Source of the DNA: Flavobacteriales bacterium
GTDB lineage: Bacteria > Bacteroidota > Bacteroidia > UBA10329
Reading direction: 5' to 3'
DNA length: 35,624 nt
Assembly (NCBI GenBank): GCA_021739625.1
Contig: JAIPBJ010000025.1
Coordinates: 1-35,624, forward strand
In this document: positions 1 to 35,624 of the stretch, in pieces
Layout of the letters: every line of letters begins with the position of its first letter
Numbering within the stretch: the first letter of the stretch is position 1
The notes under the pieces: model-generated
Database searches by the model: none
Seen by the model: the letters and a program-made list of their open reading frames with translations, nothing else
Told to the model about the DNA's origin: nothing
Position numbers and translations under genes: made by a program

Positions 1-88
1 CGGCCAGATGCCGATAAATGGCCGCCTTGACCACCGCCACATAGTGGTCATGGGTTCCCATATCGGTGGTAAGGGTGATCATGGGCAT
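1..88 (-). CDS. SAM hydroxide adenosyltransferase family protein, N-terminus (partial)
   Basis: Only the first 29 codons lie in the window; the gene runs off the left edge. The reading begins M-P-M-I-T-L-T-T-D-M-G and continues H-D-H-Y-V-A-V-V-K-A-A-I-Y. The ITLTTDxGxxDxYVAxxKxAI pattern is the N-terminus of the S-adenosyl-L-methionine hydroxide adenosyltransferase (DUF62, fluorinase/chlorinase-like) family, enzymes that split SAM into adenosine and methionine using hydroxide. The aspartate of TTD is a conserved active-site residue in the family. Two in-frame ATGs exist, at 88 and 82; the second gives the more usual MITLTTD start. The gene is divergent from phoH, an arrangement I recall from other Bacteroidota (recollection, not checked). 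Identity rests on a short stretch, so it is probable rather than certain. Confidence 0.72.
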   Translation of the reverse strand, partial: MPMITLTTDMGTHDHYVAVVKAAIYRHLA

Positions 89-232
89 GAGGGGCAATCA
101 TCAATTTTCATTGGACAATAATCAATTGATCCGGTCGACCATTGACCGTGAACTGATCCCTTTCTTTGCAGTGGCTTCAAAGCTAAGGATATTGCCCCTG
201 CGACCGGGGCGGAAATCAGATCGACACACGCA

Positions 233-1177
233 TTGACAAGAGAAAAGACCATCAGTCTGGGAAGTGTTTCGCCCCTCGATCTTTTCGGGGTCAACGACCG
301 CAACATGAAGGCCATTGCCAAGCATTTCCCAAAACTGCGCATCGTGGCGCGGGGCGAGGAAGTGAAGGTGATAGGTGACGATGTGTCGGTCTTGGAATTC
401 AGCGCCAGGTTCAAGGAGATGCTGGAGCACGTGGAGGAGTATGGCAGCTTGGCACAGACCGAGGTGGACCGGATCCTGAGCGATGGAGCGATCGTTCCCG
501 TTGGCACAGGCAAGGACGATGTCCTGGTGTTCGGCCCCGGTGGGCTGCTCATCAAGGCCAAGACCGCCAATCAACGGAAGATCGTGACTGCGGTGAACAC
601 CAACGACATGGTGTTCATCATAGGGCCTGCCGGAAGCGGGAAGACCTACACGGCCGTTGCCCTCGCGGTCCGGGCATGGAAACGCAAGGAGGTGAAACGC
701 ATCATCCTCACCCGTCCCGCAGTGGAGGCCGGTGAGAGCATCGGTTTCCTTCCGGGCGACATGAAAGAAAAGCTCGACCCCTATCTGCAACCGCTCTATG
801 ACGCATTGATGGACATGATCCCGCCCATCAAACTGAAAGAAATGCTGGAGACCGGTGTCATTCAGATCGCTCCGCTGGGTTTCATGCGTGGAAGGACGCT
901 CGACCATGCCTTTGTGATCCTGGACGAGGCACAGAATTCCACCGACCCGCAGATGCGCATGTTCCTCACCAGAATGGGCAACTCGGCCAAGTTCATCATC
1001 ACTGGCGATGTGACCCAGGTGGATCTGCCCAAACGCACCGCCAGCGGCCTGCGCAAAGCGTGGGATGCGTTGCAGCACGTCAAAGGCATCGCGTTCATTG
1101 AGCTGGACGGCAAGGACATCATCCGGCATCCACTTGTGAAGCGGATCGTAGAGGTCTATGGGAAGGATGAAGTTTGA
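233..1177 (+). CDS. phoH: PhoH family protein (PhoH-like ATPase)
   Basis: Cytoplasmic P-loop ATPase of the PhoH/PhoL family, 314 residues, close to the usual length of about 320. An N-terminal region (residues 1-110) resembles the KH-like part of PhoL proteins, including the stretch HFPKLRIVARGEEVKVIG. The ATPase domain carries Walker A GPAGSGKT at residues 131-138, the family signature LTRPAVEAGESIGFLPGD just after it, and Walker B FVILDEAQN near 227-235. The family is linked to RNA metabolism and phosphate stress, but the exact role is unsettled. The frame opens after a TGA at 149-151 and has no ATG before the conserved N-terminus, so the start is taken as TTG at 233. A weak -7-like element TTTCTTTG lies at 161-168, with TTG at 142-144. 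purC follows 82 bp downstream on the same strand. Confidence 0.93.
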   Translation: MTREKTISLGSVSPLDLFGVNDRNMKAIAKHFPKLRIVARGEEVKVIGDDVSVLEFSARFKEMLEHVEEYGSLAQTEVDRILSDGAIVPVGTGKDDVLVFGPGGLLIKAKTANQRKIVTAVNTNDMVFIIGPAGSGKTYTAVALAVRAWKRKEVKRIILTRPAVEAGESIGFLPGDMKEKLDPYLQPLYDALMDMIPPIKLKEMLETGVIQIAPLGFMRGRTLDHAFVILDEAQNSTDPQMRMFLTRMGNSAKFIITGDVTQVDLPKRTASGLRKAWDALQHVKGIAFIELDGKDIIRHPLVKRIVEVYGKDEV

Positions 1178-1259
1178 AAGATAAAATCAGAAATTCGCAG
1201 CATCCATGTTCCGTGACTCCGGCATCTATCATATCTGATTGAACCTCGAACCTTAAACC

Positions 1260-2219
1260 TTGAACAAATTGAAAACCCTGATTCGCTCCGACTTCAATTT
1301 CCCCGGCCAGACCACTGTCTATAAAGGCAAGGTTCGCGATGTGTATTCCATTGGCGATGACCTGATGGTGATGGTGGCGAGCGACCGCATCTCGGCCTTC
1401 GACCACATTCTTCCCAAGGGCATTCCCTTCAAGGGCGAGGTGCTCACTGGCATTGCCTCACATTTTCTGCGGGCCACGGCCGACATCGTCCCCAACTGGT
1501 TGCTCGCCACGCCCGACCCTGTGGTGTCTGTGGGACTGCGCTGCAATCCATATCCTGTGGAAATGGTGATACGCGGTTATCTCGCGGGCCACGCTTGGCG
1601 CGAATACAAGGCAGGCAAGCGTATCCTCTGTGGCGTTGCGATGCCCGATGGGATGAAGGAGAACGACCGTTTTCCGCAGCCCATCATCACCCCGGCCACC
1701 AAGGCCACAGAGGGGCACGACATGGATATTTCGAGGGAGAACATCATTGCGCAGGGCATCGTGGACGAAGCGGAATATGTGCAGATGGAGAATTACACCC
1801 GCAAGCTCTTCCAACGTGGCACAGAGATGGCCGCTGAGAAGGGACTGATCCTGGTGGATACGAAATATGAGTTCGGCAACCGCGATGGCAAGGTCATCCT
1901 CATCGATGAGATCCACACACCCGACAGTTCGCGCTACTTCATTGCCGAAGGATATGCCGAAAGACAGACCAAAGGCGAGGTGCAGCGGCAGCTGTCCAAA
2001 GAGTTTGTGCGCGAATGGCTGATGGACAATGGGTTTCAGGGCAAGGATGGCCAGCAGATGCCCGTGATGCCCGATGCGTTCGTGGAAACAGTTTCGGCCC
2101 GCTACATAGAGCTGTACGAGAAAGTGACCGGACTGAAGTTCGTTGGCACTGTGTCCTCGGACATTGAAGACCGGATCATCGCCAATGTGGAGCGTTTCCT
2201 TTCTGCCCAGAAGGGTTGA
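1260..2219 (+). CDS. purC: Phosphoribosylaminoimidazole-succinocarboxamide synthase (SAICAR synthetase)
   Basis: Catalyses the ATP-dependent joining of CAIR and aspartate to give SAICAR in de novo purine synthesis. The 319-residue protein has the family landmarks in order: YKGKVRDVY and ASDRISAFD near the N-terminus, the [18 protein letters not shown] segment, the substrate-binding [11 protein letters not shown], and LVDTKYEFG followed by [14 protein letters not shown]. Length fits the longer bacterial/eukaryal-like form rather than the 240-residue E. coli type. The start is TTG at 1260, giving M-N-K-L-K-T before the conserved SDFNFPG. There is no upstream ATG in frame that would fit better. 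The gene sits 82 bp after phoH. Its stop lies only 9 bp from the convergent stop of the next gene, leaving no room for a dedicated terminator. Confidence 0.96.
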
Positions 2220-2228
2220 CCCGACCTG

Positions 2229-3008
2229 TCATTTAAGGGCAGCGTAGATGCGCAGTGCCACTTCATCATCTGTCCTGTCAAGGTATTGGACGCCTGTGCT
2301 GCGGCCTCTGGCGCAGTGACGCAGCCACACCATGCGGTCGGTGCGCTGGGTGATCTCCAACGAGAAAGGCCCTTCGGTGTATTCCTCAATGAACAGGAAG
2401 CGCGCATTGGGATCAATGGAGTTGATGGCATCCATCATGTCGGTGAAATCATCCGCCACCTGATCATCAGGCCGTTTGAAATCATAGACGAAGCCGTCTG
2501 CCCAAACAGGCCGCTTGGCAGCCTCGTTGAGCACCGTGGTGACGAATATAACGGGCGCACGGTCGTCCAACACCTGAAGAAAACGCTGCACGCAGCGGAC
2601 AAAGTAGCCATGATCGGCATCGGAGGACTTAGGGTTGCGGTGGCTGAAGCTGTTGGCGTGATAGACTGTGTGACTTGCCATCATGCCGCGCGAGACCATG
2701 AGGTCGCGCTGAAGAAAGGTCTGGAACCGGTCATGCAGACAATGGACGATGATGGCTGGCGAGGTGGTGACCCAGTCGAAGGGATAGGACACCTGCTTCA
2801 ACCCCACGGCTTTGAGATACCATGCTGTGCCGCAATTCTGCCCGAGTGAAATGACGGCATGAGGATGCTGCCCGCGCCAATCGGCCAACTGCCGGGCAAT
2901 TTCCTCTGCCGTGTCCAACTGCAACTGCCGGTCATCGGGAGTGGCGACCACAGCGGGGGCACGGAACCGTGCCCAGCGGTGCATCAACGAATTGAGGAAA
3001 CTGTTCAC
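2229..3008 (-). CDS. DUF1796 family putative papain-like cysteine peptidase
   Basis: 259 residues with no signal peptide. The segment SLGQNCGTAWYLKAVGL at residues 54-70, followed by YPFDWV at 75-80, matches the hallmark of the DUF1796 putative papain-like cysteine peptidase family (SLGxxC...FDW). Cys59 would be the candidate nucleophile. A His-rich stretch ASHTVYHANSFSHRN (around 110-125) may supply further catalytic or structural residues. The remainder is an alpha/beta arrangement ending in a strand FLFIEEY. Family members are poorly characterised and some occur near glycan genes; no substrate can be named here. The start codon is GTG at 3008; an in-frame ATG eight codons later is an alternative. 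The gene is convergent with purC and divergent from the TonB receptor. Confidence 0.75.
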   Translation of the reverse strand: MNSFLNSLMHRWARFRAPAVVATPDDRQLQLDTAEEIARQLADWRGQHPHAVISLGQNCGTAWYLKAVGLKQVSYPFDWVTTSPAIIVHCLHDRFQTFLQRDLMVSRGMMASHTVYHANSFSHRNPKSSDADHGYFVRCVQRFLQVLDDRAPVIFVTTVLNEAAKRPVWADGFVYDFKRPDDQVADDFTDMMDAINSIDPNARFLFIEEYTEGPFSLEITQRTDRMVWLRHCARGRSTGVQYLDRTDDEVALRIYAALK

Positions 3009-3111
3009 TACTTTATGGTCTCTGTGAGGTCAGCCTGAGCACCGATGGCGCATTCCCGATGCAAAGGCCTGCAATTTTAACTGAAAACCTTCACAGGAAG
3101 CATGTACAACA

Positions 3112-3141
3112 TTTATTGCCCCGTTGGAGCCTGTACATTTG
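3112..3141 (+). promoter_or_regulatory. Bacteroidota-type promoter of the TonB receptor gene
   Basis: TACATTTG at 3134-3141 is an exact match to the Bacteroidota -7 consensus TAnnTTTG. A TTT at 3112-3114 sits at the expected 19-nt spacing for the -33 element (consensus TTG). It predicts a start of transcription near 3148 and a leader of about 45 nt. This placement supports ATG 3193 as the translation start over the upstream in-frame ATG at 3124, which would lie before the transcript begins. Confidence 0.6.
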
Positions 3142-3192
3142 CGTCCCTTGAACAATGTGCCGCTGACCAGTGTTCCTGCCTGTGCCAAGACC

Positions 3193-5577
3193 ATGAGAAC
3201 CCCCTCTGCCCTATTGCGCATCCTGCTGCTGCTTATGACCATCGGATGGCATCAGTATGCATCTGCCCAACAGAAATTCACCCTGAGCGGAACGGTGAAG
3301 GATGCCACCAGCGGTGAGCTGATGATCTCGACCAACGTTTTCGTGGAACCGAGCATGAAGGGCACCACCACCAACCTTTACGGCTTTTTCTCGCTCACGG
3401 TGCCGGAGGGCAAGCACACGCTGAAAGTGACCTTTCTGGGCTACGAGACGCTGGTCCAGGAGATAGACCTGAAGGCCAATGTTCAACTGAACCTTGAGCT
3501 GAAACCGGCAGGCTTCACCAAAGAGGAAGTGGTGATCACAGGCGAGAAGAAGGACGAGAACACCCGCAGCACCAAGATGAGCACTGTGGAGATCCCTATC
3601 GCGCAGATCAAGGAACTGCCCGCACTGATGGGCGAGGTGGACATATTGAAGACCCTGCAGCTGATGCCGGGCGTGCAATCGGCCAGCGAAGGTAATACCG
3701 GCCTCTATGTGCGCGGTGGCGGACCCGACCAGAACCTTGTGCTGCTGGATGAGGCGGTGGTCTATAATGTGTCGCACCTCTTCGGATTCCTCAGCGTGTT
3801 CAATGGTGATGCGATCAAGAACATGGAACTGACCAAGGGCGGAATGCCGGCACAGTATGGCGGTCGGTTGGCCTCGGTGCTCGACATCAGCATGAAGGAC
3901 GGCAACATGAAGAAATATGAGGTGGAGGGCGGCATAGGGGTCATCAGCTCAAGGCTCACCATCCAAGGCCCCATTGCCAAGGACAGGGCCTCGTTCATAG
4001 CATCAGGAAGGGTGGCATACGCGGGACTGCTGGGAAGCCTGTTCGTTGACCCGGAGTCGAACTTTGCGGGCACGTCCTATTTCTTTTATGACCTGAATGC
4101 CAAGGTCAATTACATCATCAACGACAAGAACCGCATCTATCTGAGCGGATACTTTGGCCGCGATGTGTTCAATTTCGCCAACAACAACGGGGGGTTTGAG
4201 GCCGGGCTGGCCTGGGGCAATGCCACCACCTCCTTGCGCTGGAACCGCATCTTCACCCCAAAGCTGTTCATGAACACCGGATTCATATTCAGCGATTATG
4301 ACTTCACCTTCAGCGCGGGCCAGCAAGAGTTCGATTTCAGTCTGTTCTCCGGCATCCGCGACTTCAACCTGAAGACCGATCTGAACTGGATTCCCGATGT
4401 GCGCCACAATGTGAAGTTCGGGGCCAATTACATCTATCACATCTTCACCCCGAGCAATGTGGCGGCCCGCTCGGGCGATGTGCAGTTCGATCTGGGGCCC
4501 GAGGTGCGTTTCCATGCGCATGAGGCGGCCCTTTACATTCAGGACAACTGGGACATATCGGACCGTGTGAGCATCAATGCCGGGCTGCGCGGGTCGCTGT
4601 TCTCGCACGTTGGGCCTTTCAACCGTTACATCAAGGACCAGACAGGGCAGACCATCATCGACACCATCCCCTACTCCACCGGGCAGAACGTGAAGACCTA
4701 CATCTATCCCGAGCCGCGCATATCGGGCCGTGTCATGCTGGGCCGCCACAACTCATTGAAGGCCAGCTACACGATGAATTTCCAATACATCCACCTTGCC
4801 AGCCTTGCCTCGGTGTCGCTGCCGACCGACCTCTGGGTGCCGAGCACCGATGTGGTGAAACCGCAGGAGGGGCATCAATGGGCGGCAGGCTATTTCCACA
4901 ATTTCTTCGACAATCAGTTGGAGACCAGCATCGAGGGCTACTACAAGCTGATGTACAACCTTGTGGAATACAAGGACGGTGCGCAGCCGGGCGACAACAT
5001 CCTCGACAATCCCGACAACAATTTCACCTTCGGCAATGGCGATTCGTATGGACTGGAGGTGTTCATCAAGAAGAATGGGAAACGCCTCACGGGATGGATC
5101 GGCTACACGCTTTCGTGGACCAACCGCGTGTTCCCTGCGCTGAACAACGGACAGCCTTTCCCTGCGCGGTATGACAGGAGGCACGACCTCTCGTTCGTTG
5201 GGTCGTATCGCATCACCGACCGCTGGGCCATCTCGGCCATCTTCGTCTATGGCACAGGCGCGGCCCTCACCGTGCCCGTTTCGCGCTATTTCATTGACGG
5301 GCAGATCATCAGCGAGTTCGGTGACCGCAACGGTTTCCGCATGCCCGACTATCACCGCCTCGACCTCGGGGCCACGCTGCACCCCAACCCTAAGAAGAAC
5401 CGCAGGTTCAAGAGCACGTGGAACTTTAGCATCTACAACGTCTATAGCCGCCAGAATCCGTTCTTCATCTACTTCGCCACCGAGGCCAACGAGGAGGATC
5501 AGTCTGTGAAGATCGAAGCGCGGCAGGTGAGCATCTTCCCCATCCTGCCGAGCGTGACCTGGAACTTCAAGTTCTGA
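3193..5577 (+). CDS. TonB-dependent outer-membrane receptor with carboxypeptidase-regulatory-like N-domain
   Basis: 794 residues, starting at ATG 3193. This start gives a clean signal peptide with a leucine-rich core (LLRILLLLM) and cleavage near YASAQ. A carboxypeptidase-D regulatory-like beta-sandwich follows (about residues 27-115: LSGTVKDATSGE ... VTFLGYETL). Next is the TonB plug domain (about 125-245), with LKTLQLMPGV, GGGPDQNLVLLDE and GGMPAQYGGRLASVLDI, and then a 22-strand-type barrel ending in the aromatic terminus WNFKF. Such proteins import ligands across the outer membrane using ExbBD/TonB energy. No SusD partner lies beside it, so it is not a classical Sus pair and the ligand is unknown. 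Plug and N-domain are diagnostic for the family; the substrate cannot be inferred. An ATG at 3124 would add 23 residues that spoil the signal peptide. Confidence 0.93.
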   Translation: MRTPSALLRILLLLMTIGWHQYASAQQKFTLSGTVKDATSGELMISTNVFVEPSMKGTTTNLYGFFSLTVPEGKHTLKVTFLGYETLVQEIDLKANVQLNLELKPAGFTKEEVVITGEKKDENTRSTKMSTVEIPIAQIKELPALMGEVDILKTLQLMPGVQSASEGNTGLYVRGGGPDQNLVLLDEAVVYNVSHLFGFLSVFNGDAIKNMELTKGGMPAQYGGRLASVLDISMKDGNMKKYEVEGGIGVISSRLTIQGPIAKDRASFIASGRVAYAGLLGSLFVDPESNFAGTSYFFYDLNAKVNYIINDKNRIYLSGYFGRDVFNFANNNGGFEAGLAWGNATTSLRWNRIFTPKLFMNTGFIFSDYDFTFSAGQQEFDFSLFSGIRDFNLKTDLNWIPDVRHNVKFGANYIYHIFTPSNVAARSGDVQFDLGPEVRFHAHEAALYIQDNWDISDRVSINAGLRGSLFSHVGPFNRYIKDQTGQTIIDTIPYSTGQNVKTYIYPEPRISGRVMLGRHNSLKASYTMNFQYIHLASLASVSLPTDLWVPSTDVVKPQEGHQWAAGYFHNFFDNQLETSIEGYYKLMYNLVEYKDGAQPGDNILDNPDNNFTFGNGDSYGLEVFIKKNGKRLTGWIGYTLSWTNRVFPALNNGQPFPARYDRRHDLSFVGSYRITDRWAISAIFVYGTGAALTVPVSRYFIDGQIISEFGDRNGFRMPDYHRLDLGATLHPNPKKNRRFKSTWNFSIYNVYSRQNPFFIYFATEANEEDQSVKIEARQVSIFPILPSVTWNFKF

Positions 5578-5685
5578 GGATCCGGGGCGGTTGTCCTGCT
5601 TCTTTTGCAGGCAGGTATCAGGTCGGTCTCACTGCAATCTGTCGCACTTTTCCGAATACCCTTGCACCACCCACGGAACGATTCC

Positions 5686-5823
5686 GAGTCAACGCGGTAA
5701 GACTCTGCGTCAACGCAGAACAGATGCGTGTCAATGCAGAATGGTTCTCTGCGTCAACGCCCCGTTTCCCGGCACTGACGCGGCAAGGTGCCGGGGCAAC
5801 CGACCGAGGCTGCGCATTGACGC
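5686..5823 (+). repeat. Degenerate 21-bp tandem repeat array A (GCGTCAACGC core)
   Basis: Copies related to GCGTCAACGC begin at about 5686, 5707, 5728, 5751, 5772, 5793 (weak) and 5814. The spacing is 21 bp except for one 23-bp and one 19/21-bp adjustment. The core is nearly palindromic (GCGT-CA-ACGC). The array lies in the 703-bp convergent gap after the TonB receptor. The stretch 5578-5685 holds only a weak hairpin (CCTGC at 5595-5599, GCAGG at 5607-5611). I see no gene here. Confidence 0.75.
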
Positions 5824-5847
5824 AAAAGGTGAGAGAATTCTCTGTTT

Positions 5848-6089
5848 CCTAAGAGGAAATCTCAGAATCCTAAGAGGAAATCTCAGAATCCTAAGAGAAA
5901 GTCTCAGAATCCTAAGTGAAAGTTTCATTTTCCTGAGAGAAATATCCATAATTCTGAGAGAAAATTCCGTTTTCCTGAGAGAAATATCCATTTTCCTGAG
6001 AGAAATATCCATTTTCCTGAGAGAAAATTCCGTTTTCCTGAGAGAAATATCCATTTTCCTGAGAGAAATATTCAATTTCGTGAGAAGAA
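5848..6089 (+). repeat. 21-bp tandem repeat array B (CCTGAGAGAAA core), 12 units
   Basis: Units start at 5848, 5869, 5890, 5911, 5932, 5953, 5974, 5995, 6016, 6037, 6058 and 6079. That is twelve copies at an exact 21-bp period with no indel. The first copies read CCTAAGAGGAAATCTCAGAAT; later ones read CCTGAGAGAAATATCCATTTT or CCTGAGAGAAAATTCCGTTTT. The earliest copy contains the palindrome TTTCCT-AAG-AGGAAA. Because the period is a multiple of three and lacks stops, several frames on both strands stay open through it, but none has a credible start or signal. From 6090 to 6280 I see nothing recognisable. Confidence 0.92.
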
Positions 6090-6280
6090 TTCTGAGAAAA
6101 CGTGGTAGAAATAAGGGAATCTGGAGGAGATGGAAATAGGACACAGGCCCTGTGATATGATACGTTGGCGCAGAATGGGGCCGTGTTTGCAGACCGAGGT
6201 TGCGGGGACCGGACGATCAACAGTGTCAGATTGTTGGACACTCCCCCATATCTGTCTCCAGGCAGAGCGCCAGATCCTCC

Positions 6281-6889
6281 TCACCCGATCCTGCGCATCA
6301 CCAGCCCGTTGAGGCGGTCGCAGAGGTCCATTGGCGAATGGGTGCGCCAGTCGGTCTGTTGGAACGCACCTCCGAAGTTGATGTACCAGTCGAGCTGTGC
6401 ATCCTGCATCTCGTCCATCACATGTTGGCGGAAATTGAGGCCGATGATCCAGCCATCTTCAATATCCTCGAACCATTCTGCATAGTATTCCTCGTCAGAG
6501 GCGTGGAAATTGAGCACGTTCTCACCGATGAGCACAAATCGCGTGATGCCCTCATGTATCAGATGGTCGATGATGTCGCGCTTGAGCAACATGATGTCGT
6601 TATACAGCAGGTCGTTCCATTCCCCTATCAGCTCTATGATGGCATAGTGACCATCGTAGTCGGCATAGAGCAGTTTCATGTAGAGCGTTGCCGAGCCGAA
6701 GTTGTCCCACTGCGGGTGCAGCACGTGGTCGTACAGTGCATCTGTGAACTCGAATTCGCTGTATTCGCGGCCATGAAAGGGCGAGCGGTCATCGTCCTCG
6801 GCAGTGTAGAAACTGCGCCAGTTGTAGTGCGGTTCGAGGGTGTGCAAGAGGCGGAATATCGTGTTGGGACGCGCAAAGTTCGCAATCAA
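6281..6889 (-). CDS. Acidic protein of unknown function
   Basis: Unrecognised 202-residue protein, rich in Asp, Glu, Trp and Tyr, with no signal peptide or clear membrane segment. Visible landmarks are an N-terminal FARPNTIFRLLHTLEP, a central strand-rich part (YADYDGHYAIIELIGEWNDLLYN), a helix with LLKRDIIDHLI, then RFVLIGENVLNFHASDEEYY and a Trp-rich end (LDWYINFGGAFQQTDWR). The start is inferred as TTG at 6889, because TTG overlaps the stop of the upstream gene as TTGA, an arrangement that implies translational coupling. The longer open frame back to 7051 only mirrors that upstream gene. Its partner is the steroid-reductase-like membrane enzyme, so a role connected to that enzyme is possible but purely inferred. 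Confidence 0.75.
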   Translation of the reverse strand: MIANFARPNTIFRLLHTLEPHYNWRSFYTAEDDDRSPFHGREYSEFEFTDALYDHVLHPQWDNFGSATLYMKLLYADYDGHYAIIELIGEWNDLLYNDIMLLKRDIIDHLIHEGITRFVLIGENVLNFHASDEEYYAEWFEDIEDGWIIGLNFRQHVMDEMQDAQLDWYINFGGAFQQTDWRTHSPMDLCDRLNGLVMRRIG

Positions 6890-7665
6890 TAGACGAACGG
6901 AAAGATGCGCTTGCGGTGCCTGGGATAATCTGCAAAACGCTCCAGATAGAAACGGTGATGCTCCTTGGCACGTGGCACAAGGTTGGCGAAGGTCCAGATG
7001 GCGAACGATGCTGCGGGCAGGTTCCATGCAAGGATGGCAAATCCCGTCCATTCCACGGTCTCGCCAAAGAGATTGGGCGCACTGATGATGTTGAAGAGAC
7101 CGCCACGGGGAATGACATAGCCTGTCTCGCCCGGCTTCCTGAGGTTCATCAACCGCTCATCGGCCCAGATGTTGATGCCCATGCCGATGAGGAACAGCGG
7201 AAGTCCCAACATGAACTGCCAGCTTGAAAACCAATCGCCCGAGTAATCCGACAGTTCGGCAAGGAAATACCCGTTCAGTCCAGCGTTCATCAGATTGAAG
7301 AATATGGCCGAACCCACGATGGTCACGGGCATCAGCTTCTCGCCACTCTTTATTCTGAAAGGAAAGATGAACACGCGGTTGAAGTAGTGCAGCAGCCAAA
7401 GCCCACCGATGCACCATGTGACCGGATTCACTTTGCTGCCCCAAAGCAGGGCTGCGAGGATGAGGACGAAAGAGGGCAGCTCCATCCACATCCAGCCCCA
7501 CTTGTTGCGCACCATCGGCCCCCAGCCGCTGCGGGCATGCCTCCCAAAAGGCGCAGTGACGAATTGCAGCACAACGAAGGTGACCACCGCCATCGCCATC
7601 CAGGCAAGGACGATCGGGGTGAAGTATGTTTTGAGAAAAGAACCCGGATCAGAAGGACTCACCAT
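6886..7665 (-). CDS. Steroid 5-alpha-reductase-like integral membrane enzyme (DUF1295/steroid_dh family)
   Basis: 259 residues with about six hydrophobic segments (roughly 15-38, 62-76, 83-101, 114-128, 150-166, 205-230). The C-terminal half has the signature of 3-oxo-5-alpha-steroid 4-dehydrogenase/isoprenylcysteine-methyltransferase-like proteins: HYFNR at 93-97, GYVIPRGGLF and SAPNLFGETVEWTGFA near 182-210, and the closing HHRFYLERFADYPRHRK followed by FPF. In eukaryotes the family reduces delta-4 steroids or polyprenols using NADPH; bacterial substrates are largely unknown. The start ATG at 7665 follows 15 bp after the toxin stop, so the four minus-strand genes from 8282 to 6281 could share a transcript. 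The stop overlaps the TTG of the following gene. Family assignment is firm, substrate unknown. Confidence 0.9.
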   Translation of the reverse strand: MVSPSDPGSFLKTYFTPIVLAWMAMAVVTFVVLQFVTAPFGRHARSGWGPMVRNKWGWMWMELPSFVLILAALLWGSKVNPVTWCIGGLWLLHYFNRVFIFPFRIKSGEKLMPVTIVGSAIFFNLMNAGLNGYFLAELSDYSGDWFSSWQFMLGLPLFLIGMGINIWADERLMNLRKPGETGYVIPRGGLFNIISAPNLFGETVEWTGFAILAWNLPAASFAIWTFANLVPRAKEHHRFYLERFADYPRHRKRIFPFVY

Positions 7666-7680
7666 GAATGATCGTCAACC

Positions 7681-8052
7681 TCATTTGCCAAGTCTCAATC
7701 CTTTGATGAATTGAAAGTCCTTGGTGTTGAAAGTGAGCAGGGTGGCGTTGTTCTCCATACAAGTGGCTGCTATCAAAGCATCAGGAAGGAACAGAGAGCG
7801 TGACGGGGTGCTGTAGGTCTGAATAAGGGAAAGTGCACGTTCACCGATAGCCTTGCTTAGCGGAAGTACGCTGTGGGTGCGGGTCACCATGTCCACCGCT
7901 TCACGCTTGCTGCGGTTTGTTGCTCCCACAGACAATTCCATGTGCGAAACCACAGAGATACAGATCTCCCCGCCTTGCTTCCTGATAAGGGCTGATGCCA
8001 TTTCATTTCCTCTGATGATGGCAATCAGAATGTTCGTATCGACCACTACCAT
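7681..8052 (-). CDS. PIN-domain ribonuclease toxin (VapC-like)
   Basis: 123-residue single-domain PIN protein. The four acidic positions expected for the metal site are visible: Asp5 in VVVDTNILI, Glu39 in SHMEL, Asp91 in LPDALIAAT, and Asp112 in the closing FNTKDF. VapC toxins cleave tRNA or rRNA and are neutralised by a cognate antitoxin. The gene overlaps the upstream small gene by 7 nt (ATG at 8052, upstream TAG at 8048-8046), the standard antitoxin-first layout. Length is typical (about 120-140). Target RNA cannot be told from sequence. Confidence 0.93.
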   Translation of the reverse strand: MVVVDTNILIAIIRGNEMASALIRKQGGEICISVVSHMELSVGATNRSKREAVDMVTRTHSVLPLSKAIGERALSLIQTYSTPSRSLFLPDALIAATCMENNATLLTFNTKDFQFIKGLRLGK

Positions 8053-8282
8053 CCCACGACCCGCTTGGAAATTCCTCCATGTCGCAATTCATCGGCCTCC
8101 ACATCCCATTCCGGGCACAGGCCGAAATAGGGAAGGTCTTTGTTCCCTTTCGGGTCATCTATTCTATTGTGATGTTCTGACTTCACACGTGTGGTCTTCT
8201 TCACCGTGATGAAATCAAGCTGACGGAGAAAAGCGAGGAATTGCTTCGCCTTACTCTCTTCCACACTTAACTGAATATCCAT
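8046..8282 (-). CDS. Putative antitoxin of the PIN toxin
   Basis: 78-residue small protein immediately upstream of, and overlapping, the PIN toxin. This position and size identify it as the antitoxin. The first 40 residues (QLSVEESKAKQFLAFLRQLD) form a helical, charged segment. The C-terminal part (LPYFGLCPEWDVEADELR) resembles the extended toxin-wrapping tails of VapB-like antitoxins. I do not see a clear AbrB or ribbon-helix-helix DNA-binding motif, so autoregulation is unproven. Start ATG at 8282 follows a consensus promoter. Confidence 0.75.
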   Translation of the reverse strand: MDIQLSVEESKAKQFLAFLRQLDFITVKKTTRVKSEHHNRIDDPKGNKDLPYFGLCPEWDVEADELRHGGISKRVVGW

Positions 8283-8309
8283 GACGCTGGTCTTTGATTG
8301 AACGCATCA

Positions 8310-8317
8310 CAAAAGTA
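8310..8317 (-). promoter_or_regulatory. Promoter -7 element of the toxin-antitoxin operon
   Basis: Reading the minus strand, TACTTTTG (8317-8310) matches TAnnTTTG exactly. TGG rather than TTG stands at the 19-nt-spaced -33 position. It predicts transcription from about 8303 and a leader of about 20 nt. The -33 region abuts the T-tract of the neighbouring terminator. Confidence 0.55.
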
Positions 8318-8341
8318 TCCAGTCCGGCAGAATCGTCCATA

Positions 8342-8377
8342 CAAAAAGAAACGGGCACACTTCGCAGCGTGCCCGTT
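8342..8377 (-). terminator. Rho-independent terminator of the acyl-CoA dehydrogenase gene
   Basis: A perfect 9-bp stem AACGGGCAC (8350-8358) / GTGCCCGTT (8369-8377) with a 10-nt loop. On the minus strand it is followed by the T-rich run TTTCTTTTTG. It lies 27 bp after the dehydrogenase stop and before the antitoxin promoter, insulating the two units. Confidence 0.85.
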
Positions 8378-8403
8378 CCGGACATTGTATGATGCAGCGA
8401 CCC

Positions 8404-9951
8404 TTAGGCCATGATCTGTGGCAGTTTCATCGCCACGCTCATATCTCCGTTCACTTTTATCTTGCCGCTCATGAAAGCGGTCATCGGGTTCAGGCCGCCA
8501 CCCAGCATGGCCTCCAGATCCTCCAATGCCACATCAACTGTGCAGTCTGCGGCTGTGGCATCATTGGCCGTCACCATGTTGCTGTCGCCTTTGCCGTTGA
8601 GCAGGATGTTCTGCTCTCCGAAGTTGAACTTGAGGCTGCTTCCCAGCACTTTCGCACCTGCGGCCTTCTCCTCGATGGATTTCACTACGCTTTCAAAGCT
8701 CATTGTTGATTGTTTTGGTGGGTTATTGGTTGATGTTTGGGATGTTGCTGATGTCGGTGCGGCCACGGCCTTGGGTTTGGATGATGCGCCTGTGCCCGAA
8801 CCGGCCCGCTTGTAATTGGTGTCGTCAATGATCATCTTGGCGAGGATCTCGCGCATGATCTCGCTCGTACCACCTCCGATGGTACCCACACGGCAATCGC
8901 GGTAGGCGCGGGCCATCTTGTACTCCTCCATGAAACCGTAGCCCCCGAAGAATTGCAGGCACTCGGTCATCACCTTGTTGGCAAGCTCGCTGGCAAGCAG
9001 TTTGGCCATGCTGCTCTCCTTCACGGCATATTCGCCTGCGGCATGCACCCGGCAGCAGTGATAGACGAACTGCTTGGTGCATTCGATCTCCGATGCCAGT
9101 TGGGCCACACGGTGGCGCAGCACCTGAAACCTGTTGAGCGGACGGCCGAATGCCTCACGCTCGCTGAGATACTGCATGGAATACTGCAAGGCCCATTCGC
9201 ACGAGGCGAAACCTGCAACAGCACCTGTCAGACGCTCCAACTGCAGACCGCCCATCAGATAGTAGAAGCCCTGTCCCTCATCGCCTATCAGGTTCTCCAC
9301 AGGCACTTTCACATTGTCGAAGGCCAGCTCTGCGGTGTCCGAGGCATGCCAGCCCAGTTTCTTGAGCTTGGTGCGCGAAACACCCGGAGAGTCGAGGTCC
9401 ATGACGATGAGCGAAACGCCCGCTGCGCCCAGTTCGGGCTGTGTCTTGCACACCAGCACCAACACATCGCCATAGACCCCGTTGGTGATGAAGGTCTTGC
9501 TGCCATTGATCACATAGTGGTCGCCCTCGCGCACAGCAGTGGTGCGGATGTTGGCCACATCGCTGCCCGCGCCCGGCTCGCTGATGCCGATACTGAATAT
9601 CCACTCGCCCGATATGGCCTTGGTCAGGTATTTCTCTTTCAAGAACTCAGACCCGTGCTTATAGATGTAGGGCGATGACATGAACTGCTGCACAGCAGGC
9701 AGGATCATGAACCCGCCCGACTCGCACTTCGATATCTCTTCCATGAAGATGACCGAATACATGAAATCGGCATCCATTCCGCCATACTGTTCCGGATAGT
9801 TGAGCCCGAAATAGCCCATCTCCCCGAATTTGGGCCACAGGTCCTTGGGCATCCGCTGCTCCTCTTCCCACTGGTCGATGTTGGGCATCACCTCCTTGTC
9901 GAGAAAGGCCCGCAGGCCCTGACGGAAAATCTTGTGGTCTTCGGTGAACAT
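8404..9951 (-). CDS. Acyl-CoA dehydrogenase fused to a C-terminal SCP2 sterol-carrier-like domain
   Basis: 515 residues. Residues 1-380 are a complete FAD-dependent acyl-CoA dehydrogenase, which oxidises acyl-CoA to trans-2-enoyl-CoA. An N-terminal helical domain is followed by the FAD/substrate loop ISEPGAGSD at 123-131 and a C-terminal helical domain with EREAFGRPL at 264-272. At the position where medium-chain enzymes carry their base (IYEGT) this protein has IGGGTSEI (358-365), so that Glu is missing. Glu239 in LQLERL fits the base position of isovaleryl-CoA/long-chain type enzymes. A Ser/Thr/Pro/Ala linker (about 383-417) leads to an SCP2-like lipid-binding domain (418-515: FESVVKSIEEKA ... 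TAFMSGKIKVNGDMSVAMKL). An internal ATG at residue 417 could start a free SCP2 protein. The fusion suggests acyl-lipid delivery to the active site (inference). Confidence 0.93.
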   Translation of the reverse strand: MFTEDHKIFRQGLRAFLDKEVMPNIDQWEEEQRMPKDLWPKFGEMGYFGLNYPEQYGGMDADFMYSVIFMEEISKCESGGFMILPAVQQFMSSPYIYKHGSEFLKEKYLTKAISGEWIFSIGISEPGAGSDVANIRTTAVREGDHYVINGSKTFITNGVYGDVLVLVCKTQPELGAAGVSLIVMDLDSPGVSRTKLKKLGWHASDTAELAFDNVKVPVENLIGDEGQGFYYLMGGLQLERLTGAVAGFASCEWALQYSMQYLSEREAFGRPLNRFQVLRHRVAQLASEIECTKQFVYHCCRVHAAGEYAVKESSMAKLLASELANKVMTECLQFFGGYGFMEEYKMARAYRDCRVGTIGGGTSEIMREILAKMIIDDTNYKRAGSGTGASSKPKAVAAPTSATSQTSTNNPPKQSTMSFESVVKSIEEKAAGAKVLGSSLKFNFGEQNILLNGKGDSNMVTANDATAADCTVDVALEDLEAMLGGGLNPMTAFMSGKIKVNGDMSVAMKLPQIMA

Positions 9952-9994
9952 TCAAATAGTGATGAGCGTGAGTGACCTGTGATGACTGTGTGCG

Positions 9995-10016
9995 CAAAAA
10001 TAGTACAGACGTACTA
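9995..10016 (-). promoter_or_regulatory. Promoter overlapped by a palindromic operator, upstream of acyl-CoA dehydrogenase
   Basis: On the minus strand, TATTTTTG (10002-9995) is a perfect TAnnTTTG element. It overlaps the end of a perfect inverted repeat TAGTAC-AGAC-GTACTA at 10001-10016 (6-bp arms, 4-nt spacer). The predicted transcript starts about 37 nt before the ATG at 9951. A dimeric repressor bound to the palindrome would block the promoter; a TetR-type fatty-acid regulator is a reasonable guess, but no such gene is in the window. Confidence 0.6.
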
Positions 10017-10352
10017 AAAACACGATGCAACGTTTTCAACCATTGAAAAAATAAGGCCCCGACATTCCACTTTCGCTTCCTGCCGGGGCCACCCAAACTA
10101 CCGATGTCCACATTCAATCCACTTGGCCAATCCATTATCACCTCATAGCCGGTCACGAATATCTGCCGTCCGGCCACTTTGTCAGCCTACCATTTTACCA
10201 ACGGTCTAATCGGGTTTACGAACAGATGTTCAATTGCCCTCATCCTTCATTTGGTCAACTATGGCCCATGGCAATCGGCAGCAACCCCGTAAAGGACGCG
10301 CTGGTCCATTGGCATCCATTCGACCGTTTTCACGTCATCGAACCGCAACACC
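10017..10352. other. Intergenic stretch with one inverted repeat
   Basis: No convincing gene on either strand between the divergent dehydrogenase and adhesin genes. The only structure seen is a perfect 7-bp inverted repeat GGCCCCG (10055-10061) / CGGGGCC (10084-10090) with a 22-nt loop, of unknown role. The rest looks like unremarkable upstream sequence. Confidence 0.5.
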
Positions 10353-10360
10353 TATCTTTA
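10353..10360 (+). promoter_or_regulatory. Promoter -7 element of the large T9SS protein gene
   Basis: TATCTTTA at 10353-10360 matches TAnnTTTG at all but the last base and lies 22 bp before the ATG at 10383. No TTG occurs at the 19-nt spacing. Confidence 0.45.
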
Positions 10361-10382
10361 CCCCGCTTCCCCTCGGCAACGA

Positions 10383-13300
10383 ATGCACACTCCTGTAATC
10401 CGGATTCTTTTTGTTCTGCCTGCGCTGTGGGCCCTGTCGATGGTTCCGGCAGCAGCACAGGCATTGTTCAACCCGGGAGGGGCGAGCTATGTGAACATCG
10501 GTGATCTGGACGTGGCCGGCACCCAGATCACCGTGGAAGCACTGGTGATGAGCGTGGGGCCGAGCGTGAACATCGTTTCGAAACATACCGGCCCTGGAAA
10601 TGTGAATTACCTGTTGCGTCCGGGAGGCGTGGAGATCACCACATCCAACGGCTACATTGCAGCTCCGGCCAATTTCTCTCCGCAGCCCAACGTGTGCTAT
10701 CACGTTGCATTCACATACGATGGGGCCACCGTGCGCTATTATGTGAACGGATGTCTTGCCTCCTCAGTGGCCCATAGCGGAACGTTGGTGACCAACAACC
10801 TCGCCACTGCCATCGGCAATCAGAGCAACTGCCAATGCGAGGCTTGGAACGGCTATATAGATGAGGTGCGCATCTGGAACGTGGCGCGTGCCGAGGCCGA
10901 CATTCAGGCCAACATGTTCGACCTGCCCAATCCCACCGTACAGGCAGGGCTGCAGGCCTATTACAAGTTCAATGGCGATTATACCAATGCGCAGGGCAAT
11001 GCGGCATGGAACGGAACACCTATCGGATCGCCCCAACTGCTGGCCAACGCCACGTGCGACAATGCCGATTTCACCCATACGGCCTCGGCCACGGTCACGG
11101 ATGTCTCCTGCCCCGGAGGCAGCAATGGCACGGCCACGCTGAGCAGTGCTGGTGGTGCCCCGGACTATTACTATTCCGTGGACGGGGTGAACTACGGTCC
11201 GGCCAACACGGTGAACAATCTGCCCGCTGGAAATGCCACGGTATTCGCACGTTCGGGCATCGGCAGCTGTATCGTCAATGTGCCAGTGACCATCACGGAG
11301 CCGGCAGCCATTGCTGTCAACATCGTAGGGACAGATCCAACGTGCTATGGATATACCAACGGGACGGCCGCCTTGACCGTGAGCGGGGGCACATCACCCT
11401 ACAGTTTCCTTTGGTCCAACGGCAGCACGCTTCAGAATCCCACAAACCTTTCAGCAGGCAACAGCTCGGTGACGATCACCGATGCCAACGGATGCACTGC
11501 CAGCGGAAGTATCGACCTCACCGAACCTCCACAGGTTGTACCTCAGGCCTCTGGCACTTTTGTGAGCAACGTGGGCGTGTGCGATGCCACTGGCACTTCC
11601 ACCCCGTTCGGTGGCACCCCGCCATACACTTATCTGTGGGGAAACGGTGCCACCACGTCCACAGCTACTGCACTTTGTGAAGGCCCCAACACGCTGACCG
11701 TCACCGATGCTTTGGGATGCACCGGACAGCAGGTTCTGAACATCAGCGTGCCCGTGTGCCTCACCGATGTCGATTTCAACACTTGGCAACAGGCCGGTGC
11801 GCCAGCAAACGGCAACTGGGTCGTGCAGCTTGCCGGGGCACAGGTGCGGCAGACCATCAACGGCAACCCGACCTTCTTCCTCACACCTGTGGATTACATC
11901 AATGTGCGGCTGAAAGGAAGAATGCGCACCACCAATGGGGACGATGATTTTATCGGGGTCGTGTTCGGCCACAAATTGCCGTTGGGCAACTCCACTTTCT
12001 ATGACACCTACCTGTTCGACTGGAAACAGGTCAACCAGAACAGCAATGGATTCCTGGGGCAGGAAGGTTTTGCGCTGAACCGCATAGTTGGGAATATTCC
12101 CAACACAGCAGCAGCTCTGGGTCCCACATTCTGGGGCCACACGAACACGGCTGAATTCACGGTCCTGGCAACGGATTATGGCCCCGGCAAAGGATATGTG
12201 CGCAACCAGTTCCACGATATTGAGGTGCTCTACACCACCACAAGGGCCGTCATCATTGTGGACAGCGACACCATTTTCGACATTCCCGGATGTTATGAGC
12301 CGGGGAGGTTCGGATTCTACAACTATTCGCAACCTGACGTCTATTACTCGGACTTCACCTACGAGCTTTTCACAAATTTCAATCTGGAGAGTCAGCGCGT
12401 ATGCACGGGCGATTCGGCCCGAATGGTCTTCTATGAGCCCTGTGGTGCATTCAACATCCTGTCGCAGTTCGATGAGCTGCAATGGGATTTCGGGGATGGG
12501 ACAGGGTTGGTGGTCAATGGCCTCACCTCATCCAACGCCAATCCTGCCCACCTGTATCAGAATGCAGGGAACTACACGGTAAGGCTCATAGCACTGGATG
12601 CTTTGGGCTGCCGCGACACGGTCTATCGCGATATACAGATATTGCCACTGCCCCAGCCCAACTTCACTGTCACCGACCGCTGCCATCAGGATCTGACGCA
12701 GTTCGCGGATGCTACTGTCATAGGAGGTTCGGCAGTGAACACATGGATATGGGACCTGGGCGATGGAGCCGTCAGCGCAGTGGCCAGCCCCCAGCACACA
12801 TACACCCTGTCAGGCATTTACAATGTCAACCTTGCAGTGACCGATGCTGATGGATGTTCCAACGCAGCGACCCTTCCTGTTGAGATATATGCCCTGCCCG
12901 ATCCGATGTTCGCATCCGTTTCGGTCTGCAATGGTGAACCGATGGACATGATAGACGTGTCGCAGGACCCCAACGGCATCAGCACCACCGATTGGCAACT
13001 GGGAGATGGGACCACTGCCTCCACCCCGCTGGTCTCGCACCTTTATCCGGCCGCAGGAACATACAATGTGACATTGGAGGTGACATCAGGAGTGGGCTGC
13101 ACCGATCAGGTGACCCAACAGGTGATGGTATTCCCCAATCCTGTGGCCGACCTCACTTTCTCCGAGGTGTGTGCCGGACAGGTCACCCAGTTGAATGATG
13201 CCTCGACCGTGGGCGCTCCTTCCATGATCGACACTTGGATGTGGGACATCGGCAACAATGGCATCACCGACTATCAGACCCAGAACGCCCAGCACACTTT

Positions 13301-15896
13301 CGGACTTGGTGGAACATACAATGTCACGTTGACCGTGGCCACGGATTTCGGCTGCGAGCACGCGGTGACCGTGGCGGTGATCAGCGACCCGAATCCGGTG
13401 GCTTCAGCATCAGCCACAGAAGCCTGTCTCGGGCTGCCGAACGACTTCACAGACCTATCGGCCATCGCATCGGGAACTGTGACAGGATGGGATTGGGATT
13501 TCGGTGACGGCAACACTTCCACTGCTCAGCATCCGCAGCACACCTACGCTGCATTCGGCACTTACAATGTCACGCTCACCGTCACATCCGATCTGGGCTG
13601 CACAGACATTACGGCCGTCAATGCGATGGTGCATGAACTTCCAGTCCCTTCATTCGCCCCCATCAATGCATGCCATGCGGCCAACTTCCCCTTTGCCAAC
13701 ACCTCGACCATCGGGGCAGGTTCCATTGCAGGATGGGCATGGGATTTCGGTGATGGAGGAACCTCAGCAGCGCAGAACCCCACGCACACCTACCCCGCCT
13801 TCGGCACTTACGATGTGCAGCTGACCGCCACAAGTGCCGAAGGCTGCATTGACAGCATTTCGCAGTCCATAACCTTGCACGACAACCCGCAGGCAGGCTT
13901 CGAAGTGCCGCCCGTGTGCCAAATGGAACCTGTGCAGTTGCTGGACACCAGCATTATCGGTGAAGGCAGCATCGTGGCCTGGAACTGGACATTTGCCGGA
14001 GGCGGAACTTCCGCAGTGCAGAACCCTACACATGCATTCCTCACCAGCAGCAACGTGAATGTGACCCTCACCGTGACCTCCGATTTCGGATGCACAGGAA
14101 CCACCACTCGGCCCGTGACCGTATTCCCAAAACCCGCAGCGGCTTTCAGCGCGCCCGATGTCTGCCTGAACGAGGAAACCGTCATCACCGACCAGAGCAC
14201 AGTGGCCAGCGGCACTATCGACCTGTTTGAATGGGAACTGAGCGATGGCACCACCGAGACGCTGCCCGATTTCAATCACCTGTTTGTTTCACCCGGAATC
14301 TACGACATCACCCTGATGGTGGAGACCGACCAAGGCTGCCGCGACACCATCATCCAACAGACAGAGGTGCATCAATTGCCCGATGCCGATTTCACGTTCA
14401 GCGATGTGTGTCTCGAAACAGAGGCCATGTTCACAGATGGCAGCACGGCCAATTCTGGCACACTCAACCTTTGGCAATGGGATTTTGGCGATGGGGAAGA
14501 TGCCACAGGCCAAGGGCCACAGCCTCACTCCTACCCTGTTGCTGACGACTATGATGTGACGCTTATTGTTGGAACCACTGTGGGCTGTTCGGACACACTG
14601 ATACAGACCCTCACCATACACCCGATGCCTGTTGCTGATTTCACGGCAGATTCGGTGTGCTTTGGTGTGGCTACGCAGTTCACCAATCTGAGCACCGTGA
14701 CCACAGGTAGCATCACAAGCAATGTTTGGGAATTCGGTGGTGGACAGGGCAACGAAACGCCTGCGCCCAGTTTCTTATTCCCCAGCAATGGCTATACGAA
14801 CGTGACGCTGACCGTGAGCACCGCGCTCGGATGCTTTGCCGATACGATGAAGGCCATCCGTGTCTATGTGCTGCCCGAACCCGAATTCACGGCCTTCGAC
14901 ACCTGCGCTGGCAAGCAGATCACATTCACCAACCTGTCCATCATCTCTGAAGGGGCAATCGCATCCAACGATTGGACAATGGGCGATGGCAATCTTTATA
15001 CCTCCACATCACCCACGCACATGTACGCGGATGGGGATTTCTACACGGTGCGGCTGGTGACCACATCCAATTATGGCTGTGTGGACAGTACCTCTCTTGT
15101 CGTAGAGGTCTATCCGCTGCCCGTGCCGTCCTTCACACCTGAGCCGAATGAAGGTTGTGTGCCGCTGCCGGTGAGTCCCAACAATACTTCGACCATCGCC
15201 TCTGGATATTCCCTTGCGGGCTACGAATGGCGTTTCGGCAACGGAAGCACGGCCGGGGTGCCCAATCCCACTACCACCTACACAGATGAGGGCAGCTATG
15301 ACATCACACTCATCGCCACAAGCGCGAAAGGCTGCGTGGACTCGCTCACCATCACCGATGCTGTGACGGCATGGCCCAAGCCTGTGGCCGATTTCGTCAC
15401 AGACACGCTGCGCTATCACATGCGCTTCCCCAAGCCGCGCATCACCGAAATGAGCCAAGGGGCAACGGTCTGGCACTGGGACTTCGGTGACGGGACCGAA
15501 TATGAGGAACAGGTGCCGACACACGTGTATGAGGAACACGGCACGTATGACATCATCCAGACCGTGTTCAACGACTTCGGATGTTCGGACACTTTCGGAA
15601 TCCGCGTCATAGTGGATCCCAACCTCACGTTCTTCATCCCCAGTTCATTCACCCCGAACGGTGACGGGCTGAATGATGGTTTCTTCGGAACGGGCGAGGG
15701 CATTGAGGACTATGAGATGTGGATCTATAACCGCTGGGGTCAATTGATCTTCTATTCGAAGAACAAGGACCGCCATTGGGAAGGCAGGTTCAATGGAAAT
15801 GATGTGCAGGTGGGGGTTTATAGCTACAAGTTCATCATCAAGGACATCACCAACCGCACGAAGGTCTATTCGGGCGAGGTGACCATCTACCGCTGA
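10383..15896 (+). CDS. Giant T9SS-secreted adhesin-like protein: LamG, SprB repeats, thrombospondin-C domain, 13 PKD domains, type B sorting domain
   Basis: 1837 residues, exported by a signal peptide (1-26, cleaved after PAAAQA) and then probably by the type IX system. Order of domains: concanavalin-like LamG_3 domain (about 27-219, ending GYIDEVRIWNVARAEADI ... AYYKFNGD); three SprB-like repeats (about 224-458, with SCPGGSNGTATL and the similar PTCYGYTNGTAALTVSGG); a thrombospondin-C-like lectin domain (about 459-663: DDDFIGVVFG ... FDWKQVNQ); thirteen PKD domains of about 82 residues (about 674-1745), most showing W-D-F-G-D-G, a HTY motif and VTLTVTS; and the type B C-terminal domain (about 1746-1837: SSFTPNGDGLND, YNRWGQLIF, W.G, VGVYSYK). 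The last is the gliding-motility-associated (CHU_C) type. Expected role: cell-surface adhesion or glycan binding; ligand unknown. Its stop overlaps the next start as TGATG. Confidence 0.95.
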   Translation: MHTPVIRILFVLPALWALSMVPAAAQALFNPGGASYVNIGDLDVAGTQITVEALVMSVGPSVNIVSKHTGPGNVNYLLRPGGVEITTSNGYIAAPANFSPQPNVCYHVAFTYDGATVRYYVNGCLASSVAHSGTLVTNNLATAIGNQSNCQCEAWNGYIDEVRIWNVARAEADIQANMFDLPNPTVQAGLQAYYKFNGDYTNAQGNAAWNGTPIGSPQLLANATCDNADFTHTASATVTDVSCPGGSNGTATLSSAGGAPDYYYSVDGVNYGPANTVNNLPAGNATVFARSGIGSCIVNVPVTITEPAAIAVNIVGTDPTCYGYTNGTAALTVSGGTSPYSFLWSNGSTLQNPTNLSAGNSSVTITDANGCTASGSIDLTEPPQVVPQASGTFVSNVGVCDATGTSTPFGGTPPYTYLWGNGATTSTATALCEGPNTLTVTDALGCTGQQVLNISVPVCLTDVDFNTWQQAGAPANGNWVVQLAGAQVRQTINGNPTFFLTPVDYINVRLKGRMRTTNGDDDFIGVVFGHKLPLGNSTFYDTYLFDWKQVNQNSNGFLGQEGFALNRIVGNIPNTAAALGPTFWGHTNTAEFTVLATDYGPGKGYVRNQFHDIEVLYTTTRAVIIVDSDTIFDIPGCYEPGRFGFYNYSQPDVYYSDFTYELFTNFNLESQRVCTGDSARMVFYEPCGAFNILSQFDELQWDFGDGTGLVVNGLTSSNANPAHLYQNAGNYTVRLIALDALGCRDTVYRDIQILPLPQPNFTVTDRCHQDLTQFADATVIGGSAVNTWIWDLGDGAVSAVASPQHTYTLSGIYNVNLAVTDADGCSNAATLPVEIYALPDPMFASVSVCNGEPMDMIDVSQDPNGISTTDWQLGDGTTASTPLVSHLYPAAGTYNVTLEVTSGVGCTDQVTQQVMVFPNPVADLTFSEVCAGQVTQLNDASTVGAPSMIDTWMWDIGNNGITDYQTQNAQHTFGLGGTYNVTLTVATDFGCEHAVTVAVISDPNPVASASATEACLGLPNDFTDLSAIASGTVTGWDWDFGDGNTSTAQHPQHTYAAFGTYNVTLTVTSDLGCTDITAVNAMVHELPVPSFAPINACHAANFPFANTSTIGAGSIAGWAWDFGDGGTSAAQNPTHTYPAFGTYDVQLTATSAEGCIDSISQSITLHDNPQAGFEVPPVCQMEPVQLLDTSIIGEGSIVAWNWTFAGGGTSAVQNPTHAFLTSSNVNVTLTVTSDFGCTGTTTRPVTVFPKPAAAFSAPDVCLNEETVITDQSTVASGTIDLFEWELSDGTTETLPDFNHLFVSPGIYDITLMVETDQGCRDTIIQQTEVHQLPDADFTFSDVCLETEAMFTDGSTANSGTLNLWQWDFGDGEDATGQGPQPHSYPVADDYDVTLIVGTTVGCSDTLIQTLTIHPMPVADFTADSVCFGVATQFTNLSTVTTGSITSNVWEFGGGQGNETPAPSFLFPSNGYTNVTLTVSTALGCFADTMKAIRVYVLPEPEFTAFDTCAGKQITFTNLSIISEGAIASNDWTMGDGNLYTSTSPTHMYADGDFYTVRLVTTSNYGCVDSTSLVVEVYPLPVPSFTPEPNEGCVPLPVSPNNTSTIASGYSLAGYEWRFGNGSTAGVPNPTTTYTDEGSYDITLIATSAKGCVDSLTITDAVTAWPKPVADFVTDTLRYHMRFPKPRITEMSQGATVWHWDFGDGTEYEEQVPTHVYEEHGTYDIIQTVFNDFGCSDTFGIRVIVDPNLTFFIPSSFTPNGDGLNDGFFGTGEGIEDYEMWIYNRWGQLIFYSKNKDRHWEGRFNGNDVQVGVYSYKFIIKDITNRTKVYSGEVTIYR

Positions 15897-16396
15897 TGTT
15901 GCGTATCGGACTGCTATCGGACACGCACGGCCATCTGGACGATGCCATCATCGCCCACTTGCAATCGTGCGATGAGCTATGGCACGCTGGCGACATAGGA
16001 AGTTTGGAGGTTACGGATAGACTTTCGGCCATCAAACCAGTGCGAGCTGTCCATGGCAATATAGATGATGCCAAAGCGCGGTTGGTGTGGCCCGAAGATG
16101 CCGTATTCACCGTGGAGGGCGTGAAAGTGGTCATCACGCACATCGGTGGATATCCGGGACACTACACTGCCCGCGTGCGCCAACTGTTGCTGAATGAACG
16201 GCCAAAGCTGTACATCTGCGGCCATTCGCACATCCTCAAGGTGATGCCTGACCCGAAGCTGAGCCTGCTGCACATGAATCCAGGTGCTGCCGGCATCCAC
16301 GGCTTTCACCATGTCCGGACATTGCTGCGCTTCACACTCGATGCGGGCAACATCCGCGACCTGGAGGCGGTAGAACTGGGGCTGCGGGGAAGGTGA
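15896..16396 (+). CDS. YfcE/MJ0936-type metallophosphoesterase
   Basis: 166-residue calcineurin-like phosphoesterase with all expected metal ligands visible: Asp9 and His11 in SDTHGH, Asp33 in HAGDIG, Asn55 in VHGNID, His82 in ITHIGG, and GHSH at 109-112. The size and motif spacing fit the single-domain YfcE/MJ0936 phosphodiesterase group. These are cytoplasmic, Mn-dependent enzymes active on model phosphodiesters; physiological substrates are mostly unknown. There is no signal peptide. The ATG at 15896 overlaps the TGA of the giant secreted protein (TGATG), so translation is probably coupled although the products go to different compartments. Confidence 0.93.
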   Translation: MLRIGLLSDTHGHLDDAIIAHLQSCDELWHAGDIGSLEVTDRLSAIKPVRAVHGNIDDAKARLVWPEDAVFTVEGVKVVITHIGGYPGHYTARVRQLLLNERPKLYICGHSHILKVMPDPKLSLLHMNPGAAGIHGFHHVRTLLRFTLDAGNIRDLEAVELGLRGR

Positions 16397-16468
16397 TTGC
16401 GGCCGAAAGCCAATGGCTATACTTGCAGATTCCGCACAATTGCCCATCGAAACAGCCAATTGCACATC

Positions 16469-17269
16469 ATGTCCAAGGCGATCATCCTCGTCACAGCACT
16501 TCTGCTATGCACCTCTGCGCTTTTTGCACAGACAGGCACTCTTCAGATCTATTGCACCCCTAACGTGCAGATCTATCTGAACGACCGCTATGTGGGAAAG
16601 ACCGATGCGGACAGGTCGGGCATCCTATTGGAGAACATCATGGCAGGAGATGTCACTGTCCGTGCAGTGCAGACCGGGCATGAAACAGTGACCCGAAATG
16701 TTCTGATCATTGAGAACACCATCTCCGAAGTCAGTATCGCCATGGTGCAAGCACAATTGAAACACAGGACAACTGTTGGCATCGACCTGCATTTTGGCAC
16801 GTTCGGGCTTTTCAATGTCAATGATGCGTTCACCAAGGCGAGTTATACCTTCGGGGCAACACCTTTTGCTGATTACAGGATCCATCAGCATTTTGCCATA
16901 GGGGGCGAAATCATGAGCATGTGGGGCAAACCCGAGACAGCAGACCATGCTCGATGGATGCTCTGTCCCAATCTGCGGATCTCCGCCAAGTTCAATCCCT
17001 TCAAGCGATTAGGCATCCATGTGCTGGTGGCGGGTGGATTCTCCTATTGGCCCGAGAGCCCTGATCTGCCGCATCTGACACCTACACTGAACACCAATAG
17101 ATTCGGATGGGACATCCGCGCCACGGCAGGCGTTGGCTACCTCATTGCAGCACGCTCATCGCTCAACCTCAGCTTCGGATATTGGGCTTCAAGCACTACT
17201 GGCGATGACATCATTTGGATCACACACGACACCATGCTCATGGGGCTGGGCTACGGATACAGCTTCTGA
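16469..17269 (+). CDS. Secreted PEGA-domain protein with outer-membrane beta-barrel-like C-terminus
   Basis: 266 residues from ATG 16469, which gives a compact signal peptide (IILVTALLLCTSALFAQ). Residues 22-95 form a PEGA-like domain (IYLNDRYVGKTD ... VRAVQTGHETVTRNV), a small beta-fold common in Bacteroidota envelope proteins. From about 105 to the end the sequence alternates aromatic and hydrophobic residues in strand-like blocks (GIDLHFGTFGLF, FGATPFADYRI, LRISAKFNPF, WDIRATAGVGYLI, LNLSFGYWAS) and ends in YGYSF, as expected of a beta-barrel. Function unknown. A promoter-like TATACTTG lies about 50 bp upstream. The alternative upstream frame start at 16397 gives a poor signal peptide. Convergent with the next gene, 15 bp apart. 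Confidence 0.8.
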   Translation: MSKAIILVTALLLCTSALFAQTGTLQIYCTPNVQIYLNDRYVGKTDADRSGILLENIMAGDVTVRAVQTGHETVTRNVLIIENTISEVSIAMVQAQLKHRTTVGIDLHFGTFGLFNVNDAFTKASYTFGATPFADYRIHQHFAIGGEIMSMWGKPETADHARWMLCPNLRISAKFNPFKRLGIHVLVAGGFSYWPESPDLPHLTPTLNTNRFGWDIRATAGVGYLIAARSSLNLSFGYWASSTTGDDIIWITHDTMLMGLGYGYSF

Positions 17270-17284
17270 ACTGTATCTTATCGG

Positions 17285-17992
17285 TCACCTTACGGACTCC
17301 CATTTGCGCCAAGGCACTCGCAGCATCAATCCTCCACCGAGATATAGCACCGCCCCATGTAGGCCGTGTGAAGGGAAAAGATGCCCCACCCCGGCTTCGA
17401 AAATGAATCTGACATGGGGGGTCACCCTGGCCTGCGCTCCAAGATTCAACATCACTGTCGAGACATGGACAGGAGCGATCAGCCCCTCGGCCGCCTTTGA
17501 ATCCAACGTGCTGCCCGCATAACCGTGGGCATATCCGTAGCGCACAGTTCCATAGACATCCCAGACACGGTCGGGCCTCACGGTTCCAATGGTCAGTCCG
17601 AAATCTCCATTCACGCTTCGCCCCTGCGAATCGTCACCGATGCCGATGCCACCCTCCAACCTCACTCTTGACATCAGTTGGTATCGTGCCGACACCTTTC
17701 CCGACACCGATACCCGCTTCTCGAAGGTATAGCCCAACAAATCTATCCCGATGTCCCAACGTTCATTGATACCTTGCCTCACACGGCCGAACCAAGCGTG
17801 TTCTGCAATCTCATTCTCTTCAAAGAAGCTGATCCCAGCACCGGCCGCCCCCACCGCTTCGGTCACACCCTTTCCTGTCACCTGTGGCCCACCGAAGGTG
17901 ACCATGGGCGAAGGCGGTGCAATGGCAATGCAACCGGAAAACATGAGTGCGGCCACAGCAGTCAGAGACAGAAATTGACGATAGGGCATCAT
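17285..17992 (-). CDS. Outer-membrane lipoprotein, probable beta-barrel, unknown function
   Basis: 235 residues. The N-terminus is a lipoprotein signal with lipobox MFSGC, giving a lipidated Cys21. After a Ala/Gly-rich linker (VTEAVGAAGAGISFF) the protein shows repeated amphipathic strands with Gly and aromatic residues (WDIGIDLLGYTF, VSGKVSARYQL, VRLEGGIGIG, WDVYGTVRYGYAHGYAG, TVMLNLGAQARV, VRFIFEAGVGHLF, AVLYLGGGLML). This suggests a small barrel or surface sandwich. No family recognised. Two adjacent ATGs, 17992 and 17989, could start it. It lies 41 bp after the TPR gene and may be the last member of a minus-strand transcript 18935-17285. Confidence 0.75.
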   Translation of the reverse strand: MMPYRQFLSLTAVAALMFSGCIAIAPPSPMVTFGGPQVTGKGVTEAVGAAGAGISFFEENEIAEHAWFGRVRQGINERWDIGIDLLGYTFEKRVSVSGKVSARYQLMSRVRLEGGIGIGDDSQGRSVNGDFGLTIGTVRPDRVWDVYGTVRYGYAHGYAGSTLDSKAAEGLIAPVHVSTVMLNLGAQARVTPHVRFIFEAGVGHLFPSHGLHGAVLYLGGGLMLRVPWRKWESVR

Positions 17993-18033
17993 GGCTAACT
18001 TCCAATGTTGACGGCCAGCAGATTCACACCCTG

Positions 18034-18534
18034 CTACCTGCAACGATTGTTCTTCAGAATGATGGCCGCCTCCGCATTGCCCAATTTCTTGGATGCTTTC
18101 CAGTCATCGCAGGCGTCCTGCGACCGTCCAAGACCATTCTTGGCCCAGCCCCGGTTGTTGAATGCCTCCTGATTTTTCGAATCAATGCTCAAGGCATGGT
18201 CAAAATCGGCCATGGCCTCATCAAACCTTTTGAGCTTGTTCAGCGCACTGCCTCTGCTGATGTAGGAGAATACATGACCAGGCTGCTTGGAAAGCACCAC
18301 CGAGTAGTCAGCCACCGCACTTTCATAATCATTGAGGATGGACGCGGTGAGTGCACGCTGTAGAAGAGCGGTCAGATTCTCCGGGTTCTGGTCCAATACC
18401 TTCGAATAGGAATCATGGGCCTTCTGAAACTCACCGTTCTCAAATTGCAAATCACCCTGACGTTCCAGAGTCTCAGCATCCTGAGCCAACGCTAAAATTG
18501 GGATGAACAGAAGTAAGAGGAACCAACGTCTCAT
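18034..18534 (-). CDS. Secreted TPR protein (module copy 1)
   Basis: 166 residues starting at ATG 18534, whose ATGA overlaps the stop of the upstream gene. A short hydrophobic signal peptide (WFLLLLFIPILALAQ) is followed by about four tetratricopeptide repeats (residues 22-150). They are recognisable by GDLQFENGEFQKAHDSYSKV, SAVADYSVVLSKQPGHV, ALNKLKRFDEAMADFDHAL and FNNRGWAKNGLGRSQDACDDW. It ends with ACDDWKASKKLGNAEAAI and a terminal Cys-Arg. TPRs mediate protein-protein contacts, here in the periplasm. It is a paralogue in layout and ending of the TPR gene at 20936-21343, whose tail reads ACEDWKFALGLGDPTA and ends HCKP. Confidence 0.85.
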   Translation of the reverse strand: MRRWFLLLLFIPILALAQDAETLERQGDLQFENGEFQKAHDSYSKVLDQNPENLTALLQRALTASILNDYESAVADYSVVLSKQPGHVFSYISRGSALNKLKRFDEAMADFDHALSIDSKNQEAFNNRGWAKNGLGRSQDACDDWKASKKLGNAEAAIILKNNRCR

Positions 18535-18935
18535 TTTCCCTGAGTTCGGACAAGCATTTCGCGCAACACGACCATCAGTTCCTCGGCAACGGCAGCATCC
18601 TTTGCATCGAATGCAATGCGCCAACGATAGTTCTTCTGCCCGTCAGCATGCAATTGCCGTTGGACACATTCGCCCATTTCAGAAAAACAGGAAACGGACA
18701 CGATACCGTTCTCAACATCGTAGGCCACGCTCAAAGGGTCAAGGTCATAGATGCTCACCTTGTCGGTCTTCACCTTCTTTCCAGAACGGAAACCATCGAT
18801 GATGAACAGTTTCCCTTTCACCTGAACCGAATTTTCGGGACCGATGAGGACATTCACCCTACTCAGAGCATCGCTGTGCTGCGCCATGCCGCTTAAGGGC
18901 ATCAAACATATAGCTATGAGCCCAAAGAGTCTCAT
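18531..18935 (-). CDS. Small secreted protein of unknown function
   Basis: 134 residues from ATG 18935, with a signal peptide (LFGLIAICLMPLSGMAQ). An ATG three codons upstream at 18944 is the alternative start. The mature part looks like a small beta-rich domain: VNVLIGPENSVQVKGKLFII, then KTDKVSIYDLDPLSVAYD, a Cys-containing strand IVSVSCFSEMGECVQ, and a C-terminal helix (AAVAEELMVVLREMLV). I recognise no family. It is translationally coupled to the TPR gene by ATGA and divergent from the long charged-helix gene, with only 62 bp between the two starts. Confidence 0.75.
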   Translation of the reverse strand: MRLFGLIAICLMPLSGMAQHSDALSRVNVLIGPENSVQVKGKLFIIDGFRSGKKVKTDKVSIYDLDPLSVAYDVENGIVSVSCFSEMGECVQRQLHADGQKNYRWRIAFDAKDAAVAEELMVVLREMLVRTQGK

Positions 18936-18944
18936 ATTTGGCAA
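18931..18944 (+). promoter_or_regulatory. Promoter-like element CTCATATTTGGCAA
   Basis: CATATTTG differs from TAnnTTTG at one base and is placed 58 bp before the ATG at 18998. The same CTCATATTTG-S-CAA block (one base different) lies at 21421-21434 before the paralogous gene. Confidence 0.45.
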
Positions 18945-18997
18945 GCCCTCCCTTCAAGGGATTCCATGGGATGAAAGTGGGGAAAAATTCAGAGTCG

Positions 18998-20467
18998 ATG
19001 ACATTGCTTTGGCGAAATATGTTTCTAAGCGCAGTTCTGCTGCTGACCCTACCGGTCTTGGCGCAAGAGGTGCAGGTCAACATCCGCTTTGATGTGAACA
19101 AAGGAAAGCACAGCGACAGCCGTGTGGTCATCACCCGGGACGGAACATCGTTCAAAACCATCGACCCGGGCCGCAACCGTATCACCGAGCCATTGGCGTT
19201 CGGCCACGAATATGTGTTCACATTCGAGAAGCCGGGCTATATCACCAAACGCATCACCATCAGCACCAAGGGAGTTCCGAAGGACGTTCAGGGCGATGAG
19301 CTCGACTTTGATTTCGTGGTGGAGATATTCCAACAGTATGAAGGAATCAACACCGTGGTGTTCAACCAGCCAGTGGCCCGCTATTTCTATGATGCGAAGG
19401 AAGATGGTTTCGCCTACGACACCGACTATACGAAGAGCATCCGTGCAGCATTGAACACCTTCGAGGAAGAATACAGGCAGCAGGAACAGGTGCAGCAGAG
19501 TTCGTCTGCAACAGCGAAGGCAGAAGAAGAAAAACGGAGGGCTTCTGAGGCGCTATTGGCCGAAGAGCAGCGCAAAGCCGCTGAAGCAAGGGCGGCCGAT
19601 GAGAAAAGGGCAGCGCTGCAACAGGCAGAGAATGAGCAAATGGCAGCAGCCCAAAAAGCCGAAGAAGATGAACGCAGGGCACAGGAGCTCCGTGATGCTG
19701 AAGAGGCAAGACTGACCAAGCTCCGCGCAGAGGAAGATGCCCGAAAGGCCGCCATGCAAGCTGCCGAGGACGAACGCAAAGCACTGGAGGCCCGGCAAGC
19801 GGAAGAAGAGCGTCTTGCCAAACTCCGCGCAGAGGAGGATGCCCGCAATGCTGCCGCCATGAAGGTGGCAGAGGAGGAACGGAAAGCATTGATTGCCAAA
19901 CAGGCCGAAGAGGAACGGTTGGCAAGCATGCGTGCAGATGAGGAAGCGCGCAAAGTGGCAGAGATCAAAGCAGCGGAAGAAGATCGGTCAGCACAACAGG
20001 CACGCAAGGCCGAAGAGGAACGCCTCAAGGCCGAGGCCGTCAGGACCGAAGAAGAACGCAAACGGGCCGAAGCCGCCAAAGCCGAAGAAGAAAGGCGCGC
20101 AGGAGATGCCGAACGGGCCGCTGCCGAGCAGCGCAATCGCGATGAGCAGGCCAAGGCCGATGACGAACGAAGGAAAAAGGAGGCGCGGGAGCGTGCCGAG
20201 CGTGAACAAAAGGCAAATGCCAATGCCGCTAAGATCATTGCGGAGCAGAAGCCCATGAGCATAGCCGATGCCGGGCACATCGTTTCACGTTCTGAGAATG
20301 TTTTCCGTGAGGGAACCATGGAGGTCACCGAGGTCACCATCAATCGGGAGCGGCAGACCTTCGTTTACCGTATGGTGCGCCACGACTGGGGCGGCATCTT
20401 CTATTTCAAGAACGATAACAGCATCACCAAACGCGATTTTGATGCTGAATCAACCGCGAAGGAGTGA
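18998..20467 (+). CDS. Exported charged-helix protein with conserved N- and C-terminal domains (paralogue 1)
   Basis: 489 residues from ATG 18998 (signal peptide with core FLSAVLLLTLPVLAQ). Three parts are visible. A beta-rich N-domain (about 23-160) contains FTFEKPGYITKRITIST, reminiscent of PEGA/regulatory-like folds. An uninterrupted Ala/Glu/Arg/Lys helix follows (about 165-417), TolA-like, with an internal repeat of 34-35 residues starting AEEERLAKLRAEEDAR, seen three to four times. The C-terminal domain (418-489) has KPMSIADAGHIVSR, TINRERQTFVYR and DWGGIFYFKND, shared with the paralogue at 21476. The helix could span the periplasm as a stalk. It is not TolA itself, as no membrane anchor or TolA domain III is seen. 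Function unknown. The first in-frame start, TTG 18938, is less likely. Convergent with the next gene, 70 bp apart. Confidence 0.85.
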   Translation: MTLLWRNMFLSAVLLLTLPVLAQEVQVNIRFDVNKGKHSDSRVVITRDGTSFKTIDPGRNRITEPLAFGHEYVFTFEKPGYITKRITISTKGVPKDVQGDELDFDFVVEIFQQYEGINTVVFNQPVARYFYDAKEDGFAYDTDYTKSIRAALNTFEEEYRQQEQVQQSSSATAKAEEEKRRASEALLAEEQRKAAEARAADEKRAALQQAENEQMAAAQKAEEDERRAQELRDAEEARLTKLRAEEDARKAAMQAAEDERKALEARQAEEERLAKLRAEEDARNAAAMKVAEEERKALIAKQAEEERLASMRADEEARKVAEIKAAEEDRSAQQARKAEEERLKAEAVRTEEERKRAEAAKAEEERRAGDAERAAAEQRNRDEQAKADDERRKKEARERAEREQKANANAAKIIAEQKPMSIADAGHIVSRSENVFREGTMEVTEVTINRERQTFVYRMVRHDWGGIFYFKNDNSITKRDFDAESTAKE

Positions 20468-20537
20468 AATCCTTTATCAGGCATGGAGAATTTCGCCACT
20501 CAAAGGAATGTCTCCTATCAGTTGTCGGATTCCAATC

Positions 20538-20930
20538 TCAATCCTTGTAATTCCTGTTCACGTCCTCCAACGAAGGGAACACCGTGCTCTCGTCCCCGGC
20601 CTTGCGTGCCCAGCTCAGGTATTTTCCTGTTCCGATGCAAGCATAGGCACGCAGGGAATCGCGTGGGGCCATCCTGCTGTGCTGATATTTCTTCCAGCTT
20701 TTGTCCGCCTCCTGCACACATACCATCACATCGATGGACTCGGTGCAGATGTTGCGCAGATAGACCGCATAGCTGTCCTGCGAATTGGCACATTGTGCAC
20801 AGCTCTCGCCCCAGCCAGAACGGTACTTCTCCACGCAGTCGCCATATTCATCCATGGTGACAGGGGCAGAAGATGGTCCAGACAGTGCGATGACAGTGAA
20901 AGTGGTCAGGATGATGATGAACTTGAGCAT
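20538..20930 (-). CDS. Small secreted six-cysteine protein of unknown function
   Basis: 130 residues from ATG 20930, with a signal peptide (FIIILTTFTVIALSG). The mature domain has six cysteines (positions 32, 44, 47, 62, 71, 98). Five fall within 40 residues in DCVEKYRSGWGESCAQC and further on (NICTESIDVMVC), so a disulfide-stabilised fold is likely. No family recognised. Alternative start TTG 20939 would overlap the stop of the TPR gene as TTGA, matching the coupling seen at 6889. It occupies the place taken by an unrelated small secreted gene in the first module copy. Confidence 0.72.
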   Translation of the reverse strand: MLKFIIILTTFTVIALSGPSSAPVTMDEYGDCVEKYRSGWGESCAQCANSQDSYAVYLRNICTESIDVMVCVQEADKSWKKYQHSRMAPRDSLRAYACIGTGKYLSWARKAGDESTVFPSLEDVNRNYKD

Positions 20931-20935
20931 GATGG

Positions 20936-21343
20936 TCAAGGTTTACAATGGTACTGTTCTGATAGATGCTTGGCGGTCGGGTCTCCCAGACCAAGGGCAA
21001 ATTTCCAATCTTCACAGGCCATACGCACATTGGCCATGGAAAGATGCACTCTGCCCCGTTCGATATATGCAGTCGGGTTCTCGGCCTCTGCACCTATGAT
21101 GGCTGTGAAGTCTGCCAGCGCGCGTTCGTATTCACCGGTTTCGTGAAAGGACATGCCCCGCTTCACCAATGCAGGCACATTGACAGGATCGTATTCGATC
21201 ACACCGGTGAAAAAAGCAATGGCATGCCCGTGCTCACCTATTTCAAAGTAGTGCTGCCCCTCGTTGTACATACGTTCCAGGTCTTGCGCTGTCGCACACG
21301 TTGACAATGCACAGATCAAGGTCAATGTCCAAAGTGTCTTCAT
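20936..21343 (-). CDS. Secreted TPR protein (module copy 2)
   Basis: 135 residues from ATG 21343, with a signal peptide (LWTLTLICALSTCATAQ). About three TPR units are present: YNEGQHYFEIGEHGHAIAFF, VPALVKRGMSFHETGEYERA and TAYIERGRVHLSMANVRMA. The end ACEDWKFALGLGDPTAKHL with a terminal Cys three residues from the end is a common finish of Bacteroidota TPR proteins and is shared with the copy at 18034. It is divergent from the second charged-helix gene (133 bp between starts). It is followed by the six-cysteine gene with almost no gap. Likely periplasmic interaction partner; function unknown. Confidence 0.83.
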   Translation of the reverse strand: MKTLWTLTLICALSTCATAQDLERMYNEGQHYFEIGEHGHAIAFFTGVIEYDPVNVPALVKRGMSFHETGEYERALADFTAIIGAEAENPTAYIERGRVHLSMANVRMACEDWKFALGLGDPTAKHLSEQYHCKP

Positions 21344-21420
21344 GCGCCCATCATTCCTATCAATATCTATCAAACATCATTCTACTGCAACCCATCACAT
21401 CCATTCTTTGTAGAAAGAAC

Positions 21421-21434
21421 CTCATATTTGCCAA
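21421..21434 (+). promoter_or_regulatory. Promoter-like element CTCATATTTGCCAA
   Basis: Second copy of the CTCATATTTG-S-CAA block, 46 bp before the ATG at 21476. A clear ribosome-binding-like GAAGGTG stands just before that ATG. The surrounding sequence is not otherwise alike between the two loci, which argues that the block is functional. Confidence 0.45.
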
Positions 21435-21475
21435 CCTTGTTCCCGAGCTTGATTTGCGAGGTTGAAGGTGATAAA

Positions 21476-22735
21476 ATGATTCCGAATATCGTGCTACGCG
21501 CTATTTTTTGCTGTTTGCTCCTCCACCTGTCATTGTCCGACTTGGCAATGTCGCAACAGCTGAGCATCACTGTCCGCTACGGCATCAGTGACGGGGTGCG
21601 CACAGGTAGCAAGTTCACCCTCAATCTCAACGGTTCGCCTTTGAAAATGCTGCGTCCAGCACCAGAGATCATCAACGAGAAACTGGATTTCGGAAATATG
21701 TACGTGTTGGTTTTCGAGAAACCTGGCCATGTGACCAAAAGCATCGCCATCAATACGGCCAAGGTTCCTACTGATGTGCAGAAGGGAGGTCTCAATCTGA
21801 CGCTGTCCGTATCCCTTTCAACAGAAGGGAAGCCTGACGATCCCGACACGTTCATCAAATACACTTATGATGCCGCCTCCAATGGATTCATCAAGGAGCG
21901 AAGCGGCCCTGAAGTGACGTATGGGCAGACCGCAGAAGCGCGCAAAAGCGCAGAGGAACTTTACAACCTCATCACCAAACAGGAAGAGAAAGAACTACAG
22001 TACAAGCAGCATTTCGTGAAGGAGGATGCCCTGGAAGGGCGCAAGGGCGAATTCTCGCAGAAAAAAGAAGAGCAGGATGACGAAGTGCAAAGAGCAAAGG
22101 AGGAACAGAAGGCGGAGACCATTCGCAGGGCCGATGAAGCGCGGGCTGCCCGGGTTGCGCAGATAGAGGAACAGCGCAAACAGTCGATGTCCGAATCGGA
22201 ACGCAAGGAGACTGAGAACCTGAAGAAACGGGAAGAACAGCAGCGCAAACAGATAGCTGAGATTCAGGCCAAGGAAGCAGTTCGGAAGGAAGAAGACAAG
22301 AAGCTGCAAGAGCAGAACCGCATTGAGGCGGAGGCCAGACGTGCGGAAGAGGACCGCAGACTGAAGGATGCGGCAGCCAAACAGGCTGAAGAAGCGCGCA
22401 GAAAACAGGAGGCCGCTGCCAAGGCCGACCTTGAGAAACGTAAACGTGAAGCACGGGAGAAGTTCCAGCAGGAGCAAGGCGGTCAGACCGCCAAACCTGC
22501 CTCAGCTGCCGAAGAGCGGCCAATGACCATTCAGGAGGCCGGCAAGATCGTGTCGCGCACAGAGGAGATCATCAAGGAGGACAAGCGTGTCATCCGTCAG
22601 ATCACTATAAAACGAGAGCGGCAGACCTTTGTGTACCGTCAGGTGAAGTATGATTGGGGCGGCATCTACTACTTCAAGAACGACATGGACATCACCAAGA
22701 ACGACTTCGAACTGGAGACGACCTTGGAGAAGTAG
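21476..22735 (+). CDS. Exported charged-helix protein with conserved N- and C-terminal domains (paralogue 2)
   Basis: 419 residues from ATG 21476 (signal peptide core FCCLLLHLSLSDLAMS). Same plan as the gene at 18998. The N-domain contains LDFGNMYVLVFEKPGHVTKS (compare LAFGHEYVFTFEKPGYITKR). A long Glu/Lys/Arg/Gln helix covers about 150-345. The C-domain (about 346-419) has RPMTIQEAGKIVSR, TIKRERQTFVYRQ and DWGGIYYFKND. The helix is shorter by about 55 residues and lacks the neat 34-residue repeat of paralogue 1. The near-identity of the C-domain against drift elsewhere marks it as the functional core. Unknown function. The start at TTG 21428 is rejected because it precedes a good ribosome-binding site and signal peptide. 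Followed by a 596-bp repeat-filled gap. Confidence 0.85.
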   Translation: MIPNIVLRAIFCCLLLHLSLSDLAMSQQLSITVRYGISDGVRTGSKFTLNLNGSPLKMLRPAPEIINEKLDFGNMYVLVFEKPGHVTKSIAINTAKVPTDVQKGGLNLTLSVSLSTEGKPDDPDTFIKYTYDAASNGFIKERSGPEVTYGQTAEARKSAEELYNLITKQEEKELQYKQHFVKEDALEGRKGEFSQKKEEQDDEVQRAKEEQKAETIRRADEARAARVAQIEEQRKQSMSESERKETENLKKREEQQRKQIAEIQAKEAVRKEEDKKLQEQNRIEAEARRAEEDRRLKDAAAKQAEEARRKQEAAAKADLEKRKREAREKFQQEQGGQTAKPASAAEERPMTIQEAGKIVSRTEEIIKEDKRVIRQITIKRERQTFVYRQVKYDWGGIYYFKNDMDITKNDFELETTLEK

Positions 22736-22812
22736 TCCTTAAGGCAATTTGAAAATGCGTGCCTGTCGGCAGACAGGGGAAACAGTGGGACATCTCTAAC
22801 TGTCGAGTTACC

Positions 22813-23316
22813 GATCCGCTCAGGCTATCTGCCCATGGGATGGATAACGCTGACGATCCGCTCAGGCGATCTGCCCACGGGATGGATAACGCTGACGATC
22901 CGCTCAGGCGATCTGCCCACGGGATGGGGAACGTTGACAATCCGCTCAGGCGATCTGCCCACGGGATGGGGAACGTTGACAATCCGCTCAGGCGATCTGC
23001 CCACGGGATGGATAACGCTGTCGATCTGCTCAGGCGATCTGCCCACGGGATGGGGAACGTTGACAATCTGCTCAGGCGATCTGCCCACGGGATGGGGAAC
23101 GTTGACAATCTGCTCAGGCGATCTGCCCACGGGATGGGGAACGTTGACAATCTGCTCAGGCGATCTGCCCACGGGATGGGGAACGTTCTTGAGCTGCCCA
23201 AGAGATCTTTTCTTCCCGTCAGTAACGTTCTTGAGCAGCTAAAGAGATCTTTTCTTCCCGTCAGTAACGTTCTTGAGCAGCCCAAGAGATCTTCTCTTCC
23301 CGACCATGACCGAGCG
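22813..23316. repeat. 42-bp tandem repeat array C, 12 units of two subtypes in one register
   Basis: Units begin at 22813, 22855, 22897, 22939, 22981, 23023, 23065, 23107, 23149 (type 1, about GATCYGCTCAGGCGATCTGC then CCACGGGATGGRKAACGYTG), and at 23191, 23233 and 23275 (type 2, GAGCAGCYMAAGAGATCTTT then TCTTCCCGTCAGTAACGTTC). Spacing is exactly 42 bp throughout, with no indel, even across the change of subtype. Type 1 units carry a near-palindrome GATCcGC-TCAG-GCGATC; type 2 units carry AGATCT. Several frames on both strands remain open only because 42 is a multiple of three. The flanks 22736-22812 and 23317-23331 show nothing else. Confidence 0.95.
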
Positions 23317-23331
23317 TCAATAGTAGCGTGT

Positions 23332-24468
23332 TCAATCCTTACCTCCACCGGTCAACTTCCGCTTACCGGCCCAGCCGAACGAATAGCCCACCTTGAGGTC
23401 GAGGAAATCTGCCACCTGATGATGGGCTTTCAATCCCGCACTGACAAAAAGCCAGGGGGTCACATGGAACGTGAGTTCGTGGCGATGATACCAACGTGCT
23501 ATCTCCGGAAAATCGTCAAAGGCATAGACCCCCACATATTGCCCGAACTGAATCTTGCCCAGCCAGAACTCATGGCCCACATAGACCGAGGCCCGATGGT
23601 GGCTGCGTGTCGGGTCATCGGACCGAAGGATGCGCACCCTGCGCGAAATGTCCATTTCCCATGTAGCCCCGCCTGCCACAGCCGATGAACGGTGGAACCA
23701 GCGCGCATATTGCGCACTTATGTTGAGCACCCAGAACTGCGCTGGATTCTGGGCCGAAGCGTTCTTCAAGGCGTTGCCCACATCCAGCTCAAAGCGGTTC
23801 TTCTTCTCGGGCGGTGGTCTGCGCATTCTGCCGCGTGCGGCCAGCGCCACAGGCCGGAAGGTGTATTCCACGCCCAGATGGCCAGATGGGAAATTCAACC
23901 CCTTGTTGGGGTTACGGATGCCTCCGTTGCTGATGTGGTTGTAATTGCCACCGATGCGGATGTTCCAGCGGTCGGTTACCCGATAGCTGAATCCGATGCC
24001 CAGCACGAGTGGGAAGGCCACATTTGTGCTGTAGGCAAGATTGTGAGGATTGCTCACCTCGTGATATGGCCTGTCCATGAAGGCAAGTCCCAGAAGCCCA
24101 ATCCTGAATGAAAGATTGAACCTGCGCGGCACGAAGAACACAGGTTCCACATAGATGTAGGTGTAATAGGCCGAACCGAGCACGGGGCCATTGTCGAAAT
24201 TGAAATAGTTGACCGAGAGTCCCACTCGCGGATAGCAACTGCAAAAGCGATAGGCCTTGTCGGTGATGAGCTGCCAGCCCAGATCGGCCTCGAACCCGAA
24301 AGGGTAGGACTGCTTGAATTCAAACTCGGAGGAGTGTTTGAGCAGATAGCCGTAGTGCCCACGAAGTCCAAGTGAGAAGATACTCCTGCGCGTGCTGTCG
24401 GGCGCAGTCTGTGCCAATGCTGATGCGCTGAGCAGAACGCAGAGGGCTATGACGGATGTACGCAGCAC
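23332..24468 (-). CDS. PagL-like lipid A 3-O-deacylase / acyloxyacyl hydrolase family outer-membrane protein
   Basis: 378 residues with a signal peptide (VIALCVLLSASALAQ) from a GTG start at 24468. The segment NYNHISNGGIRNPNKGLN at residues 175-192 matches the active-site region of PagL, an outer-membrane esterase that removes the 3-O acyl chain of lipid A. His178 and Ser180 correspond to the catalytic His and Ser. The rest alternates strand-like blocks (FSLGLRGHYGYLL, YIYVEPVFFVPRRFNLSFRI, PLVLGIGFSYRV, HLGVEYTFRPV). At 378 residues it is about twice the length of PagL; the second half (from about 225) looks like a further barrel-like region. Lipid A remodelling in the outer membrane is the likely role. 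The gene faces repeat array C. Confidence 0.82.
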   Translation of the reverse strand: MLRTSVIALCVLLSASALAQTAPDSTRRSIFSLGLRGHYGYLLKHSSEFEFKQSYPFGFEADLGWQLITDKAYRFCSCYPRVGLSVNYFNFDNGPVLGSAYYTYIYVEPVFFVPRRFNLSFRIGLLGLAFMDRPYHEVSNPHNLAYSTNVAFPLVLGIGFSYRVTDRWNIRIGGNYNHISNGGIRNPNKGLNFPSGHLGVEYTFRPVALAARGRMRRPPPEKKNRFELDVGNALKNASAQNPAQFWVLNISAQYARWFHRSSAVAGGATWEMDISRRVRILRSDDPTRSHHRASVYVGHEFWLGKIQFGQYVGVYAFDDFPEIARWYHRHELTFHVTPWLFVSAGLKAHHQVADFLDLKVGYSFGWAGKRKLTGGGKD

Positions 24469-24544
24469 ATGCGAACTTATGAAAGAAGTATCTTTCCTGT
24501 CATTGGACCATGACCAGCCAACTGGCAGCTACTCCATTCCTCTG

Positions 24545-25360
24545 TCAATACTGTTCGTTGGAGCTCGGAAAGTCCTTGGCGCGCACATCTGCAATGTAGC
24601 GCTGCACGGCCAACGTCATGTCCTCGTGCAGGTTGAGGTATCTGCGTAGGAAGCGGGGACTGAACTCATTGTTCATGCCCAGCATGTCGTGCGACACCAG
24701 CACCTGCCCGTCCACACCACCGCCTGCACCGATGCCGATTATGGGCACTTCGAGTTCTGAAGCCACGCGGCCGGCCAGTTTAGCAGGTACTTTCTCCAGA
24801 ACGATGGCAAAGCAGCCCGTCTCTTGCAGAAGATGTGCATCCTCAATGAGGCGGTCAGCCTCTGCTGTTTCCTTCGCTCGTACCGTGTATGTCCCGAACT
24901 TGTAGATGCTCTGTGGGGTGAGGCCCAAATGGCCCATCACCGGGATTCCGGCAGAGAGGATGCGCTCCACAGATTCGCGGATCTCGCGTCCGCCCTCCAA
25001 TTTCACGGCATGTGCGCCAGACTCCTTCATGATGCGGATGGCCGAAGTTAGTGCCTCCTTGGAATTGCCCTGATAGGATCCGAAGGGCAGATCCACCACC
25101 ACCAACGAACGCTGCACACCACGGATCACCGATGCTGCGTGATAGATCATCTGATCGAGGGTGATGGGCAGGGTGGTCTCGTGCCCGGCCATCACGTTCG
25201 ATGCCGAGTCGCCAACGAGTAGAATGTCGATGCCCGCACCATCGAGGATGCGCCCCATGGTGAAATCATAGGCAGTGAGCATGGCTATCTTCTCGCCATT
25301 GCGCTTCATCTCTTGAAGCACGTGGGTTGTGACCCGTTTTACGCTTTTGTGTACTGACAT
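24545..25360 (-). CDS. panB: 3-methyl-2-oxobutanoate hydroxymethyltransferase
   Basis: First committed enzyme of pantothenate synthesis, transferring a hydroxymethyl group from methylenetetrahydrofolate to alpha-ketoisovalerate to give ketopantoate. 271 residues, typical of the family. Landmarks in order: [19 protein letters not shown], the metal/substrate site [20 protein letters not shown] with [33 protein letters not shown], and the catalytic-Glu region AIVLEKVPA, ending near [15 protein letters not shown]. Start ATG 25360 overlaps the upstream stop as TGATG, so it is co-translated with the coiled-coil secreted protein gene, an unexpected partner. The open frame contains a TTG one codon earlier. 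Confidence 0.97.
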
Positions 25361-26751
25361 CAATCGTTCTTTTTCTCAGCTTTTCTAACAGGAATGGGCA
25401 ATGGAGAGGCCTCAGGCAATGCTTCGGATGGAGGTGCTGCGATCTCCTTGTTCGGGTTATCCTTCTTGCCAGCTTTGCCTTCGCTCTTCTTGTCCTCCTT
25501 TGGTTTCCCGACCGGCTGTTCTACAGGTTTGGCGTCCGGGGCCGTTGACTCTGTGGCTGCAATGGGTTTGAAGTTCTTCCTTTCCCATTCCTCCTGCTCC
25601 TTCGTAAGGCGCTTGTCCTGAAGTTCGGCCTCGATCTCACTCTTCGTGTTGATGGACTCCTGCCTGTCGCGCTCCACTTTCTGCACTTCCGCCTTCTTGA
25701 TGCTCTTGTCCAACAGGGCCAATTTCAGTTTGCTGTAGGTCTGGTGTGTGGTGCGCAGCGAGTCGCGGTAGGTCTGCACCTGCGATTCGAGCCGCTGGTT
25801 CTTGACAATCTCGTCCTTCAGACTTCTGGCAACGGTCAGAAAGGCATCCTCGTCCATGTCCACAAGAATCTCGTTGCGGAATTCGGCCAACTGTTTGTTC
25901 TGCATGGTCAACCGCTGGTTCTCGGAGATGAGTCCCCCGATCTGATCCTCCATAACGCTCACTGCTTTGATGCGTTCAGTCTGACATTCGCGCAGATCCC
26001 TGTCTTTCATTTCCAGTTCAAAGCGCAACTTGGTGATCTGCTCGATGGGGGTGACGGGCGTGTTGTTGACCACCGCGCTGCTATCACCGGCAGCAATCGT
26101 CTGGGAAGTGGCATGGACGTGGAAGAAATCGGCCTTGGCCTTGGTGCCGGGGCCAATGACCAGTCCCATCTGCCCAGGGCCATAGTCGGGCACATCGAAT
26201 GACTGGGCGAATTTCCCATTGATATAGACATCCACCTGCGGCAATGCTGCACGCACCTCCAGATCGTTGTAGTCGTCCTTTCCGCGAAGCAGGTTCGACT
26301 TCACCCAGCCCTTGTCCTCTGCGGTTCCGGAGATGTAGCGGTAGTATGCCCCCACCAACTGTTTCACCCTGTATTGCTTGAATTTGTTGAACTCAACCAC
26401 CACGGCCCCCTTGCCATCGCGCTGCACAAGACACACGATTCCGATGGACTGGTCCGGTGTCTCGGCAGGGCCCATCTTCAAACGCGAAATGATGCTGAAG
26501 ACGCGAAGGCTGTTCTCCCACTTGGTCACAAAGGCGTAGGCGCTGTTGGGATTGTTGCGGTGCATGAACAGATCGCCCTTATCGGGCATATACAGGTTCT
26601 CTACCGAAGACATGTAATTCCAGTTGGCATTCTCCTCAGAGAATTCCTCGCGCAACTGCTGCACATTGTATTCCAACGTGATCGGATTCTGGCCCCAAAG
26701 GCCCACTGCGGGCAGCACGAGCGCTGCAAAGGTGAATAAGTGTCTTTTCAT
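25360..26751 (-). CDS. Secreted protein with concanavalin-like N-domain and coiled-coil, charged C-terminus
   Basis: 463 residues from ATG 26751, with a signal peptide ([17 protein letters not shown]). Residues about 22-215 look like a laminin/3-keto-disaccharide-hydrolase-type beta-sandwich ([38 protein letters not shown]). The middle (about 235-390) is a predicted coiled coil: [32 protein letters not shown] and [18 protein letters not shown]. The C-terminal 70 residues are a Lys/Pro/Glu-rich low-complexity tail. No enzyme active site is recognised. It may be an envelope structural protein. A consensus -7 element TAGCTTTG lies at 26793-26786. Its stop is fused to panB as TGATG, although the two products work in different compartments. 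Confidence 0.78.
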
Positions 26752-26785
26752 GAGGGGTGATGACATGAACAACAAGGCAGGACGG

Positions 26786-26793
26786 CAAAGCTA
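26786..26793 (-). promoter_or_regulatory. Promoter -7 element of the coiled-coil protein/panB unit
   Basis: Minus-strand TAGCTTTG is an exact TAnnTTTG match, 35 bp upstream of the ATG at 26751. It supports that ATG over the earlier in-frame one at 26775. Confidence 0.5.
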
Positions 26794-26853
26794 TACAAAG
26801 TATAAGGAGACGTTCGCTTTTCGGTGCTGTCAGTTCCACCTTGCACATACCGC

Positions 26854-26861
26854 TATCTTTG
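26854..26861 (+). promoter_or_regulatory. Promoter -7 element of the lipoprotein gene
   Basis: TATCTTTG is an exact TAnnTTTG match that lies 12 bp before ATG 26874. It excludes the longer in-frame start at 26841 and predicts a very short leader. Confidence 0.55.
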
Positions 26862-26873
26862 CGGCCCCAACTC

Positions 26874-27986
26874 ATGGACATGTTTCAAAGAACATTCTTG
26901 GGCCTATTGGCCACAATGCTGCTCAACAGCTGCTCGACCGAATTTGATCTGGTGGGCGAATATCAGGACCGGGCCGTGGTCTATGGTCTGCTCGACCCCA
27001 ACGACAACCCTGCCAATGGCGGTGATGGACACCTGTTCCGGATCCAGAAGACGTTCCTCGGTCAGGCCTCGGCCTACGATATGGCATTGGTGCCCGACTC
27101 GTCCTATTTCCCTTACGGATCACTCAAGGTGAATCTGGTTGAATACGGTTCCAATGGATCGCAGGCAAGGTTCGCAATGGACACCACCAGCATTGACAAC
27201 AAAGATCCTGGCAACCCCGATGATGATGATTTCGATTTTTTCGGAGGAAGACAACGGTTGTACCTCAGCGGGCACGACCTCGACCCGTCCAAAGAATATG
27301 GACTTGAGATTCTGAAGATCGACCCCAACACACAGGACACGGTTTACAGGGCCGATGCGCGAACAGCCATCGTCAATGCCTCCAATTTCAAATTCGAGAA
27401 TCCGAACAGCAACTCGCCTGTGCCGCAGCAGATGGACATCTACAACGCGTCCATTCAGACTTTCAAGGACTACAACATGCGTTTCAAAACCGTTGCCAAT
27501 GCTCCTATCTACGAAGTGTGGTTGCGGTTCCATTATCGCGAAGTGATCAATGGCGTGGAGACCCCGAAGAGCATTCTATGGCTGGCCGCAAGGCTCGACA
27601 AGCTTGGCACCAGCGGCAATCAGACCACGCAAGTGCCGCTTTCGGGCGAGAGTATCATCCGTAGGATCGGAGAAATGGTGGCTGCCAATGCAGATGCGGT
27701 ACGAATCATTGGTATCCCCGGCCCCTTCCCCAACAATACCCGCGATCTGGATGTGATGGTGCTAATGGGCGGTCAGAACCTTGCTGATTTCATTGAGATC
27801 AACAGCACCAGCAACACCAGCGCGGTACAGGACAAGCCCACCTATAGCAACATCGACAACGGTCTGGGGCTGTTCTCGAGCCGCACCTCATCGACCTACG
27901 AGGGCGTCTATTTCTCCATCAGCACACTGAATGCCTTGGAAAGCAGTCAGTACACTGCCGGGCGCAACTTCATGCGAGAACCCTGA
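26874..27986 (+). CDS. Outer-membrane lipoprotein of unknown function (possibly DUF4249-like)
   Basis: 370 residues from ATG 26874 (26880 also possible), with lipobox LLNSC giving a lipidated Cys20. The mature protein starts with a beta-rich domain (AVVYGLLDPNDN, LFRIQKTFLGQ, GSLKVNLVEYG). An acidic loop follows (Asp-rich, DDDDFDFFGG), then an Ig-like strand pattern (YGLEILKIDP). The closing region has NGLGLFSSRTSS followed by a strand. This architecture recalls the DUF4249-type lipoproteins of Bacteroidota, but I cannot confirm the match. It is expected at the outer membrane. The stop codon directly abuts that of yaaA on the other strand (TGATCA), with no bases between. Confidence 0.75.
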   Translation: MDMFQRTFLGLLATMLLNSCSTEFDLVGEYQDRAVVYGLLDPNDNPANGGDGHLFRIQKTFLGQASAYDMALVPDSSYFPYGSLKVNLVEYGSNGSQARFAMDTTSIDNKDPGNPDDDDFDFFGGRQRLYLSGHDLDPSKEYGLEILKIDPNTQDTVYRADARTAIVNASNFKFENPNSNSPVPQQMDIYNASIQTFKDYNMRFKTVANAPIYEVWLRFHYREVINGVETPKSILWLAARLDKLGTSGNQTTQVPLSGESIIRRIGEMVAANADAVRIIGIPGPFPNNTRDLDVMVLMGGQNLADFIEINSTSNTSAVQDKPTYSNIDNGLGLFSSRTSSTYEGVYFSISTLNALESSQYTAGRNFMREP

Positions 27987-28751
27987 TCAACGCGTGAACA
28001 CCCAATTGTCCGCATCCGAAAGGTCTTGGGTGAAACGGTAGCCTCCTCCTTCAAAATCCTTCAGGTCTTCGGCATCGGTGATCCGGTTGCGGATGGCGAA
28101 TCCGCTCATCATTCCTCGCGCCTGCTTCACATAGAGGAACAGCGATTTGAGCTGACCATTCTTGTAATCCTTGAATGAAGGCGTGATGACCTGCGCGTTC
28201 AGTTTCTTGGCTTTCACTGCCTTGAAATACTCGGCAGAGGCCAGATTGACAACCACATCAGCTCTCAGGACTGAAAGCTGGGCGTTGATGCTTTCCGTGA
28301 TGCTGTCGCCCCAGAAATCATAGAGGCTCTTGGATTTCCTCACCGACAGTCTGGTTCCCATCTCCAAACGATGGGGCCTGATGAGGTCCAGGGGGCGCAA
28401 CAGGCCATGCAGCCCACTAAGAATGCGCAGATGCTGCTGGGCGAAATCGAGATCTCCGACCGACATGCTGGCCGCATCCAGCCCTTGGTAAACATCGCCA
28501 TTGAAGGCCAGCAGGGCCTGCTTCAGCTCGCCTTGGGTGAAATCCGACTCCCAGGCCGCGTAGCGTTCCCTGTTCAGATAGGCGAGATCCTCGCTCAGAT
28601 CCATCAGCTCACGGATCTGTTTCACCGATAGTTTCCGCAGCGCACTCATCAACTGCGATGAACGTTCCAGTCCATCTGGCAGGGTATGGGGGACAAGATC
28701 GGCCAATGGCGAAAAGTCGAGCTTCTTGGCAGGCGAAAGGAGAATGAGCAT
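27987..28751 (-). CDS. yaaA: YaaA family protein (peroxide stress, DUF328)
   Basis: 254 residues, the usual length. The start MLILLSPAKKLDF at ATG 28751 is the family hallmark. Further matches are SSQLMSALRKLS, YAAWESDFT, ALLAFNGDVYQGLDA, LRILSGLHGLLRPLDLI followed by PHRLEMGTRL, the YDFWGDSI region, VVNLASAEYFKAV and the end GGGYRF. YaaA in E. coli lowers free iron and protects from peroxide damage, and binds DNA; that role is assumed here by homology. The upstream in-frame start at 28823 adds 24 residues with no conservation. Convergent with the lipoprotein gene with no spacer. Confidence 0.94.
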   Translation of the reverse strand: MLILLSPAKKLDFSPLADLVPHTLPDGLERSSQLMSALRKLSVKQIRELMDLSEDLAYLNRERYAAWESDFTQGELKQALLAFNGDVYQGLDAASMSVGDLDFAQQHLRILSGLHGLLRPLDLIRPHRLEMGTRLSVRKSKSLYDFWGDSITESINAQLSVLRADVVVNLASAEYFKAVKAKKLNAQVITPSFKDYKNGQLKSLFLYVKQARGMMSGFAIRNRITDAEDLKDFEGGGYRFTQDLSDADNWVFTR

Positions 28752-28802
28752 CTGACCGGGTGTGGGTTGGAGATGAACATCGCAGTTGCGCAATGTTCGG
28801 TC

Positions 28803-28813
28803 TGCCAAATATG
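28803..28813 (-). promoter_or_regulatory. Promoter-like element CATATTTGGCA upstream of yaaA
   Basis: Minus-strand CATATTTGGCA repeats the block seen before both charged-helix genes. It differs from TAnnTTTG at one base and stands about 52 bp before the yaaA ATG. TTGAC occurs just upstream. Confidence 0.4.
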
Positions 28814-28931
28814 CGAAAGTCAAGTGCAGTTCGGCAGTTGAAGTCGATATTACCTTTCTGCAAACTTGTTGGACACGTGAATCACGTATGAGTAATACGC
28901 ATAATTTCGGGATTTCAATTGCATCCCTATC

Positions 28932-29222
28932 ATGGACATTGCCGCAATTATGAAAAACGCGGGTTTCTTGCTGGCAGCGGCCCTGCTGGTCTATGTTGTT
29001 GTGCTCCTACTATTGCGGTATTCCAAATACTACCGCTTGGTCAACTGTCCCGTCTGTGGGCAGAAACTGAGCCGTCACAAGCGCAAGGGAACAGAGAAAT
29101 GGATTACCGGACTTTCTCTGGGCATCCTGCCAGTGAAGCGCTATCGCTGTTACGGGTGCTATTGGGAAGGTCAGGCCTTTGAGATTCCGAAGACCACAGA
29201 ACTGAAAGAAGCAGAGGAGTGA
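28932..29222 (+). CDS. Small membrane-anchored zinc-ribbon protein
   Basis: 96 residues. One strong transmembrane helix (about 11-29, FLLAAALLVYVVVLLLL) is followed by a basic stretch. Two CxxC pairs, CPVC at 39-42 and CYGC at 73-76, would form a rubredoxin-like zinc ribbon. Between them lies a basic, flexible segment (KLSRHKRKGTEKW). The Cys-containing part would face the cytoplasm by the positive-inside rule. No family name or function is recognised. An ATG six codons later is an alternative start. Convergent with the Kazal gene 31 bp away. Confidence 0.75.
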   Translation: MDIAAIMKNAGFLLAAALLVYVVVLLLLRYSKYYRLVNCPVCGQKLSRHKRKGTEKWITGLSLGILPVKRYRCYGCYWEGQAFEIPKTTELKEAEE

Positions 29223-29253
29223 CCGCATTCCGGTGTGCGTTCCAAAACCGCGT

Positions 29254-29712
29254 TCAGTCCCACTTCATGAATTTGGAAGTGAACGTCTCTCCCATTGATT
29301 CGGCAATAATGAAATAGATGCCCTGCCGATAGCCATATACAGGGATGTAGAGCTGTTCGTTGCTCACGCTGTGCATGAACCGGTAGTACATGATATTGCC
29401 GGTGCGGTCGAAGATGTAGATGTTGACATCGCCCTCGAAACGCGTGGCCACGCTCAGATTGATGAACTCCCCGACAGGGTTGGGATAGAACCTGAATGCC
29501 ACCTTTTCGCAAGGCCCTTCGCTATAGAAGTTGAGGGCGGCATACTGCCAGTGGCAGAAATTGATATAGGTGACCTGATCGCACCCACAGACGGGAATGT
29601 AATCGTTGTAGCAGGGCGGATTCTGGAGTGGGAAGGAAAGACTGTCAGCACATTGGCCCTGCACATTCAAGGCGAGCGAGAGCGCAATGGAGAAAGTGGT
29701 CAGGAACTTCAT
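29254..29712 (-). CDS. T9SS-secreted Kazal-type protease inhibitor-like protein
   Basis: 152 residues. A signal peptide (1-20) is followed by a Kazal-like domain with six cysteines at 21, 34, 42, 44, 53 and 68, including the diagnostic PVCGCDQVTYINFC and closing GPC. The remainder (about 74-152) is a type A T9SS sorting domain: FRFYPNPVGEFINL, VNIYIFDRTGNIMYY, and QGIYFII near the end, finishing in KFMKW. Kazal domains block serine proteases by a canonical loop; inhibition here is inferred only. The product is predicted to be exported and attached to or released from the cell surface. ATG 29712 overlaps the upstream stop as ATGA. Confidence 0.9.
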   Translation of the reverse strand: MKFLTTFSIALSLALNVQGQCADSLSFPLQNPPCYNDYIPVCGCDQVTYINFCHWQYAALNFYSEGPCEKVAFRFYPNPVGEFINLSVATRFEGDVNIYIFDRTGNIMYYRFMHSVSNEQLYIPVYGYRQGIYFIIAESMGETFTSKFMKWD

Positions 29713-31082
29713 TCGGCCTCCGAAGTTAAGCTGTCCTGAACAAACAGCTTGACTTTTCCACCGAAGTGAAGGCTCAGGTGGCGATTAAGATGATGGGCCG
29801 TGTCCGTCCTTATCTCGGCCGACTGCAACCAGCCCGCATCCGGAAGTGGTCTGAGTGCCAGCAATGTGTCGCCAAGCTCCACAGCCTCTGCAATGTTCTG
29901 CATCCTGTCATCCACCGCTTCTGCGTAGCGCATGGCACGCGGCAGTTCGATGGCCAGTTCACCTACCTGATAGCCCAGCAGCACCACCTGTGCCACCAGT
30001 GCCAGATGGAACAGCCAGCCCTTGAGCTTCGCATCCAACCAATCGCCCAACTGCCACGCCATGGCCGCGCCCAACACAAGCATCGCGGCAGAGATGGGAA
30101 GCCATGCCCTGTCAGGCCCCATATCGCTCATCAGCAGCCCCATCATCAACGAAACAAACAGCATCATAATGTCGGTCAGGGCAAAACCGTGGCGGTTGCC
30201 GCTGAAAAGCTCCGAGAGTCCACTGACCTGACTTTGGCGTGTGATCATCCCCATCCAGGCCACGGGCAGCAGGAATGCCAGCATCGCTGGCAGCACAGTT
30301 GGGATGCGGAACAGCAGCAGCCGACCATAATTCTTCAAGGCTATCAACAGTCTGTCTGTCAATGGCATTTGCGGCAGATGTTCAAAGCGCACCTGTGCCC
30401 CATTGCCCATCGCATCGATGATGAGACCTGTGAGGCAGGCGATGGTCGCTACATGGAACATCCTCGGGCCGATGCTTTCACCCCGCAGCAGACCGATGTA
30501 GATGAGCAGGATGAGCGTACACACGGCCACTGTCTCGGATGAACCGCCCACATAAAGGAATACCAATGTCACCATTGGAATGCGCCACCACTTCCCGCCA
30601 TTCATAATCAGCAGCCCGAAACCGAACGCCACGGCCAGCACTCCCCACAGATACATGGGGACCGAACAGAGCCAGTACCACGTGTCGCCCGTGCCGAACG
30701 ACACATAGAACAGCCCTGCCAACACATAGAATGGCAGATAGAGATACATGATGGTGAACTCTTGGAAGATGATCTTGAACAGCATCGCAAAGGCCGCCCA
30801 GCCCAGCGCCATTGTCAGCACGTGAAGCAGCGGCAGCGTGACTCCGTCCTGCCACCCCGAAAAGAACCCATTGACCACCAGGGTCGATGCCCAGCGCGGG
30901 TTCCAATTGTGGTAAAGCAGCACCATCGCATCCCAAACGCCATGCTCCCGCGTCAGCGCCAGATATTGGAAATCATCAGCAGACGGGCGGTTATAGAAAC
31001 CTATGGACAGGAATGTGACCACGAAGATGAACGCATTCGCGCCCATCAGCAGGTTCATCCATTTCTCGCGTGTGGTGTCCAT
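29709..31082 (-). CDS. Polytopic membrane protein, DUF6056-like
   Basis: 457 residues with ten or more hydrophobic segments. After the first transmembrane helix comes the conserved-looking loop NRPSADDFQYLALTREHGVW, with an Asp-Asp pair. LLYHNWNPRWAS follows shortly after, matching the DUF6056 family of putative GT-C-type glycosyltransferase-like proteins as I remember it. The acidic pair in the first periplasmic loop is the usual catalytic location in GT-C enzymes. The last 70 residues are a soluble tail. It lies between an LTA-synthase-family gene and the Kazal gene, which suggests an envelope-glycan role. The start is ATG 31082, 91 bp after the upstream stop; the stop overlaps the Kazal start. 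Confidence 0.72.
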   Translation of the reverse strand: MDTTREKWMNLLMGANAFIFVVTFLSIGFYNRPSADDFQYLALTREHGVWDAMVLLYHNWNPRWASTLVVNGFFSGWQDGVTLPLLHVLTMALGWAAFAMLFKIIFQEFTIMYLYLPFYVLAGLFYVSFGTGDTWYWLCSVPMYLWGVLAVAFGFGLLIMNGGKWWRIPMVTLVFLYVGGSSETVAVCTLILLIYIGLLRGESIGPRMFHVATIACLTGLIIDAMGNGAQVRFEHLPQMPLTDRLLIALKNYGRLLLFRIPTVLPAMLAFLLPVAWMGMITRQSQVSGLSELFSGNRHGFALTDIMMLFVSLMMGLLMSDMGPDRAWLPISAAMLVLGAAMAWQLGDWLDAKLKGWLFHLALVAQVVLLGYQVGELAIELPRAMRYAEAVDDRMQNIAEAVELGDTLLALRPLPDAGWLQSAEIRTDTAHHLNRHLSLHFGGKVKLFVQDSLTSEAE

Positions 31083-31173
31083 TTGTTCTTCAGCGTTGAT
31101 ATGGCGTAGGGATGGAAAACAGGCAACAAACGGACACCTCGGTCATGCGGAGACCATTTTCAATTTTCGGGGA

Positions 31174-33111
31174 CTAATTTCCACTCCCTACCTGCATTTC
31201 ATTGTCTATCAACCTCTGGTTATACTGTTGAATGAATGCCTTGACGCGGAGTTCCAGCGAATCCACAACATCCGGCCGAGCGGTCAGCAGATTCTCCCGA
31301 AGCATCGTATCCTGCTTGAAATTGAACAGAGCTGTGCTGCGGCTGCCATCGAACTGAAGCAGATGGTCACCCATGAAGATCTGATGGAAACCGTTGTAGT
31401 TGACCACAAATGGCTCCAAGCTGTCATTGAGCACGTCATTGCCGAAGGCGATGAAAGGGCTGTCGTGGCCCAGATGATTCAGCACGGTGGGCATGATGTC
31501 GTTCTGCTGTACCAATCTCTTCGAGCGGCCATGCAGACTTCCATCGGGACGATAGAAGATGATGGGAACTGCGAACACCCCTGCACTGGTCTGAAACTGG
31601 CGGTGGTGCGTGTCAACATTGGTGTGGTCGGCAGTGATGACGAAAAGGGTATTGTCGAACCAAGGCATCTTGGACGCGGTGGCAAAGAATCTTCTGAGCG
31701 CGTTGTCCGTGTATCCGATGCACTTGTGGATGCTTAGATTGCCTTCTGGAAAAACACCTTTGTATGATTCTGGGACACTGTAGGGATGATGCGATGACAC
31801 AGTGAAGACGGCCGTATGAAATGGTTGGCGCATCCCATTCATCTGTGCAGCGAAGAATTGAAGGAACGGCTCGTCCCAGATGCCCCAATTGCCGTCAAAG
31901 TCTGCATTGTTGCCATATTCATCCCTGCCCACATACTTCTGATAGCCAGCGATGCGCGCAAATGCCTGAAAGCCCATTGACCCATTGGGCGCACCATGGA
32001 AGAACGCAGTGGAATACCCATGCTCGCCCAGAATGGAAGCAAGGCTGTTGATGTCATTGCCAGCGTAGGGCGTGAGCACATAAGGCTCTACCAGCGATGG
32101 GATGCTTGCAAGGATCGAAGGCATGGCATCGATGGATTTCTTCCCATTGGCAAAGGAGTGCTCGAATGTCAGGCCCTTACCGATCAATGAATCGAGAAAC
32201 GGGGTGTAGCCCACACTCAGGCCGTTGAGCGCACCGATATATTCTTTGCCGAAACTCTCCAGAATAATGACCACCACATTGAGGGGACGGAAGACGGCAC
32301 TGTCGGCAGGCATCCGGACAGGTGAAAAGAGGGCCGCCATCTCAATTTCATCCTTGAAATAATCCACTTTCTCCAGCGGAGTGATCTCCAGTGTTTTGAG
32401 AATGGCGAAAGGCGTGTTGAGCACCACGGCCATTTCCAGCGGACGCTGCACGTACTGCCCCGCATTGCTCAGGGTGATGGGCCGAAGCCCTTTTTCAAAG
32501 CCACCGCGCACACCGCCCACGAAAGCCACCGTGCCGATGCAGAGCAACAATGCGCCAACGGGAAAGTAAATGCCTGCCCGGGACAGTTTCGCTGGACGCG
32601 GCAGTGCCTTGCCATAGGTCAGGAAAAGCAACGCGACCAAAGCGGCCAGCAACAGTGCCAACCACCAGTAGTCGACCATGAACCGGAGCGAAAGCCCCAC
32701 CATGTTGGTCTCGTTGCTGAACTCCTGCACCACGCTGGCGGTCGTTCTGCGAAGGGTGAATCGGAAATAGGCGATGTCGATGCAGTTAAGCCCCAACGCG
32801 ATCGTGTTGCTCACAAGAAAGAGCCATTTGGCCGACAGTTGATAACCGGAGTTGTATCGGAATGGGAACGGTACCGTGAAAAGGAAAATGAACAGGATGT
32901 TGACGTAGAGCACGGCCACGAGGTCGAAACGCAGGCCGCCCACCATCATCACGGCCAACCGTTCTGGTGTCACATCGGGAAAAAAACCAAGGTTGTAGAA
33001 ATAGAAGACCGCCCTGAGCATCGAAAAGAGTACCAGCACCACCAGCAGGCGCCTGAGAAGCGCAGCATAGAGGTCGAGGCTCAGGGAGTTCAATGCTGTG
33101 GCGATGGACAT
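31174..33111 (-). CDS. LTA synthase family membrane phosphotransferase/sulfatase-fold protein
   Basis: 645 residues. Five or so N-terminal transmembrane segments (within about 15-200) are followed by a periplasmic alkaline-phosphatase/sulfatase-type domain (about 275-600). Metal and catalytic residues are visible: Glu285 in VVIILESFGKE; the nucleophile region NGKKSIDAMPSILASIPSL with Ser326 where Gram-positive LtaS has Thr; and Asp495-His496 in ITADHTN. Gram-negative members transfer phosphoglycerol or phosphoethanolamine to envelope glycans, though the substrate here is unknown. A consensus TATTTTTG promoter precedes ATG 33111. It heads a minus-strand unit with the DUF6056-like and Kazal genes. 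Confidence 0.92.
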   Translation of the reverse strand: MSIATALNSLSLDLYAALLRRLLVVLVLFSMLRAVFYFYNLGFFPDVTPERLAVMMVGGLRFDLVAVLYVNILFIFLFTVPFPFRYNSGYQLSAKWLFLVSNTIALGLNCIDIAYFRFTLRRTTASVVQEFSNETNMVGLSLRFMVDYWWLALLLAALVALLFLTYGKALPRPAKLSRAGIYFPVGALLLCIGTVAFVGGVRGGFEKGLRPITLSNAGQYVQRPLEMAVVLNTPFAILKTLEITPLEKVDYFKDEIEMAALFSPVRMPADSAVFRPLNVVVIILESFGKEYIGALNGLSVGYTPFLDSLIGKGLTFEHSFANGKKSIDAMPSILASIPSLVEPYVLTPYAGNDINSLASILGEHGYSTAFFHGAPNGSMGFQAFARIAGYQKYVGRDEYGNNADFDGNWGIWDEPFLQFFAAQMNGMRQPFHTAVFTVSSHHPYSVPESYKGVFPEGNLSIHKCIGYTDNALRRFFATASKMPWFDNTLFVITADHTNVDTHHRQFQTSAGVFAVPIIFYRPDGSLHGRSKRLVQQNDIMPTVLNHLGHDSPFIAFGNDVLNDSLEPFVVNYNGFHQIFMGDHLLQFDGSRSTALFNFKQDTMLRENLLTARPDVVDSLELRVKAFIQQYNQRLIDNEMQVGSGN

Positions 33112-33133
33112 TGGGGCCGGTCTGGAATCCCGT

Positions 33134-33141
33134 CAAAAATA
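33134..33141 (-). promoter_or_regulatory. Promoter -7 element of the LTA-synthase-family operon
   Basis: Minus-strand TATTTTTG matches TAnnTTTG exactly, with the ATG 22 bp downstream. No TTG at the 19-nt spacing. Confidence 0.5.
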
Positions 33142-33216
33142 GTGAGCCGACCGAGGGAGCCGTCAGGCCTGTTCTGCCGCGCTTCGTACCGGACCCAAAG
33201 GGACGGAATAAAGAAC

Positions 33217-33247
33217 AAAAAACCCGCTAACGTATTCAGTTAGCGGG
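33217..33247 (-). terminator. Rho-independent terminator of tRNA-Lys
   Basis: Perfect 9-bp stem CCCGCTAAC (33223-33231) / GTTAGCGGG (33239-33247) with a 7-nt loop. On the minus strand it is followed by a run of six T (33222-33217), placed directly after the tRNA 3' end. Confidence 0.92.
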
Positions 33248-33255
33248 CTTTGATG

Positions 33256-33328
33256 TGACCTGGCTGGGGCTCGAACCCAGGACCCTAACATTAAAAGTGT
33301 TATGCTCTACCAGCTGAGCTACCAGATC
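33256..33328 (-). tRNA. tRNA-Lys (anticodon TTT)
   Basis: Minus-strand cloverleaf: acceptor arms GATCTGG/CCAGGTC pair through all seven positions (one T-G wobble). D-arm sequence AGCTCAGCTGGTAGAGC; anticodon loop CTTTTAA with anticodon TTT between ATAAC-A and T-GTTA stem sides; T-arm CTGGG-TTCGAGC-CCCAG. The CCA end is not encoded. The discriminator base is A. Confidence 0.97.
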
Positions 33329-33352
33329 GGGAGGTGCTTTGAAAAGCGGGTG

Positions 33353-33382
33353 CAAATATAGGTTTTCGGTTCACTCGTCCAA
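33353..33382 (-). promoter_or_regulatory. Full-consensus promoter of tRNA-Lys
   Basis: Minus strand reads TTG (33382-33380), exactly 19 nt, then TATATTTG (33360-33353). This is the complete Bacteroidota sigma consensus TTG-N19-TAnnTTTG, 25 bp upstream of the tRNA 5' end. It is the clearest promoter in the window and calibrates the others. Confidence 0.8.
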
Positions 33383-33439
33383 AGCCTATCGGGCATAAAG
33401 GAAAAACTTCATGAATCCCAACGGGGACAGGCATTCCCG

Positions 33440-34663
33440 TCACTTATTCAATCGGATGGAATGCCCCATCTTATCACGCTTCGTATCGAGATAGAAGCGA
33501 TTGTGGTCGTTGGCCTCAAGTTCAATGGGCACATTCTCGACCACTTCGAGGCCATAGCCTACCAGCCCGGTGCGTTTCTTCGGGTTGTTGCTCATGAGCA
33601 GCATCTTGCTCACCCCAAGGTCGCGCAGAATCTGGGCCCCGATGCCATAATCGCGCTCGTCCATTCCGAATCCGAGGGCCAGATTGGCCTCAACGGTGTC
33701 CATGCCCTGTTCCTGAAGTTTGTAGGCTTTCAGCTTATTGATCAGTCCGATGCCACGCCCTTCCTGATTCATATAGACAATGACCCCTTTCCCTGCCTCC
33801 TCCACCATGCGCATGGCTGTTTGAAGCTGCGCACCGCAGTCGCATCGGCAGGAACCGAAGATATCGCCCGTGACACATGAGGAGTGAACACGCACCAGCA
33901 CCGGCTCGTCCTTCTCCCACGTGCCTTTGACCAATGCCAGATGGTTCTGGTCGGTGGTGGTCTGACGATAGGCGTGAAGTTGAAAATCGCCCCATTCGGT
34001 GGGCATGTTCACATCCACCACGCGCTCAATGAGCGACTCATGGGCCATTCGGTACTCGATCAGGTCTTTGATGCTGATGAGTTTGAGCCCGAACCGTTTG
34101 GCAATTACTGTGAGCTCGGGCAGGCGGGCCATTGTGCCGTCCTCGTTCATTATCTCTACGATGACCCCGGCAGGCTCAAAGCCCGCCATGCGTGCAAGGT
34201 CTATGGCCGCCTCTGTGTGTCCGGCCCTTCGCAGCACTCCACCTTGACGGGCCCTGAGCGGGAAAATATGACCTGGCTTTCCAAGCTCTTCTGGACGGAT
34301 GTTGGGGTCGATGAGCGCTTTGACCGTCTTGGCACGGTCGCTCACCGATATGCCGGTGGAGCAGCCATGGCCTATGAGGTCGACACTGACTGTGAACGGG
34401 GTCTCGAAAGCTGCACTGTTGCGGCTCACCATCAGTTCGAGGCCCAAAGCCTCGCATCGCGATTCGACCAACGGGGCGCATATCAGTCCACGGCCGTGCG
34501 TGGCCATGAAATTGATCATTTCGGGGGTCGCGCAGCGTGCAGCGGCCACGAAGTCTCCTTCGTTCTCGCGATCTGCATCGTCCACCACAATGACCACTTT
34601 TCCATTGCGGATGTCTTCGATGGCATCCTCTACGGAATCCAGCACTATCTCATTTTCGCTCAT
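33440..34663 (-). CDS. ribBA: Bifunctional 3,4-dihydroxy-2-butanone-4-phosphate synthase / GTP cyclohydrolase II
   Basis: 407 residues from ATG 34663. The N-terminal RibB domain (about 1-205) makes the four-carbon riboflavin precursor; it shows the acidic active site [24 protein letters not shown] and [13 protein letters not shown] with RRAGHTEA. The C-terminal RibA domain (about 210-407) opens the GTP imidazole ring; it has [15 protein letters not shown] followed by the zinc-binding [17 protein letters not shown], and the end [13 protein letters not shown]. Both domains look intact. The open frame extends 167 codons further upstream, but this extension is shadow sequence. A TACCTTTG promoter sits 18 bp before the ATG, leaving no room for an FMN riboswitch. 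Confidence 0.97.
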
Positions 34664-34680
34664 GATGTGAATTGGGGCCG

Positions 34681-34688
34681 CAAAGGTA
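34681..34688 (-). promoter_or_regulatory. Promoter -7 element of ribBA
   Basis: Minus-strand TACCTTTG matches TAnnTTTG exactly, 18 bp before ATG 34663. It fixes the start and gives a very short leader. Confidence 0.5.
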
Positions 34689-34745
34689 AGTGGTTGTAGG
34701 AGGTAATGTCCTCTGGGGTGCGGCCTGCAGATCGGAATGTCACAG

Positions 34746-34776
34746 CATCCATGCTGGCACCCCAGCGGCATGGATG
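34746..34776 (-). terminator. Strong hairpin after aceK, possible terminator
   Basis: Perfect 9-bp inverted repeat CATCCATGC (34746-34754) / GCATGGATG (34768-34776). Its 13-nt loop can form a further TGG/CCA pairing. It lies between the aceK stop and the ribBA promoter. No T-tract follows on the minus strand, so it is either a non-canonical terminator or an RNA-stability structure. Confidence 0.45.
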
Positions 34777-34838
34777 AAAGGCTGTTGGTGAATTGCCGGA
34801 GATCATTCCCCGATCCCATGAAATCTGCAGACCGGGCG

Positions 34839-35624
34839 CTATTCGATGCTGAACCCCATCGCCACCTTGTTCCTTCTGTATGGGAAGAAATCGACCAGAC
34901 GGCCATCGCGGTGCATGTGCTGCATCTCTTTCCAGAATGTGGTGTCGAAGAGGTCGGCATGATGCTCCATGAACACCCTGCGCAGCTCGCCCAATGGGGC
35001 CATGAAGGCATCGAACTCCTCGGGGAACACATCGTTGTCTGCCACGGTGTACCATGGTTCGCCCGAATAGACCTGTTCTGGCCTGCGCGGGGTGGGAATC
35101 CTTCGGAAATTGACCTGATCGAGGAAACATAGCTCGTCATAATCATAGAAGATGACCCGACCATGACGTGTGACCCCGAAATTCTTCAGGAGCAGGTCGC
35201 CTGGAAAGATATTGGCGGCAGCCAACTCCTTCACCGCATAGCCATAGTCGATGATGACCGCAGCGGCCCTGTCGGGCGGGGCGGTCTCGAGCAGCAGGTT
35301 CAGTGGCACCAGTTTCTTCTCGGTGAACAGGTGCCTGATCACAAGTCTGTCGCCCTTCACCGAAGCGCTCCCGCCACATTCATTCAGCAGTTCGTCAAGC
35401 ACCGGCCCAGAGAAACGGTCGAGGTCGAATTCGATGTGGTCATACTCCATGGCATCGGCCAAGCGGCCCACGCGGTCGTGCAGAAGCACCAGGCGATAGC
35501 TGTCGATGACGTGCTGACGGCCGAAATTCTTGGTGGGACCGAACCTGTCGCGGATCACCTTGAACACCACATTGAAGGTAGGCAGGGTGAACACGGCCAT
35601 GACCATCCCCTTGGTTCCGGGAGC
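34839..35624 (-). CDS. aceK: Isocitrate dehydrogenase kinase/phosphatase, C-terminal part (partial)
   Basis: The last 261 residues of a protein normally about 570-600 long; the 5' part lies beyond the right edge. AceK phosphorylates and dephosphorylates isocitrate dehydrogenase, steering carbon between the TCA cycle and the glyoxylate shunt. The kinase-like domain motifs are present: [15 protein letters not shown] at the window edge, [16 protein letters not shown], the catalytic loop segment [20 protein letters not shown] and [11 protein letters not shown], and the conserved Pro-rich [10 protein letters not shown]. It ends with [18 protein letters not shown]. No truncation is seen within the visible part. 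No aceA, aceB or icd gene is in the window, so the context cannot be judged further. Confidence 0.94.

Follow-up and report, generated by a model that had tools for sequence, protein, structure and literature searches.

Homology and gene order identify six genes for exported-looking proteins in a Flavobacteriales bacterium (JAIPBJ010000025.1), with a lipoprotein gene adjoining them, as a derivative, duplicated and split, of a conserved four-gene module. In this module, the gene for a long exported protein (NC) diverges from an operon encoding two small proteins, c1 and c3, and a TPR protein (NC/c1-TPR-c3, the slash marking divergent transcription; Table 1). On this comparison, the module is conserved, co-inherited and undescribed: searches of the literature, Pfam and NCBIfam returned no system of this composition, as the preliminary description of the locus had surmised, and the set proved both recurrent and apparently exported. 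What is new is the four-gene set itself together with three protein families, c1, c3 and the WGG C-domain of NC, none of which has a specific match in Pfam, NCBIfam or the PDB. The members of the set are clearly inherited together and appear to fall into two functional pairs, NC-c1 and TPR-c3, and the observation is stronger once generalised from the window (the entire 35,624-nt stretch of DNA analysed) to a conserved module. The cell-envelope biology of Bacteroidota is poorly charted, and a 2025 survey, in which tol-pal loci were not identifiable in Bacteroidetes, expected that other outer-membrane-stabilising systems would be found (PMC12204202).

All four module families are present in the window with their order split (TPR1-c1/NC1, then c3-TPR2/NC2), the complete order being found in most relatives. 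The two adjacent loci previously described were confirmed, with every gene at its reported position. TPR1 overlaps the end of c1 by 4 bp, and the start codons of c1 and NC1 are divergent and 62 bp apart. Because the starts are this close and divergent, c1 and NC are likely to be under shared control. Elsewhere, c1 and c3 flank a single TPR gene in one operon; in the window, c3 lies 3′ of NC1, between NC1 and NC2, and not beside TPR1 and c1.

Table 1. Positions of the module genes, their domains and the adjoining lipoprotein gene, counted from the first nucleotide of the window
Feature	Position	Strand	Description
Lipoprotein	17285-17992	-	beta-barrel-like sequence; adjoins module, rejected as part
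TPR1	18034-18534	-	exported TPR protein, ending ACDDW...LGN...C; canonical module TPR gene
c1 (P0003)	18531-18935	-	small exported protein, conserved Cys pair C83/C90
c1/NC1 divergent intergenic region	18936-18997	.	probable shared or overlapping promoters
NC1	18998-20467	+	canonical module NC gene, with signal peptide
NC1 N-domain (carboxypeptidase-regulatory-like)	about 19064-19465	+	
NC1 charged helix	about 19466-20242	+	
NC1 C-terminal WGG/YFKN domain	about 20243-20464	+	
c3 (P0005)	20538-20930	-	small exported protein, six Cys after signal peptide, predicted Ig-like beta-sandwich
TPR2	20936-21343	-	diverged, shortened TPR protein; takes module TPR's usual place upstream of c3
NC2	21428-22735	+	second NC paralogue; first ATG 21476
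NC2 N-domain	about 21554-21895	+	
NC2 C-domain	about 22511-22726	+	

Relatives carrying the C-domain revealed that the c3-TPR-c1 operon divergent from NC recurs within the genus and across many other families. Among 178 Bacteroidia genomes (≥90% complete, 113 genera), c3 was detected in 31, c1 in 30 and both in 29 (hypergeometric P = 7e-30, a test that ignores genome relatedness; c3 carriers span 15 of the 113 genera). According to the match tables, c1 and c3 lie within about 1.3 kb of each other on one contig in 27 of the 29 shared genomes, a spacing that would fit one TPR gene. Only the window, with NC1 in between, and G049, where the two are on separate contigs, deviate from this. Of the 31 genomes with c3, at least 24 have a C-domain match within a few kb among the matches listed, and several of the others stop at a contig edge or lie outside that listing. 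GTDB genomes were scanned separately with c3 and yielded 27 loci, all from uncultured Bacteroidota; some of these genomes also belong to the 178-genome sample. The module TPR gene was directly upstream of c3 in all 27, and the complete NC/c1-TPR-c3 set was present at 20. At every complete module the ORF-to-ORF gap between NC and c1 was ≤200 bp, and the c1-TPR and TPR-c3 gaps mostly ranged from an overlap to about 60 bp.

The outer neighbours of the module differ widely between families, so that gene context gives no clear indication of function. Several of them were considered as module parts and rejected: a fatty-acid desaturase gene downstream of NC occurs in only three genus members and one other family, and genes for PagL-like, lipid A acyltransferase and FKBP proteins are limited to certain lineages. 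The lipoprotein gene at 17285, which the preliminary description had taken for an addition to the first copy, was rejected as well; its sole homologue in the genus is on contig C39 of G008, whereas the module of that genome is on C1.

Globally, the C-domain is far more widespread within Bacteroidia than the module. It was present in 87 of the 178 genomes, with up to eight copies, and in only 2 of the 148 genomes of a phylum-wide sample, and most copies are not accompanied by the c1-TPR-c3 trio. Among 52 NC proteins placed in a tree, those linked to the trio fell into one clade of 33 rows. Counting only rows sampled via the C-domain and ignoring phylogenetic dependence, linkage to the trio was seen for 19 of 20 rows inside this clade versus 0 of 19 outside it (Fisher P = 3e-10; a locus at a contig edge, L061, and one with c1 only, L062, were counted as linked). 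The earlier expectation that C-domain homologues would be flanked by divergent TPR genes thus does not extend to the whole family, most of which lacks a TPR neighbour, and is borne out for the NC clade of the window, which almost always lies beside the trio.

We next consider how the arrangement in the window arose. NC1 and NC2 align end to end with 32% identity (E = 1e-59, a score to which the low-complexity helix contributes), and their last 72 residues are 57% identical, in keeping with the C-terminal domain already noted as common to both. An N-terminal domain of some 115 residues, absent from the preliminary description, is also common to the two, and the alignments identify them as paralogues over their whole length. 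Each has its own ortholog in G006 (support 99/86 for NC1 and 100/99 for NC2), which places the NC duplication, as read from the tree, before the split between the window lineage and G006. Tandem NC genes were also found in G013 (L050) and in L124. TPR1 and TPR2 are homologous (E = 7e-17, 25% identity), TPR2 lacking one repeat of about 35 residues; the Pfam TPR score of TPR1 is 65 bits against a cut-off of 27.8, and those of TPR2 are 32.8 against 32.7 and 31.5 against 27. In the tree, TPR2 has a branch length of 3.9 and is not sister to TPR1.

A tandem duplication followed by specialisation, as originally proposed, therefore stands in part: NC1 and NC2 arose as tandem paralogues before the G006 split, whereas the simple duplication of a whole unit of TPR gene, small-protein gene and helix gene is unsupported because c1 and c3 are distinct and TPR2 does not group with TPR1. 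Likewise, the small proteins do differ, and indeed c1 and c3 of the window show no similarity to each other, yet they represent two families of one ancestral operon and not diverged copies. We give slightly less than an even chance to a local rearrangement in which NC was doubled and c3 came to lie beside a TPR gene of other descent. This would fit the long branch of TPR2, its identity of 37% or less to the closest module TPR proteins, the 65% identity between c3 of the window and that of G006, and the G006 order, NC2-NC1/c1-TPR-c3. On the other hand, TPR2 is placed and oriented with respect to c3 and NC2 as in the canonical module, which would be expected if the whole module had been duplicated and had then undergone reciprocal loss, of c3 from copy 1 and of c1 from copy 2.

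The domains of NC were assigned with different degrees of support. A direct Pfam match to PF13620 (CarboxypepD_reg) was obtained for 4 of 32 NC members (best 1.4e-8); NC1 and NC2 of the window fall below the threshold of this model and are linked to it only via the family profile. On this profile evidence we assign the N-domain as a divergent carboxypeptidase-regulatory-like domain (PF13620/PF13715), NC being distinguished from the CarboxypepD_reg and CarbopepD_reg_2 families by the attached linker and WGG C-domain. A Foldseek search with the NC model gave no match at E ≤ 0.001; transthyretin and carboxypeptidase M were present in the list, below significance. The C-domain is predicted to form a small sheet followed by a final helix, for which neither Foldseek (E ≤ 0.001) nor a profile search of the PDB returned a credible match. 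The linker between the two domains is of very variable length across the NC family (60 to 1507 residues) and is not helical in all members, some module NC proteins having short G/P/N/S-rich linkers. In the window, E-to-K/R pairs at i+3/i+4 are enriched in the linker (z = 6.6 for NC1 and 4.7 for NC2), and no heptad periodicity of hydrophobic residues was found (z = 0.8 and -0.8). A coiled coil is rejected for the window helices on the lack of a heptad signal, and both observations together suit a charged single helix.

The nearest known layout to the module is that of Tol-Pal, where an exported long charged helix likewise carries a small C-terminal domain and a periplasmic TPR protein is encoded nearby. 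The preliminary description had seen here the parts of a trans-envelope complex (periplasmic rod, TPR adaptor, disulfide protein and lipoprotein). In a TolA-like form of this reading, NC would cross the periplasm as a stiff helix that links the two membranes, with the TPR protein as a CpoB-like adaptor and the lipoprotein as outer-membrane anchor. The head, charged helix and C-domain of NC resemble the TolA layout, the TolA model gave weak matches (5.7e-10 for one relative and 0.0009 for NC2, probably due to helix composition), and Bacteroidetes are without identifiable tol-pal loci (PMC12204202). However, NC has an N-terminal beta-sandwich head and no inner-membrane anchor: neither an internal transmembrane segment nor the SxHxLxS (SHLS) motif was found in the 52 NC proteins. 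TolQ/TolR, TolB and Pal were not seen in the module, and none of tolQ, tolR, tolB or pal was recognised by eye in the flanking genes listed, few of which were Pfam-scanned, nor was any TolQR-like neighbour. The lipoprotein is not conserved with the module. Finally, a fixed trans-envelope rod is not supported because the linker ranges from 60 to 1507 residues and is G/P/N/S-rich in some members, and we regard this reading as quite unlikely. More generally, the model matches to TrlF, TolA and LcrH/SycD reflect low-complexity or generic TPR similarity and were below curated cut-offs where these were shown.

Turning to the remaining proteins, c1 has an invariant Cys pair (C83 and C90) and no Pfam or PDB relative in profile searches. 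For c3, with its six cysteines after the signal peptide, an Ig-like sandwich was modelled (pLDDT 84), suggesting that it is probably a disulfide-stabilised Ig-like protein; no credible PDB profile match and no Foldseek match at E ≤ 0.001 were obtained. The ACxDW...LG...C ending reported for both TPR proteins was verified in TPR1 and TPR2 and was present in all 15 module TPR proteins aligned. One non-module TPR relative with this ending was also seen (L064). Such proteins likewise consist of tandem TPR repeats and are exported; the module subfamily differs from them by a SKKxGNxEAxIILKNxxCK ending and by its tie to c3.

All four module proteins are most likely exported and act in the periplasm, as the search for internal transmembrane segments was negative for all four families and few ORFs showed a lipobox pattern (0 of 61 NC, 2 of 36 c1, 1 of 44 TPR and 1 of 41 c3 ORFs). 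Signal peptides were judged from hydrophobicity and sequence pattern only: a simple hydrophobicity cut-off was passed by 37 of 52 NC, 17 of 28 c1, 19 of 36 TPR and 27 of 33 c3 proteins, and the N-terminal hydrophobic stretch of NC resembles a cleaved signal peptide.

Patterns of gene loss suggest which of these proteins cooperate. At three loci (L116, L117 and L122), TPR-c3 is retained beside an FKBP lipoprotein, c1 is absent genome-wide, and only distant C-domain proteins or none are present. The retention of TPR-c3 without c1 and the module NC suggests that NC pairs with c1 and TPR with c3. This pairing is not absolute, given L120, where c1-TPR-c3 occurs without an adjacent NC (C-domain proteins are encoded elsewhere in the genome), and G049, where a lone c3 has no TPR neighbour.

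The computed results (families, conservation, gene order, co-occurrence, joint loss and predicted folds) can be combined into a model in which periplasmic location, physical contacts, tethering and purpose are our interpretation. We consider it an even bet that the four proteins constitute an assembly in the periplasm, NC serving as a two-ended tether with c1 as its partner and TPR pairing with c3. NC would have a prealbumin-like (carboxypeptidase-regulatory-like) head at one end and the WGG/YFKN domain at the other, joined by a linker of freely varying length. Conserved ends and a variable middle suit a tether, and other functions could explain the same shape. Since c1 lies across the divergent intergenic region from NC and disappears along with it, c1 most likely binds or controls NC, and the TPR protein may serve as the docking protein for c3. 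Acting jointly, the four would probably hold or organise components of the outer membrane or the cell surface. In the lineage of the window, NC would have been duplicated and the trio split, NC1 keeping c1-TPR1 while c3, with the diverged TPR2, came to face NC2. This splitting of the set after NC duplication leads to testable predictions on which proteins cooperate. A further-reaching proposal sees in the module a tethering or force-bearing system of the periplasm, specific to Bacteroidota and taking on part of Tol-Pal's outer-membrane stabilising work, its parts being the carboxypeptidase-like head, a spacer of adjustable length, the WGG end and the TPR/Ig-like docking pair. We rate this as a long shot, for which the 2025 survey (PMC12204202) provides context and not evidence.

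Alternatively, NC and c3 could be secreted or surface structural proteins that build fibres or coats outside the cell, TPR and c1 acting as their periplasmic chaperones. Repetitive linkers of variable length and an Ig-like disulfide protein would suit extracellular material; apart from the signal peptide, the model searches found neither a type IX sorting signal nor another recognised secretion signal in the proteins, and this reading seems improbable. We also compared the module with PorE and the CHU_0125 family (OmpA-like), in which TPR and carboxypeptidase-regulatory-like domains likewise occur in the Bacteroidota envelope. There, the domains are joined in one lipidated, OmpA-bearing protein, whereas the module parts are separate and soluble: the NC ORFs are without a lipobox, and neither OmpA (Pfam scans) nor TolB domains were found in the module. 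Matches of module proteins to these family models were weak, far below the curated cut-off where this was shown.

That PorE, a type IX protein, joins TPR, carboxypeptidase-like and OmpA parts (PMC12204202) also bears on whether NC, TPR and c3 might form an accessory module of type IX secretion or gliding, assisting PorP/SprF- or GldH-like outer-membrane parts. In several members of the genus, a PorP/SprF-SPOR gene adjoins the module, and in G049 the solitary c3 is located 11 bp upstream of a GldH gene; neither neighbour is common to the different families. SprA was present in 172 of the 178 genomes versus about 31 with the module, and hence type IX secretion does not require the module; with SprA this widespread, co-occurrence is uninformative as a test of a type IX link. 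No module protein matched the type A or type B sorting domain (TIGR04183/TIGR04131). Taken together, a type IX accessory role appears unlikely. Elsewhere in the window, the protein encoded at 10383-15896 matches the type B sorting domain.

Among relatives, the gene for NC, an exported-protein family of the module, is directly followed by a fatty-acid desaturase gene in three members of the genus and in one other family (L041, L042, L043 and L051). Past c3, one of the two small exported proteins of the module, genus members carry a DUF4442 thioesterase-like gene as well as a gene whose PorP/SprF product includes a SPOR domain (L042:12712-14687). For the lone c3 of G049, a relative's genome in which this gene has no TPR neighbour, a gene for the gliding lipoprotein GldH was found 11 bp downstream on the same strand (L097:1022-1893), with a transglycosylase-like gene close to the pair.

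Within the window, the PEGA-like gene listed below and the lipoprotein gene that adjoins the module are convergently oriented. Immediately 3′ of NC2, the second NC paralogue, two tandem-repeat arrays with a 42-bp unit, one of about 9 copies and the other of about 3, with 92-94% matches, occupy 22814-23302; several reading frames are open in this stretch, which probably contains no gene.

Neighbouring genes and other features of the window
Feature	Position	Strand	Remarks
Tandem-repeat arrays, overlapping, periods 21/42/63 bp	5845-6092		
PKD-like repeat protein, 1837 residues	10383-15896	+	Carries a type B sorting domain for type IX secretion (TIGR04131 match, 1.5e-11)
PEGA-like domain (sub-threshold) and outer-membrane beta-barrel-like protein	16397-17269	+	
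PagL-like lipid A deacylase / outer-membrane beta-barrel domain	23332-24468	-	PF09411 match, 1.5e-10; adjoins NC2

What the first reader, a model, noticed from the sequence alone, without database searches (positions are those of the whole stretch)
29254..33141. Secreted Kazal inhibitor in an operon with an LTA-synthase-family enzyme and a GT-C-like membrane protein
A T9SS-delivered protease-inhibitor-like protein is coupled (ATGA) to envelope polymer genes behind one consensus promoter. It could guard the surface against host, prey or community proteases, or act on T9SS surface proteases. The pairing with a phosphoglycerol/phosphoethanolamine-type transferase hints at surface modification of the same substrate.
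Basis: partly seen in the sequence, partly recalled or inferred. Interest (0 to 1): 0.5.

Follow-up and report, generated by a model that had tools for sequence, protein, structure and literature searches.

The report
Surface Kazal protein paired with DUF6056-like gene
A freshwater-type Bacteroidota genome carries a small exported protein that looks like an animal-style protease inhibitor, inherited together with a membrane-protein gene but only accidentally next to the third 'operon' gene, so the trio is not a conserved system although the small protein belongs to a widespread and apparently undescribed family.

Summary
The three minus-strand genes exist as described: LtaS-family enzyme (33111-31174), polytopic membrane protein (31082-29709), and a 152-aa Kazal/T9SS protein (29712-29254, ATGA overlap). 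The three-gene unit is not conserved. In the window genome that ancestral block is split over three contigs, yet the two genes stayed together and moved beside a non-orthologous LtaS copy. So the real unit is a portable two-gene cassette; LtaS is incidental. The Kazal protein is one of an old Bacteroidia family (75 loci examined): six near-invariant cysteines with GmSPI-2 spacing but no classical Cys V (a CGC motif instead), variable reactive-site loop (7 or 8 residues; P1 often Pro), T9SS tail. Most likely a surface-tethered non-classical Kazal domain that blunts foreign proteases; inhibition is unproven and the loop argues for unusual specificity or none. The membrane protein is a divergent DUF6056 relative; GT-C identity is suggested by an invariant DD after TM1, not shown. 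A D-S/T-L O-glycosylation motif follows the first Kazal cysteine in all 7 genus members.

The parts
29254..29712 (-). 152-aa Kazal-like protein with signal peptide and T9SS sorting tail
29653..29712 (-). signal peptide (residues 1-20, by eye; no lipobox, residue before Cys21 is Gln)
   Evidence: sequence
29509..29652 (-). Kazal-like domain, Cys21-Cys68 (C21,C34,C42,C44,C53,C68)
29590..29610 (-). reactive-site loop Y35-N36(P1)-D37-Y38-I39-P40-V41 between Cys34 and Cys42
29638..29646 (-). D23-S24-L25, matches the Bacteroidota O-glycosylation motif
29269..29487 (-). Por_Secre_tail (T9SS C-terminal sorting domain), residues 76-148
29709..31082 (-). 457-aa polytopic membrane protein, divergent DUF6056 relative, GT-C-like (R32, D36-D37 invariant after TM1)
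31174..33111 (-). 645-aa LtaS/alkaline-phosphatase-superfamily enzyme, second non-orthologous copy; incidental neighbour
33134..33141 (-). TATTTTTG, Bacteroidetes -7-box-like, 22 nt before the LtaS ATG
33219..33251 (-). terminator-like hairpin after tRNA-Lys, separating it from the cluster
33255..33328 (-). tRNA-Lys (TTT)

Best explanation
The real unit is a two-gene cassette: a DUF6056-like inner-membrane protein followed, with overlapping or nearly touching ends, by a small secreted protein. The small protein is exported by Sec, passes the outer membrane by type IX secretion, and is fixed to the surface through its sorting tail, leaving a roughly 50-residue non-classical Kazal domain exposed. 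There its loop (P1 Asn36 here, often Pro or Thr in relatives) most likely occupies and blunts foreign or stray serine peptidases at the cell surface. The membrane protein probably adds a sugar to an envelope glycan or to exported proteins. The LtaS-like gene upstream is a lineage-specific neighbour that may lend its promoter. Shown: gene order, domain calls, cysteine pattern, family spread, joint relocation. Inferred: surface anchoring, inhibition, glycosyl transfer, co-transcription.
For: Domain calls; SprA is encoded in the same genome. Pair adjacent in 5 of 8 genus relatives and in the window genome, coupled by a 4-nt or 1-nt overlap or a 7-nt gap where read. In the window genome rplT (C116), fur-purA (C51) and the pair (C28) lie on three different contigs, so the pair moved as a unit. 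Cys34-Cys53 and Cys42-Cys68 distances (19 and 26) equal those of GmSPI-2 (5-24, 13-39), an active subtilisin and proteinase K inhibitor with P1 Thr7. Family found in 88 of 395 class genomes at E 1e-15; in 75 examined loci the scaffold Pro40, Thr48, Tyr49, Asn51 is invariant while loop positions vary, as in inhibitors under changing targets.
Against: Loop length is 8 rather than the canonical 7 in 30 of 73 members, and P1 is Pro in 17 of the 43 with 7, unfavourable for ordinary serine peptidases (recalled). Kazal_1 score only just passes. The AlphaFold model of the Kazal domain is unreliable (pLDDT about 35). G005 keeps Kazal without the membrane protein; outside the genus the two are adjacent in 0 of 10 genomes that have both.
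Confidence: 0.45

Rival explanations
1. The Kazal-like domain is a non-inhibitory disulfide-stabilised surface module (binding or structural), as Kazal-like modules are in agrin or follistatin.
For: Reactive loop of variable length and P1, family profile also matches agrin and follistatin modules, strongly conserved scaffold.
Against: Seven-residue loop, P40 and Y/F38 kept in the genus as in active inhibitors; cysteine spacing equals GmSPI-2.
Confidence: 0.3
2. Enzyme-substrate pair: the DUF6056-like protein is a GT-C glycosyltransferase that modifies the Kazal protein (D-S/T-L after Cys I) or its anchor.
For: D-[ST]-L in 7 of 7 genus members, strict motif D[ST][AILVMT] at that place in 43 of 73 family members, 46 strict motifs in all against 23.8 in shuffles; DSL and DTL are among the four commonest glycosylated motifs in Prevotella intermedia; O-oligosaccharyltransferase genes lie beside pilin homologs in 21 of 31 cases.
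Against: D23 is conserved also before Pro and others, so helix capping could explain it; G005 keeps the DTL motif without the enzyme; in 5 loci outside the genus the DUF6056 relative has no such neighbour; GT-C status not shown.
Confidence: 0.12
3. The pair is linked by history only: translational coupling inside the genus with no shared function.
For: Pairing confined to one genus; separable in G005; Kazal genes elsewhere sit beside unrelated housekeeping genes.
Against: They moved together while the surrounding block broke up.
Confidence: 0.35
4. The reader's three-gene surface-modification operon.
For: Same strand, 91-nt gap without listed terminator, one -7-like box upstream.
Against: LtaS adjacency in 0 of 8 genus relatives; window LtaS groups with other families (99/100), not with the genus LtaS.
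Confidence: 0.06

Closest known systems
Non-classical Kazal inhibitors, GmSPI-2 (2m5x, 4hgu) and LDTI (1an1)
   Same: Cys II-IV and III-VI spacing (GmSPI-2), 7-residue loop in the window protein, conserved P-V-C-G-x-D-x-x-T-Y-x-N scaffold
   Different: An extra N-terminal Cys pairs by inference with a Cys right after Cys III (CGC); bacterial, with a T9SS tail; loop of 8 residues in many members
Classical Kazal inhibitors (ovomucoid third domain, SPINK)
   Same: Scaffold motif and four of the six cysteines
   Different: Classical Cys V is absent; inhibition untested
T9SS type A cargo proteins (TIGR04183, PF18962)
   Same: Signal peptide and C-terminal sorting domain above cut-off; SprA in genome
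   Different: Cargo is one tiny Kazal-like domain, not an enzyme or adhesin
DUF6056 (PF19528) membrane proteins
   Same: Relatives in the same alignment hit the family; invariant R-x3-DD after TM1
   Different: The window protein itself does not hit; function of DUF6056 unknown
LtaS-family phosphoglycerol transferases
   Same: Sulfatase domain, conserved Glu and Asp-His
   Different: Far below the LTA synthase equivalog cut-off; Ser at the nucleophile place (that Thr is usual is recalled); not part of the conserved unit

Membership tests
Kazal inhibitor | Pfam Kazal_1 gathering score | tested here: met
   21.4 against 21 bits
Kazal inhibitor | Cys II-x7-Cys III loop and Y-x-P-x-C-G-x-D-x-x-T-Y-x-N scaffold | tested here: met
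   window protein and 43 of 73 members have x7; scaffold
Kazal inhibitor | Classical Cys V (I-V disulfide) | tested here: not met
   No Cys at IV+3; invariant Cys44 after Cys III instead
Kazal inhibitor | Inhibits a serine peptidase | not testable with these tools
   P1 Asn here; no assay
T9SS cargo | C-terminal sorting domain | tested here: met
   38.9 against 27 bits; TIGR04183 33.6 against 23
T9SS cargo | Translocon in the genome | tested here: met
   SprA_N 553.6 bits, G000:C36; 0 of 14 control genomes
T9SS cargo | Actual secretion and tail cleavage | not testable with these tools
   needs proteomics
DUF6056 | Pfam score over cut-off | tested here: not met
   P0002 no hit; 5 of 12 alignment members hit
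GT-C glycosyltransferase | Acidic motif in the first loop after TM1 | tested here: met
   D36-D37 invariant in 12 of 12, TM1 about 15-26
GT-C glycosyltransferase | GT-C fold or profile similarity | tested here: inconclusive
   AlphaFold pLDDT 45.5; hhalign against a 4-row PMT_2 alignment probability 0.3%
LTA synthase proper | NCBIfam equivalog cut-off | tested here: not met
   94.1 against 970 bits
Conserved three-gene operon | Same order in relatives | tested here: not met
   0 of 8 genus relatives

The most novel reading that the evidence does not exclude
A dedicated surface-protection cassette: a DUF6056 GT-C enzyme glycosylates the D-S/T-L site at the root of a T9SS-displayed non-classical Kazal domain (or its lipid anchor), giving Bacteroidota a glyco-shielded, surface-tethered peptidase inhibitor with a new disulfide arrangement and unusual, possibly prolyl-directed, specificity.
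Probability: 0.08. Interest if true: 0.6.

Novelty: new variant of a known kind. Interest (0 to 1): 0.3.

Why it matters
It separates a real, widespread family (single Kazal-like domain plus T9SS tail, 88 of 395 sampled class genomes) from a chance three-gene neighbourhood. I found no description of such a family in the papers searched. If inhibitory, it would be a surface inhibitor class for Bacteroidota with a shifted disulfide; if not, a case of a Kazal scaffold used for another purpose. The DUF6056 pairing gives a testable handle on a family for which the library holds no paper.

Tried and rejected
Three-gene operon: rejected by synteny. Recent island at tRNA-Lys: no 12-mer of the tRNA elsewhere in the window and no shift in GC or GC3. 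Remnant of the membrane-protein gene in G005: only matches at E 0.02 or worse in the 345-bp stretch. Other recurrent partners of the Kazal gene: neighbours cluster by lineage (seryl-tRNA synthetase, AIRS-type protein, L13/S9, fur-STAS-purA, ACP phosphodiesterase), with no functional theme. GT-C by profile or fold: inconclusive; low-confidence models were not searched against fold libraries. Paper searches on Kazal in Bacteroidetes, T9SS and Flavobacter gave nothing on such a family (listings only). Rows dropped before the 75-locus counts: places that were fragments, held stops, or lay in larger proteins (for example G063, G229, G200, G000:C74, G000:C114, G291).
Full report
Observation. On the minus strand lie an LtaS-family ORF (33111-31174, 645 aa), a polytopic membrane protein (31082-29709, 457 aa) and a 152-aa protein (29712-29254). 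The last two overlap by ATGA; the first two are 91 nt apart. A tRNA-Lys (33328-33255) with a terminator-like hairpin precedes the cluster. An exact TAnnTTTG lies 22 nt before the LtaS start and none lies inside the cluster; the motif itself is only mildly over-represented in the window (11 against 7.1 +/- 2.6), and I saw no convincing -33 element by eye.

What the genes are. The small protein has a signal peptide (by eye), a Kazal-like domain (21.4 bits, cut-off 21) and a T9SS sorting tail (38.9 bits, cut-off 27). A profile of 15 family members matches solved Kazal inhibitors, GmSPI-2 over the Cys II-VI part at 7.9e-8 and LDTI at 1.1e-7. The LtaS-like protein has a Sulfatase domain (131 bits) and the conserved Glu, Ser and Asp-His positions in the alignment (their catalytic meaning is recalled), but scores 94 against 970 for the LTA synthase equivalog. 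The membrane protein has no family hit; 5 of 12 members of its alignment hit DUF6056, and R32 and D36-D37 just after TM1 are invariant in all 12, which is where GT-C enzymes keep their acidic motif (recalled). A 5-row AlphaFold model was poor (pLDDT 45.5), and a comparison with a small PMT_2 alignment gave nothing, so GT-C remains a suggestion.

Conservation. Each protein was searched in 59 genomes: the window's own, 8 of its genus and 50 others of the class. The membrane protein and Kazal genes are adjacent in G002, G004, G006, G007 and G008 (5 of 8 relatives); G003 breaks off in the membrane protein at a contig end; G001 (70% complete) has neither; G005 has Kazal only. The LtaS-like gene is adjacent in none. 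In those relatives the pair sits in thrS-infC-rplT-[pair]-fur-STAS-purA. A tree of ThrS from 7 genomes places G005 inside the genus (one of its forks is weakly supported, and G001 and G002 are not in it), so G005 most likely lost the membrane protein; its rplT-Kazal gap of 324 nt shows no remnant. Two outside lineages keep part of the order without the membrane protein: rplT-Kazal in G053 (L052) and Kazal-fur-STAS-purA in G093 (L128). The Kazal gene is therefore probably the older resident and the membrane protein the later arrival.

Relocation. In the window genome rplT lies on C116 and is followed by a 453-aa ORF that I read as mpl, not by the pair; fur and purA lie on C51 without Kazal upstream; the pair is on C28 beside LtaS. 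The two genes stayed together while the block broke up. This is the best evidence that they form a unit. In two relatives there is a terminator-like hairpin between rplT and the pair (L076 by scan; L075 by eye), so the pair may be expressed partly apart from rplT there. The window LtaS groups with G047, G021 and G039 (99/100) and not with the genus LtaS, which the window genome also has on C113 followed by an ORF I read as diacylglycerol kinase. Base composition is ordinary.

The Kazal family. The profile hits 88 of 395 class genomes at E 1e-15 (some of these hits are fragments or parts of larger proteins). I examined 75 loci: the window, 14 taken earlier and 60 more. C21, C42, C44 and C68 are invariant, C34 and C53 each in 74 of 75; Pro40, Thr48, Tyr49 and Asn51 are invariant. 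The II-IV and III-VI spacings (19 and 26) equal those read for GmSPI-2, whose P1 is Thr7 (PMC4169406, passages). The classical fifth cysteine is missing; its partner role is taken, by inference, by Cys44. The loop between Cys II and III has 7 residues in 43 and 8 in 30 of the 73 members that fit the pattern; among the 43, P1 is Pro 17, Thr 10, Ser 3, Arg 3, Asn 2, Ala 2, Ile 2 and one each of Leu, Phe, Lys, Asp. [quoted passage not shown] that its P1 is Pro is recalled. These loops mean either varied unusual targets or a non-inhibitory role.

Neighbours elsewhere. In the 75 loci the membrane-protein family appears beside Kazal only in the window and L045-L049. In 10 genomes outside the genus that hold both families, they lie on different contigs in 9 and about 425 kb apart in one (draft contigs limit this). 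Kazal neighbours follow lineage: seryl-tRNA synthetase, metallo-beta-lactamase-fold protein, AIRS protein, ribosomal L13/S9, ACP phosphodiesterase.

Glycosylation idea. D-S-L follows the first Kazal cysteine; all 7 genus members have D-[ST]-L there, 43 of 73 family members the strict motif and 53 of 73 the motif with S, C, G, F added. The Bacteroidota motif is D(S/T)(A/I/L/M/T/V) and wider, DSL and DTL being among the four most abundant in P. intermedia (PMC10897501, abstract and passages). PglL genes lie beside pilin homologs in 21 of 31 cases (PMC3643930, passages). Against: the Asp is kept before Pro too, G005 keeps the motif without the enzyme, and DUF6056 relatives elsewhere have no such neighbour. 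It is a hypothesis only.

Verdict. A real two-gene cassette with a T9SS-tailed Kazal-like protein of an old family; the third gene is incidental. Interest 0.3.

Noticed in passing
G000:C74:10742-11077 (L002, L007, L068) and G000:C114:61178-61999 (L003, L069): Two further ORFs with Kazal-like domains (338 aa with two hits, 496 aa), scoring above the Kazal_1 cut-off and higher than the window protein.
   Followed up: partly
L067:4565-7356, L073:7040-9822, L074:6822-9592: The genus LtaS ortholog is followed directly by an ORF read as diacylglycerol kinase, which would recycle the diacylglycerol released by phosphoglycerol transfer.
   Followed up: no
window 34839-35606 and 33440-34651: An AceK isocitrate dehydrogenase kinase-domain ORF lies near the contig end beside RibBA; AceK is best known from proteobacteria (recalled).
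   Followed up: no
window 23332-24468: PagL/OMP-barrel protein beside PanB.
   Followed up: no
L134:4492-5259 and kin: In one family a Cas6-like gene is the neighbour of the Kazal gene.
   Followed up: no
L078, L075 record titles: Two genus relatives are deposited as 'Chryseobacterium gleum' MAGs, apparently a mislabel given the other members called Flavobacteriales.
   Followed up: no
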